Under the pieces are notes generated by a model that saw nothing but the letters and a program-made list of their open reading frames with translations, did not search any database and was not told where the DNA came from. Positions 1 to 64,000 of a DNA stretch of 64,000 nucleotides are shown here, piece after piece (within the stretch, counting starts at the first letter, position 1; every line of letters begins with the position of its first letter). Position numbers and translations under genes: made by a program. Origin of the DNA: Cuniculiplasma divulgatum (lineage in GTDB: Archaea; Thermoplasmatota; Thermoplasmata; Thermoplasmatales; Thermoplasmataceae); assembly GCA_031200235.1 (NCBI GenBank), contig CP133595.1, positions 620,001-684,000 on the forward strand, in the 5' to 3' direction.

Positions 1-2
1 GG

Positions 3-983
3 ATTTACGATGAGGTGGACTACAGGAAGGAGGCTTCAAATGCCCAGAGAATCAGGAAAAACCTGAAGGGGAGAGAAAACATTGTGGTGCCTGAGATCAT
101 TCCTGAACTGAGCAGCAAGGAAGTCCTCACCCTTGAGTATGTCAGCGGCATAAAAATCACTGACGTAGAGAAGCTCAGTGCGACAGGCATAGACCTGAAG
201 AACCTAGCTTGGAGGCTTGACCTTACATTCATGAGAATGCTTCTCCGCGACGATATATTCCACGCAGATCCGCATCCAGGAAACATATCAGTCATGCCGG
301 ATGGCCGAATCATACTCTACGACTTTGGTATGGTTGGCACACTTGACAGCAAGACACGTTTCTCACTGCTCTCACTCTATGACGGCCTGGTGAACACCGA
401 TCCTGATGCAATAATGGATGCCCTGATCTCCATGGGGGCACTTTCCCCTGTAGCCAACCGTGCAATCATGAGGAAAAGCATGGAACTTGCCATTGCAAAT
501 TTCTACGGGAGGAGCCCTGACGAAGCCGAAGTCAGGGAACTCTTTGAGATTGCCAACAATGTGATTTTCGAATTCCCCTTCAGACTTCCAAGGTCCCTTG
601 TCCTCTACATGAGGATGTCTTCCCTTCTTGAAGGAGTGTGCCTGCAGCTTGATCCTGAATTCAAGTTCGTGAAGATTCTCAGAGAGCTCCTCTACAGGGA
701 AGGCCTGCTTGATGAGCTTTACAGGAGGCAGCTGCGGGATTTCGTCAAGAAAACAGTAACGTCCCTGGAAAAAGGCATAGACGCACTTCCACTTCTCAAG
801 AGGCGTCTTGAGGAAAGTGAACAGCCAGCACCAAGAAAGGTTGACAGGAAGATCCCCGCATCAATTTTCCTTGGATCCGTGCTAATAGCGTCGGTCCTGA
901 CCATGGTTCAGAGGCCGCTCCTTGCTGGAGTGGCCATAGCTGCTGACCTTGTTGGTTTTCTGGTTGTCCTGGTAAGAAAGTAG
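3..983 (+). CDS. ABC1/ADCK/UbiB-family atypical protein kinase, 5' end outside window
   Basis: The frame is open from base 3, so the N-terminus lies upstream of the window. The GTG at 15 is internal, since it sits inside the conserved EVDYRKEA stretch that family members carry before the catalytic loop. Counted from base 15, the kinase catalytic loop HADPHPGN is at residues 83-90 and the metal-binding DFG at 103-105. The last 45 residues form two hydrophobic segments, which suggests membrane attachment. Family members are ATP-dependent kinase-like proteins linked to isoprenoid quinone or lipid metabolism; the archaeal substrate is not known. The stop lies 4 bases from the convergent hsp20 gene. 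Confidence 0.88.
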   Translation: MYDEVDYRKEASNAQRIRKNLKGRENIVVPEIIPELSSKEVLTLEYVSGIKITDVEKLSATGIDLKNLAWRLDLTFMRMLLRDDIFHADPHPGNISVMPDGRIILYDFGMVGTLDSKTRFSLLSLYDGLVNTDPDAIMDALISMGALSPVANRAIMRKSMELAIANFYGRSPDEAEVRELFEIANNVIFEFPFRLPRSLVLYMRMSSLLEGVCLQLDPEFKFVKILRELLYREGLLDELYRRQLRDFVKKTVTSLEKGIDALPLLKRRLEESEQPAPRKVDRKIPASIFLGSVLIASVLTMVQRPLLAGVAIAADLVGFLVVLVRK

Positions 984-987
984 GTGT

Positions 988-1377
988 TTACTCCACCTTG
1001 ATGGTCTTTACACCCTTGGCAGGTATCTTGATTACCAGAACGCCATTGGTGTATTTGGCTGAATAGTTCACATCCTGGTCAACCTCAACCGGAAGCTTGA
1101 TCCTCTTCATGAATCTGTCGGGCCTCTGGTCCATGTATACAACGCCTTTCGTGGTTACTTCTCTTTCAGCTGATATGGTGAGTGAATCCTTCTCCAGCCT
1201 GACCGTTATGTCTTTCTTGTCAAACCCGGGTAGATCGGCCTCAATGACAATCTCGCCAGATTCCTCATACATTGTGACCGGCGGATATAGAAAAGTCATT
1301 ATTTCCTTGGCCCTGTCTGAGAGGTTCTTTGCAACTTCTCCTGTGAAATACTTAAGCGGGTTGTACATATTTATCAT
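988..1377 (-). CDS. Small heat-shock protein, Hsp20/alpha-crystallin family
   Basis: This 129-residue protein has a short N-terminal arm and an alpha-crystallin domain from about residue 35 to the end. The family's consensus near the last strands is visible as NGVLVIKIPAKG. Members form oligomers that hold unfolding proteins in a soluble state without using ATP. A TATA-like box (GGTTAAATAC) on the minus strand near 1400 places transcription start almost on the ATG at 1377, so the mRNA is probably leaderless. The gene is single and faces the UbiB-like gene tail to tail. Confidence 0.9.
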   Translation of the reverse strand: MINMYNPLKYFTGEVAKNLSDRAKEIMTFLYPPVTMYEESGEIVIEADLPGFDKKDITVRLEKDSLTISAEREVTTKGVVYMDQRPDRFMKRIKLPVEVDQDVNYSAKYTNGVLVIKIPAKGVKTIKVE

Positions 1378-1585
1378 TTTAAAATTGGTACGCTGTATTT
1401 AACCTTTCCTAACAGAAATCACGCCATCCTTAAAGTGGCAGAGCTTCCAGGATTACGATATTTAAGGAAAGTTTTGCACATGGATTTCATAGCTGCACTT
1501 GATTTTGGCTTTGTCAGAGCCGTGCCATGAAAAACACAGGGAGAGCGTAATTGCTTCAGGAAAAAGAATTCCCTTGGAGCTGAAA

Positions 1586-2521
1586 TTATGCTATTTCCTC
1601 TACAATGCCTTCCGCAGCGGAATAGGGATCCACACGATCTTCCAGATATCTTCTGATCCTGATGTCATCCTGCAGTATGCCTGATATATCCTTCCTGAAT
1701 TTCCGCCTCAGTTCCTCGTCTATGTGCATCTGCAATTCCGTCCTGAATTTCCTCATTCTGACCTCAGGGTGGTTCAGTGAGAAAGCCCTGTGCCTGTCTA
1801 TGAGATCCAGAAGCTTGTCGTAGCCATCTCCATTCATGGAGTTCAGGCCCACCACCGGCGGTTTCCATTCTCCTCTTGGCATCATGGCAAGGGTTTCCTC
1901 TATGTCCTTCATGGCTATGTATGCCCCCTGCCTGTCCATCTTGTTTATGACAAATATGTTCCCTATTTCCATGATTCCGGCCTTGATGGCCTGTATCTCG
2001 TCGCCAAGTCCTGGCCCAAGCACAACAACCACAGTATCAGCAAGGTTTGAAATGTCCAGATCCGCCTGTCCCGCCCCCACTGTTTCAACAATTATGTAAT
2101 CGGAGCCTGCAGCGTCCAGTATCTTCACGGTGTCCCATATTGATCTGGATAGCCCGCCAGTCAGCCCGCGGTTTGCAAGGCTTCTCATGAAAACCCCATG
2201 CTTTGTCAGGGATTCCTGCATCCTGATCCGGTTTCCCAGTAGAGATCCGCCGGTGAAGGGGCTTGATGCGTCGATGGCAACAACAGATACCTTCTTCCCC
2301 TGTTCTGAGAGCAGCGAGCATATTCGCCCAATCATGGTGCTCTTCCCTATGCCAGGGGGACCTGTGATGCCAACGATGTGGGCGTTTCCTGTCCGGGGAA
2401 AAATTTCCCTGATAAGATTTCTCACGGTATCTGAATCGCCATCATTCTCAACAATTGTTATGGCTCTGGATATTGATCTGGCATCGCCATTAAATATGCC
2501 GGAAACAAGACTGTCAAGCAC
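1586..2521 (-). CDS. meaB: MeaB/ArgK-family GTPase, chaperone of the B12-dependent acyl-CoA mutase
   Basis: This 311-residue G3E GTPase has a P-loop GPPGIGKST at residues 54-62, the switch segment IVETVGAGQAD in the middle, and an NKMD guanine-specificity motif. MeaB proteins gate loading of adenosylcobalamin onto methylmalonyl- or isobutyryl-CoA mutases and protect the cofactor during turnover. It starts at a GTG six bases after the stop of the mutase small subunit, so large subunit, small subunit and MeaB form one operon. The function as mutase chaperone follows from family and position. The partner mutase is more likely of the isobutyryl-CoA type (see the large subunit). Confidence 0.93.
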   Translation of the reverse strand: MLDSLVSGIFNGDARSISRAITIVENDGDSDTVRNLIREIFPRTGNAHIVGITGPPGIGKSTMIGRICSLLSEQGKKVSVVAIDASSPFTGGSLLGNRIRMQESLTKHGVFMRSLANRGLTGGLSRSIWDTVKILDAAGSDYIIVETVGAGQADLDISNLADTVVVVLGPGLGDEIQAIKAGIMEIGNIFVINKMDRQGAYIAMKDIEETLAMMPRGEWKPPVVGLNSMNGDGYDKLLDLIDRHRAFSLNHPEVRMRKFRTELQMHIDEELRRKFRKDISGILQDDIRIRRYLEDRVDPYSAAEGIVEEIA

Positions 2522-2527
2522 CGGGTA

Positions 2528-2998
2528 TCACTGACCTGCACTCTTGAGCTTCCTTACTTCCTCAGCCCGTTTCCTGATGTGATCAATTATGACTGAAATC
2601 TGGGTTCCCGGGCCGTAATTCCCGGAAATGCCCATCCTTTCCAGCTTTGGTTTATCAGCATCCGGTATGGTACCGCCTCCAACAATTGCTATGTCCTTCA
2701 CGCCCTTTTCCCTCATAAGGTCTGCAACTTTCTTGAAAACTGTCATGTGGGCGCCATTGAGCAGGCTGAGGGCAACCACATCAACATCCTCATTGATAGC
2801 TGTATCCACGACCTGTTCCGGAGTTGGGAGCAATCCGGCATATATCACTTCCATGCCCGCATCCCTGAATGCCTTGGCCAGTACCAGTATTCCCCTGTCG
2901 TGACCGTCGATTCCAGGCTTCGCAAGCAGAATCTTTATGGGCCGCTCATTAAACAATGACTGGTTCTTTCCAGGTTCCAAAGACTTTCCTTCCGACAT
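2528..2998 (-). CDS. B12-binding small subunit of the acyl-CoA mutase
   Basis: This 156-residue protein carries the cobalamin-binding motif DGHDRG (residues 31-36, the DxHxxG signature whose His33 ligates cobalt), the SLL segment and the GGG turn (IVGGGTIP). It corresponds to the C-terminal domain of one-chain methylmalonyl-CoA mutases, supplied here as a separate chain. The first ATG lies 50 bases inside the large-subunit gene, so the first 16 or so residues are an extension before the usual RPIKILLAKPG start. A later non-ATG start that shortens the overlap is possible. MeaB follows directly. Confidence 0.93.
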   Translation of the reverse strand: MSEGKSLEPGKNQSLFNERPIKILLAKPGIDGHDRGILVLAKAFRDAGMEVIYAGLLPTPEQVVDTAINEDVDVVALSLLNGAHMTVFKKVADLMREKGVKDIAIVGGGTIPDADKPKLERMGISGNYGPGTQISVIIDHIRKRAEEVRKLKSAGQ

Positions 2999-4667
2999 TT
3001 GAAATCTCCTCTATGGTTGCGTACGCCTCAACTGCCTTCAGTATATACGGCATGGTATTAACATCATCCTTCCTCATTGCTTCCTCCAGCTGATCCAGGG
3101 CATTCCTCACATCATTTTCGTCCCTGCTTTTCCTGACAGCCTTTATGCGGTCAAGCTGCTGCTTCTGGGCAGCCTTGCTTATCTTCAGGATGTTCAGAGG
3201 CTGCTCCTCCTTCTCAGTGTATTTGTTGACACCAACCATCACCTCTTTGCCCTCCTCAAGGCGAATCTGCCTCCTGTACGAGGTGGCGGCAATTTCCTTC
3301 TGTATGTAGCCGGCCTTCACCGCCTCAAGTATGCCGCCCATCTTCTCAATCTCGTCGAAATACCTGTAGGCCTCCTCTTCCATCCTGTTGGTGAGCCACT
3401 CCATGTAATAAGATCCGCCAAGCGGATCTATGACATCAGGAATCCCAGTTTCCTCAGCAATTATCTGCTGCGTCCTCAGTGCGATCTTAACTGCATCCTC
3501 GGAGGGCAGGGCCCATGCCTCGTCGTATGAATTTGTGTGAAGGCTCTGCGTTCCTCCAAGAACTGCTGCCATTGCCTCTATTGTTGTCCTTATAATATTG
3601 TTCAGGGGCTGCTGCCATGTCAGTGTGTAACCTGATGTCTGTGTGTGGAACCTGAGCAGGAGAGTTCTGGATTTTTTGGCACCGTATTTCTCCTTCAGGA
3701 CTGTTGCCCATATCCTGCGGGCGGCCCTCATCTTGGCAATCTCCTCAAAGAAGTTTATTGATGAATTGAAGAAGAATGAGAGCCTTGGCGCGAAATCGTC
3801 CACTGCCAGGCCGGCCTTGATTCCCATATCCACGTAATAGAAACCGTCCGCAAGTGTGAATGCCAGTTCCTGCGCGGCACTTGACCCGGCTTCACGTATA
3901 TGGTAACCTGAGATGCTGATGTAATTCCATTTTGGCATATTTTCCGTACAGTAGGTCATCATATCCCTTATGAGGCGAAGATGTGCCTCCGGCGGGTATA
4001 TCCATTCCTTCTGCGCGATGTATTCCTTCAGTATGTCTGCCTGCACGGTGCCGGCCAGATCTGACACAGGAATCTTCTTCTTTTTTCCAACAGCTATATA
4101 CATGGCCGTGAGTATTGCTGCTGGCGCATTTATTGTCATTGAGGTGCTTACCTTGCTGAGATCGATGCCCTTGAATATGATCTCCATGTCCTTGAGGGAA
4201 GTTACATTAACCCCACACTTGCCAATCTCTCCGTCTGACCTGGGATTGTCGCAGTCGAATCCATAAAGAGTGGGCATATCGAATGCTATGCTTAAGCCAG
4301 ATTCGCCGTGCTTTATTAGGTATTTCAGCCTGCGGTTGGTATCCTCCGGCGTTCCAAAGCCCGAGAACATCCTCATTGTCCAGAGCCGCCCACGGTACAT
4401 ATTTGGGTAAACTCCCCTTGTGAAGGGAAACTCACCGGGGTAGCCCAGAAGATTCTTTTCAAGATCCTGCGGAAGATCGGCACTGGAGTAAAATTCCTTA
4501 ATGGGAATGCCTGAAGAGTTGGTATGCTCTCCGTCAACATAATTAGTTTTGCTGTTCCACGGATCAAGAGTTGTTGATTTCCATCTTTCATAATCCTCAT
4601 TGGATTTTGGAATCGTATGCCTTATTTCTTCAAGTTTTCTGGAATAATAATTCTGCGGGTCGGACAT
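2949..4667 (-). CDS. Adenosylcobalamin-dependent acyl-CoA mutase, large subunit; residues fit isobutyryl-CoA mutase
   Basis: The chain is 572 residues and holds the TIM-barrel substrate domain without a B12 domain. The frame is open upstream to 4955, but the ATG at 4667 gives the family N-terminus and lies about 26 bases from a TATA-like TTTTAATTT. Aligning by eye to the Propionibacterium methylmalonyl-CoA mutase gives a constant offset of 12: active-site His244 is His256, but Tyr89 is Phe101 (TMRMFSGFG) and Arg207 is Gln219 (EYIAQKEWIYPP). Tyr/Arg define methylmalonyl-CoA mutase; Phe/Gln define isobutyryl-CoA mutase. The likely reaction is therefore isobutyryl-CoA to n-butyryl-CoA, which would link valine breakdown to beta-oxidation. 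Most pipelines would call this methylmalonyl-CoA mutase. Confidence 0.9.
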   Translation of the reverse strand: MSDPQNYYSRKLEEIRHTIPKSNEDYERWKSTTLDPWNSKTNYVDGEHTNSSGIPIKEFYSSADLPQDLEKNLLGYPGEFPFTRGVYPNMYRGRLWTMRMFSGFGTPEDTNRRLKYLIKHGESGLSIAFDMPTLYGFDCDNPRSDGEIGKCGVNVTSLKDMEIIFKGIDLSKVSTSMTINAPAAILTAMYIAVGKKKKIPVSDLAGTVQADILKEYIAQKEWIYPPEAHLRLIRDMMTYCTENMPKWNYISISGYHIREAGSSAAQELAFTLADGFYYVDMGIKAGLAVDDFAPRLSFFFNSSINFFEEIAKMRAARRIWATVLKEKYGAKKSRTLLLRFHTQTSGYTLTWQQPLNNIIRTTIEAMAAVLGGTQSLHTNSYDEAWALPSEDAVKIALRTQQIIAEETGIPDVIDPLGGSYYMEWLTNRMEEEAYRYFDEIEKMGGILEAVKAGYIQKEIAATSYRRQIRLEEGKEVMVGVNKYTEKEEQPLNILKISKAAQKQQLDRIKAVRKSRDENDVRNALDQLEEAMRKDDVNTMPYILKAVEAYATIEEISNVGRKVFGTWKEPVIV

Positions 4668-4951
4668 AATACAATAAGCCAAACGGAAATTAAAACTTTT
4701 TAGTGATAGCCTTCTGGATTTCCGGCAATTATTTTTTTCTGTTCCATAATCTGACTGGTAATCAGAACTGCATTCACATGATTTGGTGCCACGGTGTGCA
4801 GAAGACTCTGTGAACATTTGCGGAAGCCAGAAAACACGTTTTGCCCTGGCGACGATTAGAATGAATTCCTCGTGCACATGCCATGCCCGCAATTCCGGTT
4901 CATCTGGTTCACAGGCCGGAACTACAGCGAATATCCGAATATTCCGGAAAA

Positions 4952-5266
4952 TCAAGGATATGTTTCTTTAATGATTGTCCTGAAAGTATCTTCCCGCACA
5001 TATCCCCGCACACGCCGCTCTATTTTCCCCCTGTTAAATAAAATGAGGTACGGAACGGTCCCTATTTCAAGAAAATCAAAAACTGACGTATCTTTTTCAT
5101 AATCTATTGAATAGAAGTCCATTTCAGGATATTCAGAACTGAGTGGGATCAGGTATTTCTCAATCATACGGCATGGGTGACACCAGTCGGCCTTTACGTC
5201 AAGAATAAATGTCCTACCCTCTCGGATAATATTTTTTAATTGCGGAAGATCGATTTCACTGAACAC
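4952..5266 (-). CDS. Thioredoxin-like protein with CHPC active site
   Basis: This 104-residue thioredoxin-fold protein has the redox motif WCHPC near residues 28-32 and the cis-proline region TVPYLILF around 70-77. Length and motif order are those of a free-standing thioredoxin. The central CHPC differs from the classical CGPC and should give a higher redox potential, so a glutaredoxin- or isomerase-like role is possible. It begins at a GTG 18 bases after the stop of the ferritin-like gene, so the two are probably co-transcribed. That pairing suggests a role in metal or oxidative-stress handling, which is inference. Confidence 0.85.
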   Translation of the reverse strand: MFSEIDLPQLKNIIREGRTFILDVKADWCHPCRMIEKYLIPLSSEYPEMDFYSIDYEKDTSVFDFLEIGTVPYLILFNRGKIERRVRGYVREDTFRTIIKETYP

Positions 5267-5284
5267 TTTATGGAAATGTGAAGA

Positions 5285-5797
5285 TCACCAATAATCTTTA
5301 TTGATCATCTCATCGTAAATTTCTGACAGCCTGTTCTTGTTCTCTGTTTCGTGTTCCGCAAGTTTCCTGAAAACATTGCTTGAAGATGGGCCCTTGTATT
5401 CCTCCGACATTATGCTGAGCACCTTCTGGAGATCATTGGACATCTTAATTGCTGAAAGAAGAACGCTTCCCAGATCGTTGGGATTCGGATCATCCAGGTC
5501 GCTGGAGAGAATATGATCAAGCATGCCGTAATCAATGCCTGTTGAATCATTTGCCCCCATCTTCATAGTCCCTGTTTCCATGGCCTTTCTTATGAGCCTT
5601 ATATCCTCGCTTTCTTTTTTCTTCAGGTCGTCCAGGAGTTTCTTTACGTGGTCCAGCATGGACTGGTTGTAGAGCTCTTCGTACCTCTGGGACACCCTTT
5701 CCTTCAGTCTGATGGTTCTTCTGAGCAGCTGGTTCCTGACCTCCTCGAACGATTTTCCTGAAATCGTATTAATTTTCTTAATTTCGTTTGTTCCCAT
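5285..5797 (-). CDS. Conserved helical protein, possibly ferritin/rubrerythrin-like
   Basis: I do not recognise this protein with certainty. From the ATG at 5797 it has 170 residues, nearly all predicted helical and highly charged. A YEEL segment near residue 40, a KKESEDIRLI segment in the next helix and AEHETENKNRLSEIYDE near the C-terminus resemble the helix ligands of ferritin-like di-iron proteins. A histidine expected after the second glutamate is replaced, so iron binding is unsure. An in-frame ATG at 5812 exists, but a TATA-like TTATATCC near 5828 fits the ATG at 5797 as a leaderless start. Thioredoxin follows in the same operon. Confidence 0.6.
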   Translation of the reverse strand: MGTNEIKKINTISGKSFEEVRNQLLRRTIRLKERVSQRYEELYNQSMLDHVKKLLDDLKKKESEDIRLIRKAMETGTMKMGANDSTGIDYGMLDHILSSDLDDPNPNDLGSVLLSAIKMSNDLQKVLSIMSEEYKGPSSSNVFRKLAEHETENKNRLSEIYDEMINKDYW

Positions 5798-5954
5798 GAT
5801 AATAACACTCATGTGACCACTGGGATATAACTATTTCGATACATCTGTGGATATATTATGATTTGTAGTAATATATTGATCAGGTGCATTTTACCGGAGT
5901 CTCATCATATTGCCCCTGCGGTGGACTATATAAAGAAAGATAGCTGGATGCGGT

Positions 5955-6032
5955 GACTATGTTGATGACGTACAGTCATTGCCATGAATCATTGAATGGC
6001 AGCACGAAAGTGCTGCTGGAGCCCTAGTCTGA
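5955..6032 (+). ncRNA. Candidate small structured RNA with its own TATA box
   Basis: A TATA box (ACTATATAAAG, 5925-5935) predicts a transcript starting near 5956. The next 75 bases can fold into three hairpins enclosed by a stem pairing GACTA (5955-5959) with TAGTC (6025-6029). Hairpin 1 pairs TGATGAC with GTCATTG (5963-5981). Hairpin 2 pairs GCCAT with ATGGC (5981-6000). Hairpin 3 is GCAGCAC-GAAA-GTGCTGC (5999-6016), a GNRA-capped stem; it competes with hairpin 2 for two bases. No reading frame fits. The downstream rpe gene has a separate TATA box near 6043, which supports an independent unit. It lacks a tRNA T-loop, so I do not call it a tRNA. Identity unknown. Confidence 0.35.
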
Positions 6033-6079
6033 ATATCGCCAGTCTATAAGTTAATCTATTAACAGCTGCTTCACCTTTC

Positions 6080-6730
6080 ATGAAAATTTCTCCATCCATT
6101 ATATCCTCAAGACTGGAAGTGCTGGGGGAAGAGATTGAAAAATGTGACGCGGCAGGTGCAGATTCGTATCACCTTGATGTCATGGATGGGCATTTTGTTC
6201 CCAATCTCACAATGGGACCGGATTTGATCAGTGCAGTGAGGCGCAAGACAAAGAAACGTCTTGAATCCCACCTTATGATAGAAAGACCGGACCGGTACTA
6301 CAGATCATTTGTAGAAGCAGGATCCGATATTCTTCTTATCCATGCTGAATGCCTCGTAAACTTCAAGAAACTCAGGAAGGATATTGCTGATTCGGGCGCA
6401 GAATTCGGCATTGTGATAAATCCGGAGACCCCCCTGAGTGAAGCTTTGCCTCTCCTTCCGGAGTCAAGGATACTTCTCCTGATGTCAGTGCATCCAGGAT
6501 TTTCTGGCCAGAAATTCATTGGCAGTACGGTTGACAAAATCAGGGAGGCGAGATCATATATAGAGAGGAACGGACTGGATACCGAGATAGAGGTGGACGG
6601 TGGAATCAACGATAAAACTGGAAAGTTATGCGCCGATGCCGGGGCAGATATCCTTGTTTCAGCTTCCTACATTTTCTCGGGAAACATCCAGGAAAGAATT
6701 GGAATATTAAAAAACCTGAAGCAGGACTAA
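6080..6730 (+). CDS. rpe: Ribulose-phosphate 3-epimerase
   Basis: This 216-residue TIM-barrel protein shows the family landmarks in order: the N-terminal KISPSIIS strand, the metal site HLDVMDGHFVPN (about residues 31-42), the second metal histidine in LESHLMIE, the MSVHPGFSGQ loop, and EVDGGIN near residue 170. It interconverts ribulose-5-phosphate and xylulose-5-phosphate in the non-oxidative pentose phosphate pathway. A TATA-like box (TCTATAAGTT near 6043-6052) lies about 30 bases before the ATG. It meets the following dehydrogenase gene tail to tail with no bases between the stops. Confidence 0.92.
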   Translation: MKISPSIISSRLEVLGEEIEKCDAAGADSYHLDVMDGHFVPNLTMGPDLISAVRRKTKKRLESHLMIERPDRYYRSFVEAGSDILLIHAECLVNFKKLRKDIADSGAEFGIVINPETPLSEALPLLPESRILLLMSVHPGFSGQKFIGSTVDKIREARSYIERNGLDTEIEVDGGINDKTGKLCADAGADILVSASYIFSGNIQERIGILKNLKQD

Positions 6731-7711
6731 TTAAGCAAAATCGATTATTATCCTGCCATCCCTTATTCTGGAATATTCCTCCAGAGCTGCACCAATATCA
6801 TTGAAGTTGAATCGCTTCGCTACCGGCACCCTGACCCTGTGTGTCTTCATTATTTCCAGAGTTTCTGTGAGATCTTTCAGGTCGCCGCCAGTTGATCCAA
6901 TGATGCTTACTTCTCTTGTGTAAAGGGAAGCTATGTCCAATTTTGCCTCCCTGCCTGTGAGAACCCCGAATGAGACCAGCGTTCCTCCTGTTTGAATATG
7001 CTTCACTGCATCATCCCAGAACAGTGATCCAAGAGAATTCATCACAATATCTGCCCTGAACTGGTCCGGAATCTTGCCGTCTCCAAAGACTTCTGTGCAG
7101 CCATATTCCCTGACCCATTCCTTTCGAGATACCCCGTAAACATCCAGTCCCATTATCCTGGCGAACTGTATGGCAAATATCCCTGTATTTCCTGAAGCAC
7201 CGTAGACCAGCAACTTCTTCCCTGCTGAGGCCCCAGCCCTCTTGAGCGCCCGGTAAGCAGTAAGGGCACCGATGGGGATGCTCACTGCGGTATCGTTGTC
7301 TATGCTGTCAGGGATTACAATTGCATTTTTCTCTGGGACGGTAACATACTCTGAGTATCCGCCGTTTGTTACCACTCCCCAAATGCCTCCATTTGTGCAC
7401 AGGTGTTCCCTGTGAGTTCTGCACATTTCGCATGTACCGTCGAAAACCCTGTTGTAAACCATAACACGCTGCCCCTTCTTGAATGATCTGGAATCCCTTT
7501 CAACAATACCCATCACTTCCGAACCTGGAATATGGGGCACGGGCTTAAGATTGTACACAATATTCCCATTTATGAGGTTGTAGTCCAATGGATTGAGGCC
7601 TGCAGCAACCACTTTCACCAGCACATCTTCCCTGCCGGGATCAGCTATCCCGGTCTCCTCTATCCTTACTGCGGAATTCCCGAACTTCGGACCAACAAAA
7701 ACTGCTTTCAT
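6731..7711 (-). CDS. Zinc-type medium-chain alcohol dehydrogenase family protein
   Basis: The protein has 326 residues from the ATG at 7711. The frame runs on to 7816, but MKAVFVGPKFG is the usual family beginning. The GroES-like catalytic domain contains HIPGSEVMG, where most alcohol dehydrogenases have GHE. A cysteine cluster GTCEMCRTHREHLC resembles the structural-zinc lobe but has three cysteines only. The Rossmann fold begins at YGASGNTG and is followed by an RKEW segment. The substrate is not clear from sequence; archaeal relatives act on alcohols, aldehydes or quinones. The gene stands alone, convergent with rpe. Confidence 0.85.
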   Translation of the reverse strand: MKAVFVGPKFGNSAVRIEETGIADPGREDVLVKVVAAGLNPLDYNLINGNIVYNLKPVPHIPGSEVMGIVERDSRSFKKGQRVMVYNRVFDGTCEMCRTHREHLCTNGGIWGVVTNGGYSEYVTVPEKNAIVIPDSIDNDTAVSIPIGALTAYRALKRAGASAGKKLLVYGASGNTGIFAIQFARIMGLDVYGVSRKEWVREYGCTEVFGDGKIPDQFRADIVMNSLGSLFWDDAVKHIQTGGTLVSFGVLTGREAKLDIASLYTREVSIIGSTGGDLKDLTETLEIMKTHRVRVPVAKRFNFNDIGAALEEYSRIRDGRIIIDFA

Positions 7712-7963
7712 GATTGAGAAATTGAAATTTAGATATAACATGTTTGTGGCAGAGAACCTTTGAATAGGAGGCATCGGTGAGATTACGCGGTAAAAATTCC
7801 GCATAAAACTGCCCATGTTCTAAAAAATGTGTGTCTTCTTCGCGTCTTTTCTATCCCTGTCCTGCATCTTCGTGCATTGAATCTGCGCACTGCTTCTGTG
7901 CTGATGGACATTTCCGGCCATAATACGGCATGATACCCGCTCGCTTTATCTCTCAGCCGGTAG

Positions 7964-7990
7964 ACTTGCTCAGCAAGTTTTTATACATAT
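7964..7990 (+). promoter_or_regulatory. Perfect dyad abutting a TATA box upstream of xerA
   Basis: ACTTGCT (7964-7970) and AGCAAGT (7972-7978) form a perfect 7-base inverted repeat around a single C. It runs straight into TTTTTATACATAT, a TATA-like box at about 7979-7989. A protein bound here would block TBP, so it may be an operator for xerA. A chance dyad or a terminator hairpin for an upstream transcript is also possible. Confidence 0.45.
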
Positions 7991-7997
7991 TGCATTT

Positions 7998-8855
7998 GTG
8001 CAGTTATTGCAACAGAATGGCAGCGAAGTGGACCGGTTCCGCTCCATAATGATCGGGGAAAGGAAGAGTCCTTACACAGTAAAGGAATATACATTTCTAG
8101 CCACCATCTTCATTGACTTTATTGGCAAAAACCTCTCCCAGTGCACTGCTGTGGATGTTGAAAACTTCAAGAATTACCTTGCCACCAGCAAAAAATACTC
8201 AAAAAGCAGCCAGTATCTGGCAATCAAGGCAATTAAGCACTTTTTCAAGGTCATGGACGTGCCCCAACCAAGGAATCTCACGTCGCCAAAGAGATCAAAG
8301 AAAGTCCCCAACTACCTCACTGAAAGGGAAATGGGGTTGATGCTGAATGATGAAAACCAGGAGCTGAAAACAAGGCTCATTGTATCAATCCTTGCAAATA
8401 CCGGCATCAGGGTGGGAGAACTATGCCACCTGAACACTGAGGATGTGGACCTTGAGGAAGGCATCCTGCACGTAAAGTCCGGAAAGGGGGATAGGGACAG
8501 GATAGTGCTGCTTCCCGATACAACCGTTTCCCTCATAAGGGAATATCTGAAGTCCAGGAATATCCTTGATGTCGATACGCCATCGCTTCTGGTCAGCCGC
8601 AGGGGAAACAGGTTTGACACTTCGACAATTGAACGAATCATAAGAAATGCAGCCAGAGGTGCAGGAATTCAGAAGAAGGTCACGCCACACGTCCTGAGGC
8701 ACACCTTTGCCACTGCCATACTCAGGAATGGCGGCGATATAAGATTCATACAGCAGCTTCTGGGGCACGCCAGCCTCAACACCACTGAGATATATACTCA
8801 CATCGACGAGAGCGCTCTCAAGGAGATGTATGAAAAACATCGGCCAAGGTATTAG
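7998..8855 (+). CDS. xerA: Tyrosine recombinase XerA
   Basis: This 285-residue site-specific recombinase has an N-terminal SAM-like core-binding domain (about 15-90) and a catalytic domain (105-285). All catalytic residues are visible: Arg138 (TGIRVGEL), Lys163 (GKGDRDR), His231 and Arg234 (HVLRH), His257 (LLGHAS) and the nucleophile Tyr266 (TEIYTHI). XerA resolves chromosome dimers at an archaeal dif site. The length is that of the stand-alone housekeeping enzyme, with no sign of a mobile element. The start is uncertain: GTG at 7998 gives the longest frame, while the TATA box at about 7980 would also suit a start at GTG 8028. It ends 4 bases inside the convergent prenyltransferase gene. Confidence 0.92.
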   Translation: MQLLQQNGSEVDRFRSIMIGERKSPYTVKEYTFLATIFIDFIGKNLSQCTAVDVENFKNYLATSKKYSKSSQYLAIKAIKHFFKVMDVPQPRNLTSPKRSKKVPNYLTEREMGLMLNDENQELKTRLIVSILANTGIRVGELCHLNTEDVDLEEGILHVKSGKGDRDRIVLLPDTTVSLIREYLKSRNILDVDTPSLLVSRRGNRFDTSTIERIIRNAARGAGIQKKVTPHVLRHTFATAILRNGGDIRFIQQLLGHASLNTTEIYTHIDESALKEMYEKHRPRY

Positions 8856-9910
8856 CTTGTCCGATCAATTATATAGTGTGCAAACCAGGCCAGAAAATCC
8901 TTGATTTCTGTGTTGCCCTGCACCTGTGCCAGGTATTCCTTGCTCTTCTCTATGAGTTTAGTCATGAGGTTTCTTGAATATTCATAGGAGCCTGAATCCA
9001 TGACAATTTTTCTCAACCTGTCGAAATCCTCATCTGAAACGTTTCCGGAACCTATGCATTTCCTTATAAAATCAGCATCCTCACTTCCGGAACGCTCCAT
9101 GGCCTTGATTATCAGCAGTGTCTTCTTTCCCTCGTTCACGTCGCTCTTGATTGATTTGCCGGTTTTCTTTTCATCGCCGAAGAGACCCAGTATATCGTCA
9201 TGAAGCTGGAAGGCTGTTCCCAGAAGGGTGCCGTAGTAGCTTAGGGGAAGTATGTTCTGGGCCGTTCCGCTCAAAAGCGCGCCCATCCTGAGGGGGCCCT
9301 CGATGGTATATTTGGCTGTTTTCAGCATGTGGAGCCGTAGAAGGTCCTTCTGTGAAAAATCCGGGTTGTATGATGAGCTGATGTCTATGAGCTGCCCATA
9401 TCCGGTCATCTCTATTATTCTGGAGAGTTCCATGTTGGCCGCCATTGTTTCGTTGGGAGGGAGGCCGCATCCCAGCAGAGCCTGATGTGCGTACGAATCT
9501 GCTAGATCACCAGCAACGATTGCTATGTTCTCCGATATGCGCCTGGGATCGCTGACAACACCCGTGACCTGTGCTCTTGCTGCAGCATGCAGGCTTGGTT
9601 TGCCCCGCCTTGTTTCGCTCTGATCCATTATGTCGTCATGAATCAGGAGGTATGTCTGTGTGAGCTCAATGGAAATAGCAGCCCTGTATACCCTCTCATC
9701 GTGGGGGGCAAAGAGGTCATGACCCAGAACCACAAGTATTGGCCTGATCCTCTTTCCTCCGTTCATTGTGAAATCCCTGATCATTGACGTGACCGTGACA
9801 CATACAGGATCGCTCTTCATTCCACCCATTGAGTCAAAATACGCTTTCAACTCTGTATCAACGCGATCTCTCATTCTCCTGAATTCCGTATCGTAATCCG
9901 ATGTATTCAT
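8852..9910 (-). CDS. Polyprenyl diphosphate synthase (farnesyl/geranylgeranyl type)
   Basis: The protein has 352 residues from the ATG at 9910; the open frame upstream lacks family similarity. Both aspartate-rich motifs are present: DDIMD in LLIHDDIMDQSE, and DDILG in QLHDDILGLFGDE. The KRIRP and RRGKPSLH segments that bind diphosphate are also visible. It condenses isopentenyl diphosphate with allylic diphosphates, supplying geranylgeranyl chains for archaeal ether lipids and quinones. Product length cannot be fixed by eye. It is divergent from rnhB across 62 bases holding the promoters of both. Confidence 0.92.
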   Translation of the reverse strand: MNTSDYDTEFRRMRDRVDTELKAYFDSMGGMKSDPVCVTVTSMIRDFTMNGGKRIRPILVVLGHDLFAPHDERVYRAAISIELTQTYLLIHDDIMDQSETRRGKPSLHAAARAQVTGVVSDPRRISENIAIVAGDLADSYAHQALLGCGLPPNETMAANMELSRIIEMTGYGQLIDISSSYNPDFSQKDLLRLHMLKTAKYTIEGPLRMGALLSGTAQNILPLSYYGTLLGTAFQLHDDILGLFGDEKKTGKSIKSDVNEGKKTLLIIKAMERSGSEDADFIRKCIGSGNVSDEDFDRLRKIVMDSGSYEYSRNLMTKLIEKSKEYLAQVQGNTEIKDFLAWFAHYIIDRTS

Positions 9911-9972
9911 CTCAATGGACTGTGATGTTATGTTTACATAAAATTTAACGCTTTGTCGGGTTATGTCCCTCA

Positions 9973-10629
9973 ATGGAGAAACCCGGGAGAAGCGAACACT
10001 GTGAATGTGGTCTGGACGAGGCTGGCAGAGGGCCGGTTATCGGGCCAATGGTTGTGGCTATGCTCTGTGCAACAAACACTGCAATGAAGGAGATTGGAGC
10101 CAGGGATTCCAAAACACTGTCACCGGCATCCAGGGAGAGTATATTCCAGCGCATAAGGGAATCCGCATCCCAGTATTCTTTCAAAATAATAGGGGCGCAG
10201 GAGATAAACAGGAAGATGGAAACCATGACCCTTAACCAGATCGAGGAGGAGGCATATGTCACCCTTATTGCGCAATCGGGTTGCGCCGGCACATATTATG
10301 TGGATTCCTTCGACGTGAATGAGGACCGGCTGACGGCTAGGCTTTCCTCCCTGACAGGCAAAAATGTAATATGCAGACACAAGGCGGATGCGCTATTCCC
10401 CGTGGTGTCCGCTGCATCCATAGTAGCCAAGGTCGTGCGGGATTCCGAAATAGAGAAGCTGAAACTGACTTATGGCGACTTTGGATCTGGGTATCCCTCG
10501 GATCCCAGGACCGTAGCGTTCCTTGAACGAAGCATCTCCAGCAATGATGATTTAACGGACATAGTACGTGTGCACTGGGAAACTTACAGGAGGCTTATCT
10601 CCCGCCACTGGACCGGAAGGCTGTTCTGA
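9973..10629 (+). CDS. rnhB: Ribonuclease HII
   Basis: This 218-residue protein carries the type 2 RNase H active site: Asp15 and Glu16 in GLDEAGRG, Asp111 in YYVDSFD and Asp139 in RHKADA. It cuts RNA in RNA-DNA hybrids, removing primers and misincorporated ribonucleotides. The length matches archaeal RNase HII, which lacks long extensions. It starts at an ATG 62 bases from the divergent prenyltransferase start. The TPR-protein gene follows 60 bases after its stop in the same direction. Confidence 0.94.
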   Translation: MEKPGRSEHCECGLDEAGRGPVIGPMVVAMLCATNTAMKEIGARDSKTLSPASRESIFQRIRESASQYSFKIIGAQEINRKMETMTLNQIEEEAYVTLIAQSGCAGTYYVDSFDVNEDRLTARLSSLTGKNVICRHKADALFPVVSAASIVAKVVRDSEIEKLKLTYGDFGSGYPSDPRTVAFLERSISSNDDLTDIVRVHWETYRRLISRHWTGRLF

Positions 10630-10689
10630 GGCGGTTTGTAGGTTTTGGAATCGGTCAACATTAATATATCCAAACCTTCTGGGGGAACT

Positions 10690-11388
10690 GTGTCAGATAT
10701 TTTGAAACCATCCGGTAAATCGGAGCAGGCAGATGACTATAACGAGAGGGGCATTTCATACTTCAACCTGAAAAGGTACCCTGATGCCATAAAGGAGTTC
10801 ACAAAGGCCATAAAACTCATAGAGAATGAGCCGGATTTCTACTTCAACCGCGGATTGGCCTATTATTCAATGAAGATGCTGGACCAGGCAATTAAGGACT
10901 ACAGGAAAAGCATAGAGCTGGATCCAGATCATTCCGACTACTACAACGCCATAGGTGCAGCCTATGAAGACTCAGGGCAGCTGGAGAAGGCACTTGAATC
11001 ATTCAACAAGGCAATATCAATAGAAGGTGACATTCCTGACTACTATTACAACAGGGGAAATGCGTACTGGAAACTGAAGAAGCCTGAGGAGGCCCTGAAT
11101 GATTTCAACAGGGCAGTACAGCTGAACACAACAGACCAGATATTCATTTACCGCAGGCATGAGATCCTCATGTCAATGGGAAGGTACAGGGATGCCATAG
11201 CCGATCTGGACGCTGCCATAAAGATAGTTCCTGACAATTATCAATACTATCTGGCCAAGTCTGAAGCATATGAGAAAATGGGAGATTTCCAGTCTGCCAT
11301 GAAATGCATTGAAGATGCGGAGAAGCTTCTGCCCGATCCTTCCCTGCTCAACGACAGGAAAAAAGAAATATCCAGCAAGATGAATTGA
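10690..11388 (+). CDS. TPR-repeat protein
   Basis: From the GTG at 10690 the protein has 232 residues, made almost wholly of about five or six 34-residue tetratricopeptide repeats. The repeats show the usual Y-x-x-x-G/A-x-x-x and A-x-x-x-F/Y spacing, for example YFNRGLAYYSMKMLDQAIKD and YNAIGAAYEDSGQLEKALES. Such superhelices bind peptides; no catalytic domain is present. A TTG at 10645 would add 15 residues, but the TATA box TTAATATATCC (about 10660-10671) lies 26 bases before the GTG, which favours a leaderless start there. The XPD helicase gene follows 12 bases later and is probably co-transcribed. Confidence 0.82.
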   Translation: MSDILKPSGKSEQADDYNERGISYFNLKRYPDAIKEFTKAIKLIENEPDFYFNRGLAYYSMKMLDQAIKDYRKSIELDPDHSDYYNAIGAAYEDSGQLEKALESFNKAISIEGDIPDYYYNRGNAYWKLKKPEEALNDFNRAVQLNTTDQIFIYRRHEILMSMGRYRDAIADLDAAIKIVPDNYQYYLAKSEAYEKMGDFQSAMKCIEDAEKLLPDPSLLNDRKKEISSKMN

Positions 11389-11400
11389 TTCAGTAGTGAT

Positions 11401-13266
11401 GTGTTGAAAGCTGCCTATGAACTCCGGGATTACCAGAAGAGCCTTGTTGAGTTCATTGTTGACTCACTGAAGACAAGGGGTGGCGCTGCCATTGAGGCAC
11501 CCACAGGATCAGGCAAAACCCTTACAGGACTGGTTGCTGCCATAACATATGCCAGGGATTCTGGAAAGAAGATACTTTACCTCACAAGAACAAACTCGCA
11601 GCAGGAACAGGTCATAAAGGAGCTCAGGATACTTGCCCCGGAGTCCGGCCTCAAGGCAGTGCCAATTCAGGGAAGGCATAACCTCTGCCCGCTCTACCAG
11701 GAGATCGAGCAGGGAGACAGCTTCTCGTCGGATTCACTCTCCAGGTTCTGCAACGGCAGAAAGAAGAAGGTGCGTGAAGGGGACCAGAATGCGTGCCGTT
11801 TCTTCAATTCACGGGTGAACTCGAAGGAAAACATGGATAAGATATTCTCGGAAATTCCCACAGCCGAGGAATTTCTGATGTACGGGCTGGAATCAGAGAT
11901 CTGCCCCTATGAATCCCTGAAACTGGCTGCCTCAAAGGCAGACATAGCAATAGCACCATATGCCTTCTTCCTGAATCCGGATGTCGCCGAGCGCTTCTTA
12001 TCAAGATGGGGTGTAGCAAGGGAGGATCTTGTCATAGTTCTTGATGAGGCGCACAATCTTCCTGATCTTGCCAGGGAGGTCTCCTCCTTCACCATATCCA
12101 TCAACAGCATCAATCTTGCCGAAAAAGAAGCTCTGGAATTCGGGGATGCAGAACTTCAGGAGAGGTTCAGGGCCACCGACTTCTGTGAAACGCTTCGAAA
12201 CGGCATCCTGGACCTGTCCAGGGATATGCTGAAGGGACAGGATGAGGTTCGCATACGATTTGCAGATCTGGTTGAATATTCATCCATAGGTGCGAGCATA
12301 AAGATGGATCAGTTCTGGTCATATGCTGCACTGTTCCATATCTTCGGCGACAACATCACCACGCGCAAGGAAGACATGGGGAGAATCCCAAGATCCCATG
12401 TACTGAGCCTGGCGTCCAGGGTGCTGTCATGGAAAGCAAGCGAGGAGGAGGGCTACGTGGCTATCCTGAACTCCGAAAACAATGGCACAGTGGAAGCTTT
12501 CTGCCTTGAACCCACCGGAATCCTCCAGAGTCTCAGGATGTCACGGACAATTCACATGTCAGGGACTCTTGAACCATTCCAGATATACAAGAACATAACT
12601 GGATTCACAGAAATTGCCACCAGGAAAGTTTCCTCCATATTTCCTGAAGAAAACAAGCTTGTCCTTTATTATGACGGAATCTCAACCAAATATGATTCCT
12701 TTGACGACAGGGAAGCACTGAACATGCGCAACCAGATACAGGATATCGTGCGGTCCACAGGAAAAAAGGCACTGATTTTCTTCACATCCTACAACATCAT
12801 GAACAGGATAATCGACATCGGCTTTGACATTGAATATCTGGCTGAGACAAAGGCCAAGAGCCAGGGCGATCTCATGTCCATGCTGAACAGGTTCAGGAAA
12901 GAGAATCTTCCCATGCTCGCAGTAATGGGAGGACGCCTGTCGGAAGGCATAAATTTTCCGGGCAATGAACTGCAGGTGGTTGTTCTGGCCGGGATTCCTT
13001 ATCCCAGACCGGGTGCAAGGCAGAAGGCACTTTATTCCTATTATCAGTCCGTATACGGGAAAGGGTGGGAATACGCCGTGACATTCCCTGTTGTTATAAA
13101 GATGAGGCAGGCCATCGGAAGGCTCATCAGGAGCGAAAGCGACACTGGTGTTGCAGTTATACTGGACCAGCGGGCAACATATTTCAAGAAGTACATTCCT
13201 GAAATGAGGCTTTCCAGGAATCCTGCGGCAGACGCTTCTCAATTCTTCATCAACAAATCGCACTGA
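11401..13266 (+). CDS. xpd: XPD/Rad3-family 5'-3' DNA helicase with iron-sulfur cluster
   Basis: This 621-residue superfamily 2 helicase has Walker A APTGSGKT at residues 33-40 and DEAH at 215-218. The four iron-sulfur cysteines are Cys96, Cys117, Cys132 and Cys168. The C-terminal motor domain includes GGRLSEGINFPG and the motif VI segment MRQAIGRLIRS. The length equals that of Thermoplasma XPD. The enzyme unwinds DNA in repair; archaea lack a TFIIH complex, so it probably acts alone. The start is a GTG at 11401, 12 bases after the TPR gene stop, suggesting an operon. The cluster would be supplied by the suf operon at the other end of the window. Confidence 0.95.
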   Translation: MLKAAYELRDYQKSLVEFIVDSLKTRGGAAIEAPTGSGKTLTGLVAAITYARDSGKKILYLTRTNSQQEQVIKELRILAPESGLKAVPIQGRHNLCPLYQEIEQGDSFSSDSLSRFCNGRKKKVREGDQNACRFFNSRVNSKENMDKIFSEIPTAEEFLMYGLESEICPYESLKLAASKADIAIAPYAFFLNPDVAERFLSRWGVAREDLVIVLDEAHNLPDLAREVSSFTISINSINLAEKEALEFGDAELQERFRATDFCETLRNGILDLSRDMLKGQDEVRIRFADLVEYSSIGASIKMDQFWSYAALFHIFGDNITTRKEDMGRIPRSHVLSLASRVLSWKASEEEGYVAILNSENNGTVEAFCLEPTGILQSLRMSRTIHMSGTLEPFQIYKNITGFTEIATRKVSSIFPEENKLVLYYDGISTKYDSFDDREALNMRNQIQDIVRSTGKKALIFFTSYNIMNRIIDIGFDIEYLAETKAKSQGDLMSMLNRFRKENLPMLAVMGGRLSEGINFPGNELQVVVLAGIPYPRPGARQKALYSYYQSVYGKGWEYAVTFPVVIKMRQAIGRLIRSESDTGVAVILDQRATYFKKYIPEMRLSRNPAADASQFFINKSH

Positions 13267-13434
13267 GACTATTTCATGTTAAGCCAAGAATTGCAGATCA
13301 GCGTACATCAGTTAAACCTATACACGCTCCTTCGCCCATATTGCTGCTGACTGTGTTTATATTCAATATTAAAGGTTAATTGAACAAGGAAATTCTACCC
13401 CATATATTTTGTATTTCTTAATTATTCAGAAGTG

Positions 13435-15255
13435 ATGGCGCGGTTTAACATTATACATAGAGTCTGGAATGCCGTTGTATCAATGGTTAACCGCGGGTCC
13501 GTTGGAAAATGGGTGTTTATAGGTACACTCATCGGGATCATTGCCGGCCTGGGAAGCATTGCGCTTTATGAGAGTATAAAGCTAGTAACACATTACATGC
13601 TCTTTGGCATCACCGGATTTAATCCGCCTTCTACTGGGTCTTCTGGCGGTTTGCCTGACTACACAATTGGTAAATTCAGGGCATTTTTGATACCGGTTTC
13701 CACTGTTCTTGGAGGGCTCATATCAGGTTTCATAGTCTACAGGTTTGCCCCAGAGGCGGAAGGACATGGAACCGACGCTGCCATAAGTGCATTCCATAAT
13801 AATAACGGAAAGATACGCAGGCGGATCCCGCTTGTGAAGCTTGTTGCATCAGCAGTAACTATTGGCTCAGGCGGGAGTGCAGGCAGGGAAGGGCCAACTG
13901 CCCAGATAGCTGCCGGATTTGGCTCCTTCGTTGCTGATGCGTTCAAGATGAGCGACCATGACAGAAGAATAGCCATGGCTGCCGGCATAGGTGCGGGAAT
14001 CGGCAGCATATTCATGGCTCCACTTGGGGGCGCACTTCTCAGCACAGAAATACTGTATCGCCAGGATTTCGAGGTTGAGGCACTGATCCCTTCCATTGTA
14101 GCATCAATAGTCGGCTACTCAATATTTGGCTACTTATTTGATTACAAGCCACTGTTCACTATCCCTGATTCCTCGGTTCTCCTGGGATTTTCCCATCCTG
14201 AATCCCTGATTGTTTACCTTGCCGTGGGCATAATAGCCGGGCTGGGCGGAATACTGTATGTTAAGGCTTTCTACGGCATACAGGGACTCTTCAGGAAGAT
14301 GGGGCGATTCCCGAAAATGCTCAGGCCCGCACTGGGTGCGCTGTTTGTTGGCATAATAGCCATCTGGTTTCCTCAGATACTTGGCCTTGGGTATGGCTGG
14401 GTTCAGCAGATTTTCTTCCAGAACCTGGAATTGCTTCCACTCTGGATACTCCTGCTTCTCTTCTTCCTCAAGATACTGGCCACTTCTCTGACCATTGGAT
14501 CCGGAGGCTCGGGAGGAGTCTTTGCACCCGGGATTGTTACGGGAGCATTCCTTGGTGCAGCCATTGGCATTGTTGTACATCCGTTCTTTCCATTTCTCAA
14601 CGTGGTGGAGATCACCATAGTGGCCATGATCTCATTTTTTGGAGGCATAGCGAAAGCACCCATATCAATACTGATCATGGGTACGGAGATGACCGGAGGA
14701 TTTGCGCTGTTCCTCCCGCTGATGCTGGCCACCACTGTCTCGTACTTTGTATCGGGTCCAAAGTACTCCATTTACAGTGCTCAGGTCAAGGACAGATCAG
14801 CTTCTCCAGCACATGCCCTTGAATATGAAAAACCCGTCATGGATGAAGTGCTTGTCGAGGATGCAATGCAGAGAAACTACCCATGGGTTTCTCCGGATGA
14901 TGATCTCAGCGTGGCATTGAATCTTTTAAGAACAACGAAAACCAAGATGGTTGTGGTTGAACTTGCCAGAAATCTTCAGGGTACGATTTCGCTGGAGAAT
15001 ATAAACCCGGATTCAGATCTGAGATCAATCAAGGTGGAGGAGGTCATGAACAGGAATCCCCTAACTATTTCAAGCAAAGAGAACATCCATGTGGCACTGG
15101 ACACACTTATAAAGAGCACCACGGGAAAGCTGGTCGTTGTTTCCCCTTCTGACGGGAAGACAGTCCTTGGAACCATCGGGCTTTCTGAAATTGCAGACGC
15201 ATACAACAGACAGGTAAGGAAAATTAAGAACATGCAGATTCGGGGTAACAGCTGA
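13435..15255 (+). CDS. ClC-family chloride channel/antiporter with C-terminal CBS pair
   Basis: The protein has 606 residues. About 450 form the ClC membrane domain with the signatures GSGGSAGREGP (including the gating glutamate of antiporters) and GSGGSGGVFAPG. Two CBS domains follow, in the last 130 residues, and could bind adenine nucleotides. The glutamate in REGP suggests proton-coupled Cl-/H+ exchange rather than a passive channel, which would suit acid resistance; this is inference. A GTG at 13432 precedes the ATG at 13435. A TATA box CATATATTTT (13401-13410) lies about 28 bases upstream, so the transcript is leaderless. Confidence 0.93.
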   Translation: MARFNIIHRVWNAVVSMVNRGSVGKWVFIGTLIGIIAGLGSIALYESIKLVTHYMLFGITGFNPPSTGSSGGLPDYTIGKFRAFLIPVSTVLGGLISGFIVYRFAPEAEGHGTDAAISAFHNNNGKIRRRIPLVKLVASAVTIGSGGSAGREGPTAQIAAGFGSFVADAFKMSDHDRRIAMAAGIGAGIGSIFMAPLGGALLSTEILYRQDFEVEALIPSIVASIVGYSIFGYLFDYKPLFTIPDSSVLLGFSHPESLIVYLAVGIIAGLGGILYVKAFYGIQGLFRKMGRFPKMLRPALGALFVGIIAIWFPQILGLGYGWVQQIFFQNLELLPLWILLLLFFLKILATSLTIGSGGSGGVFAPGIVTGAFLGAAIGIVVHPFFPFLNVVEITIVAMISFFGGIAKAPISILIMGTEMTGGFALFLPLMLATTVSYFVSGPKYSIYSAQVKDRSASPAHALEYEKPVMDEVLVEDAMQRNYPWVSPDDDLSVALNLLRTTKTKMVVVELARNLQGTISLENINPDSDLRSIKVEEVMNRNPLTISSKENIHVALDTLIKSTTGKLVVVSPSDGKTVLGTIGLSEIADAYNRQVRKIKNMQIRGNS

Positions 15256-15412
15256 TTCAGCCTTCTCCCCAGCCGGAAGCGCCATTCAATTTTTTCATAA
15301 TAATTGCCCGATTCGACGCAGGCTGCCGGCACTGCAACAGACATGATTTCGGGAAACGACATTCTCCCATACAGGAGAAAAGTAGAAATCCAATTAGCAC
15401 TGATCCATATAG

Positions 15413-15871
15413 ATGGCGATCACAAATGCCGATTATGGAACCATAAGGCAGTTCGACGGAAGAGATCTGGACAGGATTCTTGAGATTGCCTCAGCTTCTC
15501 TTTCCGAATATTACTCAGAGGCACTCATAATGGATCTTTATGATGAATGGCCCCAGGCTTTCCTTGTGTACACCATGGGGCGCGAGATACAGGGATTCAT
15601 AATCGGATCAAGATTTTCACCCACAGAAGCAAGGGTACTCATACTGGCGGTTGACCAGCAGTTCAGGAACATGGGCATAGGTGGAGCCCTCATGCAGTCC
15701 TTCCTTGCGTTGTGCAGCAGGAACAACTTCATGAGCGTAAAACTGGAAGTTAGAACGGATAATGATAATGCAATAAATTTTTACAGAAAATTGGGGTTTG
15801 TTGTGACATCAAGACTGAAGGCCTATTACAGCGATTCGTCTGATGCCTACACTATGTGGAAGATACTTTAG
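15413..15871 (+). CDS. GNAT-family N-acetyltransferase, RimI-like
   Basis: This 152-residue acetyltransferase has the acetyl-CoA-binding segment VDQQFRNMGIGGALMQ (R/Q-x-x-G-x-G/A pattern) near residue 85 and the ending NAINFYRKLGFVV, which is typical of RimI/ArdI-type protein N-terminal acetyltransferases. It may acetylate protein N-termini, as in other archaea, but the substrate cannot be read from the sequence. The stop overlaps the convergent SAM synthetase gene by four bases. Confidence 0.85.
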   Translation: MAITNADYGTIRQFDGRDLDRILEIASASLSEYYSEALIMDLYDEWPQAFLVYTMGREIQGFIIGSRFSPTEARVLILAVDQQFRNMGIGGALMQSFLALCSRNNFMSVKLEVRTDNDNAINFYRKLGFVVTSRLKAYYSDSSDAYTMWKIL

Positions 15872-17073
15872 AAAACCGAGACTTTTCCCTCAACAAAGAG
15901 GTTGGTCAGATTCCCTATGTTGGCAAGGCGATCGTCTGCCAGGTTCCTTATGTTGTTCTTTATCTTGGACTGGTCAGCGTTGTCCGCGTATATGACCTGG
16001 ATGCTTGCAACATGCGGATCGTCTATGCGTCTTCCGATCTGCGACACAATCCTGACATGAACCTCCTGGACATCCCCGGGGTGTTCCTTTACAATGTCCT
16101 GGGCAATCATGTTTGACAGCACATTATACAGTTTGCCCACATGCGTGACGGGGTTCTTGCCTGCTGCCGCTTCCATGCTCATTGGCCTGTATGGAGTTAT
16201 GAGACCGGAAACCCTGTTCCCCCTTCCAACAGAACCATCATCCCCGTTTTCCATTGACATGCCAGTCACTGTGAGGTAGTGCCCTGTGCCCTTTCCATTC
16301 TCATCGTCAGCTGTGTTAACAAATATCTTTACTGGTTCATTGGTGACCTTAGCTGCATTCTTGGCTATGAGTTCCTTCAGCTCGCTCTTGACGGAAAAGT
16401 ACTCGGGATCATCCTTTACGAACTTATCCACATAAGCTGCTGCAACGGTCAGGTTTATTGTTCCGCCCTGCCTGAATCCCATGACCTTTATGTCGTAGCC
16501 TATGGCTGGCAGCTTTGACTTCAGTGCCGGTCCGTTAAGGTATCTCTCCGTCTCGTACACAAGCCTCTCTGTATCAGTATATGGCGCAAAACCCACTCCA
16601 AATGATGTGTCGTTTGCCCTCAGCTTTGATGTATCATATATCTCAGTAAGGTCAACTGAACCGTGCCCAATCCTGCAGTCGATCATGACATCAGAATCCA
16701 GGTCAAGATGCTTGAAGTTTGAGTTCAGGAATTCCCTGGTCGCCTTTATTGCTATTGACTTGAATGGTATCCTGTCATTTCCGACCTTGGTTGTTGCCCT
16801 ACCGCTGAGAAGTATGTAAGTCGGTTCCAGGACCTTCCCGCCACCGAACTGGGGAGCAGACTGCCCTCCTACAACCTCAACCTGATCCGTATTGTGGTGC
16901 AGAATCTTGCCATATTCCTTGAGGTAATACCTGCTCAATGCCCTGCTTACGGACTCGGCAATCCCGTCAGAAACGCTGTCCGGATGCCCGATACCCTTCC
17001 TTTCAACAATCTCGACTTCTCTCTTTGCTGTTGGTGTCTGTATGATGCCTTCGACTGCAATGTTTCTTTCCAT
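15868..17073 (-). CDS. mat: S-adenosylmethionine synthetase, archaeal type
   Basis: This 401-residue protein belongs to the archaeal MAT family, which differs strongly from bacterial MetK. Landmarks are the N-terminal [30 protein letters not shown] and [11 protein letters not shown]. It makes S-adenosylmethionine from methionine and ATP, here feeding the radical SAM protein and the methyltransferase among others. A TATA box GTTTATAAATC (17098-17107 on the minus strand) lies 26 bases before the ATG at 17073, so the mRNA is leaderless. Repeats in the divergent interval to purH may regulate one or both genes. Confidence 0.95.
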
Positions 17074-17136
17074 TATTTTGCCTCTTTTTTCAGGGGATTT
17101 ATAAACTGAAATAAAGGTTTTGTATTTCTGGCTGCC

Positions 17137-17176
17137 AAATTACCACGCCAAAAGTAAAATTACCACTGGTAATTTT
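17137..17176. promoter_or_regulatory. Candidate operator: palindrome plus direct repeat between mat and purH
   Basis: A perfect inverted repeat with ten-base arms (AAAATTACCA at 17156-17165 and TGGTAATTTT at 17167-17176) surrounds a single C at 17166. A second copy of its left half, AAATTACCAC, lies at 17137-17146, exactly 20 bases before the same sequence at 17157-17166. That spacing is two helical turns, so bound proteins would face the same side. The palindrome is about 15-20 bases upstream of the weak purH TATA region. The direct copy is about 30 bases upstream of the mat TATA box. The regulator is unknown. Confidence 0.6.
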
Positions 17177-17225
17177 TGCGGCCACTGTAAAATGAATTAA
17201 GGAAGTTGTTCATTACTCCTGCATC

Positions 17226-18728
17226 ATGAAGATTCTGGCCAGTGTTCATAACAAGGATAGGCTCGATTCATTCCTTCACGGGATCTCGAAGTATGTAGAT
17301 GAAATCTATGCTTCAGGGGGCACATACAGGTTCCTGACTGATTCAGGATTTACGTGCAGGAACATATCAACCCTTACGGGCTTTGAGGAACTGCTGCATG
17401 GAAGGGTGAAGACGCTTCATCCAGCCATTTTTGCCGGCATTCTCTCCAAGCGCGATCCCGAGAGCAGCAGGCAGTTGCAGGAGCGTGGATTTCCCGAATT
17501 TGACATGGTCATCGTAAATCTTTACCCCTTTGATGAGGCAGCTAAGACCCATAAGCTTGAGGATATGATAGAGAATATTGACATAGGAGGTTTATCTCTC
17601 CTTCGTGCTGCGGCAAAGAACTACGAACATGTCACTGTCCTTTCTGATCCCTCTCAGTACGATTCCGTTGCCACAGAGCTTCAGCAGAACGGCAAGATTT
17701 CAGGCGAGACCAGGAAGAGGCTGGCCCTTAAGGCGTTTTCCAGATCAGCCGACTATGACATTTCCATTTACGGATCAATGAACGGTGAACTTTTCGGCAC
17801 AGCTCCGCCTTCAATGTACCTGAAGGGTACCAGAGGACGTGAACTTCGCTATGGCGAAAACCCTGACCAGAAGGGGTATGTGTATTCCGACGGAACGCAG
17901 TATGGGATTGCCAATGCCACTCAGCTTCAGGGAAAGGAGCTTTCATACAACAATATCCTGGATGCGGATTCAGCCTTTGAGACTGCACTTGAGTTCACAG
18001 ATCCTGTGGCCGTTGTACTGAAGCATAACACCCCGTGTGGCGTTTCATCTGCCGCAGACATAAATACTGCCCTCAAGAGAGCCATTGCAGCTGATCAGGA
18101 ATCTGCATACGGATCGGTCATTGCCATTAACAGGAAGTTCGACTCCGGATCCCTTGAAGCAATCTCGAAGCTTTTCGTGGAGGTCATCATCGCTCCGGAA
18201 TATGATCCTGATGCACTGGAAGGCCTGAAAAAGAAGAAGAATCTCCGTGTGCTCAGGGTGCCGCTGGTACCTGACCAGAATCCCCGGGTCAGATCCATAT
18301 CAAACGGGTTCCTTGTGCAGAGCAGGCTGTCAACCCAATATGAGAAGCTTGATCAGAAGACCTCAACCGCAGCAAGCAGGGAACAGCTCAGAGACCTGGA
18401 ATTTGCGTGGAAGGTTGTTGCACACAGTCGGAGCAATGCCATAGTCCTTGCAAAGGACATGACCACCACCGGTATAGGCGCCGGACAGACCTCAAGGATA
18501 GAGGCCCTGAAGGTTGCTGTTGAGAGGGCTGGTGAAAAGTCCAGAGGATCAGTGCTTGCCTCTGACGCATTCTTCCCGTTCTATGATAATGTTGAACTGG
18601 CAGGAAAGTCAGGAATTGCGGCAATCATCCAGCCAGGCGGTTCCATAAGAGATGATGAGGTGGTTGCCAGGGCTGAGGAACTTGATATTCCTATGTATTT
18701 CACCGGTAAGAGAGTGTTCCTTCACTGA
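17226..18728 (+). CDS. purH: Bifunctional AICAR formyltransferase/IMP cyclohydrolase
   Basis: The 500-residue protein covers both domains. The IMP cyclohydrolase part (about 1-190) has YASGGTYRFL, GRVKTLHPAI and VNLYPF. The transformylase part has LRYGENPDQKG and the catalytic LKHNTPCG, ending with IIQPGGSIRDDEV. It catalyses the last two steps to IMP using 10-formyl-tetrahydrofolate. Many archaea use PurP and PurO instead, so this bacterial-type enzyme is notable and implies a folate-like one-carbon carrier. The cyclodeaminase and formiminotransferase genes near 27-28 kb could supply that carrier. Upstream repeats suggest regulated transcription. Confidence 0.94.
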   Translation: MKILASVHNKDRLDSFLHGISKYVDEIYASGGTYRFLTDSGFTCRNISTLTGFEELLHGRVKTLHPAIFAGILSKRDPESSRQLQERGFPEFDMVIVNLYPFDEAAKTHKLEDMIENIDIGGLSLLRAAAKNYEHVTVLSDPSQYDSVATELQQNGKISGETRKRLALKAFSRSADYDISIYGSMNGELFGTAPPSMYLKGTRGRELRYGENPDQKGYVYSDGTQYGIANATQLQGKELSYNNILDADSAFETALEFTDPVAVVLKHNTPCGVSSAADINTALKRAIAADQESAYGSVIAINRKFDSGSLEAISKLFVEVIIAPEYDPDALEGLKKKKNLRVLRVPLVPDQNPRVRSISNGFLVQSRLSTQYEKLDQKTSTAASREQLRDLEFAWKVVAHSRSNAIVLAKDMTTTGIGAGQTSRIEALKVAVERAGEKSRGSVLASDAFFPFYDNVELAGKSGIAAIIQPGGSIRDDEVVARAEELDIPMYFTGKRVFLH

Positions 18729-19580
18729 TCAGAAAACCCTGAATGCAAGAAATGCAACCAGGAAACCGGCAATTGCGCCGCTGTTGATAAATGGCAGGCC
18801 CGGTGCGGGCCTTGAGACCTTTGTGAAGAGAAGCACCATGATGCCTGCAATTGCACCTGCCAGGGGAAGCAGCAGGAACGGGATAAGATTCTTCTCGCCG
18901 TAAAGTGCAGAGGATGCCACCATTATGCAGGGAAAAACAATATCTCCAAAGCCCAGGATGAATGTGCCTGATCCGGTCCTTTCAGAAGGCGGTGCGGATG
19001 TTTTTGGAAATGACATGCCAGCCATGCTGGTCCCTTTCTCCGATGGGAAGACAAAGAGCATGGGCAGCCTGGAATCCATTGCTGTTCCAGCAAGGCTTAT
19101 CATGTGTTTCGTCCTGTATACTGCAATATAGTCATATATTGCAAAAACTGCAAGGAAAAGCACGGAGGACCACACGCCTATTATGGTGGCCCATATGGAA
19201 GCCACCCCGGCTGAAAGGAAAAATCCGGCAACGTCAACCACATACCATTCGTACTTGAAAATAAGCAGGATCACCATTATTGCAGGGGCGCCAAAGCTTA
19301 TGGCATAATATTCTGCATACGTCTGTGCGATATAGAGACCAAGAATGCTCCACACATAGAATGTGACGTATGCAATGACGGCAATGAACACCCATCTGAG
19401 GATGTTCCCGAACTTCCTCCTGCCTATGAATATGACAACACCCGTGAAAGCAAGGGCTGCTATGAGGTAATATGCAACATAGGTGAGGCCGCTGGTGGGG
19501 CTCTTTGCCTGGACGCCGGGCGATACTGCAATGAGGGAAATTGACATGAATGTGGCAAGAAGCGAGGAGGTAATGAGCAC
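18729..19580 (-). CDS. Presenilin/signal-peptide-peptidase-like intramembrane aspartyl protease
   Basis: The protein has 283 residues and about nine hydrophobic segments. The two catalytic aspartates of the GxGD class are visible: Asp150 in AIYDYIAVY and Asp213 in LGFGDIVFP. A PGLPF segment at 260-264 stands where presenilins have their PAL motif. A soluble loop with SEKGTSMAG sits between the two catalytic helices, as in archaeal homologues of presenilin. It would cut membrane-embedded segments, perhaps remnant signal peptides. The start at 19580 is a GTG just 17 bases after the topA stop, suggesting co-transcription. It meets purH tail to tail. Confidence 0.85.
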   Translation of the reverse strand: MLITSSLLATFMSISLIAVSPGVQAKSPTSGLTYVAYYLIAALAFTGVVIFIGRRKFGNILRWVFIAVIAYVTFYVWSILGLYIAQTYAEYYAISFGAPAIMVILLIFKYEWYVVDVAGFFLSAGVASIWATIIGVWSSVLFLAVFAIYDYIAVYRTKHMISLAGTAMDSRLPMLFVFPSEKGTSMAGMSFPKTSAPPSERTGSGTFILGFGDIVFPCIMVASSALYGEKNLIPFLLLPLAGAIAGIMVLLFTKVSRPAPGLPFINSGAIAGFLVAFLAFRVF

Positions 19581-19596
19581 CGCTATCCCGGAAATC

Positions 19597-21918
19597 TCAG
19601 GAATCCTGTTCTGCAGCCTTGCTCACCTTTCCCTTCTTCCTGTTATATTCACACGACATGTTGGGGCAGAATTTCCATGCCCTCTTTCCCCTGAAAGATA
19701 TGATCAGTGGTGCACCGCAGTGCGGGCATACCTCCCCGGTAGCCTTCAGGTTTCCCATCTGCGGCACAGGATATGTTTTCTTGCAATTGGGGTAATTTGA
19801 GCATCCCAGGAACCTCTTGCCGAACCTTGACTGGCGCAGGACAAGATCTCCGCCATCCTCCGGACATTTTCCGTAGGTGTTCTTTTCCTGGTTGAACTTG
19901 CAGTGCGGATCAATGCACCTGATCTCCGGGGATTGCCCCCTGCGGATTATGCGAATCTCTGGAAGGCCGCAGACAGGACATTTTTCCTCCAGGATTTCAG
20001 GAGTTCCCATGAGGGGCGCAGGGAAATCTATTCTGCAGCCTTCATGGCTGCACTTTATCCTTGAGTATTCACGATTCCTGACCAGGAGCACAGGCGTTCC
20101 ATGCTCCGGGCAGGTGCCCACCTCACGCCCCATGCGAAGCGCTTTCTGTATGGTATCCCTGATTATGGCATCCTTCTCCCGGAACTGTGCAAGCACATGG
20201 TGGAGCATTTCCCTGGAGACTGCCACAACCTGATCCTTGCCTATTTCGTTGTTTGCAATCCGGTCCATGTCCTTTTCCAGCTCTGCTGTCATGTCCGGTT
20301 CTGTTATGTCGGATTTAACCGTGAGGAGAGATTCAATTACACCCATGCCCAGGTACGTGGGCCTGACCGGGTTTCCTTCAATAAATCCTCTTGACTGGAG
20401 CTTGTCTATTATGTCATGTCTGGTGCTTTTTGTGCCCAGATTCAGCTCTTCCATCTTTTTTATGAGTGAGGCAAAATCATAACGTGCAGGAGGCTTTGTC
20501 TCCTCCTCATCAATGTTCCATTTTTTACCTTTGACGGTATCGCCAGGAGCAAGAGGAGGTACGAATGATTCCTGCACCTTCCTGTACGGGTACAGTTCCA
20601 GCCATCCGCTGTCCAGCACCTTAAGGCCCCTGGACGAGAACCTGTGGCCGTTCACGTCAAAGGCGGCATCGGTAATCTCCCTCTTCCCCTCCCTGTAAAG
20701 TGTTGCAAGGAACCTGCGAAGGACCAGTTCGTATATACGGGCGAAATCCCCTGAAAGCGCCCCCTTCTTTGCAGCCGAAACCGGGTATATGGGTGGATGG
20801 TCTGTGGCCTCGATGCGCCCCCTTGAAGGGCGGATGGATTCCTGGTCAAGCACTTTCTGGACATCTTCCCTGAATTCAGTGTCCAGGAGCTTCGTGAGGA
20901 CCGACTTGAAATGTATGGACTTCTGGTAGACCGTGTTATCGGTCCTTGGATAGCTGATGTATCCTCTGGTGTATAGCGATTCTGCAATCTTCATGGCCTT
21001 TCCGGGCTGCACCCCAATCCGTGAAGCTTCGCGGAGAAATTCCGTGGTGTTGAACGGAACGGGCCGGGGTATGCGCTCCTCCCTGGTGGAATATTCCAGC
21101 ACCGTTGCATCTTTCCCGTCAATTTCTGCAAATATCTTCTCTGCTTTTTCCTTCTCCCATATGGGACCATCGCTGTATGTTGCAGTGAAATCCTTTTTCC
21201 TGTTGAGCAGTATGTTGATAATCCAGTATGGTTTTTTCTGGAAATCCCTGATTTCCAGCTCTCTTCTCACCACAAGGACGAGAGTGGGCGTCTGCACCCT
21301 TCCGATGGAAATGAAATTCTTACCCATCCTGCCTGACGTTATGGAAAAGAACCGTGTCAGGACCGCCCCCCAGTAAAGATCTATTTCCTCCCTTGCAGCG
21401 GCTGACTGGGCAAGATTGTTGTCAAGATCGGTGAGATCAGAGAAAGCTTTCCTTATCTCTTCCGGTGTCAGTGCACTGAACCTTGCTCGCCTGATCTCAG
21501 GATCAAGTTTTATCCTGTCAAGGACGTTTGTGCGTATAATATCAAGAGCTTCTGACCCTATGAGTTCACCCTCCCTGTCGAAGTCAGTGGCAATGATTAT
21601 GCGCCAGGCCCTGTCGCTCAGTGATACCAGGGAATTGAAGGCATTCTTGTTGGTTACATTTCTCGTGATCTCAGCATCGATGAGTTTCTCCAGGCTCACT
21701 GATTTCCAGTCCTTCATGGTCGGAGGGAAGTCCAGTTCAACTATGTGCCCGCTCAAAGGGATAACAATGTTCGTGCCGCCATCATCCTGGTACTCTATGT
21801 AGTTGAGGCCTTTGCTCCTCTTCTGCTTTGATTCCCCGTTGGATAGAATGTAAGCGATCCTTCTTGCAGCATCAGCTTTCTCAGTTATGATTATGTTACG
21901 GTCGTTTCCACCAGTCAA
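19597..21918 (-). CDS. topA: DNA topoisomerase I, type IA
   Basis: This 773-residue enzyme has an N-terminal Toprim domain (IIITEKADAARR and the acidic DFDREGE), the active-site tyrosine in GYISYPRTDNTVY, and a C-terminal tail of cysteine-rich zinc fingers (CPEHGTP, CPVCGLP, CPEDGGD, CPHCGAP pairs). It relaxes negatively supercoiled DNA. There is no reverse-gyrase helicase domain, consistent with a moderate thermophile. The longest frame starts at a TTG (21918); a TATA-like ATATATTAACC lies some 30-40 bases upstream. The presenilin-like gene follows. Confidence 0.94.
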   Translation of the reverse strand: MTGGNDRNIIITEKADAARRIAYILSNGESKQKRSKGLNYIEYQDDGGTNIVIPLSGHIVELDFPPTMKDWKSVSLEKLIDAEITRNVTNKNAFNSLVSLSDRAWRIIIATDFDREGELIGSEALDIIRTNVLDRIKLDPEIRRARFSALTPEEIRKAFSDLTDLDNNLAQSAAAREEIDLYWGAVLTRFFSITSGRMGKNFISIGRVQTPTLVLVVRRELEIRDFQKKPYWIINILLNRKKDFTATYSDGPIWEKEKAEKIFAEIDGKDATVLEYSTREERIPRPVPFNTTEFLREASRIGVQPGKAMKIAESLYTRGYISYPRTDNTVYQKSIHFKSVLTKLLDTEFREDVQKVLDQESIRPSRGRIEATDHPPIYPVSAAKKGALSGDFARIYELVLRRFLATLYREGKREITDAAFDVNGHRFSSRGLKVLDSGWLELYPYRKVQESFVPPLAPGDTVKGKKWNIDEEETKPPARYDFASLIKKMEELNLGTKSTRHDIIDKLQSRGFIEGNPVRPTYLGMGVIESLLTVKSDITEPDMTAELEKDMDRIANNEIGKDQVVAVSREMLHHVLAQFREKDAIIRDTIQKALRMGREVGTCPEHGTPVLLVRNREYSRIKCSHEGCRIDFPAPLMGTPEILEEKCPVCGLPEIRIIRRGQSPEIRCIDPHCKFNQEKNTYGKCPEDGGDLVLRQSRFGKRFLGCSNYPNCKKTYPVPQMGNLKATGEVCPHCGAPLIISFRGKRAWKFCPNMSCEYNRKKGKVSKAAEQDS

Positions 21919-22165
21919 TGAAGTTCAGACCTCTCATTGTTTCCCCGGTTAATATATCTGGCACTTTTACCTGCAACATTGCGGTGTTGCCCGATACTCC
22001 GGAGCCGGTTGTCCTATGGCAATCAACTTACTAAAGCTTTACATGAGTTATGTGGAATCTCCCATGTTGCTGAAAACAGACGGTGCCTGTCGACCCGATT
22101 TCTTACTGCGTCCTGTACAGGCAGATTAATTTTTGCCATGGGTTAAAATTTTATGCCTCGCAACT

Positions 22166-22756
22166 ATGATTGAAACAGTGATAATCCCCTATGAAAAGTA
22201 CCTGGGTATTGCCATAGAGCACTGCCAGGACGTGTACAGGCCTGCAGAGGACACGTTTCTCATAATGGACAATATTATACCTGGAAACAGGGTCCTGGAG
22301 ATTGGATGCGGAACCGGCATAATTTCCATCTACTGTGCCAGGATGGGGAGAACAGTAACCTGCTGTGACATTTCACAGAAAGCTCTGGAGTGCACAGAAA
22401 AGAATGCCATAAGGAACAGGGTTTCGCTGACCATATTGAACAGCAGCCTGTTCAGCAACATTGACGGAAAATTTGACACCATTATATTCAATCCGCCCTA
22501 TCTTCCTGTTGAGGACAGGATTGAGGGAGCAGAGCAGTGGAACGGGGGTCCAGATGGTTTTTCTGTTATAGGGCCCTTCCTGGATAAGGCAGACATGTTC
22601 CTGGACAATGCCGGTTCCATTTACATCATCATATCCAGCCTGACTGACGTTGATGCACTGAAGGCAAAATATGAAAAATTTGTGTTCAAGGAAAAAGCCA
22701 GTGAGAGCTTTTTCTTCGAGACTCTCTTCCTTTACCAGCTCTTCAGGAAAATATGA
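22166..22756 (+). CDS. HemK-like N5-glutamine methyltransferase (probable release-factor methylase)
   Basis: The protein has 196 residues from the ATG at 22166; a longer frame from 22133 lacks family features. The class I fold shows the SAM-binding VLEIGCGTGIISIY and the catalytic FNPPYLP, the NPPY signature of enzymes that methylate planar nitrogen. The small size, with no N-terminal helical domain, matches the archaeal/eukaryotic Mtq2 branch that methylates the GGQ glutamine of release factor aRF1. That target is inferred from family. The gene is convergent with the MFS gene. Confidence 0.86.
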   Translation: MIETVIIPYEKYLGIAIEHCQDVYRPAEDTFLIMDNIIPGNRVLEIGCGTGIISIYCARMGRTVTCCDISQKALECTEKNAIRNRVSLTILNSSLFSNIDGKFDTIIFNPPYLPVEDRIEGAEQWNGGPDGFSVIGPFLDKADMFLDNAGSIYIIISSLTDVDALKAKYEKFVFKEKASESFFFETLFLYQLFRKI

Positions 22757-22793
22757 TCCTTCAGCAATTTTTGCATGCCCGGGATGGTGGAGT

Positions 22794-24059
22794 TTACCCG
22801 AACAGTGACATTTTCGCTTTTCCGGCAGGACGCGGGAGTGCAAACACAAGTATTCCGGATACCACAGTTACGGCCACCATGATGGTGAATGTGAATGGCA
22901 GGCGTGAATAGCTATCCACGATTATGAGGCCCACAAGTATTGGCCCAAGTGCCATTCCCCCCTGGTTTCCGAGGCCCCAGACCACTGAGTTGGCCATGGA
23001 CGAATCTCCCCTTGGAACATATTCAGATATCAGCGAGAAAAGCAGCGGGAACCCGCTGAAGGTGAAGAACCCAAATATAACAAGGAACACAAGGGATTCC
23101 AGGCCCGAGGAGTTTATGTAGGCAAGGGTGGAAGCAGCTGTGCCAAATGAGCTTATTGAAAGCAGGACGCGCTTGTCCATCCTGTCTGCGAAATACCCGA
23201 AAATGGGTTGGCCCACTATTGCCGCTATGAACATGAGGGTGATGGAGTATCCCAGAAGAGATGAAATGCCCAGATCCTTCACGTTGGACAGGTAGGAAGG
23301 GATCCATGAAGCAATGCCCTGGGATGCTGTGCTCCTTATGAAGGTCACGATTGAAAGCATTATTATTGAATAAGTCAGGATTCCCCTGTTTCCCTTAGCC
23401 TTCTTCCCCTTTTCGTGTATTTCATCTACAGGCTTGGGCCTGGATCGTACATCCCTGAGGAAAAATGCTATGAAAACTGCTGAAATAACAGCTATAATGG
23501 CAAAAACCACGAAGGAGAAGTCTAGGGTCAGGAGAGCTGCAAACCCATAAAGCAGAGAGGGATATACGGCTCTACCCACGCTGCCCATGGAGCCGTTTAC
23601 GCCCAAGGCCTTTCCCCTTGAACTTGGGGTGAACGTGCTTTGCAGTATTGCTCCACCCAGAGGGTGATAGAACGATGATCCCACTCCTGCCGACAGTGCA
23701 GAGAATCCAGCAACATATGGAAGTGCCGCCCCGAGCGACCCGGTTATGACCTCATAGAAGCCGAGAACTCCAGTGGCCATGAGGGAAAGTCCTATACCTA
23801 TGAGAAATCCTTTGCGATCCCATAATTCGGAAATCCTGCCCACCATGATGGAGAACAGGGAAGCTGCGGTATAGAAGATTCCAAGAAGGAACGTAACGAA
23901 CAGCGGCGAAAGGGAGTTGACCTTCACAAGGATATCCACCAGCAGTGGAAAGAAGAAAACTGTTCCGTCGTTGACAAAATGTCCCAGTGAGGTCATGGCC
24001 AGATTTCTTGCGCCGTGTTTAATTGAACCTGAGGAGGCATTTATAGATAAGTCAGTCAT
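22794..24059 (-). CDS. MFS transporter, fosmidomycin-resistance-like
   Basis: This 421-residue carrier has twelve hydrophobic segments. The loop between TM2 and TM3 carries GRISELWDRKG, and the second half has its counterpart GYFADRMDKR. A long charged central loop separates the two halves. The HFVNDGTVFFFPLL start and SSFYHPLGGA segment resemble the fosmidomycin-resistance subfamily. The substrate is unknown. It is divergent from a PadR regulator 42 bases away, and TATA-like boxes for the two genes overlap, so PadR very likely represses this exporter. Confidence 0.87.
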   Translation of the reverse strand: MTDLSINASSGSIKHGARNLAMTSLGHFVNDGTVFFFPLLVDILVKVNSLSPLFVTFLLGIFYTAASLFSIMVGRISELWDRKGFLIGIGLSLMATGVLGFYEVITGSLGAALPYVAGFSALSAGVGSSFYHPLGGAILQSTFTPSSRGKALGVNGSMGSVGRAVYPSLLYGFAALLTLDFSFVVFAIIAVISAVFIAFFLRDVRSRPKPVDEIHEKGKKAKGNRGILTYSIIMLSIVTFIRSTASQGIASWIPSYLSNVKDLGISSLLGYSITLMFIAAIVGQPIFGYFADRMDKRVLLSISSFGTAASTLAYINSSGLESLVFLVIFGFFTFSGFPLLFSLISEYVPRGDSSMANSVVWGLGNQGGMALGPILVGLIIVDSYSRLPFTFTIMVAVTVVSGILVFALPRPAGKAKMSLFG

Positions 24060-24101
24060 CTATAAGCAATGTATATATTCTATTTAAGCATTATTCATAA
24101 A

Positions 24102-24455
24102 ATGGTTGAAAGGGAAAAGATACTCCGCGGGGTCATGACACTTCTTGTTCTTGAAAAACTCTGTCATGAAGATATGCATGGATATGCCCTTCAGGTATAT
24201 GTTTCCGGGATGATTGACCGGAAGATCGCCCCGGGAACCATATATGTTCTGCTGGGATCACTTCTCAGAAGGAAATTTATCAGAATCTCAAGCCAGTTCA
24301 GGGCCAAGAACCGCGATGTGAAGGTCTACACCATTACTGATCTCGGGAGAGATTTCCTGAAAGACCACATCAGCCCGCTGATCATTGTCAGGGACGTCCT
24401 AGATTACCTGATTCCATCCATCACACAGATTGCTGAAGCCAGGGATCAGCAATAG
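24102..24455 (+). CDS. PadR-family transcriptional regulator
   Basis: The protein has 117 residues from the ATG at 24102. It is a winged-helix PadR regulator with the typical LVLEKLCHEDMHGYAL first helices, APGTIYVLLGSLLRRKFI recognition region and VYTITDLGRDFL wing. The earlier in-frame ATG at 24069 lies before or within the TATA box ATGTATATATT (24069-24079), so the start at 24102 is favoured and leaderless. PadR repressors often control a neighbouring exporter and respond to small hydrophobic molecules. Here that would be the divergent MFS carrier. Confidence 0.87.
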   Translation: MVEREKILRGVMTLLVLEKLCHEDMHGYALQVYVSGMIDRKIAPGTIYVLLGSLLRRKFIRISSQFRAKNRDVKVYTITDLGRDFLKDHISPLIIVRDVLDYLIPSITQIAEARDQQ

Positions 24456-24518
24456 TTCCTGCCATCCCTGTCATAAAATGAATCGCTTTTAACCACCTCA
24501 ACATTACATGCTGCAACA

Positions 24519-25604
24519 ATGGCCACAATTCAGGATCGCATCAAGGAAATAGAGGAAGAGCTTAAAAAGACGGAGTACAACAAAGCCACAGAGAAGCATA
24601 TAGGCCTTCTCAAGGCCAAGATGTCCCGCCTCGAGATAGAGCTCATGTCCCAGAAAAAAGGGGGAGGCGAGGGGTTCGCAATTCCAAAGTCAGGCGACTC
24701 CACGGTGGCGCTTGTGGGCTTCCCCAATGTGGGAAAATCCAGCATCCTGAATGATCTGACATCCCAGATGAGTGAAACTGGCAATTTTGCATTCACCACA
24801 TTGAAAGTGGTTCCAGGCACAATGAGCTATAACGGGGCGCAGATACAGATACTGGATCTCCCGGGCATAATTGAGAACGCCAGTGTGGGCTCTGGAAGGG
24901 GCAGGGAAATACTGAGCATGGTGAGGAATGCCGACCTTGTTGTGGTGGTTACAGACGTTCAGGTGAAGGGTGTTGACAGGATAGTCAATGAGCTTCACAG
25001 GGCAGGAATCGTCCTTAACAGGCGAGAAAGAAATATCTCCATAAAGAGATCAAACAGCGGCGGCATCCGGATACACAAACCGCGAAAGGTCCCCGTAGAC
25101 GACGTACAGATAAGGGAGATACTGAAGGAGTTCAAGATTACCAACGCTGAAGTATTCATCAGGGAGAACATCACTTCCGATGATCTCATCGATCACCTCA
25201 AGGGGCATACAGTGTACATTCCGGGTATTTTTGTCGTAAACAAGATAGATCTTCCTCACAAAGATGAAGACATCGATGATCTGAGGTCAATGGGCAGAGT
25301 CATAGAGGTTTCCGCAACAACCAAGGCAGGCATACCGCAGCTGAAGGATGAAATATACCGCGCACTTGCACTTGTGAGGGTTTATCTCAGGGAGAAATCA
25401 GGCTATGTGGACCTTGATCGTCCAATGGTATTGAGGAATGGTGCTGTGGTGAGGGATGTGGTGAGGAAGATCAGCCGTGAGATGCTTGAATCTTTCCGGT
25501 ATGCCATACTTACCGGACCTCAGAGAAAACAGGCAGAGTTGAGGGTTGGGCTGGATTACGATCTGCTGGACGGCGATATCATAACAATAATAAGCAGGAA
25601 CTAG
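24519..25604 (+). CDS. DRG-family GTP-binding protein
   Basis: This 361-residue GTPase shows an N-terminal coiled segment, G1 GFPNVGKSS (about 67-75), G3 DLPGIIENA, G4 NKID and a C-terminal TGS domain (the last 75 residues). A ribosome-associated translation role is known for the eukaryotic members. The acylphosphatase gene begins 8 bases after the stop, which suggests an operon. Confidence 0.94.
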   Translation: MATIQDRIKEIEEELKKTEYNKATEKHIGLLKAKMSRLEIELMSQKKGGGEGFAIPKSGDSTVALVGFPNVGKSSILNDLTSQMSETGNFAFTTLKVVPGTMSYNGAQIQILDLPGIIENASVGSGRGREILSMVRNADLVVVVTDVQVKGVDRIVNELHRAGIVLNRRERNISIKRSNSGGIRIHKPRKVPVDDVQIREILKEFKITNAEVFIRENITSDDLIDHLKGHTVYIPGIFVVNKIDLPHKDEDIDDLRSMGRVIEVSATTKAGIPQLKDEIYRALALVRVYLREKSGYVDLDRPMVLRNGAVVRDVVRKISREMLESFRYAILTGPQRKQAELRVGLDYDLLDGDIITIISRN

Positions 25605-25612
25605 GTGTGATC

Positions 25613-25885
25613 ATGAAGATAGCAAGAAGGGTCTTATTTTACGGGCAGGTTCAGGGAGTGAACTTCAGGAGAAATGTTGCCGGCCTTGCCGCTAAGAATG
25701 GCGTCACCGGGTGGATAAGGAATCTTGATGATGGGAGTGTGGAAGCCCACATGGAAGGCGATCAGGAAAAAGTTCAGATCACCATCCAGATGTGCTGCAC
25801 GGAGCTTTTCCCGGCACGCGTGGAGAAATACCTTTCCCATGAGGATGCCGTGGAGGACCTTCGGGATTTCAGCGTCATCAGGTGA
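25613..25885 (+). CDS. acyP: Acylphosphatase
   Basis: The protein has 90 residues from the ATG at 25613; a GTG two codons upstream is possible. The family motif is FYGQVQGVNFRRN, whose first arginine binds the phosphate, with the catalytic asparagine in GWIRNLDDGSVEAH. It hydrolyses acyl phosphates such as carbamoyl or 1,3-bisphosphoglycerate. The usual glycine of VQGVGFR is asparagine here. It overlaps the convergent threonine dehydratase by 8 bases. Confidence 0.9.
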   Translation: MKIARRVLFYGQVQGVNFRRNVAGLAAKNGVTGWIRNLDDGSVEAHMEGDQEKVQITIQMCCTELFPARVEKYLSHEDAVEDLRDFSVIR

Positions 25886-27098
25886 CTATCTCATACCTGT
25901 ATCCAAGCCCGGCAATCCTTTCAAGCAGTGCGGACAGGTGCTTCTCGTCCCTGACGTTTATGGCAAATGTCACTGCCTGATATCCCACCGGCGTATCCTT
26001 GGCCAGATTGTCCACCTCGGCATGGAATATGTTTCCTCCAGTTTCGGATATGGCCTGTGAAATCCTGTAGAGTGTACCCGGCCTGTCAGGGATCTTGAAC
26101 TCTATCCTCACAAGCTTTGATTCAATCTCCATGGACTTGAATATTATCTTGGAGAGGAGAAGGAAGTTCATGTTTCCCCCCGATAGTATTACCACGGTTT
26201 TCCCGTGGCTTACATCAACTTTCCTGTCCATTATTGCCGCCAGCGCTGCCGCCCCTGAGGGCTCAACAAGCGTCTTGTTTCTCTCCAGCAGCTTGTATAT
26301 GGCAAGGGCGATGCTCTCATCGCTTACCGTGACTATTTCATCAACATTTTTCCTGACCGCAGCCAGTGTGAGTTCCCCTGGAAACTTGACTGAAATCCCA
26401 TCTGCAATGCTGTCACCGCTGGTGTGATCCACAATCCTGCCCTGTTCCACGGAGGCTTTCATTGAATCAGAGAGTTCGCTTTCCACTCCCACGATCCTTA
26501 TGGAAGGGTTGATGGATTTTGCCGCTATTGAAATGCCGGATATGAGTCCGCCTCCACCGATTGGAACAACAATGGTGGACACGTCTGGCAGATCCTCCAG
26601 TATTTCCAGGCCTATGGTGCCCTGTCCCGCGATGATGTAGGGGTCGTTGAATGCCTCTATGAAGGCGCGGCCCTCAGATTTCCGTATTGTTTCTGCCGCA
26701 TCACGGGCTTCCGAATAGTCTCTACCTCTGAGCACAACATCGGCTCCGTATCCCTGCACAGCATTTATCTTGGCAGGAACTGTGTGCTCCGGCATCACTA
26801 TCTTCGCATTGATGCCGTTGACCATTGCTGCGTAGGCAACACCCTGTGCATGGTTTCCTGAACTTGCCGTGATTATTCCGTGCGACTTCTCTTCCGGGGT
26901 GAGCCGCGAGACGCGGTTAAGGGCTCCACGGGCCTTGAAAGACCCTGTTTTCTGGTGATTCTCCATCTTGAAATAGATATCTCCTCCCACAATCTGGCTG
27001 AATGTTGTGGAATGATGGAGTTCAGTGCGGTTCACCTTTCCCTTCAGGTACTGTGCAGCTTCCCTTATTTCCTGGATTTCTGGCAGTCCTCCTTTCAC
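25878..27098 (-). CDS. Threonine ammonia-lyase with C-terminal ACT domain
   Basis: This 406-residue fold type II PLP enzyme has its cofactor lysine at Lys55 (KTGSFKARGAL) and the phosphate-binding loop VPIGGGGLISGI. A single ACT-like domain occupies the last 80 residues and could bind an amino acid regulator. The length and single ACT domain fit the catabolic TdcB/serine-threonine dehydratase group better than the anabolic IlvA with two domains. It deaminates threonine to 2-oxobutyrate. Its start overlaps the cyclodeaminase stop by 4 bases, so translation is coupled. Confidence 0.91.
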   Translation of the reverse strand: MKGGLPEIQEIREAAQYLKGKVNRTELHHSTTFSQIVGGDIYFKMENHQKTGSFKARGALNRVSRLTPEEKSHGIITASSGNHAQGVAYAAMVNGINAKIVMPEHTVPAKINAVQGYGADVVLRGRDYSEARDAAETIRKSEGRAFIEAFNDPYIIAGQGTIGLEILEDLPDVSTIVVPIGGGGLISGISIAAKSINPSIRIVGVESELSDSMKASVEQGRIVDHTSGDSIADGISVKFPGELTLAAVRKNVDEIVTVSDESIALAIYKLLERNKTLVEPSGAAALAAIMDRKVDVSHGKTVVILSGGNMNFLLLSKIIFKSMEIESKLVRIEFKIPDRPGTLYRISQAISETGGNIFHAEVDNLAKDTPVGYQAVTFAINVRDEKHLSALLERIAGLGYRYEIVT

Positions 27099-27715
27099 GC
27101 CTGCATCCTCCTTCTGACATCCTTCGTGGCGTTTTTGTATATCTCCAGGGCATCTTCCGTGAAGACCTTCACCTTCATCCTTTCACTTTCAGCATATTCA
27201 TGATCGCTCAGGGACTTCAGGTTGATCTCAACATTCTGCAGTGCTGCCCTGATTGATGCAAGAGAAAATTCCAGGGCTGAGCCGGCATCGGTAATTGCAC
27301 TGGAGTTTCCCTGCGCGGCAATGGCAGCGGCGAGCCTGAGTACCTGGCCAGCTGCCCCTGCAATCTTCCAGGGAACCTGTATTGCTCCCCTGGTGGCAAT
27401 GTCCATGGCCTCCCTTCTCCTCTTCTTTTCCTCCTCTGTTGATTTCGGCATTTTCCACGCTGCAAAGAGCCTGTTGAAGGCTGCCTCATCCTCCTCCATA
27501 AGGGATCTGAGATCTGCCGTCAGCTTCCTGCTCTTCTCCAGGACCTGCTTCATTGTCTCCTGGGCACCCTCATATCCTTTCTTGCCTATGGTGAGGCCGG
27601 CCACCATGCTGACAAGCGATGCCGCAACCACAGATACTGCTGCGCTGGCTGCCCCGCCACCGGGTGCAGGGCTTGGGCTTGCCAGCCGTTCCATAAAACT
27701 ATCCAGTGTTTCCAT
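27095..27715 (-). CDS. Formimidoyltetrahydrofolate cyclodeaminase family protein
   Basis: This 206-residue helical protein begins with the family hallmark SPSPAPGGGAASA and matches the C-terminal half of mammalian FTCD. Cyclodeaminases convert 5-formimino-tetrahydrofolate to methenyl-tetrahydrofolate with release of ammonia. It lies directly after the formiminotransferase gene with no bases between them and overlaps threonine dehydratase by 4 bases. The three-gene operon channels histidine- or purine-derived formimino groups into one-carbon metabolism. Which carrier is used in this archaeon is not clear. Confidence 0.9.
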   Translation of the reverse strand: METLDSFMERLASPSPAPGGGAASAAVSVVAASLVSMVAGLTIGKKGYEGAQETMKQVLEKSRKLTADLRSLMEEDEAAFNRLFAAWKMPKSTEEEKKRRREAMDIATRGAIQVPWKIAGAAGQVLRLAAAIAAQGNSSAITDAGSALEFSLASIRAALQNVEINLKSLSDHEYAESERMKVKVFTEDALEIYKNATKDVRRRMQA

Positions 27716-28615
27716 TTATTCACCCCACATCTTTGTTTCCAGAATCTGCTTTCTGCTGAACCCGCTCAACTGCAGATAGAAGCTGGCGGTTCCTGTTATG
27801 GCATCAAGCGGCGTGAGCCCTATGATCTCGGATTCAGCCACCGTGATTCCATATCTTGAGGCTTCAAGTTTCACCATTTCATACGCCCTGTAGATGGGTG
27901 TTTTCCTGAAATTTGTAAGATTCATGGATATCTGCACCATGTTCTTGTCATCAAGGAAAAAAGCAAGAGCTTTCACAAATGTGAAACCGCCGTCCCTGGC
28001 CCTGAGGGCACTGGCTATTTTCTTTCCCTTCTCCATGTCCGTTGTGTTAAGGTTAACGTTGTACGCTATTAGGAAATCCCTGGCACCGATTATGCTGGCT
28101 CCCGCACTGCCCACCTTTGCTAGCCCGAAATCCGGCTTCCACTTCTCCTCCCCTATGGCTTCCTTAAGCTGCTCATACTGGAAACTCTTGCTTCTTATGT
28201 TCTCAAGGCTCCGTCTGGATTCAACAGCGGCCGCCTCCCCATAGAGGTAAACTGGGATCTTGAGTTCCTCGCCAACCCTTTTCCCGAGCTCCCTTGCCAT
28301 TTCAATACATTCCTTCATGGTTACCCCTGAGACAGGGATAAAAGGTATAACATCTGATGCACCAAATCTGGGGTGCTCGCCCGAATGATGGTTCAGGTCT
28401 ATGAGTTCGGCGGCTCTCTTGATCCCCTGGAACGCCGCCTCAACAGCCCTTGATCCGTCGCTGAGGAATGTCACCACTGACCTGTTGTGGTTCTCATCCA
28501 TCTCGGAATCCAGTATTCTTACGGTTGGTACGGCGGCGATTGCCGCCACTATTTCATCAACTATCTTCCTGTCACGCCCTTCGCTGAAGTTTGGGACGCA
28601 CTCAACAAGGCTCAT
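27716..28615 (-). CDS. Glutamate formimidoyltransferase
   Basis: The 299-residue protein matches the N-terminal transferase half of FTCD: VECVPNFSEGRD at the start, DLNHHSGEHPRFGASDVIPF with catalytic histidine, and ARDFLIAYNVNLNT. It transfers the formimino group from formiminoglutamate to tetrahydrofolate in histidine degradation. In vertebrates it is fused to the cyclodeaminase; here they are adjacent separate genes. It is the first gene of the operon. No histidase or urocanase gene is in this window. Confidence 0.92.
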   Translation of the reverse strand: MSLVECVPNFSEGRDRKIVDEIVAAIAAVPTVRILDSEMDENHNRSVVTFLSDGSRAVEAAFQGIKRAAELIDLNHHSGEHPRFGASDVIPFIPVSGVTMKECIEMARELGKRVGEELKIPVYLYGEAAAVESRRSLENIRSKSFQYEQLKEAIGEEKWKPDFGLAKVGSAGASIIGARDFLIAYNVNLNTTDMEKGKKIASALRARDGGFTFVKALAFFLDDKNMVQISMNLTNFRKTPIYRAYEMVKLEASRYGITVAESEIIGLTPLDAITGTASFYLQLSGFSRKQILETKMWGE

Positions 28616-28825
28616 GGCTTCCCATCGCTAACACCAATATTAATGTTTGAACTCACTTTTCATCGATTGTTGCATCATGGTTCAGAATATATGAGGATCA
28701 TTGGCCGAACATAGGCGCAGAATCTCCCCGGATGGCCACTTTCATTGACATTTAACGCCGGATGCGTACTGTGTCAATAGATTTGCAATACACCAGTTTG
28801 TGGACAAAAAGCTTAATATGATCCA

Positions 28826-28879
28826 ACCTGGTATAAGCTTGGTTATCAGGTTGTATACCTGATTGTTTTCCGACCTGAT
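28826..28879 (+). promoter_or_regulatory. Repeated ACCTGAT/ATCAGGT boxes upstream of ribonucleotide reductase
   Basis: The 300-base gap before nrdJ holds three exact copies of one heptamer. ATCAGGT (28845-28851) and ACCTGAT (28857-28863) form a perfect inverted repeat with a 5-base spacer, and a further ACCTGAT sits at 28873-28879. A near copy, ACCTGGT, is at 28826-28832. TATA-like stretches lie between and beside them. The arrangement suits a dimeric or cooperative repressor of ribonucleotide reductase. It does not resemble the bacterial NrdR box. The rest of the gap (28616-28825) shows nothing I can name. Confidence 0.55.
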
Positions 28880-28918
28880 GAAGGAAAGATAAACAAAGAC
28901 TTTAGGTACTGCAACGGA

Positions 28919-31306
28919 ATGATAACGTTACCCGCAATAGGAGTTGGAGAAATGATTTCAGAGCATGAGTATAAGATAAAGAGAATAGACAAAAGAGACG
29001 GTACAGAGGTCGACTTTGACGTTACAAAGATTTCAAGGGCGATCTATAAGGCCATGCTCTCAGTGAAGGCAGGTTCCATGAAGGAAGCTGACGAGGTTGC
29101 TGATAAAGTTGTCAGGGAAGTTGAGAAGGAGACGCTGAGACCCACAGTCGAGCAGATCCAGGACAAGGTGGAACAGGTCCTGATGGCTTCCTCCAAGAAG
29201 GGCAACCGCTATAACGATGTTGCAAAGGCCTACATCCTTTACAGGGAAAAGAGAAGGACAATAAGGGAAGAAAAGGAGAGAATTGGGGTAAAGGATGACC
29301 TTAAGCTCTCAATAAATGCAGTTAAGACCCTTGAGGCAAGGTATCTGCTCAAGGATGAGGATGGGAAGATCGTTGAGACTCCGAGCCAGATGTTCAGGCG
29401 TGTGGCTAACCATGTTGGCATAGTGAATCTCCTTTATGATTACAGGACGTTCCAGAAGACAGGAAAACTCCCCAAGAACGGCAGGATTATAGGAAGCCTG
29501 GCAACCACGCAGATGGAGGTGCTTGAGAGGGCGTTTGGCCACCTCAGCCAGGAGGGACAGATCTCAGGCACATTCCAGGAATTCATGGAGTTTGTTCAGA
29601 CAAAGCCTACTTCCACCCCGGAGATAATTGATCAGTACTACAACGTCATGACAAGGCTGGAATTCGTTCCAAATTCACCCACCCTGATGAATGCCGGGGC
29701 AAGGCTTGGACAGCTTTCAGCCTGCTTCGTTCTCCCTGTTGGTGACAGCATAGAGGAGATTTTTGATGCCCTGAAGTACCAGGCGATGATACACAAATCT
29801 GGCGGAGGTACAGGTTTCTCATTCTCACGACTCAGGGAGAAGGACGATCTTGTTGGATCAACCAAGGGGGTTGCATCCGGTCCTGTGTCGTTCATGAAGA
29901 TATTCGACACAACCACGGATGTGATAAAGCAGGGTGGCAAGAGAAGAGGTGCGAACATGGGTATACTCAGATACGACCACCCCGATATAATGGAGTTCAT
30001 AATGAGCAAGGACTCTGAAAACACCATACTGAGCAATTTCAACATATCTGTGGGCATGACCGATGAGTTCTTTGAGAAACTTGACGCTGATGAGTATGTG
30101 GACCTCAGGAGCCCCAGGAGCGGAAAAATAGTGAGCCGCATCAAGGCCAGGAGCATGTGGGACACCATAATAAACAAGGCATGGCAGACGGCAGACCCCG
30201 GACTGATATTCCTGGATGAGATAAACAGGAAGAACCCGGTAAGGCACATAGCCGACATTGAGGCAACCAATCCATGTGGGGAACAGCCGCTCATGCCCTA
30301 TGAACCGTGCAACCTTGGTTCCATAAATCTTGGAAAGTTCGTGAAGGATGGTTCTGTGGACTGGGATCATTTGAGGGAGGTCATAAGGATTTCAACAAAA
30401 TTCCTTGATGATGTCATTGACGCCAATAAGTTCCCTGTTGAAAAAATAGAGAAGATGGCCAGGACTACCAGGAAGATAGGACTGGGATACATGGGATTCG
30501 CAGACCTGCTTGCTCTGCTTGGAATACCATACAACAGCGGTGATGGCCTGGAGATGGGTGAAAGAGTCATGAGCTTCCTTGAGAAAGAATCCCATGCCGA
30601 ATCCCACGATCTGGCTGAGGAACGCGGGGTTTTCCCTGGCTGGTACGGTTCCACGCATGAAAAGGAGGGAATCACCATGAGGAACTCCACCACAACAACC
30701 ATTGCGCCAACCGGAACAATCTCCATAATTGCAAACTGTTCCTCTTCCATTGAGCCGCTGTTCGCAATTGCCTTTGTCAGGCATGTCCTGAACGGCCAGG
30801 AGCTCATGGAGGTGAATCCAATATTTGAGCAGATGCTCAAGGACAGGAACCTGTATTCCGAGGATCTCATGCATGAGGTTGCAGTCACGGGAAATCTCCA
30901 CAATATTGCCCTTCCCGATGACATCAAGAGAGTGTTCGTCACGGCACATGAGATAGACCCGGAATGGCATGTGCTCATGCAGGCAACATTCCAGAGATAC
31001 TGCGATTCAGGCGTTTCAAAGACCATAAACCTGCCGTCCACGGCCACGCCAGAGGACATCGCCAAGGCTTACCTGATGGCACACGAACTTCACTGCAAGG
31101 GAATAACGGTATACAGGGACAGGAGCAAGACGGAGCAGGTTCTCTACTCCGGAACGCAGGCTGCAAAGAAAGCCAGGAAGCCTGATCCCAAGAAGCCTGA
31201 GGCAGAGAAGCAGACCATAGAACTCATGACAAAGGTGCCTGACAAATACCTGAAGCTTGAGGCAACATTTGACCCTGCCTGCCCCACCGGAAAATGTGAC
31301 AAGTAA
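28919..31306 (+). CDS. nrdJ: Ribonucleoside-diphosphate reductase, adenosylcobalamin-dependent (class II)
   Basis: This 795-residue protein has an N-terminal ATP-cone (KIKRIDKRDG through about residue 105), which gives allosteric control by ATP/dATP, then the catalytic barrel. Visible catalytic features are GQLSACFVLP, the KSGGGTGFSFSRLR loop, the radical cysteine region NPCGEQ, and PTGTISIIANCSSSIEP. The C-terminus carries CPTGKC, a likely redox-shuttle pair. Class II enzymes make deoxynucleotides with or without oxygen and need B12. Two starts are possible: ATG 28919, or ATG 28952 preceded by a GGAG sequence. Regulatory repeats lie just upstream. Confidence 0.94.
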   Translation: MITLPAIGVGEMISEHEYKIKRIDKRDGTEVDFDVTKISRAIYKAMLSVKAGSMKEADEVADKVVREVEKETLRPTVEQIQDKVEQVLMASSKKGNRYNDVAKAYILYREKRRTIREEKERIGVKDDLKLSINAVKTLEARYLLKDEDGKIVETPSQMFRRVANHVGIVNLLYDYRTFQKTGKLPKNGRIIGSLATTQMEVLERAFGHLSQEGQISGTFQEFMEFVQTKPTSTPEIIDQYYNVMTRLEFVPNSPTLMNAGARLGQLSACFVLPVGDSIEEIFDALKYQAMIHKSGGGTGFSFSRLREKDDLVGSTKGVASGPVSFMKIFDTTTDVIKQGGKRRGANMGILRYDHPDIMEFIMSKDSENTILSNFNISVGMTDEFFEKLDADEYVDLRSPRSGKIVSRIKARSMWDTIINKAWQTADPGLIFLDEINRKNPVRHIADIEATNPCGEQPLMPYEPCNLGSINLGKFVKDGSVDWDHLREVIRISTKFLDDVIDANKFPVEKIEKMARTTRKIGLGYMGFADLLALLGIPYNSGDGLEMGERVMSFLEKESHAESHDLAEERGVFPGWYGSTHEKEGITMRNSTTTTIAPTGTISIIANCSSSIEPLFAIAFVRHVLNGQELMEVNPIFEQMLKDRNLYSEDLMHEVAVTGNLHNIALPDDIKRVFVTAHEIDPEWHVLMQATFQRYCDSGVSKTINLPSTATPEDIAKAYLMAHELHCKGITVYRDRSKTEQVLYSGTQAAKKARKPDPKKPEAEKQTIELMTKVPDKYLKLEATFDPACPTGKCDK

Positions 31307-31320
31307 TCACATTTTCTGGC

Positions 31321-32499
31321 TCACAATCTTTTTACAACCATCCCGTTTGCCATCCCTCCACCCTCACATATGGCAATCAAACCGGTTCTCTTGTTTTTTA
31401 TTTCCAGCGCATTGATCATTGTTGAGAGCACCCTTGTGCCTGTTGCACCAAGGGGATGGCCCATAGCAATTGCCCCACCCAGTACATTCAGACGGTCCAG
31501 TGGAACATCGAATTCTTCCTGCCAGGCCATAACAACAGGTGCAAATGCTTCGTTGACCTCGAACAGGTCAATTTCTGATATATCCAATCCTGACCTTGAA
31601 AGCACTTTCTTTGTCACCGGAATTGGTCCTGTTAGCATTGTGACAGGATCAACACCAACTGCCCCCATGGACAAGATCTCCGCACGGGGCTTCAGGTTGT
31701 ATTTCTCCACAGCTTCCTCCGACGCAATAGCTGAGATGCTTGCGCCATCTGAAATCTGGCTGGAGTTCCCTGCAGTTATGAGCGTCAGGCCACGGAATGC
31801 TGGGGGAAGGGATTTCATCTTTTCCAGGTCCGGATTGGCCCTGACACCTTCATCATGATCAAGAATTGTGACAATCTCACCATCGCCCGTGACGTCAGCC
31901 TGCACCGGCATGAGTTCCTGCGCAATCATGTCTCTGGAGGCGGCAGCCTTGACGTGGCTCATGTAACTGAATTCATCCAGCTCATCTCGGTGGAATCCAT
32001 ACTTCTTCGCAATAAGTTCCGCGCCATAAGCCTGGCTGAACCATTCCTTATCCAGTCCGTATCGCATTGCTAGACCAAGTGTTATTGGATTTCCGGTGCT
32101 GTTAATAGTGCTCCCCATGGGAACACGTGACATTGATTCTACGCCTCCAGCCATTATGAGGTCTTCAGTTCTTGAAATCACCGCCTGAGCAGCGAATGAG
32201 ACTGCCTGGAGACTGGATCCGCACTGTCTGTCTATGGTGGTTCCTGGCACAGATTCAGGCATTCCTGCAGAGAGCCATGCGTTCCTTGCAATATTGAAGC
32301 CCTGATCGCCGGCCTGCGTGACGCATCCCACAATAAAGTCATCGTACGACTCCGGAAGTACGCCAATCCTTTTCACCTCTCCCTTCAGGAGATTCCCAAG
32401 AAGATCCACCGGGTGGATTTCCTTCAGTGATCCATTTCTCTTCCCGATTGGCGTCCTGATGGCGTCCACAATATATGCCTTTCCGATCTCTTTACTCAT
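31321..32499 (-). CDS. Acetyl-CoA acetyltransferase (thiolase)
   Basis: The protein has 392 residues from the ATG at 32499, chosen because GAGGTG lies six bases upstream on the minus strand; the open frame goes on to 32517. The nucleophile is Cys93 (IDRQCGSSLQA). The second set of active-site residues is GGAIAMGHPLGATGTR and CEGGGMANG near the end. It is a type II thiolase that either condenses acetyl-CoA to acetoacetyl-CoA or cleaves beta-ketoacyl-CoA. Unlike many archaeal scaffolded thiolases it has no adjacent HMG-CoA synthase or DUF35 gene, so a degradative role is plausible, for example after the isobutyryl-CoA mutase. Confidence 0.92.
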   Translation of the reverse strand: MSKEIGKAYIVDAIRTPIGKRNGSLKEIHPVDLLGNLLKGEVKRIGVLPESYDDFIVGCVTQAGDQGFNIARNAWLSAGMPESVPGTTIDRQCGSSLQAVSFAAQAVISRTEDLIMAGGVESMSRVPMGSTINSTGNPITLGLAMRYGLDKEWFSQAYGAELIAKKYGFHRDELDEFSYMSHVKAAASRDMIAQELMPVQADVTGDGEIVTILDHDEGVRANPDLEKMKSLPPAFRGLTLITAGNSSQISDGASISAIASEEAVEKYNLKPRAEILSMGAVGVDPVTMLTGPIPVTKKVLSRSGLDISEIDLFEVNEAFAPVVMAWQEEFDVPLDRLNVLGGAIAMGHPLGATGTRVLSTMINALEIKNKRTGLIAICEGGGMANGMVVKRL

Positions 32500-32596
32500 T
32501 TTTTTCACCTCTGCCATTCCGTGTACAATTATCCATCTTCACAAAATCCAGTGCATGCTTTCCCAGGACTTTCACAATACTGTCAGTTACAGGCAT
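32492..32596 (-). CDS. Possible 34-residue leader peptide overlapping the thiolase start
   Basis: A short frame starts at the ATG of 32596 and ends in a TAA at 32492, eight bases inside the thiolase gene. A TATA-like TTAATATAC at about 32628-32636 predicts transcription start near 32604, so this ATG would be the first codon of a nearly leaderless mRNA. The thiolase would then be translated by coupling through its own GAGGTG site, which lies inside this frame. The peptide is basic and has no recognisable domain. It may simply be untranslated leader. Confidence 0.3.
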   Translation of the reverse strand: MPVTDSIVKVLGKHALDFVKMDNCTRNGRGEKNE

Positions 32597-32840
32597 ATCG
32601 CTCAACTTTCTGAAACATGATAAAGTGTATATTAACTTCTTTGCCGGTGAGATACCGGAGTGACCTGCATAATATGGTGTCAAGGAAGGCAAATTGCACC
32701 GGAACTGGGGATATGCCTTAAGATTGAGGCCAATGACATTTTATGCTGTCATTATTGGCATGCTGCTTTTCAGGCATTATTCCATAAGGCTACAAGAAAG
32801 GCAAAAATAAATATTGTCTGACTCAATCGCCTACCTCTAG

Positions 32841-32925
32841 GCAGGGGTTGTCGAGATTGGTCAAAGGCGCCAGATTGAGGGTCTGGTTCCGTAGGGATAC
32901 GTGGGTTCAAATCCCATCCCCTGCA
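32841..32925 (+). tRNA. tRNA-Leu (anticodon GAG)
   Basis: The acceptor stem GCAGGGG pairs with CCCCTGC. The anticodon stem is CCAGA/TCTGG around the loop TTGAGGG, giving anticodon GAG and reading CUC/CUU leucine codons. A long variable arm (TTCCGTAGGGATAC) marks a class II tRNA. The T-arm is GTGGG-TTCAAAT-CCCAT. No CCA is encoded, and I see no intron. A TATA-like AAATAAATATT at about 32805-32815 lies upstream. An AT-rich cluster of unusual genes follows. Confidence 0.93.
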
Positions 32926-33271
32926 TACCTATAAAAGTCCAAAGCAGTGTAAATCAAAACCAAATCTTGCAGGCTTTCTTTAAATAACCAGGTTTCGATT
33001 TCTGGGATATATTAATGTTAAAATAAAAATAAGCACAGTGATCGGGAAAGAGATCACCGGAAAGACCACTATCTGAAATGTATCTATGGACACCCTCAAC
33101 CTTGGATATAAAGGCCTGGTTTCTTGCTGACCCTGTGGCATACCCTAAGGTGGGTCTTACTGACTCATTGGACACATTTCATTATCACAGTGAAACGGTA
33201 AATAAGGGTAAAGGAAGGGGGTAACTGATTGCAACGTGTAAATGAGTGCAGAGACATTAATTATCTTGAAT
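32926..33271. other. Gene-poor interval downstream of tRNA-Leu
   Basis: This interval holds no gene I can support. A 73-codon minus-strand frame (32954-33175) has no recognisable features and contains a TATA-like sequence in its middle. A perfect 6-base stem, GTGATC (33038-33043) with GATCAC (33052-33057), could form a short hairpin. Position next to a tRNA and before an AT-rich cluster makes it a possible scar of an integrated element. Confidence 0.4.
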
Positions 33272-34243
33272 CTACATTAGATAATGTATAAATTTATATA
33301 TTAAGAAAAACCAACTTATGGGCATAAGAATTAGAACATATACTAAAAATAGCTCGGTCATAGAAACAATCAATCTCCTCTTTATGGATATTAAGCCACT
33401 TGGGAATCGTGCTATTCCTAACGAAATGATAGACAACAACTCAGTTGTGGACATTATGCCAAATAAAGAAAGGTTATTGAAGTGAAAATAAGTTATAACT
33501 ATTAGGAGGGGGAAAAGAATGGCGAACCAAGTTATTCCGCCTACAATAGTACGGACTTCCTTATCTGGAAAAACAGTATATAAAAGCAAGATTGATTGAA
33601 TCCCTGTTTGACTCCTCCTTCTTCCGGATATACTTAAAGAAAAGTTATGTTGATTTACATCGTAATGGAAATTATCTTCGATACTAACATCTTGGATATC
33701 ATTCCCATTTTTATCTCTCGCAAACAAAACTGGTTCGTATTCATGAGTAACTCCTTCTTCAAAATCGAATGAAACACTTAATGTTTCATTGGCAAAAAAA
33801 CTGATAACAACATTAAAAAAAGGAGCCCTGTAAAGTGGCAAGAAGCTTACCGTCCTATCAGATATGTTCTTCTCGGGATCTTCATACTCTAAATACCGAA
33901 GTTTTATCACATAATATTCCTGCGGTTGAATTGGTCTTGAAAGAACCATCCATGCCAGAAATATTTCATCTGTGTCTAGTTTTGCTTTAATACCCTCTGC
34001 TAATCTATTTCTAATATCCTCCTTAGTGAGAAATGGGATTAAATTACCTTCCTCATCAATAATAGAGAGACCACTTCTGAATTCTTCCATTTCCAGTGCT
34101 ATTTCAGATAATGGCGATTTGCCAGTATTGAATAGAGTGATTGTCTCCATGACCTCACGTCTGAGCAGACCGCCAGTGTGATTTAAATTAATTCTACGAG
34201 ATGCAATGCTAAGTTCTGATGGATAAGAAAAAATGCAAATCAC
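33272..34243 (-). CDS. Hypothetical membrane-anchored protein, AT-rich gene
   Basis: I do not recognise this 323-residue protein. It begins with a short hydrophobic segment (VICIFSYPSELSIA) that looks like the end of a signal sequence. A beta-rich extracellular-type region follows (about 20-225), then three or four hydrophobic helices at the C-terminus (about 232-252, 262-280, 297-323). The gene is visibly richer in A and T than its neighbours and uses AT-ending codons, which suggests transfer. The start codon at 34243 is a GTG. Upstream, the frame stays open back to a TAA at 34262-34264 that ends a 54-residue frame in the same phase. The true N-terminus is therefore uncertain. Confidence 0.6.
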   Translation of the reverse strand: MICIFSYPSELSIASRRINLNHTGGLLRREVMETITLFNTGKSPLSEIALEMEEFRSGLSIIDEEGNLIPFLTKEDIRNRLAEGIKAKLDTDEIFLAWMVLSRPIQPQEYYVIKLRYLEYEDPEKNISDRTVSFLPLYRAPFFNVVISFFANETLSVSFDFEEGVTHEYEPVLFARDKNGNDIQDVSIEDNFHYDVNQHNFSLSISGRRRSQTGIQSILLLYTVFPDKEVRTIVGGITWFAILFPLLIVITYFHFNNLSLFGIMSTTELLSIISLGIARFPSGLISIKRRLIVSMTELFLVYVLILMPISWFFLIYKFIHYLM

Positions 34244-34261
34244 CAGAAAGACTGAAAGATT

Positions 34262-34426
34262 TTACCTCTTCTTGTATGTTAATGTCTTTACGTCTCCATT
34301 TTCAAGTTCCACCTTTACATATGATGGAATTAACGGAAACACCTTTATTCCTTTTTTATATTTAGATGGAGCTCGGGTTATTATAATTCTTTTAGCTCCT
34401 TTTATATCGGAGAAATATTTTGTCAT
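34262..34426 (-). CDS. Small basic hypothetical protein, 54 residues
   Basis: A short frame runs from the ATG at 34426 to a TAA at 34262. The peptide is lysine-rich, with a pattern resembling small beta-strand proteins (VKVELENGDVKTLTYKKR at the end). It is AT-rich like the next gene. Its stop codon is in the same frame as the downstream 323-residue gene, only 18 bases before that gene's GTG. It is either a separate small protein co-transcribed with the membrane protein or the N-terminal piece of a gene broken by a stop. Confidence 0.45.
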   Translation of the reverse strand: MTKYFSDIKGAKRIIITRAPSKYKKGIKVFPLIPSYVKVELENGDVKTLTYKKR

Positions 34427-34485
34427 ACAAAATAGATAGTAGACAGAGTAATAATAATTTTCTCAATTTGGACAATGTCGTTTTT

Positions 34486-35007
34486 TCACTGGTTGAACTG
34501 GAATGTATCATTCTGTCTCTGGCTGGACGGTTCCACCCACCACTTGCCGAACAATACTCCCAGTATGTATCCGTAAATAACCACTGAAACCAGGCCTGCA
34601 ACAACCGTCAGAACATAATAGGTGTTCCCGTATTCGCTTCTGCTCAAAAGACCAAGCAGTACGTCAAAGAGAATCCACAATATTAAACCGAAGGCTATCC
34701 CCTTGACCTTATCATTTCTCCCAGGTATTCTGTGCACTGCAACACCAAAGATTGCGCCAAGTATCAGGCCTCCTATGATTCCCTCGATTATAAGCCCAAC
34801 AGGCGCAATTGTCACTTCAGAATTATATATAGAAGACGCCGAAATGGTTATGGCAGAGGTCGAGAACTCTTTCGCATAAACACTCAGAGCAGACATTATA
34901 CTTGATTTTTCAACATAAAGTATAATTTCTGTAAGAACCGCAAGTACTGCCCCATAAAGAATACCGGCAACAGCGCCGGCTTTCGCTCCTGTTGAACCTC
35001 TTCCCAT
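34486..35007 (-). CDS. Hypothetical multi-pass membrane protein
   Basis: From the ATG at 35007 the protein has 173 residues with four hydrophobic segments (about 10-30, 65-90, 102-122, 133-158), glycine-rich in the manner of small membrane proteins. The frame is open upstream to 35094, but a TATA-like TTTATACATG about 30 bases before 35007 favours this start. I see no catalytic motif. It lies in the AT-rich patch after tRNA-Leu, though its own composition is closer to the chromosome than that of the 323-residue gene. Confidence 0.7.
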   Translation of the reverse strand: MGRGSTGAKAGAVAGILYGAVLAVLTEIILYVEKSSIMSALSVYAKEFSTSAITISASSIYNSEVTIAPVGLIIEGIIGGLILGAIFGVAVHRIPGRNDKVKGIAFGLILWILFDVLLGLLSRSEYGNTYYVLTVVAGLVSVVIYGYILGVLFGKWWVEPSSQRQNDTFQFNQ

Positions 35008-35205
35008 TTCAATCAATGATATATAACATTCGCATGTATAAATATTATTCCATCTTCCCTGTTCGTCAACACGGGGTGCGATTCTATTAAGCAAACAACG
35101 GAATGATGAAGGTAGAATTCAAGGAAGAAAATTAGAGATGATGTAAACTCATCGGCCACAGAAAATAAAAAAAATTATGATGGCAAACAGAGATACCTGC
35201 GCTGC

Positions 35206-35784
35206 TTATGGTGGAGCAGCCAGATGTCCGTTCAGAGCCATGTAACCTATGACCAGCGCAAATATTGTGCCTATCCCAAGGATTATCCACTCAACATAGT
35301 ATATGGATTTCCTTGATCCTTCGGGCTTGATGTAGGCAATTGGAGCCAGAAGGGCGCCGATACCATCAAAGAGATATAGTCCCAGTGCTGTTATGAGGTC
35401 CTGTCCAGTCTCAAGCTTCAGCTCAACTATGCTGTATGCCCCAACAAGCACGTAAATTCCCATCAGGAGGAATAGCATTGGTACCATGCCCAGATGCATG
35501 TTCTTATAAACCATCACTGCGGATACCATAAGGAGAAGCCCAAACAGAAGCAGAGGATCGCCAAACAGCATATTGTAAGGAGTTCCAAAGCTGGTCATTG
35601 GCCAGGCAAAGGACATGTAAAACCCGCTTATGAAGTCAAAGAAACCTATTGCCAGAGCTGGCACCACAAGGTTTCGTATCTGTTCCTCGTTTCCCCTCGC
35701 CTTGAAATAGTAATAGAAGGCTCCCAGGAAAGTTCCCATTGCAAGTCCTATCAGCATTACTGCCAACGGATCAACAAATGTCAT
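35206..35784 (-). CDS. DUF981-family membrane protein
   Basis: The 192-residue protein (ATG at 35784) has six hydrophobic segments. It matches my memory of DUF981, a family found in Thermoplasmatales and Sulfolobales, in its FVDPLAVMLIGLAMGTFLGA beginning and the FGDPLLLFGLLLM segment. Function is unknown. It is divergent from the H+-ATPase gene across 287 bases that hold three related repeats, so the two may be co-regulated. An upstream frame extension to 35850 has no support. Confidence 0.75.
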   Translation of the reverse strand: MTFVDPLAVMLIGLAMGTFLGAFYYYFKARGNEEQIRNLVVPALAIGFFDFISGFYMSFAWPMTSFGTPYNMLFGDPLLLFGLLLMVSAVMVYKNMHLGMVPMLFLLMGIYVLVGAYSIVELKLETGQDLITALGLYLFDGIGALLAPIAYIKPEGSRKSIYYVEWIILGIGTIFALVIGYMALNGHLAAPP

Positions 35785-35801
35785 TTTATCACCAACATAA
35801 A

Positions 35802-35903
35802 ATCTTACCTTACGAATTAAACAATTAACCTGAGATGTAAGATACTTCATTTATCTATATGAATCCATACTGAGAAAGACGAAATTCGATGTCAGGTATC
35901 TTA
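35802..35903. promoter_or_regulatory. Three GTAAGAT-type repeats between DUF981 and H+-ATPase genes
   Basis: The divergent interval contains ATCTTAC (35802-35808), its complement in GTAAGATAC (35837-35845), and GTATCTTA (35896-35903). The last two form an inverted pair about 50 bases apart that matches at 10 of 11 positions when extended (ATGTAAGATAC against GTATCTTATAT). They flank the likely promoters of both genes. This could be a shared operator or chance in AT-rich DNA. The rest of the interval shows nothing else. Confidence 0.35.
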
Positions 35904-36070
35904 TATCTGTCACAGAGCTTATACTTTGAGGAAAGTACAGATTTAATAATATTCCCGCAATTCAAAATTATGTTCTCTGGACTTCATATTTCTATTAAAA
36001 AAAGTGACCGGATTCTGCTGCATCGTTTCCCATCACGTAATTCAAACAGAATTCACCGCGAAGTCTGGGG

Positions 36071-38443
36071 ATGAGAAAGTTGCCTGACAGTTTTGACAGC
36101 ATCTCCGCTGCTGAAAGCCTTAAAGTTCTCAAGTCAACTGAGGCAGGTTTAACCACAAATGATGCCATTGAACGCCGGAAAACCTACGGCCGAAACATAA
36201 TCGAGGAAAAAAAGGAGAGCGGCGTCATGAAGCTGCTCCGTAAATTCTGGGCTCCCGTTCCATGGATGCTGGAAATTACGGCAGTTTTCACTTATCTTAT
36301 AGGAAAGCAGCTTGATACCTATATAATAGTCGCGTTGCTCATATTCAACAGCATCATAAGCTATTTCCAGGAATCGAAGGCAGACGATGCTGTGGAGATG
36401 CTAACTGAAAGAGTTAACGTCTCAGCCAGAGCAGTGAGGGACGGAAAATGGAACCTCATTCCCGCAGCAGAGCTGGTTCCCGGTGACATAGTGCATGTAA
36501 GAATGGGTGACATAGTTCCTGCTGATATCAAGATAATCTCCGGGGAAGTTCTTTCAGACCAGTCTGCCCTTACAGGTGAATCTGAGCCAGTACGAAAAGG
36601 GAAGGATGGAAGAATATATTCCGGGACAGTTGCCAAGGGTGGGGAGGCAACAGGCGTCGTGGTGGCGACTGGAAGCAACACATTCTATGGAAAAACAACT
36701 GAACTTGTTAACAGGGCAAAGGCCGGTTCACATCTTGAGTCACTGATACTTTCAATAGTGAAATACCTGGCAGCAATAGATGCTGCTCTTGTCATAGCCC
36801 TTATAGCTTTCGCCATTTTATATGGTGTATCGATCCTGGAGGCTCTGCCCTTCTCACTTGTCGTTCTGATTGCGTCCATTCCTGTTGCCCTGCCTGCAAC
36901 CTTCACCATTGCAACAGCATACGGCGCAGTTGATCTTTCCAGGAAGGGTGCCCTGGTTACAAGACTGAGCGCAGTGGAGGATGCCGCATCCATGGATTCC
37001 ATATGCTTTGACAAGACCGGCACCCTGACACAGAACAGGATTTCCGTTGTGGATCCCATTGCCATGGGATGCAATTCCAGCGACCTTATCAGGTATGCAA
37101 TGCTCGCGTCTGACGAGGCCAGTCTGGATTCCATAGACATGGCAATACTGGCCTATGGAAAGGCAAACGGAATAGATACAGGACCGGTAACCAGAGTAAA
37201 GTTCACCCCTTTCAGCCCGGCCCTGAAACGCACTGAAGCCACTTTCCAGATCAATGGAACCACAGCAACCGTGACAAAGGGCGCCCCACAGGTGATTGCA
37301 CAGCTGTGTCACAATAATGATCCTGAAGAGGTCATGTCAAAGGTCAGGGATCTGTCACTGAAGGGTTACAGGTCGCTTGGTGTTGCCCTCATGAATGGTG
37401 ATGAACGGAAGTTCTGCGGCATAATACCGCTACATGATCCACCAAGGCCAGATTCTGCCAAACTTGTTGGGCAACTCGAGGATCTTGGAGTGAAAGCCAG
37501 AATGGTGACAGGAGATTCGACGCCAATTGCCATGGAAATAGCCAGGGAGGTGGGAATAGGAGAGAGAATATGCAGAATGGCTGATATTAAGGCCGGGACC
37601 GTGAATATCGATGACTGCGATTCCTTTGCTGAAGTCTTCCCTGAAGATAAGTTCACCATAGTGACCATGCTGCAGAAGGAGGGGCATATTTCAGGCATGA
37701 CCGGCGATGGCGTTAACGATGCACCGGCCCTTAAACAGGCGGAAGTGGGAATAGCCGTTGCGTCCGCCACGGATGTGGCCAAAGCCTCCGCCAGTATTGT
37801 CCTGACTCACGAGGGGATTTCAGACATTGTAAGTGCTGTGGAGGATGGCAGGAAGATTTTTCAGAGGATGCTGACATACACCCTCAACAAGATAATAAAA
37901 ACAATCCAGGTGGCGCTGTTCCTCACAACATCATTCTTTATCTACCGCTTCTTTGTTACAACTCCATTTGATGTCATACTGCTGCTCTTCGCAAATGACT
38001 TTGTCACCATGTCAATAGCCACGGACAACGTGAGCTATTCCAGAAATCCTGAGAAGTGGAATGTCAGATCACTGGTGGGATCGTCCATGAGCCTTGCCAT
38101 ACTCATACTTGTGGAATCATTTGCCATACTGGAAATCGGACTCTTGCTTGGATTGAACGTGAGCCAGATACATACATTCATATTTGACATGCTGGTATTT
38201 TCCGGACAGTTTACTGTATACATGGTGAGGTCCAGAAGGAGATTCTGGGATTCAAGACCAAGCAGGTGGCTGTTGACTGCATCCGCAGCAGACATAGTGG
38301 CAATATCCCTTATTTCATGGCTTGGCATACTTGTCACGCCAATACCTCTGATGAATGTGCTCCTTGTGCTGCTCCTGACCTTTGTGGCCATGGCCCTTAT
38401 TGACCTGGGAAAGAATGTAATTTTCCGTCACTTCAGCATATGA
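36071..38443 (+). CDS. P-type H+-ATPase (plasma-membrane type, P3A)
   Basis: The 790-residue pump has the actuator TGES (SALTGESEPV), the phosphorylation site DKTGTLT (SICFDKTGTLTQN), the MVTGD segment and the hinge MTGDGVNDAPAL. Ten hydrophobic segments and the PVALPATF motif in TM4 fit the proton-pumping P3A group found in plants, fungi and a few archaea. It lacks metal-binding domains and the CPx motif. Proton export would help hold near-neutral cytoplasm in an acidophile. The start is the ATG at 36071, preceded by GGGG. A universal stress protein gene lies convergent downstream. Confidence 0.92.
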   Translation: MRKLPDSFDSISAAESLKVLKSTEAGLTTNDAIERRKTYGRNIIEEKKESGVMKLLRKFWAPVPWMLEITAVFTYLIGKQLDTYIIVALLIFNSIISYFQESKADDAVEMLTERVNVSARAVRDGKWNLIPAAELVPGDIVHVRMGDIVPADIKIISGEVLSDQSALTGESEPVRKGKDGRIYSGTVAKGGEATGVVVATGSNTFYGKTTELVNRAKAGSHLESLILSIVKYLAAIDAALVIALIAFAILYGVSILEALPFSLVVLIASIPVALPATFTIATAYGAVDLSRKGALVTRLSAVEDAASMDSICFDKTGTLTQNRISVVDPIAMGCNSSDLIRYAMLASDEASLDSIDMAILAYGKANGIDTGPVTRVKFTPFSPALKRTEATFQINGTTATVTKGAPQVIAQLCHNNDPEEVMSKVRDLSLKGYRSLGVALMNGDERKFCGIIPLHDPPRPDSAKLVGQLEDLGVKARMVTGDSTPIAMEIAREVGIGERICRMADIKAGTVNIDDCDSFAEVFPEDKFTIVTMLQKEGHISGMTGDGVNDAPALKQAEVGIAVASATDVAKASASIVLTHEGISDIVSAVEDGRKIFQRMLTYTLNKIIKTIQVALFLTTSFFIYRFFVTTPFDVILLLFANDFVTMSIATDNVSYSRNPEKWNVRSLVGSSMSLAILILVESFAILEIGLLLGLNVSQIHTFIFDMLVFSGQFTVYMVRSRRRFWDSRPSRWLLTASAADIVAISLISWLGILVTPIPLMNVLLVLLLTFVAMALIDLGKNVIFRHFSI

Positions 38444-38562
38444 ACTGTTGCATTCCATGACCGGGTGACAAGATGCTGCCGGGAAAGCATGAATCCATGC
38501 CTATGAATACAGCAAATGAAAAATGAGAAAGGCAAGGGAAAAGATCCTTTTTCCCCGGTATC

Positions 38563-39018
38563 TTATCTCACTATGAGTACCGAAACTGGAGAGTCAGCAG
38601 AAACCCGTTCAGACACTGATCCAAACAGTATGCCCTTGCGGAATCCGTGCTTCCTGTTTCCCATGACTATGAGGTCCCCTTTGAACTCCTTTATTGTATT
38701 GAGTATTGATGAAACAGGCTCACCGGTTCTCACTATACCATGAACCTTATCCAGACCGTTGTTCCTGAGGGTCTTTGCGATCTCCTCAATTCTCTCCTTT
38801 GATTCCTTGACAATTGCATCATTCTGTTCCATCAGTATTTCCGCTGCTCCAGCAGAATCACCAATTGGAGCGTACACTGGCTTGACAACATTGAGCAGAT
38901 ATAGCGTCGCCTCACTGTTCTGACCCACCAGAGACGCTGCAAATTCAACTGCCTTCATGGATTCCTCAGAAAAATCAACTGCGCATATTATACTCTTTAT
39001 TTTTTGCTTCATATCCAT
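38563..39018 (-). CDS. Universal stress protein, UspA family
   Basis: The protein has 151 residues from the ATG at 39018, where GGTGGT stands just upstream; ATG 39012 and GTG 39027 are alternatives. It has the UspA fold: IKSIICAVDFSEES at the start and the ATP-binding glycine pattern GNRKHGFRKGILFGSVSERV near the end (G-x2-G-x9-G-S/T). Such proteins bind ATP and accumulate during stress. It is convergent with the H+-ATPase. Confidence 0.9.
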   Translation of the reverse strand: MDMKQKIKSIICAVDFSEESMKAVEFAASLVGQNSEATLYLLNVVKPVYAPIGDSAGAAEILMEQNDAIVKESKERIEEIAKTLRNNGLDKVHGIVRTGEPVSSILNTIKEFKGDLIVMGNRKHGFRKGILFGSVSERVSADSPVSVLIVR

Positions 39019-39108
39019 ATTTACCACCAGTGAACCATTATGGTTTTTTCAAATCAGTCCATGTTTTCATGACTTATGTGGTTATAAATTATTACCCTGC
39101 AATATGAG

Positions 39109-40791
39109 TCACATCCCGTACACTGCCCTTCTCATTCTTTCGTAGATTGAGTAGATGAACACCAACGATGATACCCCGGTAATGCCATGTTTCCGGGACC
39201 AGTCTATCTCCTTGACCAGGTATGTAAGGTGGTGGCTTTTGTCCTCGTGAGGCGTGTAATCCTCGCCGTTAATGTAACTCATTATATTGTTTATTATTCT
39301 GTTCTTCTCACTGTATTCGATATACCCGAGCCTGCTCCCGACCTCCACCATTTTTATGCCGGAAAGGTATGTGGCCTTGACCATTTCTGCCTTCGACATC
39401 CACTTTGTTTCATAGTTCAGGAAATCGTCCCATGACTTTCCCCTGTCCAGAAGGTTGTAGTAATCCATGATTTTTCTGGCAAATATGGTAAACCCGTATT
39501 TTTCAGGCATTTCGTAAAACAGTGATCCTGGATCAAGGAATGGAGCCAGTGGAGAAATAAAACCATATACTGGCATTTCTGCATTGCCGTAATCACTGGA
39601 GAGGTGTTCGGAATATGATGCATCCTTCATTACGTCCACCAGGGTCTGGTTTGGCAGGCCTATGGAAAAGTAGACATCAAACTTCTTGGAGCCGTACTCC
39701 CTGGCAAGAGCTATTGATTTCTCCAGTTCCTCATTGGAGTAAAATCTTCCAGTGGCATTTCTAATTTTCATGTCTGAAGAATCAGGAGATATCTCGCAGG
39801 AGAAGTCTTTGATTTTAGTGGAAAGATACTGGAAATATTCCCTTCCCGGTGGAACAAAATATTCGGTGAGCAGAGGCATGTCCAGTCCTCTTGAACTGAA
39901 TTCCGAGAAAAGCTCCCTGTAGTATTTTTCACCGGCCTGGTTTATATCTCCTGCTATGAAAACAGGCGAGTTTATGGTCTCCTTCACCGATTCCAGTTCT
40001 TCTGCAATCCTTTCAGGAGACCTTTTCACCGGAGAGGTGGAAAAGTATCTGTTCTTGTATGCGAAATTTGATCCACCGCAGAATCCGCAGTTATACTGGC
40101 ATCCCCTCTGAATCAGAGTCATTGCCACAGGGTTCTTTATCCATGCATAATATGGCAGATGCCCCCGGATATCATGGTATTTGATGGAGTTCCTGACAAG
40201 AATTTTATAATTTATGAAAACCTCAGCAGTGGGATCATCGTCCTTCAATGGAGGGTTTCTCCTTATTTTTCCTCCGTCCCTGTAAAGCAGGTTCGGAACG
40301 TTTTCAAGGCTGGAACCTTTCTCAACCGCATCCAGGAGGCTTATGAGCTGCTTCTCAACAAAATCTCCAGCCAGTATGAAATCAACTGCCTCATTGCTCT
40401 GCATTATGTCCTCTGCGAAATACGATGAGGAGAATCCGCCCAGAAGAACCTTCCTGTCGGGATGCAGTTTCTTGACAATCCTTGCTATATTGAAGGCGCC
40501 ATGCACGTGAGGAAGCCAGTGCAGATCAATCCCATAGATTGCAGCATCAATATTCTTGATGTACTTCTCCGCGTCGAACCTGTCATCAGAGAGCATCAGA
40601 ACCGCAAGATTGGAAATCCTTCCGTTGAAGCCCTGAGATATTGCATAATTCAGCATGCTTATGAAACCTACAGGGTACATTTCAAAAACGGGAGTGGATG
40701 GCACCACATCGCCTATGGGCCCCTCCTTGAGGTTGCGTTTCCTGAAATCATAGATGCTGGGGGCATGAATAAAGGCAATGTCGGTATTCAT
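39109..40791 (-). CDS. B12-binding domain/radical SAM protein, Ta0216-like
   Basis: The 560-residue protein has an N-terminal Rossmann-like B12-binding domain (about 1-150) without the DxHxxG histidine motif. A radical SAM core follows with the cluster motif CQYNCGFC (Cys231, Cys235, Cys238, CxxxCxxC). The C-terminal 200 residues are particular to this family, which I recall as the archaeal Ta0216 group. The reaction is not known; relatives do methylations or ring formation, including cyclisation of archaeal tetraether lipids. It is the last gene of an operon with a phosphodiesterase and a ribbon-helix-helix protein. A lipid-related role is therefore possible but unproven. Confidence 0.86.
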   Translation of the reverse strand: MNTDIAFIHAPSIYDFRKRNLKEGPIGDVVPSTPVFEMYPVGFISMLNYAISQGFNGRISNLAVLMLSDDRFDAEKYIKNIDAAIYGIDLHWLPHVHGAFNIARIVKKLHPDRKVLLGGFSSSYFAEDIMQSNEAVDFILAGDFVEKQLISLLDAVEKGSSLENVPNLLYRDGGKIRRNPPLKDDDPTAEVFINYKILVRNSIKYHDIRGHLPYYAWIKNPVAMTLIQRGCQYNCGFCGGSNFAYKNRYFSTSPVKRSPERIAEELESVKETINSPVFIAGDINQAGEKYYRELFSEFSSRGLDMPLLTEYFVPPGREYFQYLSTKIKDFSCEISPDSSDMKIRNATGRFYSNEELEKSIALAREYGSKKFDVYFSIGLPNQTLVDVMKDASYSEHLSSDYGNAEMPVYGFISPLAPFLDPGSLFYEMPEKYGFTIFARKIMDYYNLLDRGKSWDDFLNYETKWMSKAEMVKATYLSGIKMVEVGSRLGYIEYSEKNRIINNIMSYINGEDYTPHEDKSHHLTYLVKEIDWSRKHGITGVSSLVFIYSIYERMRRAVYGM

Positions 40792-40836
40792 AAGATATGT
40801 AACCTCACTGAGTACAAAATGGTTACAGCTTAACTG

Positions 40837-41577
40837 TTAGTCCTGAAGGAGCAGCATCCTGTCAGCAAAATCTGTTATGATGCCGTAACACCCTGCTTCC
40901 TTCATGACCTTCGCAATTCCAGGATCGTTTACAGTCCATGGAAAGATTTTCTTACCATGCTCGGAAAGGAGTCTGATATCATCCGCAGCGTGGTATGTAT
41001 AATCAGGAATAAGTATGCTGTATGAATCTATTATTGATTCTGGATCCATTCCTCGTTCAACATAGAATGCCATTGATTCCCTGTCATAAATGATCCCGAT
41101 CTGCTGACGCCTGTCAAGTTCACGGTACAGGCGCAGACCATCATGATCAAATGATGTTATTATGACATTCTCCTTCATCTTGGACGATACAATAACTTCC
41201 CTGATCCTTCCGCACACATTTCTCCTGTAGGAAACATCCCTTGTGGCTGAGATTTTCAATTCCACGAAAACAGCCTTTCCGGAAAGGGATTCAAGGGCTT
41301 CCTTGAGGGTTGGGATGGGTTCGGAACCTGCAACCTTCAGGTTTCTTATTTCACCAAAGTTCATTGCAGATATTGGAGTATCCTGACCGCACATCCTCCC
41401 TATGGTGAAATCGTGAAACACCACCGGTACGCCATCCTTTGAAAGCTGGACATCCAGTTCCACTCCATCAGCTCCTGATGAGAGTGCCATCCTGAATGAC
41501 TTCAGTGTGTTTTCCGGTGCAGAACCGGGCAACCCCCTGTGTCCAATGATGAGGAAGTTTTTCTGTCCATCAGACAT
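40837..41577 (-). CDS. Glycerophosphodiester phosphodiesterase family protein
   Basis: The protein has 246 residues from the ATG at 41577. Active-site residues are visible: His13-Arg14 (IIGHRG), Glu40 and Asp42 (GVELDVQ), and His55 (VFHD). The fold ends with FPWTVND and GIITDFADRM. It hydrolyses glycerophosphodiesters to glycerol phosphate and an alcohol, as in lipid head-group turnover. There is no signal peptide, so it is cytoplasmic. The start lies 23 bases after the ribbon-helix-helix gene; the radical SAM gene follows 45 bases after the stop. Confidence 0.9.
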   Translation of the reverse strand: MSDGQKNFLIIGHRGLPGSAPENTLKSFRMALSSGADGVELDVQLSKDGVPVVFHDFTIGRMCGQDTPISAMNFGEIRNLKVAGSEPIPTLKEALESLSGKAVFVELKISATRDVSYRRNVCGRIREVIVSSKMKENVIITSFDHDGLRLYRELDRRQQIGIIYDRESMAFYVERGMDPESIIDSYSILIPDYTYHAADDIRLLSEHGKKIFPWTVNDPGIAKVMKEAGCYGIITDFADRMLLLQD

Positions 41578-41600
41578 TGTACTGTACCTATGCAACGCTT

Positions 41601-42170
41601 CTATGAAATCCTTGTTGCCACTATCTTAACAAATCCCTCTGAAAACTCGGTGCTGTCTGCTCTGTAACCGTATAATGCAAGAAAGCCGGATAGGCCTTCC
41701 GCTGTGCATCTTGCAGCATCCCTGCTGTATCCTGCGCCGGAAATTATCACTGTTGCCTCATCCCCCTCAAGCTCTATGCTGAAAACGTTTGCGGGTATCT
41801 GATCCCTGTATTCTGTTATGAATCTTGCGAAATCCGGAAGCGTTTTTGCGTATTTCCGCAGGATGTTGCCTATGATTACCCCCTTCTCCCTCCACTTTTC
41901 AATGATTTTATCACCGGATGCCTCAAGGGATGAATGGATCATGGCATCAAGCAGTGTGGACGGGACCGGCACGGAATCGATCTCCTTAAGGATCAGGAGC
42001 ACCCTGAACGACCTGACTATATCCTCAGGCCTGATTCCGGATTCCTGAGATTCAAGAAATATGCTGGCTGCTTCCCCAATAACGGCACTCACTGTTCTCC
42101 CGTTTCTGCTGGCGTAATCTTCTATGGCCCTTATGAGATCGTTCTTCAAGCTTACGTTGACTCTACCCAT
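41601..42170 (-). CDS. Ribbon-helix-helix DNA-binding protein with extra C-terminal domain
   Basis: The first 45 residues of this 189-residue protein form a ribbon-helix-helix DNA-binding unit (GRVNVSLKNDLIRAIEDYAS followed by GRTVSAVIGEA). Residues 55-120 are helical, and the C-terminal 70 residues form an alpha/beta domain (VFSIELEGDEATVIISGAGYS) that could sense a ligand; I do not recognise it. It heads the operon with the phosphodiesterase and radical SAM genes and is divergent from cydA. A 24-base dyad lies in the shared intergenic region and is a natural binding site. Confidence 0.75.
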   Translation of the reverse strand: MGRVNVSLKNDLIRAIEDYASRNGRTVSAVIGEAASIFLESQESGIRPEDIVRSFRVLLILKEIDSVPVPSTLLDAMIHSSLEASGDKIIEKWREKGVIIGNILRKYAKTLPDFARFITEYRDQIPANVFSIELEGDEATVIISGAGYSRDAARCTAEGLSGFLALYGYRADSTEFSEGFVKIVATRIS

Positions 42171-42228
42171 GGACTGCCTCCAGCGCCATGAAGGAATATT
42201 GCCTTCCCCTATGTGCTTTTAACGGTGG

Positions 42229-42252
42229 GTTCATGTCATGCATTATATGAAC
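42229..42252. promoter_or_regulatory. Three-part dyad between the ribbon-helix-helix gene and cydA
   Basis: GTTCAT (42229-42234) and ATGAAC (42247-42252) form perfect outer arms, with the self-complementary ATGCAT (42238-42243) exactly in the middle and three bases on either side. This tandem-dyad spacing suits two or more ribbon-helix-helix dimers. It lies 59 bases from the ribbon-helix-helix ATG and 58 bases from the cydA ATG. It overlaps a TATA-like sequence read on the minus strand. Confidence 0.55.
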
Positions 42253-42310
42253 ATTTTTGCACAATTTTACACGTGAAATGTTATATATAAACATCAACTG
42301 AGTGATAATC

Positions 42311-43672
42311 ATGGTGTCAGTGATCAATTTCGACAGGTTCCTCATGGGCTACACACTTGGGGCGCACATACTGATTGTGACACTGAGCATTTCACTTTCT
42401 GTCATAGTTTCTGCCGCCGAATTCATAGGGCTGAGAAGAAAAGATGTGTATTTTGAATCACTATCTCGCCGCCTGGCAAAGGCACTGGTCATTTTTTTCG
42501 CCGTTGGGACTGCCAGCGGCACTGTTCTGGCCGTTGAGCTCTTTGCTCTCTGGCCCAGCTTCATGGTATTCATCGGCAAGGTTGACATTCTTCCATTCTA
42601 TTATGAAGTATTTGCCTTCTTCCTTGAGACCATCAGCCTCGTTCTCTACGTTTATTACTGGGATGCATTCCGGAACAGGTACAAACACTGGGCACTTTCC
42701 CTCTTCGTAGCCATAGGAACAGTGATGTCCGCGGTTTTTATCACAATGATCAACGCATTCATGAATACGCCAGCTGGCTTTGCCCTTGTTAACGGACAGC
42801 CAACCAACATAAATCCGCTTGCAGCAGTCATGGCACCTTCTGGATTCGTGGAGATATCCCATGTTGTAACCACAACGCTTGCTGCAGGATCATTCCTGCT
42901 GCTTGCCTATCTGGCATTCAGCTACCTGAAGAACCATACGCAGGATTCCAGAATTTTCTACAGGAAAGCAATGATGCTCACCTCAGTTGTGGGGTTCATT
43001 GCCCTTCTTCTGGCAGGCATAACCGGGGATTCCAATGCAAGAATGCTCATATCACTCCAGCCCCTCAAATACGCGGCAATTGAGCTGAATCTTCACCCAA
43101 CTGTTAATGCACCTGAAATGATTGGAGGAATAATGATCAACGGACATCCGGAATACTATATCACCATCCCCGGCCTGCAGAGCATACTGGCCTTTCTTAC
43201 ACTCAACTCAAAAACTGCAGTTCCGGGGCTCTCCCAGTTTCCGTCCAGCCTCTGGCCTCCCCTCTTTGTGCATCTTACCTTTGACATTATGGTGGGCGGG
43301 GGGACGCTTGTTGGTTTATTCGCCCTCTATCTCATGTATCTCCTGATCCGGAGAAAAGACCTTACCGGAAGGCTTTCACTTTACGGAATGCTGGTTGCCG
43401 GTGTTCTCATAGAGGTGGTTTATGATTCAGGCTGGGTAACAGATGAAGTTGGCAGGCAGCCATGGATCATCTACAATGTCATGACTGTGTCTCAGGCTGC
43501 AAATACTTCTCCTTCGGTGGTTCCTCTGGGTATCGCCATAATAATCTTCTATCTCGTTCTTGTACCGTTCACTTTCTATTTTGCGGCAAAGGTGCTCAGG
43601 CAGGAAAGAATTGAAGAGGAACTTGAAAAAAGCAGGGGGTCAAAATGGTACAGATCATTCATCCCGAAATAG
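42311..43672 (+). CDS. cydA: Cytochrome bd-type quinol oxidase, subunit I
   Basis: The 453-residue membrane protein has nine hydrophobic segments. A haem-ligand histidine lies in the first (FLMGYTLGAHILIV). Conserved helices follow, such as FFAVGTASGTVLAVELF. A TATA box TTATATATAA (42281-42290) lies exactly 26 bases before the ATG at 42311, which decides against the GTG at 42302. It oxidises quinol with molecular oxygen. Subunit II follows with a 28-base overlap. The divergent regulator and dyad may control expression. Confidence 0.9.
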   Translation: MVSVINFDRFLMGYTLGAHILIVTLSISLSVIVSAAEFIGLRRKDVYFESLSRRLAKALVIFFAVGTASGTVLAVELFALWPSFMVFIGKVDILPFYYEVFAFFLETISLVLYVYYWDAFRNRYKHWALSLFVAIGTVMSAVFITMINAFMNTPAGFALVNGQPTNINPLAAVMAPSGFVEISHVVTTTLAAGSFLLLAYLAFSYLKNHTQDSRIFYRKAMMLTSVVGFIALLLAGITGDSNARMLISLQPLKYAAIELNLHPTVNAPEMIGGIMINGHPEYYITIPGLQSILAFLTLNSKTAVPGLSQFPSSLWPPLFVHLTFDIMVGGGTLVGLFALYLMYLLIRRKDLTGRLSLYGMLVAGVLIEVVYDSGWVTDEVGRQPWIIYNVMTVSQAANTSPSVVPLGIAIIIFYLVLVPFTFYFAAKVLRQERIEEELEKSRGSKWYRSFIPK

Positions 43673-44616
43673 GGCTCAACCTGGCAATTTTTGCAATGCT
43701 CTTTGCAATCCTGTCCACGGAGCTCATGGCAGCATCAGCAATTCTGTTCAAATACAGGGAGAGCGAGCGAAAGGTTTTCAGGTACCTCGTCCCAATATGG
43801 GAAGTTACAGGAACATTCTTTGTATTCTATGTGGTAAATCTTGAAGCCCTTATCCCGTCGGCGCTGCCGCTGATTGCGTATTCATTCATCAGTTACATCC
43901 TGTTATTCCTCATTCTGTATGTTTTGAGGAACGCGTCCATAATATCTGCTGAGTACATATGGAAAAACCGGAAGATCAACCGCAGATTCCTCTACAGTAT
44001 CTATGCCATCATAACATTTGTCCTGGGAGCAATGGTACTGGTTATCTACACGGCATTCATCAGCGGCAGGGGCATACATTACTCCAGGATGACGTTCAGC
44101 CTTTCTGCCTTCGCGTCTTTTCTTCCAGATGACGGTTTCATAATGGGCTCTGCAATCCTCCTTTTTGGTTTCGCCTCAATATTCTATGGACTGGATGTGA
44201 AGCGTTATCTGCCCCCTTTGGTTGTAATGGCTGGAATGGTAATTGCTGGAGTCTCCTTTGTTTATCTGGGGAACCTGAATAATCCCTACGTCCTTGCGGT
44301 GCCTGTAATACTTACCATTCTTGTGCCGGTGCTGTGGCTCTCCGGCAAGACCAGGGCCATTGTGCAGAACAAGATTGTTTTTCAGGGTTTGCTGGCTGTT
44401 TCGGTATTTTTCCTGGCATATTCGCAATATCCAGACCTCATGGGGAAATCCCTGAACATATTGAGCCTGCTGAACAACAATGCAATGCAGACGCAGGTTT
44501 TCTACACAACGATCATAGGCGGAGTAATACTCCTGCTCCTGACACTGATGTATTTCGATGTTGCTTTCAGGAAGGAGGAGCGAGACCGGGTTCAACAGCC
44601 GGAATCAGCAGACTGA
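43645..44616 (+). CDS. cydB: Cytochrome bd-type quinol oxidase, subunit II
   Basis: The 323-residue protein has about eight hydrophobic helices and begins inside the cydA gene. Similarity to CydB is low by eye and rests mainly on position, size and topology; TGTFFVFYVVNLEALIPSALP in the first third recalls CydB helices. It probably pairs with CydA without binding haem. Its stop codon touches the convergent monooxygenase-like gene with no spacing. Confidence 0.8.
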   Translation: MVQIIHPEIGLNLAIFAMLFAILSTELMAASAILFKYRESERKVFRYLVPIWEVTGTFFVFYVVNLEALIPSALPLIAYSFISYILLFLILYVLRNASIISAEYIWKNRKINRRFLYSIYAIITFVLGAMVLVIYTAFISGRGIHYSRMTFSLSAFASFLPDDGFIMGSAILLFGFASIFYGLDVKRYLPPLVVMAGMVIAGVSFVYLGNLNNPYVLAVPVILTILVPVLWLSGKTRAIVQNKIVFQGLLAVSVFFLAYSQYPDLMGKSLNILSLLNNNAMQTQVFYTTIIGGVILLLLTLMYFDVAFRKEERDRVQQPESAD

Positions 44617-44910
44617 TCAGGGTTCCTCCGCCCTGAGAATTATATGCCTGGGCTTTCCCCTGAGGATGCTCTTGCCCTGTTCCGTTGTTTCCTTGAACGG
44701 CCTGCTGGCAATGAACTTCCTGAAAGAATCAACACTGTCCCATTCACTGAATATCATGTATTCACCTGGAACCGAAACATCCCTGTAGAGCCTAGCGTCC
44801 CTTATTCCTGTGTCGTTCTCCATTAGAAACTTTATGACACCTTTGAATGTTTCCTCGAACTCCTGTTCCCTGCCACTTACGACTGAATAGAAAAAACCAA
44901 CATTTATCAT
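44617..44910 (-). CDS. Antibiotic-biosynthesis-monooxygenase-fold (ABM) protein
   Basis: This 97-residue protein has the dimeric alpha/beta-barrel pattern of the ABM superfamily: INVGFFYSVVSGREQEFEE at the start, YMIFSEWDSVDSFRKFIAS with its characteristic EW, and a final strand RHIILRAEE. Members include quinol monooxygenases and haem-degrading enzymes; residues that would decide are not clear. It is the last gene of the DtxR-headed operon, 29 bases after the preceding stop, so a link with metal or haem handling is conceivable. Confidence 0.78.
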   Translation of the reverse strand: MINVGFFYSVVSGREQEFEETFKGVIKFLMENDTGIRDARLYRDVSVPGEYMIFSEWDSVDSFRKFIASRPFKETTEQGKSILRGKPRHIILRAEEP

Positions 44911-44939
44911 AATTTGAAAGGTTCATGAGACATATAGAA

Positions 44940-45221
44940 TTAACTGATCCTCCCATCCACATTGCACCTGAGTCCCAGATCAACCATTCTTGCTGCCCAG
45001 ATATGCGCTCTGCACACCGTGATTGGTACATCGTTAACAAAGAGGGTAGATGTCACAAAGGTCTTCTTTTCGTAGGCAAGTTTCCTTATGCCAGCTATGG
45101 GAAAAACCTTATCCATTTTCCTTGACTGGAAGACCAGCCTGTCATGGTAGAGAAACAGCCGGCCCTTAATATCATTCATGAATGCCAGATCCATGATTAC
45201 AGGATCATCACTGTTCTGCAA
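44940..45221 (-). CDS. Hypothetical protein, possible PH/GRAM-like fold
   Basis: I do not recognise this 93-residue protein. The middle (GRLFLYHDRLVFQSRKMDKVFPIAGIRKLAY) alternates strands in the way of bacterial PH-like domains. It overlaps the end of the permease gene by 14 bases and precedes the ABM protein by 29, so it is part of the same operon. Internal ATGs at residues 10 and 15 are alternative starts. Confidence 0.62.
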   Translation of the reverse strand: MQNSDDPVIMDLAFMNDIKGRLFLYHDRLVFQSRKMDKVFPIAGIRKLAYEKKTFVTSTLFVNDVPITVCRAHIWAARMVDLGLRCNVDGRIS

Positions 45222-46782
45222 GTTTCTCTTCCTCCACTATGTTCACTGTTTTTCCTGCCCTTTTGACCAGATCAGGCCTTCTTTTCTTCAGGAGCACTGC
45301 GTATGACATTGCGAACGCCAGATACACGGCTGCCACTATTACTGCCTCTGTCACCGGGAAGACCGGAGGCCACACACTTTCGTACAGCACGAAAATGAAT
45401 ATTGCTGTTGCAATGAGTGGCAGCACATAATGCTCAATTGGATGTATGATCTTGTGAAGACGCCTCTTGTGAACTTCCTTCAGGCGCCTGAAAAGTGTTA
45501 TGACAGATGTGTTCAGCAGGATGTGAGTTATTATGAGCCCAACCAGTGCTATTGTCGTCAGCAGATCAAATGTGTCTGACAGGGCTTTTGTCACATATAT
45601 TCCAGTTGCCGCTCCCGATATAAGCCTGATGGGCGATATTCCCATTGAGTAGGCAATCAGGAAAGCAGCTGCCAGGGAACCCACGCTTGAAAATGTCCCT
45701 ATAAAAGCAAGTGCCTTGCTTGGCGTCACCCATCGCCTGCTTATGTGTGCAAAGAATTTCGGGATTATTCCATCCCTTGCCATGGCAAAATATACCCTGC
45801 CCGCATTGGACTGCATTGCAACCGAATCCGAAAATGCTGAGTTGAACGCCACCATTGCCAGCATGAGTCCTCCAGCTATGCCGGTGTACAGGGTTGCCAC
45901 GATTATCCCGGGAATGTTGCTGGCTGCAAAGGACGTCATGAGTGAGACTCCCCAGCCAACTGTCATGGCGTAGGCAATCTCAGTGAGAACAATTCCCACG
46001 ATCAGGAGGCCGTAGACAAGTGATTTTGTAATGTTCCTGCTGCTCTTCACCTCCTCGCCCAGAGGCGCCGATCCGCCGTATCCTATGAAGCTTGTTAACC
46101 CGAAAATCATCCCCAGCCCCACTCCTGCTGCAGGCCCACCAACCGATGAGAAATTCCCGGAATAGGAGGGCCAGGCACCCGGATTGAACACTGCCAGGGT
46201 GTTGTCATGGGCCTTGAAGATAATTATGGCAGAAAGAACTGCAAGGAAAGCCACCTCAAAGAATGCCGCAATTCTCACATACTTCATCTGTGGCCTGATT
46301 CCAAGAATTGCCAGGCCTATGGGTAATACGATGAAAAGAAGTATGAACGGTATCCAGACCCATGCAGGCAGGTTGATCTTGAAGAAATATTCAAGGACCC
46401 CGGGAAGCACAACCCCTGCAACATATACGGGTATTGCTGCAGTGCTTGCGATCTGGTACATGACATATAGCAATCCAGAGACAATTGCAGGACGGGGACC
46501 GAATGCAGTGGAAATATAGCCATAATACCCTCCGGCACTGGCATGCCTTCTGGAAAGGTGGTAAAGGGTATTGACCTCAAGGAACATTGTCAGCGTGGCG
46601 ATGAGGAAAGAAAGCGGGGTGAGGACGAAGGCAAATGCAGCAGCCGACGTCATGAACGCGACGGTATCACACGCTGGAGCCATTGCAGCTATTTCCTCTG
46701 CAATTGCCCCCCATGTTCCCACTGTTCCCTTTCTAAGCCTGTTGGCATGCCCCGGTTTGGTTTCTGATAAACTTCCAGACAT
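45208..46782 (-). CDS. APC-family amino acid permease
   Basis: The 524-residue carrier has about twelve hydrophobic segments, the TM1 pattern AAMAPACDTVAFM and SAGGYYGYISTAFGP in the TM2-TM3 region. GLTSFIGYGGSAPLGEE in TM6 is the substrate-binding unwound helix of the APC superfamily. The substrate is probably an amino acid or amine. The start is the ATG at 46782; a GTG is one codon upstream. It follows the NicO-like gene by 10 bases in the DtxR-headed operon, which is an unusual partner for metal genes. Confidence 0.88.
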   Translation of the reverse strand: MSGSLSETKPGHANRLRKGTVGTWGAIAEEIAAMAPACDTVAFMTSAAAFAFVLTPLSFLIATLTMFLEVNTLYHLSRRHASAGGYYGYISTAFGPRPAIVSGLLYVMYQIASTAAIPVYVAGVVLPGVLEYFFKINLPAWVWIPFILLFIVLPIGLAILGIRPQMKYVRIAAFFEVAFLAVLSAIIIFKAHDNTLAVFNPGAWPSYSGNFSSVGGPAAGVGLGMIFGLTSFIGYGGSAPLGEEVKSSRNITKSLVYGLLIVGIVLTEIAYAMTVGWGVSLMTSFAASNIPGIIVATLYTGIAGGLMLAMVAFNSAFSDSVAMQSNAGRVYFAMARDGIIPKFFAHISRRWVTPSKALAFIGTFSSVGSLAAAFLIAYSMGISPIRLISGAATGIYVTKALSDTFDLLTTIALVGLIITHILLNTSVITLFRRLKEVHKRRLHKIIHPIEHYVLPLIATAIFIFVLYESVWPPVFPVTEAVIVAAVYLAFAMSYAVLLKKRRPDLVKRAGKTVNIVEEEKLAEQ

Positions 46783-46792
46783 CACCAGGCAC

Positions 46793-47782
46793 CTACTGGT
46801 TGGGGTGCCCGCTGATCTGGCTCACGTCCCTTTCATCTGGCTGAGATGGTGACACCACTTTGTAAAGCCTGGTGGCATTCTTCATTGACCGGACATACCC
46901 CACCGCGCCAATTATGACAACGGCGAAGATCACTATGAAGAAGCCAATTCCCAGGTTATCAAGGTTATGGACATGTATGCCTGTGCTAATGCCATAGTCA
47001 AGAAGTTCTGGAAAAGCTAGGATTGCCGCCCCGGCCACAATGAAAGCATAGCCGCCGTATGTCAGGACGTAGCGGCTTATGTTCCTGGCGACATACTGAA
47101 TCCCCTGCAGTGAGAGTTTCTTTTTGGATTGTATCCACTTTCCAAACCCCATGCCGAAAAATATCTGCATTGTCATTGTTCCCAGACCGAATAGCAGGCC
47201 GGGTGCAAAACCTATCCATGGGGATGGCATTGAAGGTGCCAGTATTGTGTAAATTATCAAAGCAAATGCCCCGAATCCGAACCCTGCAATCAGCCCATGC
47301 ACGAAAGCCAGCTTGAGGGGGACGGGCTTCAGATCGTGTATTATGGGATTTGCGGTGTGATCCAGCTCCTCCCTGTTCTGCGCCTCCTCGTGCGGATGCA
47401 GGTGAAACGCCTTTCCCAGATAGTTCTCGATGAGGTGGAAGTGCGCGTACCTACCTCTTGTTGCTATATAGATACCTGCGGCCGCCATGGCAACTCCCAC
47501 AAGTATGTAAGTGAGGCCGAAGGCCATTGCTGTCATGAATATCCCTGCAAGGGCGAAATATGCGATCTGTGAGAGAAGTGCACGCTGAACGGTGAAGCCA
47601 GTCGAGAACATGGCTCCAGCCTTGAAGCCTCCCCTTGTGCTGTAGCTTCCAACGGAATATGAGAATGTTATTGGCCATGTGTGTTCATCCGGCGTTATAC
47701 CATGAACTATGCCAAGGAGATATGATATGATCAGGGCAGATATGAGGCCGTCGTATTCAGGATTCCAGAGATTTATGTACAT
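46793..47782 (-). CDS. NicO/RcnA-like nickel-cobalt membrane transporter
   Basis: This 329-residue protein has seven or eight hydrophobic helices. The first carries GIVHGITPDEHTWP, akin to the HxxxxDH metal-binding motif of NiCoT and NicO carriers. A loop rich in histidine and acidic residues (HFHLIENY and HLHPHEE, near 115-135) supports divalent metal binding. Both import and export are known in the family. It begins directly after the DtxR-type regulator stop. Cobalt supply would serve the B12-dependent enzymes of this genome, though an efflux role is equally possible. Confidence 0.72.
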   Translation of the reverse strand: MYINLWNPEYDGLISALIISYLLGIVHGITPDEHTWPITFSYSVGSYSTRGGFKAGAMFSTGFTVQRALLSQIAYFALAGIFMTAMAFGLTYILVGVAMAAAGIYIATRGRYAHFHLIENYLGKAFHLHPHEEAQNREELDHTANPIIHDLKPVPLKLAFVHGLIAGFGFGAFALIIYTILAPSMPSPWIGFAPGLLFGLGTMTMQIFFGMGFGKWIQSKKKLSLQGIQYVARNISRYVLTYGGYAFIVAGAAILAFPELLDYGISTGIHVHNLDNLGIGFFIVIFAVVIIGAVGYVRSMKNATRLYKVVSPSQPDERDVSQISGHPNQ

Positions 47783-48193
47783 TCAGACCACCTCAATCTT
47801 CTTGCCGTGCGGACATGATTTTGGCTTTCCAAGCTGGTTGAAGATGGAATTCACTGCTGTTTCATCGATGATAAAGTCCAGGTTGCATGAAAGCCTGCAT
47901 GCGTCAGCAAGATCAACGCCGTTCCTTGTCATCATTGTTTCAATCACACGGTGTGATTCAATTATTCTCGCGTATTCCTCCTTCCCTTCTGCTGAAAGCA
48001 CCAGCATTCCGTGCTCCCTCAGAAGCATCCCCTTTGACACCAGCCTCTTCACCAGATTCAGTGCAGTGGGGGACTTGATCCCGAGGTGGTTTGCAACTTC
48101 AACCAGCCTGAGGGGAAAATCTGAGGCTGCATTGTCCCCGATTAGAACCAGGCAGTCTCTTTCCTTGCGTGTAAGTGTTATTGTGTTTAACAT
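47783..48193 (-). CDS. DtxR/MntR-family metal-dependent repressor
   Basis: The 136-residue regulator has an N-terminal winged helix (LRLVEVANHLGIKSPTALNL) and a dimerisation/metal domain with the family residues ESHRVIETMM, ADACRLSCNLDFIIDE and the ending CPHG. It has no SH3-like third domain. The usual glutamate-histidine ligands are partly replaced by cysteines, so its metal may differ. An inverted repeat four bases upstream of its ATG strongly suggests autorepression. The operon it heads contains a NicO-like carrier, a permease, a PH-like protein and an ABM protein. Confidence 0.88.
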   Translation of the reverse strand: MLNTITLTRKERDCLVLIGDNAASDFPLRLVEVANHLGIKSPTALNLVKRLVSKGMLLREHGMLVLSAEGKEEYARIIESHRVIETMMTRNGVDLADACRLSCNLDFIIDETAVNSIFNQLGKPKSCPHGKKIEVV

Positions 48194-48196
48194 ATT

Positions 48197-48213
48197 ATTA
48201 GCCTCATGCTAAT
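48197..48213. promoter_or_regulatory. DtxR-type operator upstream of the metal regulator operon
   Basis: ATTAGC-CTCAT-GCTAAT is a perfect 6-base inverted repeat with a 5-base spacer, four bases before the regulator's ATG (48193). On the minus strand a TATA-like GTTTAAGTAC (48224-48233) puts transcription start at about 48203, inside the repeat. This is the classic place and form of a DtxR/MntR binding site. Confidence 0.7.
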
Positions 48214-48304
48214 TTCTTTAATGTACTTAAACGTTGTTAAATCGTTTATACGCATGAGGACACTAAAGGATTTTTTAGAAAGAACACATGTTCACCCGAT
48301 AAAC

Positions 48305-48967
48305 ATGGTAAAGTTGCAATGGCTCGGACATGCCGCATGGCTGGTGGAATTCAGCAAGACAAGAATGGTAATCGACCCCTTCCTGACAAATAATCCCAGG
48401 GCAGCAGTGAAGGAAAGTGAGCTGAACAATATTGACTATGTGCTGGTGACGCACACGCATTTTGACCACGTGGGCGATGCCTATGCCATATCAAAGAGAA
48501 CCGGCGCAAAGATCGTTGGAATGTTTGAGCTGTCACAGGGGAGAGAAAAGGATGAACTCGGTGAGGATCACTTCATAGGGATGAACAAGGGAAGCCAGAC
48601 CCGCTTTGGGGAGGTTTCCATCGGCCTTACTGCTGCCGTCCACAGCGGGAATGAATCAGGATTTGTGGTAACCGGCGATGGGAAGACAATATATCATGCC
48701 GGAGACACTGCTCTTTTCGGTGATATGAAATATATCGGGGAGCTTTACAAGCCCGATGTTGCCCTCCTGCCAACTGGAGGATTCTACACAATGGGTCCCA
48801 GAGAAGCCGCAGTGGCAGCCGGATTGATCAAGGCGAAGTACACCATACCCATGCATTACGGTACATTTCCCGGAATAGATTCCGACCCTGAGGAGTTCAG
48901 AAAACTTGCCGGAAATGTGACACAGGTGAAGATACTCAAGCCAGGCGATGTGTTCCAGATCCCGTGA
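48305..48967 (+). CDS. Metallo-beta-lactamase-fold hydrolase, UPF0173 type
   Basis: The protein has 220 residues from the ATG at 48305 (MVKLQWLGHAAWLVE); a longer frame from 48206 would run through the promoter. The metal site THTHFDHVGDA (HxHxDH) and later YHAGDTALFGD and MHYGTFPG are the UPF0173 signature. Substrate unknown. A TATA box GTTTATACGC (48243-48252) precedes it. It is divergent from the DtxR operon. Confidence 0.9.
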   Translation: MVKLQWLGHAAWLVEFSKTRMVIDPFLTNNPRAAVKESELNNIDYVLVTHTHFDHVGDAYAISKRTGAKIVGMFELSQGREKDELGEDHFIGMNKGSQTRFGEVSIGLTAAVHSGNESGFVVTGDGKTIYHAGDTALFGDMKYIGELYKPDVALLPTGGFYTMGPREAAVAAGLIKAKYTIPMHYGTFPGIDSDPEEFRKLAGNVTQVKILKPGDVFQIP

Positions 48968-49186
48968 TCTGGACCAAAGCCGCTTGATGGTGGCCCCATA
49001 CAACTGAACGGATGGGCAAGAGGCTCCTGGAAATCATATTCAGGCATCCCACATCAATCCTTTCCGGAAGCCAGCCAAAACAGGCGAGGATAGATGCAAT
49101 AACACAAGGCCTGTTTTAGTAGACTCATTTATGAAAGGGAGGACTCCGCTCACAGATGTTAAAAATACCTGCGATATTACCATAAC

Positions 49187-50125
49187 ATGATTGGCGCCAT
49201 ACTGGCGGGAGGTTATGGCAAGAGGCTGAAGCCCATAACCGATGAGATACCGAAAGCACTTGTACAGATACGGGAGAACTACACAATAATGGACAGGCAG
49301 ATTTTTGATTTTGCCAACATTGGCATAAAGGATCTGTATGTCCTTTCCGGCTACCGGGGGGAGAAGATTGAGGAAATGTACGGTTCTGAGCACATGGGGA
49401 TCAGGTTTCACTATCTCCGGGAGGACAAGCCGCTGGGCACTCTCTTTTCACTGAGAAACCTGCTGAAAGAGAGATCTGATGAGGACATTCTGCTGAGGAA
49501 TGGGGATACTGTGACGGACCTCAACTTCAAGAGGTTTGTCAATTTCTCGCAGGCATCTAACTATGGCATTGTGATGTTTGTAGTCAGGATGCGCAGCCCA
49601 TTTGGGATCGTTGACACCCTTGGGGACCAGATCACAACATTCAGAGAAAAACCATACCTTGACCATTTCATCAACGCCGGCATCTATTACATAAAAAAGA
49701 AAGCCTTTCCTTATTTTTCCAGGGATTACATGGATCGGGATGTGGAAACAACAGTCTTCCCCATGCTGGCGAACGACAAGCTCGCCGGGGCCTTTACTGA
49801 GGAAACTATGTGGCTTGGAATAGACAGTGAAAAGGACCTTGACCAGATCCGGAAGGACTACGCAGACAGGGATGATGAACCATGGGGATACAGGAAGGAA
49901 CTGTTTTCTACGGGAGAAAGAACACTCAGTGAATATTTCGTAAAGGCAGACGAGAAGGTGACCCTTGAGGCCCCTGAAGGCGCCATTATAAGGATAATTG
50001 ATGGCATGGGGCTTGCAGTCCATGACGCTTCCAGGAAATTCGTTTCCCAGGACATCATTCCCTTCAAGGGTACCCTGACACTTGAACCAAGATCAAATAC
50101 ACGCCTTGAACTCATTACAATTTGA
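49187..50125 (+). CDS. Sugar-phosphate nucleotidyltransferase with C-terminal beta domain
   Basis: The 312-residue protein starts with the nucleotide-binding signature AILAGGYGKRLKPIT (residues 4-18) and continues as a Rossmann-like transferase with LLRNGDTVTD (metal aspartate) and FINAGIYYI. The enzyme makes an NDP-sugar from a sugar 1-phosphate, but the base and sugar are undetermined. Residues from about 228 to the end are a beta-rich extension unlike the usual left-handed helix. A TATA-like TTAAAAATACC lies about 27 bases before the ATG, so it is leaderless. Confidence 0.86.
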   Translation: MIGAILAGGYGKRLKPITDEIPKALVQIRENYTIMDRQIFDFANIGIKDLYVLSGYRGEKIEEMYGSEHMGIRFHYLREDKPLGTLFSLRNLLKERSDEDILLRNGDTVTDLNFKRFVNFSQASNYGIVMFVVRMRSPFGIVDTLGDQITTFREKPYLDHFINAGIYYIKKKAFPYFSRDYMDRDVETTVFPMLANDKLAGAFTEETMWLGIDSEKDLDQIRKDYADRDDEPWGYRKELFSTGERTLSEYFVKADEKVTLEAPEGAIIRIIDGMGLAVHDASRKFVSQDIIPFKGTLTLEPRSNTRLELITI

Positions 50126-50421
50126 ATGCCATGGCAACTCTTTTCTTCCCATGGTAGGGTTGTTCAGGCCGATATGCCAGATCACATCCCGCTCTGGCTC
50201 ATGCTGCTCGCCATGTGTTCCGGGCTGGCGAAGAGCCAATGATCCTTTGCGTCAGCCACCATGACTCCATTACATGCCAGGATATTGAAAAATCCCGCAA
50301 GGCATTCTCTCCAGAATCAGCTCACCACGAAGATCGCCCTGGAATACATTTCTGCACCCTGCATTTCGGCCCTAGCTTGCTTAAATATTTTCCGGCATCT
50401 TGCAATCAACCGGTCATCCAG
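50126..50421. other. Interval with no recognisable gene
   Basis: Between the nucleotidyltransferase and the next supported frames I see only overlapping short frames on both strands. A minus-strand stretch near 50190-50320 encodes a protein-like run ending in a stop, but it is closed upstream by a TGA, so it could be a decayed gene end. No repeat or RNA is evident. Confidence 0.4.
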
Positions 50422-50790
50422 TTATGTGCGGCTACAGTGTTTCGTGACCTCCTCCCCTATCTTTCGAAAGGGGCTTCCTGCTTCGACGGTTACCAGCGGA
50501 ACCTCCACAGGCATGAATTCCCTCCGGTCCGGGGGTATTTTGATCTCCATGCTCAGCCATTCGACTTTACGGAAACAGGCACGCATGGAGCTACATGTTA
50601 TCCGACCTTCTTCCATTCTGTCTGCTGGTGAGCATTGTAATATTTCAAGAAAACAGAAAAAAGGTTTCACTTTCATCCCTTCCATTTCGGAAGGGGGGAT
50701 TTCCCGCTCAATTTCGTTAAAAATAATAAATACGAATTCTTTACCATGATCTGCAAAAGGAGATATTTTAAGTCCACAAATATCTGGCAT
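50422..50790 (-). CDS. Hypothetical protein, weakly supported
   Basis: From the ATG at 50790 this frame gives 122 residues (MPDICGLKISPFADHGKE at the start) with a normal mix of charged and hydrophobic residues. That makes it more protein-like than the overlapping plus-strand frames. I recognise no domain. The last third is rich in glutamate, valine and proline. It is divergent from the DUF6015-like gene. An alternative longer start at 50883 would overlap that gene's promoter. Confidence 0.42.
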   Translation of the reverse strand: MPDICGLKISPFADHGKEFVFIIFNEIEREIPPSEMEGMKVKPFFCFLEILQCSPADRMEEGRITCSSMRACFRKVEWLSMEIKIPPDRREFMPVEVPLVTVEAGSPFRKIGEEVTKHCSRT

Positions 50791-50881
50791 ATGCTTACCC
50801 CGCAGGAATACGATATTAGTAATGAAGTCACATATCAAATAAGAAAACTTAATATGGTTGCAGGAATAAGTGGCGGATCGC

Positions 50882-51241
50882 ATGGCCGTAATGACAAGGG
50901 AGATCCTGATCAGTGCTCTTGAGAAGACCTACGGAAAGAAGGGCATGGCCAGGAAGGATGTCGAAGAACTCTGCGATTTCGTTCTTTCATTTTTCGGCTA
51001 CGAGGACTACGTGCTGGACAACGTACTTTCTGCCCCGGAAAGAGACGTATTCTATAACCTCGAAGAATTTGGATTTCTTGAAACTTTCAGGGAAGAAGTG
51101 AACATAATGAAAGGGAGATCCTGGAGAGTCAACCAGTGGAAATTCAAGAAGGACAATATTTACAGGATTGCAAATTCACAGGAAGTGGAGAAGCCGGAAG
51201 AAAATATCTACGACGAAATCTTCAGAGAACTTGAAAACTAA
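50882..51241 (+). CDS. DUF6015-like conserved archaeal protein
   Basis: The 119-residue protein (ATG at 50882) starts MAVMTREILISALEKTYGK and contains DVEELCDFVLSFFGYEDY, which I associate with DUF6015, a family common in Thermoplasmatales. It is helical in the first half and has a basic strand region (SWRVNQWKFKKDNIYRI), suggesting nucleic acid binding, but the function is unknown. A TATA-like AAAACTTAATATGG (50844-50857) fits a leaderless ATG at 50882; the GTG at 50870 is less likely. Confidence 0.75.
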   Translation: MAVMTREILISALEKTYGKKGMARKDVEELCDFVLSFFGYEDYVLDNVLSAPERDVFYNLEEFGFLETFREEVNIMKGRSWRVNQWKFKKDNIYRIANSQEVEKPEENIYDEIFRELEN

Positions 51242-51302
51242 TTTCCCTATTTTTATGGCGGCCATGAGGGGAGATTTTTCTGCAATGCAATAATTATGTT
51301 CC

Positions 51303-51950
51303 ATGCGCAGCCGGCCATTTTATAAATTCTATTTGCGAGACACCCATTATCTGATTGATTTTGGCGTGGCTGTCAGGAAATTCAGTTCTGCACCATTCAA
51401 TGGCGGCACAGGCACCTGCAAATATTACGTTAACAGGACTGTTCCCCATGACTTCCGCGGGGATGTGCTCAGTGAAGGTACCCGGTTCCTTGAAGCCAGC
51501 GGGCTGGAGGCCTCACAGACCTGCATGAATTTTACCGCCTGCGACGTGAAGAAGTACGCATTCGGAGAAATAATGTCCGCCGGATTCTGCATAAGTGCAT
51601 GGATCACCGCAGGAATCAGCAATGCCCTCAGCGTGGGAAGCCATGGAATTCCATCTCAGGGTACGGTGAACATAGCCATGCTGACGGATGCTCCCCTGGG
51701 GGATTCGGCGGCAGTCAACGGAATGCAGGATATAATTGAGGCAAAGGCCCAGGCCTTTAACGACATGGATATCCGTGACTCTGCAACAGGGAAAAGGGCC
51801 CCGGGTACTTCAACGGATACTGCATCGCTTTTCATTTCAAGTGGCAGCCATGACATGGAATTCGGTGGCCGCCTCACAGAATTTGGAATGGAAGCATCTA
51901 TCCTTGTTTACCGGCTTGTTTCCGAGGCCGTAAAGAAATGCGGAAAATGA
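51303..51950 (+). CDS. cbiZ: Adenosylcobinamide amidohydrolase CbiZ
   Basis: The 215-residue protein has the CbiZ pattern: SSAPFNGGTG near the N-terminus, the central ITAGISNALSVG, GTVNIAMLTDAPLGDSAAVN, and the end APGTSTDTASLFIS. CbiZ removes the aminopropanol tail from incomplete or foreign corrinoids so they can be rebuilt to the cell's own B12. This suits a genome that uses B12 in mutase, reductase and radical SAM enzymes. A TATA-like TTTTATAAAT lies inside the first codons (about 51317-51326), so translation might start later than 51303. It is convergent with the prolidase gene. Confidence 0.82.
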   Translation: MRSRPFYKFYLRDTHYLIDFGVAVRKFSSAPFNGGTGTCKYYVNRTVPHDFRGDVLSEGTRFLEASGLEASQTCMNFTACDVKKYAFGEIMSAGFCISAWITAGISNALSVGSHGIPSQGTVNIAMLTDAPLGDSAAVNGMQDIIEAKAQAFNDMDIRDSATGKRAPGTSTDTASLFISSGSHDMEFGGRLTEFGMEASILVYRLVSEAVKKCGK

Positions 51951-53054
51951 TCAGTGGATTATCTGCATTTCACGGGTCATAGTGTTGAATGCCACACAGC
52001 GAGACCCGTCAAAGTAATTCGTATCCTCAATACGCACTCCTCCTTTGCCGGGAATGTATATTCCTGGCTCAATGGTGAATACAGAATTTCTGATGAGCCT
52101 CTGCTCATTCCCGCCTACCACATAAGGATCTTCATGCACTGATATCCCAAGACCGTGACCCAGCCTGTGGATGAAGTATTTTCCGTAACCGCCCGCCTCA
52201 ATTACTGACCTTGCTCTTGCGTCAAGTCCCCCGTATGTGGATTCCGGACCTGCACTGTTCCTGGATTCCTCATTTGCCTTTCTCACGAGATCATATATCC
52301 TCTCGAACTGGGTATCAGGCTTTCCCAGGAAGAATGTCCGCGTTATGTCAGAGGCATACCCGTTATGGCGTCCTCCAAAGTCTATAACCAGCATGTCTCC
52401 CCGCTTAAGTGCAGTATTGTCAGGAGAATGGTGCGGCATTGCTGAGTTGGAGCCTGCCGACACTATGGTCTGGAATGCAGGACCCTGCAGACCGTGCTCC
52501 ACCATCTTGCTGTCAAGGATTCTTGCTATGCCTATTTCCGTCATTCCTGCCGATATTTCCGGAAATGTGTCCAGCAAAGCAGCTTCAGATTTCCTTACTG
52601 CTTCATGTATGGTCTGGAGCTCAGCATCGTCCTTTGACATGCGCAGTGGAGCGGTAAAGGCATCTGCCAGGATGTCCGGGCCACTGATGGCAGACCTGAG
52701 ACCACTCAGCATTGAGTATGGAAGGGTTCCTCCAATTGCACATCTGCCCTCCGGCAAAAATGACTTCAGCATTGCAAATGGATCCTCAACATCCGTCCAA
52801 GCCTCTATTTCCTCCAGCCATGTGCTTTCCTCCGCCTGTTCCTTCATCAGGGATGGACATACAAGCACTACTTTGTCTGGAGTGATGACAAGCACAGTCA
52901 GCCTCTCCATTGATTCCGTTTCAAATCCTGTGAAATAGAAGAAATCCGGTCCGGGAGGAATCAGCATGGACGCAATCCCCTGCTGTTCCAATATTTTCTG
53001 CACCTTTGCAGTCCTTGAAACGTAAACTGATTTCTGGAAATACACTGATGCCAC
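51951..53054 (-). CDS. Xaa-Pro dipeptidase / aminopeptidase P, M24 family
   Basis: The 367-residue enzyme has a creatinase-like N-terminal domain (1-125) and a pita-bread domain with all five metal ligands visible: Asp in VIDFGG, Asp in YASDITRTF, His in HRLGHGLGI, Glu in FTIEPGIY and Glu in VRIEDTNY. It removes the N-terminal residue before proline or splits Xaa-Pro dipeptides. It starts at a GTG right behind the TGA of the metzincin-like gene, so the two proteins are translated together. That fits a role in peptide use. Confidence 0.92.
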   Translation of the reverse strand: MASVYFQKSVYVSRTAKVQKILEQQGIASMLIPPGPDFFYFTGFETESMERLTVLVITPDKVVLVCPSLMKEQAEESTWLEEIEAWTDVEDPFAMLKSFLPEGRCAIGGTLPYSMLSGLRSAISGPDILADAFTAPLRMSKDDAELQTIHEAVRKSEAALLDTFPEISAGMTEIGIARILDSKMVEHGLQGPAFQTIVSAGSNSAMPHHSPDNTALKRGDMLVIDFGGRHNGYASDITRTFFLGKPDTQFERIYDLVRKANEESRNSAGPESTYGGLDARARSVIEAGGYGKYFIHRLGHGLGISVHEDPYVVGGNEQRLIRNSVFTIEPGIYIPGKGGVRIEDTNYFDGSRCVAFNTMTREMQIIH

Positions 53055-53648
53055 TCACGCAAAGTAGGAGAGGGAATCCGAATCAAATTTCGAAATTATT
53101 CTTATGGATGAACCTGTTCCTCCGCGTACGGACAGGAGTTGCGGATACATCTGCCATATGTCTCTGCTGCTCATGGTTGTGGCCGGGTGACCAGCACCAA
53201 AGGTGCTTCTCGCAACTTTCTCTGTCATGATTCTGGCTTCCCGTTCGTCTATGTAACCGACAGAATGCAGATACTCATGGGTCAATATCATGTACACAAA
53301 TGAGTTAAACTCCAGGGGTGAGGCTGCAATCCTTGCCATCTCATCCACAAGTGCCTCATTCATAACAATATAGTTTCCTCCCACCTGCCAGAAGGCTCCA
53401 AGTGTCGGCGGCAGCCGTGAAAGAGCAAATCCAAGTCCCGCCCGTTCCCTGCCGGTGACTCTTCTCACAGATCTTTTCACCACGCTGAACACCGCATCGT
53501 AATCCATGGGGGATTCCAGGCTTTCCGCCTGACCGGGCATGGGGCGCGCCACGCGGGTTATTATCTCTGAATCCACTGAAATTGGACCATCTGGCGGCCT
53601 GGGACCGCACATATTATCATCATCTGACAAAAATCTGAACATTTTCAT
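53055..53648 (-). CDS. Metzincin-like zinc protease candidate
   Basis: The 197-residue protein (ATG at 53648; ATG 53642 is also possible) has the zinc motif HEYLHSVGYID (residues 124-134). This matches the metzincin consensus HExxHxxGxxH/D with Asp as third ligand. Downstream, WQMYPQ at about 162-167 resembles the methionine turn that supports the metal in that clan. There is no signal peptide, so it should act in the cytoplasm. I do not know its family. It is directly followed by prolidase, with no bases between, suggesting a joint role in protein turnover. Confidence 0.68.
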   Translation of the reverse strand: MKMFRFLSDDDNMCGPRPPDGPISVDSEIITRVARPMPGQAESLESPMDYDAVFSVVKRSVRRVTGRERAGLGFALSRLPPTLGAFWQVGGNYIVMNEALVDEMARIAASPLEFNSFVYMILTHEYLHSVGYIDEREARIMTEKVARSTFGAGHPATTMSSRDIWQMYPQLLSVRGGTGSSIRIISKFDSDSLSYFA

Positions 53649-53711
53649 CCCCTGCAATAATCATTATGCACTACTATTTACATATTATTGCTGTGATGTG
53701 CCACCACCACG

Positions 53712-54083
53712 TCATTTTCTGCCAAATATTCCCAGAAGAAGGAACGCCCCCAGACCTGCAGCAAGAACAGTGACCAGCGTAAGGGGGCTGTCCCTGAGAA
53801 GGTGCATCACCGGATGTTTCGCGGGATCGAAATGATCAACATGTATGGAGTAATGCCCCGGAAATTCCACTGCATGCACTCCCCGATCTGACCCCGGAAT
53901 GTTTGCCCTCCAGTCCGCTATCTGTCCCTTCGGCTCCCCGACTGATCTCTTGAACAGGCCGCTTTCCTCGGGTCGTGGCGTAATTGAACCACCAAAATTT
54001 ACCTTGGGTAATGTGAGTCTTCCAGTTGCTAGGACATCGGCAATAACGTTGCTCCAGAATTCATATGAGCCGTGTGAATTCAT
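53712..54083 (-). CDS. Hypothetical tail-anchored membrane protein
   Basis: This 123-residue protein is hydrophilic over residues 1-98 and ends with one hydrophobic helix (LTLVTVLAAGLGAFLLLGIF) followed by GRK, the topology of a tail-anchored protein. The soluble part contains a histidine-rich stretch (FPGHYSIHVDHFDPAKHPVMH) that could bind metal. I do not recognise the family. It lies 63 bases upstream of the metzincin-like gene in the same direction and may belong to the same unit. Confidence 0.6.
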   Translation of the reverse strand: MNSHGSYEFWSNVIADVLATGRLTLPKVNFGGSITPRPEESGLFKRSVGEPKGQIADWRANIPGSDRGVHAVEFPGHYSIHVDHFDPAKHPVMHLLRDSPLTLVTVLAAGLGAFLLLGIFGRK

Positions 54084-54232
54084 TTCATGCCTTCATGCCG
54101 ATGTGATGGAAATAATTTTTCTAAAATTCATGATGTATAAAAAACAATAATGGCATATCCGCTGCAAACAGTATTTATTGCATTGAACAATATACCTCAC
54201 ATCTGATAAGTCATGGGCAACGGTGAACTGGT

Positions 54233-55417
54233 ATGGGCGAGGAGCAGCTGAATGTGAAACCAGGGAAATTCTCGCTGCTTGTATCAGCCCTGATCATAGT
54301 TGGCATAACGGTAACCTTGAGGTCCACAAACAATATGATGATTACCACCATGCCCATATTCTCCAAGGACATCTTTAATTTCAGCAATATTTCTGTGGGG
54401 GAACTCACTGCACTTACCTACGCGACCACTTTCCTTACAACCTTACTCCTCAACCCGCGGCTGGAAAGTGCCCAAAGAAGACGTATTTTCATAGTTTCCA
54501 TAGCAGTAATTGATGTATCTCTGGTTCTCCTGTACTTCTCAGATTCCCTCAGCATATGGCCTATTGCTGCCCTCTCAGGCGTGGCATTTGGAATGGTTTT
54601 CCCCAATCTTGTAACATCAGCTTCACTGCATGGGGATCATCGTGCCCAGATGAGGCTGTTGGCAATCTATTCCGTAAGCCTTAGCCTGAGCCTTGTCATA
54701 GGTCCTGTGATCGAGACCGTTATCCTGCCACTTGTTGGATACAGGGGGGTTTTCCTGGCATTTCTTCCCATGGGGATAATCGGTACAGCAGTTTCCCCAC
54801 TGGTAAGATTTCCACAGGGAGGCGGGGAAAGGAGGGGGAGAAATACCCTTGGGAACAGGTCGTTGCATGCCTCCCTGCTCTCAATAAGCGTATACAATGT
54901 GCCCTTTGCTGCTATTACTTCATTCCTGGTCATATATGCGGAACAGAACTATCACGTTAGCAGCAGTATAGCTTATTCAGCATTTATCGTATTCTTCGCA
55001 TCGTCATTCACAACACGCCTGCTGCTTGCGCTAAAGCCCATAGAAGGGCTCAGGACCCCCCTGGTTATTTCGTCAGCTCTGACCGTTGCCTCACTGGTAT
55101 CCATACCTTTTATCCCAACTTTCTACGCCTTCCTTGTGGTCATGGTCTTCATGGGAATACCCCATGGAAGCATATTCCCTATAACTACCATGATGATTGC
55201 CAGAGGCACAGAACCTGAGGAGAGAAACGCTGCGAACTCCTATTTCATGGCTTATAATAACATACTCTTCATGATCATACCGGTTGTTTTTGGCTACCTG
55301 AGTTCACAGATAGGATTCCATCATGATTTCGTGATTCTTGGGATTATCTCTGCGGCGTTCGTAATCGCGCTCATGATAATATACGGGAAGGAAAGGAAGA
55401 TATTCTACAGGAACTGA
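54233..55417 (+). CDS. MFS transporter
   Basis: This 394-residue carrier has twelve hydrophobic segments in two sixes. The TM2-TM3 loop carries LNPRLESAQRRR rather than the strict GxxxDRxGRR motif. A basic central loop (GGGERRGRNTLGNR) separates the halves. The substrate is unknown; drug or metabolite export is typical for this group. A GGTGA sequence about eight bases before the ATG at 54233 supports this start. It stands alone between the tail-anchored gene and the CBS gene. Confidence 0.85.
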   Translation: MGEEQLNVKPGKFSLLVSALIIVGITVTLRSTNNMMITTMPIFSKDIFNFSNISVGELTALTYATTFLTTLLLNPRLESAQRRRIFIVSIAVIDVSLVLLYFSDSLSIWPIAALSGVAFGMVFPNLVTSASLHGDHRAQMRLLAIYSVSLSLSLVIGPVIETVILPLVGYRGVFLAFLPMGIIGTAVSPLVRFPQGGGERRGRNTLGNRSLHASLLSISVYNVPFAAITSFLVIYAEQNYHVSSSIAYSAFIVFFASSFTTRLLLALKPIEGLRTPLVISSALTVASLVSIPFIPTFYAFLVVMVFMGIPHGSIFPITTMMIARGTEPEERNAANSYFMAYNNILFMIIPVVFGYLSSQIGFHHDFVILGIISAAFVIALMIIYGKERKIFYRN

Positions 55418-55483
55418 CAGGAGAATTGCCGTTCCAGCATGCCATTTGAAATGGTTTAATATATTGCAGCGATTCACCATGCT

Positions 55484-56326
55484 ATGCCTGGAACTGCTGC
55501 CGATATAATGACACGGAATCCAATTACATATCACGTACCAAGCACCGTTGGTGAAGTCATAAAGATACTCATTAAGAACAACATAACCGGGTTGCCGCTT
55601 GTTGATCAGTCCGGCAAATATGCTGGAGTCATCAGCCGCAGGGACATATTCGAGAATCCTGATGAGAACCAGACCGCAATGGTCATGAGGAGAGCAAAGG
55701 CAGTAGCTCCCGATACCACAGTGGAAGAAGCAGCACGTGAGATGATAAAGCAGTTCAGAAGGCACCTTGCTGTTGTTGATGATTCCGGAAACGTTGTTGG
55801 AATACTGACTCCCCAGAATTTCCTGAGGCTTGTGAGAGAACGCTTCGGGAAGCTGAAGGTCAAGGAAATAGAAAGGAGCATTGCGGTCCCGGTATGGGAA
55901 GAATCCCCACTGAGCGTGGTTTCCTTCATAATGCGCGTTTCGAAGGCATACGCATGCCCTGTTATAGACATTAACGGGGATTTTGTTGGCCTGGTCACGG
56001 ATCGTGACATATTTGACAACATTGATGTCAGGTCAAAATTCCAGTTCTCCGAAACCGGGATGGCTGATGACGAGGATCCCTGGTCCTGGGAAGGGATACG
56101 GAATGTGGTTACGTACATGATTGAGAAGAGCAATCTCGAGCTCCCTCACACGCCCGTCAAGCAGTTCATGATCAAAAATCCGGTGGTTGCAAATTCCACA
56201 GATACAGTGGAAGCCGCCGCAAAAAAGATGGAAACAGGAAACTATAACCAGCTGCCAATAGTGCAGGGTAACGGGCACCTTGTTGGCATGCTCCAGGACA
56301 TCCAGATTCTGAGTGTATTCCTATGA
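55484..56326 (+). CDS. Four-CBS-domain protein
   Basis: The 280-residue protein is built from four CBS motifs, seen in repeats such as IMTRNPITYHVPSTVGEVIK, GVISRRDIF, VGLVTDRDIF and FMIKNPVVANSTDTVEAA. Paired CBS domains bind AMP, ATP or SAM and act as energy sensors. No enzyme domain is attached, so it should regulate a partner. Its stop overlaps the glycyl-tRNA synthetase start (ATGA), so the two are coupled. A TATA box GGTTTAATATATT lies 26 bases before its ATG. Confidence 0.88.
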   Translation: MPGTAADIMTRNPITYHVPSTVGEVIKILIKNNITGLPLVDQSGKYAGVISRRDIFENPDENQTAMVMRRAKAVAPDTTVEEAAREMIKQFRRHLAVVDDSGNVVGILTPQNFLRLVRERFGKLKVKEIERSIAVPVWEESPLSVVSFIMRVSKAYACPVIDINGDFVGLVTDRDIFDNIDVRSKFQFSETGMADDEDPWSWEGIRNVVTYMIEKSNLELPHTPVKQFMIKNPVVANSTDTVEAAAKKMETGNYNQLPIVQGNGHLVGMLQDIQILSVFL

Positions 56327-57789
56327 AGGTATACGATCAGGTAGTGGAACTGGCAAAAAGGAGGGGGTTTTTCTGGCCTTCATTCTCCATATACGGAGGC
56401 GAATCCGGGCTCTATGACTACGGCCCTCTCGGAGTGCTTCTGCGGGACAATATAGTGCGCATATGGAAGGAGAGCTATCTTGCAGATGATGCAATTTTCA
56501 TTGATACCCCGGTCATGGTTCCCGCCTCCGTCTTCAGGGCATCCGGGCACCTTGACAAATTTGCTGATCTGGCAACTGAATGCTCCAAATGCCATAACAG
56601 GCAGAAGCTTGAAACTGTCCTTGAGGCTTCAGGCTTCCACAACATCATAAAGACCGTACCTGAGGCCAATGAATTCCTTGCCAACAATGTGGTAAAATGC
56701 GTTGTATGCGGAAACAGGATCACAAGCGCCACTGAATTCAAGCTCATGTTCCGGATGCCGTCACAGGGCAGCGTTGGGGATCTCTATCTCAGGCCTGAGA
56801 CCGCGCAGGGAATATTTGTCAACTTCAAGCTCCTGAACAATTTCTACAGGAACAGGCTCCCAATGGCGGTGGCTCAGCTTGGAAAGGGCTTCAGGAATGA
56901 GATATCTCCGCGCCAGAGCCTCATCAGGCTCAAGGAATTCAGCCAGGGTGAGGTGGAGGTGTTTGTGGACCCTCAGAAAAAATTCTGGAAGGATTTCACC
57001 GGCACGCACAGGCTTAATCTCCTCCCAAGATCGGGCGCTCCCATCACTGCAGAGGTCACGTCTCCTGAGGCATCCCCCCTCATGAGCAGCAACTCCATGT
57101 CATACTTCATTGACAAGACTGCCAGTATTCTCAGGGATGTGGGCATAAACCTGGACAGCGTAAGGTTCAGGCAGGTTCCCCTGAATGACCTTGCCCACTA
57201 TTCATCAGATACATGGGATGTGGAAGTGCGTATTGATGATGACTGGGTCGAGGTTGTTGGCATAGCGGACCGGAATGACCTTGCAAACCACGAGAAATCA
57301 AGCGGAGAAACAATGTCAGTGAAGATGGAAGACAGGACAGTAACGCCTTCCATAATAGAGCCTTCCTACGGCATTGACAGGATATTCATCAGCGTTATGA
57401 TCCATTCATTCAGGACCAGGGAGAATGGCTTCAAGGTACTGAGCCTTCCTGAATCTGTTGCTCCATACCATGCCGCGGTGTTCCCACTTGTAAATAAGGA
57501 TGGCCTGGATAAGCTGGCTGAAAGCTTCTTTGCCAGTCTGAGAAAAAAAGACCCGTACGTCGTATATGACCAGTCCGGATCAATAGGCCGCAGGTACGCC
57601 AGGCAGGATGAAATCGGGACTCCGTACTGCATAACTTTCGACAGCCAGACCCTGCAGGATTCCACAGTCACAGTCAGGGAAAGGGATTCTGCAAAGCAGG
57701 TGAGGTTCAGGACCCATGATCTGATTTCTGCCGGAATAGTCGGAAATCCGGCCATAAGAGATGCCTTCAGGCCTTCCGTACCTCAATGA
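56323..57789 (+). CDS. glyS: Glycyl-tRNA synthetase, class II dimeric type
   Basis: The 488-residue enzyme is the archaeal/eukaryotic alpha2 form. It shows YDYGPLGVLLRDNI at the start, a zinc-type CSKCHNRQK and CVVCG pair near residues 87-130, motif 2 FRNEISPRQSLIRLKEF, motif 3 EPSYGIDRI, and a C-terminal anticodon-binding domain (GRRYARQDEIGTPYC). It charges tRNA-Gly. It overlaps the CBS-protein gene by 4 bases upstream. Downstream it overlaps the end of the convergent ferredoxin gene by 23 bases. Confidence 0.95.
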   Translation: MKVYDQVVELAKRRGFFWPSFSIYGGESGLYDYGPLGVLLRDNIVRIWKESYLADDAIFIDTPVMVPASVFRASGHLDKFADLATECSKCHNRQKLETVLEASGFHNIIKTVPEANEFLANNVVKCVVCGNRITSATEFKLMFRMPSQGSVGDLYLRPETAQGIFVNFKLLNNFYRNRLPMAVAQLGKGFRNEISPRQSLIRLKEFSQGEVEVFVDPQKKFWKDFTGTHRLNLLPRSGAPITAEVTSPEASPLMSSNSMSYFIDKTASILRDVGINLDSVRFRQVPLNDLAHYSSDTWDVEVRIDDDWVEVVGIADRNDLANHEKSSGETMSVKMEDRTVTPSIIEPSYGIDRIFISVMIHSFRTRENGFKVLSLPESVAPYHAAVFPLVNKDGLDKLAESFFASLRKKDPYVVYDQSGSIGRRYARQDEIGTPYCITFDSQTLQDSTVTVRERDSAKQVRFRTHDLISAGIVGNPAIRDAFRPSVPQ

Positions 57790-57967
57790 TGCCTGCAGGA
57801 CAGGATATTTCAGCCTCATGATTTGATTCATAGTCCGAATCGCTTATTGTTTCCTGCCTGAAGCGTGCTTTTCCGTCCGTATCCATATACCAGTTGCTGC
57901 AGAGCGCGGTGCATATTGCATCGCCCATGCACTTATCCCTTTCAATTCTGACCCTGTATGTCATCAT
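57767..57967 (-). CDS. Single-cluster ferredoxin at the end of the suf operon
   Basis: The protein has 66 residues from the ATG at 57967. The cluster motif is CMGDAICTALC with a later SCP. It thus has CxxDxxCxxxC, with aspartate in the second-cysteine position, the pattern of Pyrococcus furiosus ferredoxin, which allows a [3Fe-4S] or aspartate-ligated [4Fe-4S] cluster. Its start overlaps the sufU stop, so it is translated with the operon. It might give electrons for cluster assembly or simply be an early client. Confidence 0.85.
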   Translation of the reverse strand: MMTYRVRIERDKCMGDAICTALCSNWYMDTDGKARFRQETISDSDYESNHEAEISCPAGIIEVRKA

Positions 57968-58356
57968 GGATTCACATTTTCCCGGTTCAGCTTCGACAGG
58001 CACTTCTGAAGTGTGTTCAGCGGAAGCAGTGCGCATTTTTCTCTGCTTGGGCCAAGGGGCAAGCCAATGAGATCAAGCAGGAACTGCGGCGTTATCCCCA
58101 TGACCTCGCCCACGCTCTTACCCTTTGCAAGATCCGTCACCATGGAAGCTGATCCCTGGCTTATGGAGCATCCCCTTCCTATGAATTTTACGTCTTCCAC
58201 AATATTTCCCTTCAGCTTCACAAACATCTGGACTGCGTCACCGCATACTGGATTGTACTCCAGAAGCTGTGCAGTTGGGCCCTCCATCCTGCCGTAGTTA
58301 TGCGGCGATCGGTAATGATCCATGAGTATCTCGGTCTTCTCCTCCACGTCAGTCAT
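57964..58356 (-). CDS. sufU: Iron-sulfur cluster scaffold SufU/IscU-type
   Basis: The 130-residue protein has the three scaffold cysteines Cys38 (NPVCGD), Cys63 (GRGCSISQGSA) and Cys108 (REKCALLPL), plus the conserved Asp40. It either holds a nascent cluster or, as in Bacillus, accepts sulfur from SufS through zinc. It overlaps sufS by 4 bases (ATGA) and the ferredoxin by 4 bases. Confidence 0.92.
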   Translation of the reverse strand: MTDVEEKTEILMDHYRSPHNYGRMEGPTAQLLEYNPVCGDAVQMFVKLKGNIVEDVKFIGRGCSISQGSASMVTDLAKGKSVGEVMGITPQFLLDLIGLPLGPSREKCALLPLNTLQKCLSKLNRENVNP

Positions 58357-59633
58357 CTGGAGTACACCTCTGCTGTTCTTTTCAGGGACCTGAAAAGCTT
58401 TCTCACATCTTCCTCCGTGTTGTAGACATAGTAAGATGCACGTGTTGTGGCTACTGTGTTGAGCCTGTGGGTCAGCGGCATTGCACAGTGGTGCCCTGAC
58501 CTCACTGCTATTCCGGATGCGTCCAGGGAGGAGGCCACGTCATGGGGATGTATTGAAGCCCCCACACCTATTCCATAATCTGAAAGGGTCTGGTTTACGC
58601 TGAATGGCGGGATATCACCAATTGAGAAAGAATACACAGGTCCCCTTATTTCCGTATCTCTGGGGCCGTAAGAAACAAGCCCCGGTATATTTTCTTCCTC
58701 CTCGATTTCCAGGGTCAGCCTTATGAGATCGCGCCCGTGTTTCATGACATTATCCATCCCGATTGATCTCAGGTAATCCACAGCTGCAGAAAGACCTATG
58801 GCCCCGGCTATATCCGGTGTGCCCGCCTCAAACTTCTCAGGCACATCGGCCCATGTTGAATGATCTCTGTAGACCTCGCTGATCATTTCACCGCCCCCCA
58901 TGAATGGGTGCATGCTTTCCAGCAGTTCTTTCCTTCCGTAAAGTACTCCGATTCCTGTCGGCCCAAGCATCTTGTGACCTGAAAACGCCATGAAATCACA
59001 TCCCATTGCTTCCACATCGACCTGCATGTGCGGGACGCTCTGCGCGCCATCAACTATGAATCTGGATCCGTTGTCATGCGCAATTTTTCCTATCTCTCTG
59101 ACAGGATTTACAGTACCGAGGACATTTGACACGTGGGTAACGGACACTATCCTGGTCCTTGGCGAGATCTTGCTCTGCAGATCATCCAGATCAAGCGTGC
59201 CGTCCGGCCTAATGTCAGCATAGACAAGTTTTATACCCCGGTCCTGAAGAAACTGCCACGGCACTATGTTTGAATGGTGCTCCATTATGGTGATCAGGAT
59301 CTCATCTCCCTGGACCAGTTCCCTGCCAAGTGTGTATGACAGAAGATTGAGAGCCTCTGTGGCGTTCCTTACAAAGACTATCTGCCTGGGATCACGTGAA
59401 CCGATGAAGCGTGATACGTTTTCCCGCGACCTGTCGTACATCTCAGTGGCTTCCTCGCTGAGCCTGTATATGCCGCGATGCACGTTGCTGTTGTGGTAGA
59501 GATAAAAGTCTGACATTGCATTTATGACGGGCAGTGGCTTCTGGCTTGTTGCCGCGCTGTCAAGGTAGGTGTAGCCGCTGCCCAGGTTGTGGAAAATTGG
59601 GAAGTCTTCCTTAATCCGTTCCCAGGAAGGCAT
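58353..59633 (-). CDS. sufS: Cysteine desulfurase SufS
   Basis: The protein has 426 residues from the ATG at 59633; the frame runs on to 59654. It is a class V PLP aminotransferase fold with HHSNIVPW, the PLP lysine in AFSGHKMLGPTG, and the sulfur-carrying cysteine in RSGHHCAMPL. It releases sulfur from cysteine for cluster assembly. The start lies within the last codons of sufD, so translation is coupled. Presence of both SufS and SufU suggests a full bacterial-type system in this archaeon. Confidence 0.94.
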   Translation of the reverse strand: MPSWERIKEDFPIFHNLGSGYTYLDSAATSQKPLPVINAMSDFYLYHNSNVHRGIYRLSEEATEMYDRSRENVSRFIGSRDPRQIVFVRNATEALNLLSYTLGRELVQGDEILITIMEHHSNIVPWQFLQDRGIKLVYADIRPDGTLDLDDLQSKISPRTRIVSVTHVSNVLGTVNPVREIGKIAHDNGSRFIVDGAQSVPHMQVDVEAMGCDFMAFSGHKMLGPTGIGVLYGRKELLESMHPFMGGGEMISEVYRDHSTWADVPEKFEAGTPDIAGAIGLSAAVDYLRSIGMDNVMKHGRDLIRLTLEIEEEENIPGLVSYGPRDTEIRGPVYSFSIGDIPPFSVNQTLSDYGIGVGASIHPHDVASSLDASGIAVRSGHHCAMPLTHRLNTVATTRASYYVYNTEEDVRKLFRSLKRTAEVYSR

Positions 59634-60858
59634 CCACACCAAGTCCCTCTGCATATTCGTTCACTTTCGAAATCATTTCCGGATCACCGCCTCTTTCTAT
59701 GAGGGATTCAACAAAACCCGCAGTGATCATGCGCTTTGCCTGGGCTTCGCCTATGCCGCGGGATCTGAGATAGAAAACCTGATCCTCGTCCACATCACTT
59801 ATGGAAGACGCATGCTTGGACCTGGTGTTGGCGTTCTTGATCATGAGCCCGGGCTTGCTGTTTGCATACCCATCCTTTGAAAGCAGCAGTATTCTGGAAT
59901 CATAGAAACCCGTGGAATTCCTGGCTACCTCCTCAAGGTCTATGTTTCCCCTGTGGATTGTTGAACTCTTTCCTGTAACAACCCCCCTGACCTGTATATC
60001 TGATGATGATGCCGTTCCCACCTGGAAACTGCTGTCCCTGATATCCATCTTCTGCGTACCGCTGCTGAAATTCACACCGTAAACCCTGAAGTCTGATGAT
60101 TCACCCATCTGTACGGATTCGTCCGTGAATATGACCCTGGAAGATCCGTGGTTTACATGGAACAGCCGGAATCTGGCATATTTGTCCATGAATTCTCTTA
60201 TGTAAGTAATGTCTGTAGCTGTGTTTTCCTTGTCCTGCAGGTAGCTGTACTGCATGGTGCTGTTCTCCCCCACGTGGCAGTATATGTTCTGTCCCTGAAT
60301 GCCATTGCCGTTGCCCTGTGATACGTGAATGTCGGTTATCTTCACACTGCTGTCCTTCCCGCATATTATCACTGATTTCTTTGAATATGATTCCCTGGAA
60401 TCTGATATCTGGTGAATCCTCAGGGATATATCGGTCCTGTCAGGGATGTATATGAAAAGGCCGTTTCTCCAGGCAGCGTTGATCAGGTGCTCGGTCCTGT
60501 CCCTGCCAAGGTTTGGATAGACGTACTTCTCCACAAGAGCGCGGTTTTCACGTATTGCCGTGGCCATGTCAGTTATGAACACTCCAGATTTCTCCGGAAT
60601 GGATGACCTGGTTAAGACGTCATTGGACATTACAATCTGGGCCGTGCCATCTGGCTGCGGATCAAATGACCCGTTCACAGGCTCTGCGTAAATCATCCGC
60701 TCCAGCTCACTGTCTGCAACCTCCACATAGTCCTTTACCGTAGGGCTTTCCTTGTAGGTGCGGACGGGTGCCTTCAGGAATTCCAGAAAGGAATCCCTCC
60801 GGTATTCGTAAGCCGGATCGTTCAGCCTGCTTCTGAGTAATTCAGGATAGTTCTCCAT
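59611..60858 (-). CDS. sufD: Fe-S assembly protein SufD
   Basis: This 415-residue protein is a beta-helical SufB/SufD-family member. The C-terminal core has TRSKHASSISDVDEDQVFYL and LRSRGIGEAQAKRMI, the typical ending of SufD/SufB. With SufB and SufC it forms the SufBCD scaffold complex. It is 6 bases downstream of sufB and overlaps sufS. Confidence 0.93.
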   Translation of the reverse strand: MENYPELLRSRLNDPAYEYRRDSFLEFLKAPVRTYKESPTVKDYVEVADSELERMIYAEPVNGSFDPQPDGTAQIVMSNDVLTRSSIPEKSGVFITDMATAIRENRALVEKYVYPNLGRDRTEHLINAAWRNGLFIYIPDRTDISLRIHQISDSRESYSKKSVIICGKDSSVKITDIHVSQGNGNGIQGQNIYCHVGENSTMQYSYLQDKENTATDITYIREFMDKYARFRLFHVNHGSSRVIFTDESVQMGESSDFRVYGVNFSSGTQKMDIRDSSFQVGTASSSDIQVRGVVTGKSSTIHRGNIDLEEVARNSTGFYDSRILLLSKDGYANSKPGLMIKNANTRSKHASSISDVDEDQVFYLRSRGIGEAQAKRMITAGFVESLIERGGDPEMISKVNEYAEGLGVDAFLGTD

Positions 60859-60864
60859 GGAAGA

Positions 60865-62313
60865 TCATCCTACTGCGCCAAGCTTGTTCATTTCAAGCTT
60901 GATGAGCCTGTTCATTTCCACAGCAAATTCCATGGGGATTTCCTTCATGACGTCATCAAGGAAGCCAAGCACTATCATTGAGCTTGCCTCGTCCTCGCTG
61001 AGACCCCTGGACCTGAGATATGTGAGTTCGTCTGTCCCGATCCTGCCCACTGTGGCTTCATGGCCAAATGTGGCAGTTGGTTCGTATATCTCGTCGTGCG
61101 GGAAAGTGAAGCTCTGGGATTCATCGTTTATGAGCAGCGCATCACACTGGACATGGCTCTTGGAATGGACCGCACCCTTGTTCATCCTCAGCAGTCCGCG
61201 GTATATTGCCTTCCCATCCTCGATGCTTATGCTCTTTGCAACAATCCTTGAGCTGGTATATGGTGCCAGATGAAGTGCCTTGGCCCCTGTATCCTTGATG
61301 GTGCCCGGACCTGCCAGCGATACATTGAGGTTGTGCGCCGATGCATGAGGGCCTCTCAGGTATGATGACGGGTAAAGCATTGTAACCTTGGATCCAAGCG
61401 ATCCGCCCACCCATTCCATCTGGCCGTTCTCCTCCACCCATGCCCTCTTTGTGGGCATGTTGTACACACTCTTTGACCAGTTCTGAACGCTTGTGTACCT
61501 TGCGTGGGCGTTCTTGTTCACGTATATTTCAACTATTGCGCTGTGCAGTGAGTTCTTCTCGTATCTGGGTGCTGTGCATCCCTCAATGTAGTGGACGCTT
61601 GAACCCTCATCCGCCACCACAATTGTGTGCTCAAACTGGCCGGTCTGCTCCCCGTTCATCCTGAAATAGGTCTGCAGTGGCATGTCGATCTTAACCCCCT
61701 TTGGAACATAGAGGAATGATCCTCCGCTCCACACAGCACCGTTCAGTGCTGCAAACTTGTTGTCCGTTGGCGGCACTGCCCTGCAGAAGTAGTCCTTCAC
61801 CAGGTCAGGATGGGTCTTAAGTGCAAGATCAAGGTCCATGAACAGTACGCCCTTGTCTTCCCACACCTTCCTGAGATTGTGATAGACCCCCTCGCTGTCG
61901 TACTGTGCAACTGACCCTGCAAGGTATTTCTGCTCCATCTCAGGTACCCCCAGCTTCTGAAACGTGTCCTTGATCTGGTCGGGAACCTCATCCCAGTTGT
62001 TAGTTGTGACCTCGTCTGGACGCGTGTAATATTTTGTGTTCTCCCAGTCTATGCCGGAAAGATCAGGCCCCCATGTTGGAACAGGCTTGCTCTGGAATAT
62101 CTCAAGGGCCTTGAGCCTGAATCTCCTCATCCAGTCCGGTTCCTTCTTTATCTCCGATATCTCCTCCACAATCTTCCTGTTCAGGCCTGCACCTGTGGAG
62201 TATACCGGCTGCAGGTTGTCGTGGAATTCCCAGTCCTCTTTCCTTACATTGGACTTCTTGAGGTCTTCAAGAAGTTTTTCCATTTCCTCTTCCTTGCTGT
62301 ATTCTGTTTCCAT
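60865..62313 (-). CDS. sufB: Fe-S assembly protein SufB
   Basis: The 482-residue protein carries the SufB signatures: FCRAVPPTDNKFAALNGAVW, the core VHYIEGCTAP with a conserved cysteine, and LTYLRSRGLSEDEASSMI at the end. It is the cluster-building subunit of SufBCD. The gene lies 11 bases after sufC and 6 before sufD. SufBC homologues are widespread in archaea and are thought to be the oldest part of the system. Confidence 0.95.
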   Translation of the reverse strand: METEYSKEEEMEKLLEDLKKSNVRKEDWEFHDNLQPVYSTGAGLNRKIVEEISEIKKEPDWMRRFRLKALEIFQSKPVPTWGPDLSGIDWENTKYYTRPDEVTTNNWDEVPDQIKDTFQKLGVPEMEQKYLAGSVAQYDSEGVYHNLRKVWEDKGVLFMDLDLALKTHPDLVKDYFCRAVPPTDNKFAALNGAVWSGGSFLYVPKGVKIDMPLQTYFRMNGEQTGQFEHTIVVADEGSSVHYIEGCTAPRYEKNSLHSAIVEIYVNKNAHARYTSVQNWSKSVYNMPTKRAWVEENGQMEWVGGSLGSKVTMLYPSSYLRGPHASAHNLNVSLAGPGTIKDTGAKALHLAPYTSSRIVAKSISIEDGKAIYRGLLRMNKGAVHSKSHVQCDALLINDESQSFTFPHDEIYEPTATFGHEATVGRIGTDELTYLRSRGLSEDEASSMIVLGFLDDVMKEIPMEFAVEMNRLIKLEMNKLGAVG

Positions 62314-62324
62314 CTTAATTCACC

Positions 62325-63077
62325 TCACGCAGTATTCTTTATCCAGTCGTACCCTTCTTCCTCGATCCTCAGTGACAGGCTGTTGTCTCCATCCATGACA
62401 ATCTTCCCATCCTTGAGGATGTGCACGAACTCCGGCTCTATATCCTTCAGTATTCTCTGGTAATGGGTAATGATCAGGAAGCCCACTTCCTGGCTGTAAT
62501 ATTCCTTGATCTCCTCAGCAACCAGCTTCAGGGCATCAACATCCAGTCCCGAATCAATCTCATCCAGCACCACAATCTTCGGCCTCAGGATCATCATCTG
62601 CAGGATCTCGAATCTCTTTCTCTCCCCGCCTGAAAAGCCGTCATTGACTGACCTTGACATGAAGGATTCGTCCAGTCCAACCTTCTTCATGTGTATCTTC
62701 ATCCTGTCGTAGAATTCTGAAAGTTTGGATTTGTCCTCTGGATGGACCTGCTTGTATGCCGCCCTCATGAATGCTGATAGCTTCACGCCCACAACGGCAA
62801 CCGGACTCTGAAATGCCAGGAACAGACCTGCCCTTGCCCTCTCCTCCGGGGTCTTGCCGGTAAGGTCCTTCCCATCAAGTATGATTGAGCCCCCGTTGAT
62901 TATGTAGTTAGGATGCCCTATGAGCACATTACCCAGAGTGCTCTTTCCAGCCCCGTTGGGACCCATCAGAGCGTGTATTTCTCCGCCCTTAACTGTAAGA
63001 TTCACTCCCTTCAATATCTGTTTGCCCTCCACTGAGGCACTGAGATTGTTAATGATCAATTCTGGCAAATGTTGCAC
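62325..63077 (-). CDS. sufC: Fe-S assembly ATPase SufC
   Basis: The ABC-type ATPase has 250 residues from the GTG at 63077, or 247 from the TTG at 63068, which has AGAAGGTG just upstream. The frame is open to 63158 but that part lies across the promoter. Walker A is GPNGAGKST, the ABC signature FSGGERKR, and Walker B IVVLDEIDSGLD. It drives conformational change in SufBD. A TATA box TTTAAATAC (63101-63109) gives a nearly leaderless mRNA. It is the first gene of the operon. Confidence 0.94.
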   Translation of the reverse strand: MQHLPELIINNLSASVEGKQILKGVNLTVKGGEIHALMGPNGAGKSTLGNVLIGHPNYIINGGSIILDGKDLTGKTPEERARAGLFLAFQSPVAVVGVKLSAFMRAAYKQVHPEDKSKLSEFYDRMKIHMKKVGLDESFMSRSVNDGFSGGERKRFEILQMMILRPKIVVLDEIDSGLDVDALKLVAEEIKEYYSQEVGFLIITHYQRILKDIEPEFVHILKDGKIVMDGDNSLSLRIEEEGYDWIKNTA

Positions 63078-63100
63078 CTTCTCATTGCATATGAGTAAAT

Positions 63101-63147
63101 TGTATTTAAACACTTTCTTATGTCTAAACTGACTAAAGTATATATAG
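63101..63147. promoter_or_regulatory. Divergent promoters of sufC and the SufR-like regulator
   Basis: A minus-strand TATA box GTTTAAATAC (near 63101-63110) serves sufC, and a plus-strand AGTATATATAGC (63137-63148) serves the regulator. Between them lies CTAAACTGACTAAAG, a direct repeat of CTAAA with 9-base period. This is where a SufR-type repressor should bind, but I see no strong dyad. Confidence 0.6.
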
Positions 63148-63173
63148 CGCTCGTGCATGGCTATTAGTTGAAC

Positions 63174-63851
63174 ATGGACGATACTGTTGAGACCATGGGT
63201 GAACTGTCCTCACTTCTGGGGCAGATGAAAGGCAATATAATACAGGAGCTGAGTTACTCAGAGAGAAGCATGGATGATCTTGCCCACCTGCTTGGAATTA
63301 ACAAGAACGCTGTCAAGGAACATATGGAATCACTGGAAAAGAAAGGTTATGTCCAGCCGTTTTTCAGGGGAGGCGGAACGGGAAGGCCCAAGAAGTTCTA
63401 CAGGCTCACGGAGAAAGGCATGGGGCTCCTGCCCAAGAGATACATATCATTCGCAACAATGCTGGTGGAGGAACTCGAATCGGAATTCGGGAGGGAGAAG
63501 GTCAATTTCATTCTGGGAAAGGTTGCGGACAAGATAGTGGGAGAATCCGGATGGAAAAGGCCGTCAGGCATTCCTGAATCAAGGGAGGACAAGCTGAAGA
63601 GGCTTCAGGAATTCGTTGGGACACTCAACAAGCTTGGCTATTATGCACGCCTGGAGGTCACAGATGATGTTGTGAGGATTATAAGGCACAACTGCATATT
63701 TTACGAGCTTGCAAAGAACAACAGCAGGATCATATGCACCGCCCTTGGATCAGACATAATAAAGAACTCAATAAACCAGGACTTCAGGATCAGGGAGAAA
63801 TTCTCTGATGGTGACAACAAATGCGTTGTTGAAGTGAACCTCACTGACTAG
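63174..63851 (+). CDS. SufR-like iron-sulfur-sensing transcriptional regulator
   Basis: From the ATG at 63174 the protein has 225 residues. An N-terminal winged helix (SMDDLAHLLGINKNAVKEHM) is followed by a domain with three cysteines late in the chain, Cys174, Cys188 and Cys217. Their spacing recalls the cluster ligands of cyanobacterial SufR. A TTG at 63168 is also in frame; the TATA box fits 63174 as a leaderless start. Being divergent from sufC it most likely represses the operon when cluster supply is adequate. It overlaps the next gene by 11 bases. Confidence 0.85.
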   Translation: MDDTVETMGELSSLLGQMKGNIIQELSYSERSMDDLAHLLGINKNAVKEHMESLEKKGYVQPFFRGGGTGRPKKFYRLTEKGMGLLPKRYISFATMLVEELESEFGREKVNFILGKVADKIVGESGWKRPSGIPESREDKLKRLQEFVGTLNKLGYYARLEVTDDVVRIIRHNCIFYELAKNNSRIICTALGSDIIKNSINQDFRIREKFSDGDNKCVVEVNLTD

Positions 63852-64000
63852 GCTGGCTCTTAAGGTGAATTCCCTTCAGGTTCCTGATCATATCTTCTGT
63901 CATTGCGTCAAGGTCATATTCCGGTGAGAAGCCCCAGTCGATTTTTGCGTCTGTTGAATCCAGGCTCCTTGGCCATGTTTCTGCTATTGCCTGTCTGTAG
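63841..64000 (-). CDS. C-terminal end of an NAD-dependent epimerase or threonine dehydrogenase
   Basis: The minus-strand frame is open from the window edge to a TGA at 63841-63843. The visible 52 residues include ETWPRSLDSTDAKIDWGFSP and YDLDAMTEDMIRNLKGI, the usual C-terminal pattern of short-chain L-threonine 3-dehydrogenase and related NDP-sugar epimerases. The catalytic part lies outside the window, so the two cannot be separated. It is convergent with the SufR-like gene. Confidence 0.7.
   Translation of the reverse strand, partial: YRQAIAETWPRSLDSTDAKIDWGFSPEYDLDAMTEDMIRNLKGIHLKSQPSQ

Follow-up and report, generated by a model that had tools for sequence, protein, structure and literature searches.

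We found here that a 21-base palindrome and an accompanying half-site between mat and a purH-like gene of Cuniculiplasma divulgatum form a conserved arrangement upstream of mat, and that the palindrome recurs before other methionine and S-adenosylmethionine (SAM) genes. The reading that we favour, at a probability of roughly 80%, is that the element serves as an operator of a Thermoplasmatales methionine/SAM regulon that includes mat, and that it would be bound by an autoregulated XRE-CBS protein which probably senses a SAM-like compound and most likely represses its targets. The features on which this reading draws are as follows, with coordinates given in the window (the whole stretch of 64,000 nucleotides that was analysed).

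17156-17176, no strand: AAAATTACCACTGGTAATTTT, candidate 21-bp palindromic operator, with the core ATTAC-N5-GTAAT at 17159-17173; conserved upstream of mat
17137-17146, minus strand: AAATTACCAC, mat-proximal half-site, separated by 20 bp from the palindrome arm that it matches; GTAAT in relatives
17137-17143: the part of this half-site that reads GTAATTT on the mat strand
17108-17123, minus strand: ACAAAACCTTTATTTC, inferred BRE/TATA of the mat promoter; ACAAAAC-N-TTTA is conserved in nearly all relatives
17081-17084, minus strand: GAGG, Shine-Dalgarno-like sequence of mat; conserved in most close relatives
15868-17073, minus strand: mat, archaeal S-adenosylmethionine synthetase, the presumed regulated gene
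17226-18728, plus strand: purH-like gene, divergent neighbour of mat and not a conserved target

The element upstream of mat

A preliminary description of this DNA had reported a 21-base palindrome and a 10-base direct copy of its half, spaced by 20 bases, between the divergent mat and purH genes, and a check of the sequence bears out both. AAAATTACCACTGGTAATTTT is a perfect palindrome save for its unpaired centre base, and AAATTACCAC at 17137-17146 recurs at 17157-17166, within the left half of the palindrome and exactly 20 bases away, so that 17137-17176 spans the two. The inferred BRE/TATA of mat, ACAAAACCTTTATTTC, sits 13 bp beyond the GTAATTT half-site in the window.

The evidence for the element lies in the locations of the sites and their conservation, not in how often the motif occurs in one genome. 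The 15-base core has a single match in the window at up to two mismatches, against 0.24 expected, and the 2.0 Mb single-contig genome holds two exact copies of ATTAC-N5-GTAAT where about 2.4 would be expected from base composition; the count in this one genome therefore proves nothing. Motif counts there are no higher than in controls, most of its one-mismatch sites lie inside genes and resemble chance, and a search for the composite with two mismatches allowed returned mostly noise, at the level of the controls.

Conservation is a different matter. We compared the regions upstream of mat in 48 genomes of the same family (Thermoplasma, Ferroplasma, Acidiplasma, Cuniculiplasma, E-plasma and uncultured lineages). 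On the mat strand these relatives carry ATTAC-N5-GTAAT, then a further GTAAT and then, about 15 bp on, ACAAAAC-N-TTTA, the putative BRE/TATA of the mat promoter. An exact palindrome lies within 220 bp upstream of mat in 38 of the 48 genomes, and one with at most one mismatch in 44, as against a background of no exact matches and 25 at up to one mismatch in 454,239 positions at the same loci. The proximal half-site extends to a near-invariant GTAATTT; it stands 20 bp from the corresponding palindrome arm in 42/48 genomes and 21 bp in 6/48, and its distance to ACAAAAC-N-TTTA is 14-16 bp in 46/48. Spacing of 20 or 21 bp is what cooperative binding on one face of the DNA would predict. We considered and rejected the idea that the third half-site is part of another complete dimer site; the left (opposite) arm that this would need is not conserved. 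Two further genomes, of one genus (L438 and L439), have the palindrome at mat and lack the third half-site, the mat element of Ferroplasma is degenerate with two direct GTAAT copies left, and no recognisable site was seen at mat in f5 and f3, which are sister families (for f3, in the more distant mat genes that were read). Across 400 genomes of the class, the exact composite occurs at 30 places in 29 genomes, all of this family, and all 30 are at mat (26 confirmed as facing it by script and the other four by reading); a mirrored control has none. By this pattern, the palindrome with its phased half-site is a conserved candidate switch before mat in Thermoplasma-like archaea.

The random expectation of about 2.4 exact cores per genome speaks for mere chance, which together with a terminator or an RNA element makes up an alternative account of the palindrome that we regard as next to inconceivable. 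Neither chance nor an RNA function sits well with a position and spacing kept across 48 relatives or with the empty mirrored control. That the palindrome precedes the inferred promoters of mat and purH alike further disfavours a terminator or RNA element, as does Rfam, where window positions 16900-17400 gave no match up to E = 1 to any family, SAM and SAH riboswitches included. As a separate observation, one relative encodes a second SAM synthetase (G012:C1:1102947-1104125, 44% identical).

Target genes and the place of purH

For twenty relatives we examined the exact palindromes in their genomic surroundings and identified the neighbouring genes by Pfam/NCBIfam. In ten of these genomes, 18/35 exact sites stand before mat, asd, aspartokinase, homoserine kinase, metF-metE, metE, mtnB or the XRE-CBS gene; in the ten others, where the palindrome was extended by TT, the same holds for 8/12 sites. 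Roughly half of the exact hits in these unbiased lists fall inside genes or beside unrelated genes. The palindrome alone precedes asd, lysC, thrB(-metB), metF-metE, metE, mtnB and the gene for an XRE-type helix-turn-helix (HTH) plus CBS protein, and the homoserine kinase target is accompanied by a gene for a Cys/Met PLP enzyme. A common motif upstream of several methionine/SAM genes, conserved at the same genes across related genomes, is what a methionine/SAM regulon should display. The preliminary description had named, as the outcome that would speak against it, a motif absent from other purine or methionine genes and lacking conservation; what we observe is recurrence before methionine/SAM genes and conservation in relatives.

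Exact copies of the palindrome occur just twice in the window's genome, once at mat and once upstream of asd. In four of the five species of this genus (L353-L357), asd is preceded by two palindromes 168-169 bp apart, the proximal one having decayed to two mismatches in the window's genome (L355, G000:C1:1588170 region). This spacing corresponds to about 16 helical turns, and the double palindrome could therefore allow looping of the DNA. A second copy of asd in two genomes (L376 and L377) has a TTTAC-N5-GTAAT site, together with a mat-like ACAAAACCAATTTATAAA promoter in L377 and a similar one in L376. In the ten genomes read with the TT-extended palindrome, an amino-acid permease gene (L251, G027:C1:227944), possibly encoding a methionine transporter, is preceded by a pair of palindromes with about 100 bp between them. 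Further exact sites were seen before a glutamate-synthase-like gene (L338), before an HpcH-type aldolase-like gene (L349), in the interval that separates a DtxR-like gene from a rhodanese-like one (L386) and before an MFS transporter gene (L250).

The preliminary description had proposed a dedicated regulator of purine or methionine metabolism. A regulator, and its connection to methionine, are upheld by the recurrence of the motif at methionine/SAM genes; the purine part is not, as no site precedes purH where that gene lies elsewhere. The palindrome does stand about 52 bp upstream of purH in the window, which is the natural reason to suspect that it regulates purH or purine synthesis. Six genomes in which purH is not divergently beside mat speak against this, having no site upstream of purH and retaining the element at mat (in degenerate form in Ferroplasma), and since the element stays with mat in this way purH is not a conserved target. 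The distance from palindrome to purH also varies from 36 to 83 bp where that to the mat promoter is fixed, and the other targets of the palindrome include no recognised purine gene. On the six genomes and the variable distance we rejected purine regulation, which we consider very improbable.

The XRE-CBS protein as candidate regulator

The protein that probably binds the palindrome has about 190 residues and combines an XRE-type HTH (Pfam HTH_3) with CBS domains. It is present throughout the family save in a few incomplete genomes; in the window's genome its gene (G000:C1:725999-726562) is unlinked to mat. Among its own promoters, 17/30 have a site at up to one mismatch within 130 bp of the start, where background would give about 0.2. 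The promoter in the window's own genome has a two-mismatch site only, and five orthologues have no site at up to two mismatches within 130 bp. Three features looked for in a cognate factor were found for this protein, namely the HTH_3 plus CBS architecture, an operator at its own promoter and linkage to a target. MJ0100 of Methanocaldococcus, which the CBS part matches with E about 4e-8, binds SAM/MTA, and an adenosyl ligand is therefore plausible; on the strength of this domain type, the probable ligand of the CBS module is SAM or an adenosyl metabolite related to it.

It is also conceivable that the same methionine regulon is controlled by another DNA-binding protein, for example of the Lrp or DtxR type, with the XRE-CBS gene as a mere target. 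Archaeal Lrp-like proteins would equally suit 15-bp palindromes with phased copies, and in G021 a DtxR/MntR-like gene and a rhodanese gene flank one exact site. Set against this, the XRE-CBS gene is the only regulator gene with recurrent palindrome sites, it adjoins mat in a distant lineage and its recognition helix changes along with the operator (see below), all of which leads us to judge control by another protein improbable.

Under the mechanism that we propose, the XRE-CBS protein would bind the palindrome as a dimer, a second dimer or a cooperative contact would occupy the third half-site two turns away at mat, and the protein would regulate its own gene. Its CBS module would sense SAM or a related adenosyl metabolite, and the regulon would be shut when SAM or methionine is plentiful, an action like that of MetJ by an unrelated protein. 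Repression at high SAM/methionine is the most likely sign of regulation. The same operator and regulon could also work with the opposite sign, the protein then being an activator that is recruited at low SAM to the DNA upstream of the mat BRE. At mat the gap between the nearest half-site and the BRE downstream of it is about 15 bp, and some metE and homoserine kinase sites lie just upstream of an A-rich BRE/TATA-like sequence, positions that would suit an activator. However, at asd some 50 bp separate the proximal site from the start codon, and this site follows a TATA-like sequence and lies over the probable start site (as far as the inferred promoter goes), and several XRE-CBS sites are only 17-31 bp from the start codon, again by inferred promoter positions. 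The asd site and some of the XRE-CBS sites thus appear placed for a repressor to block the start, whereas those at mat would suit either sign; the placement is an uncertain guide, and we regard activation as possible, though clearly less probable than repression.

Known systems and distant lineages

Phage-type XRE/Cro-C1 repressors, such as those of 434 and lambda, likewise have short half-sites separated by about one helical turn and neighbouring sites in phase with each other. They have Pfam HTH_3 in common with the protein described here, which differs in its attached CBS sensor domains and in its association with metabolic genes. MJ0100 is not known as a methionine regulator; its CBS module is alike by sequence, but the matched chains (PDB 3kpb, 3kpc and 3kpd) are without an XRE domain. 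The regulon of MetJ, the SAM-responsive repressor of gammaproteobacteria, has a near-identical target set (PMC4239095), comprising metK, metE, metF, metB, asd, methionine salvage and the regulator's own gene, with repeated half-sites at its operators (PMC4239095). MetJ nevertheless has another protein fold and a tandem AGACGTCT operator, where here there is an archaeal XRE-HTH plus CBS protein; a MetJ-type operator was rejected for the window, as its motif is ATTAC-N5-GTAAT and not tandem AGACGTCT MET boxes. SahR and SamR of Proteobacteria control metK, metF and metE through DNA palindromes, the SahR gene being itself a target and the SamR gene a neighbour of target genes (PMC4239095). Both resemble the present system in these respects and differ from it in not being XRE-CBS proteins and in their half-sites and geometry. 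No description of an archaeal methionine regulator of the XRE-CBS type was found in the open literature that we searched. Archaeal methionine/SAM control is undescribed in this literature, and a candidate regulator, operator and set of targets can now be named in several lineages.

In a distant lineage listed as "Euryarchaeota archaeon" (L226-L235), the XRE-CBS gene divergently adjoins mat in 10/10 genomes. The shared region contains ATTCC-N4-GGAAT about 140-180 bp upstream of mat, nine times exactly and once with one mismatch, against no exact match in 88,131 background positions. The f5 genomes have a diverged XRE-CBS protein and carry ATTCC-N4-(G/A/T)GAAT at its gene in seven of eight cases; f3 gave no full XRE-CBS match. 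In f4, four of the five genomes have the palindrome at mat, intact or with one mismatch. In Thermococcus JdFR-02, exact ATAAC-N5-GTTAT occurs twice in 11.2 kb and only at mat and XRE-CBS (L240:4899 and L240:9193); the mat copy lies 102 bp ahead of that gene and the other at the XRE-CBS start.

These differences run alongside those in the recognition helix. SYIARLE, the helix of the window's family and, with small variation, of f4, pairs with ATTAC-N5-GTAAT, and STIVKIE of the distant lineage and S(A/L)I(T/N/A)KIE of f5 pair with ATTCC-N4-(G/A/T)GAAT. Helix and operator thus seem to change together, which is suggestive and not proof because only a handful of clades is involved. It is about an even question whether a SAM-sensing XRE-CBS family, controlling mat as well as its own gene in Thermoplasmata and Thermococci alike, forms a widespread archaeal counterpart of MetJ whose operators have diverged into three types (ATTAC-N5-GTAAT, ATTCC-N4-GGAAT and ATAAC-N5-GTTAT) in step with the recognition helix. 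The paired drift of operator and helix offers a natural series for reading the DNA specificity of XRE proteins. An exact ATAAC-N5-GTTAT was also seen before mat in the archaeal contig B1_G16 (L239:2854).
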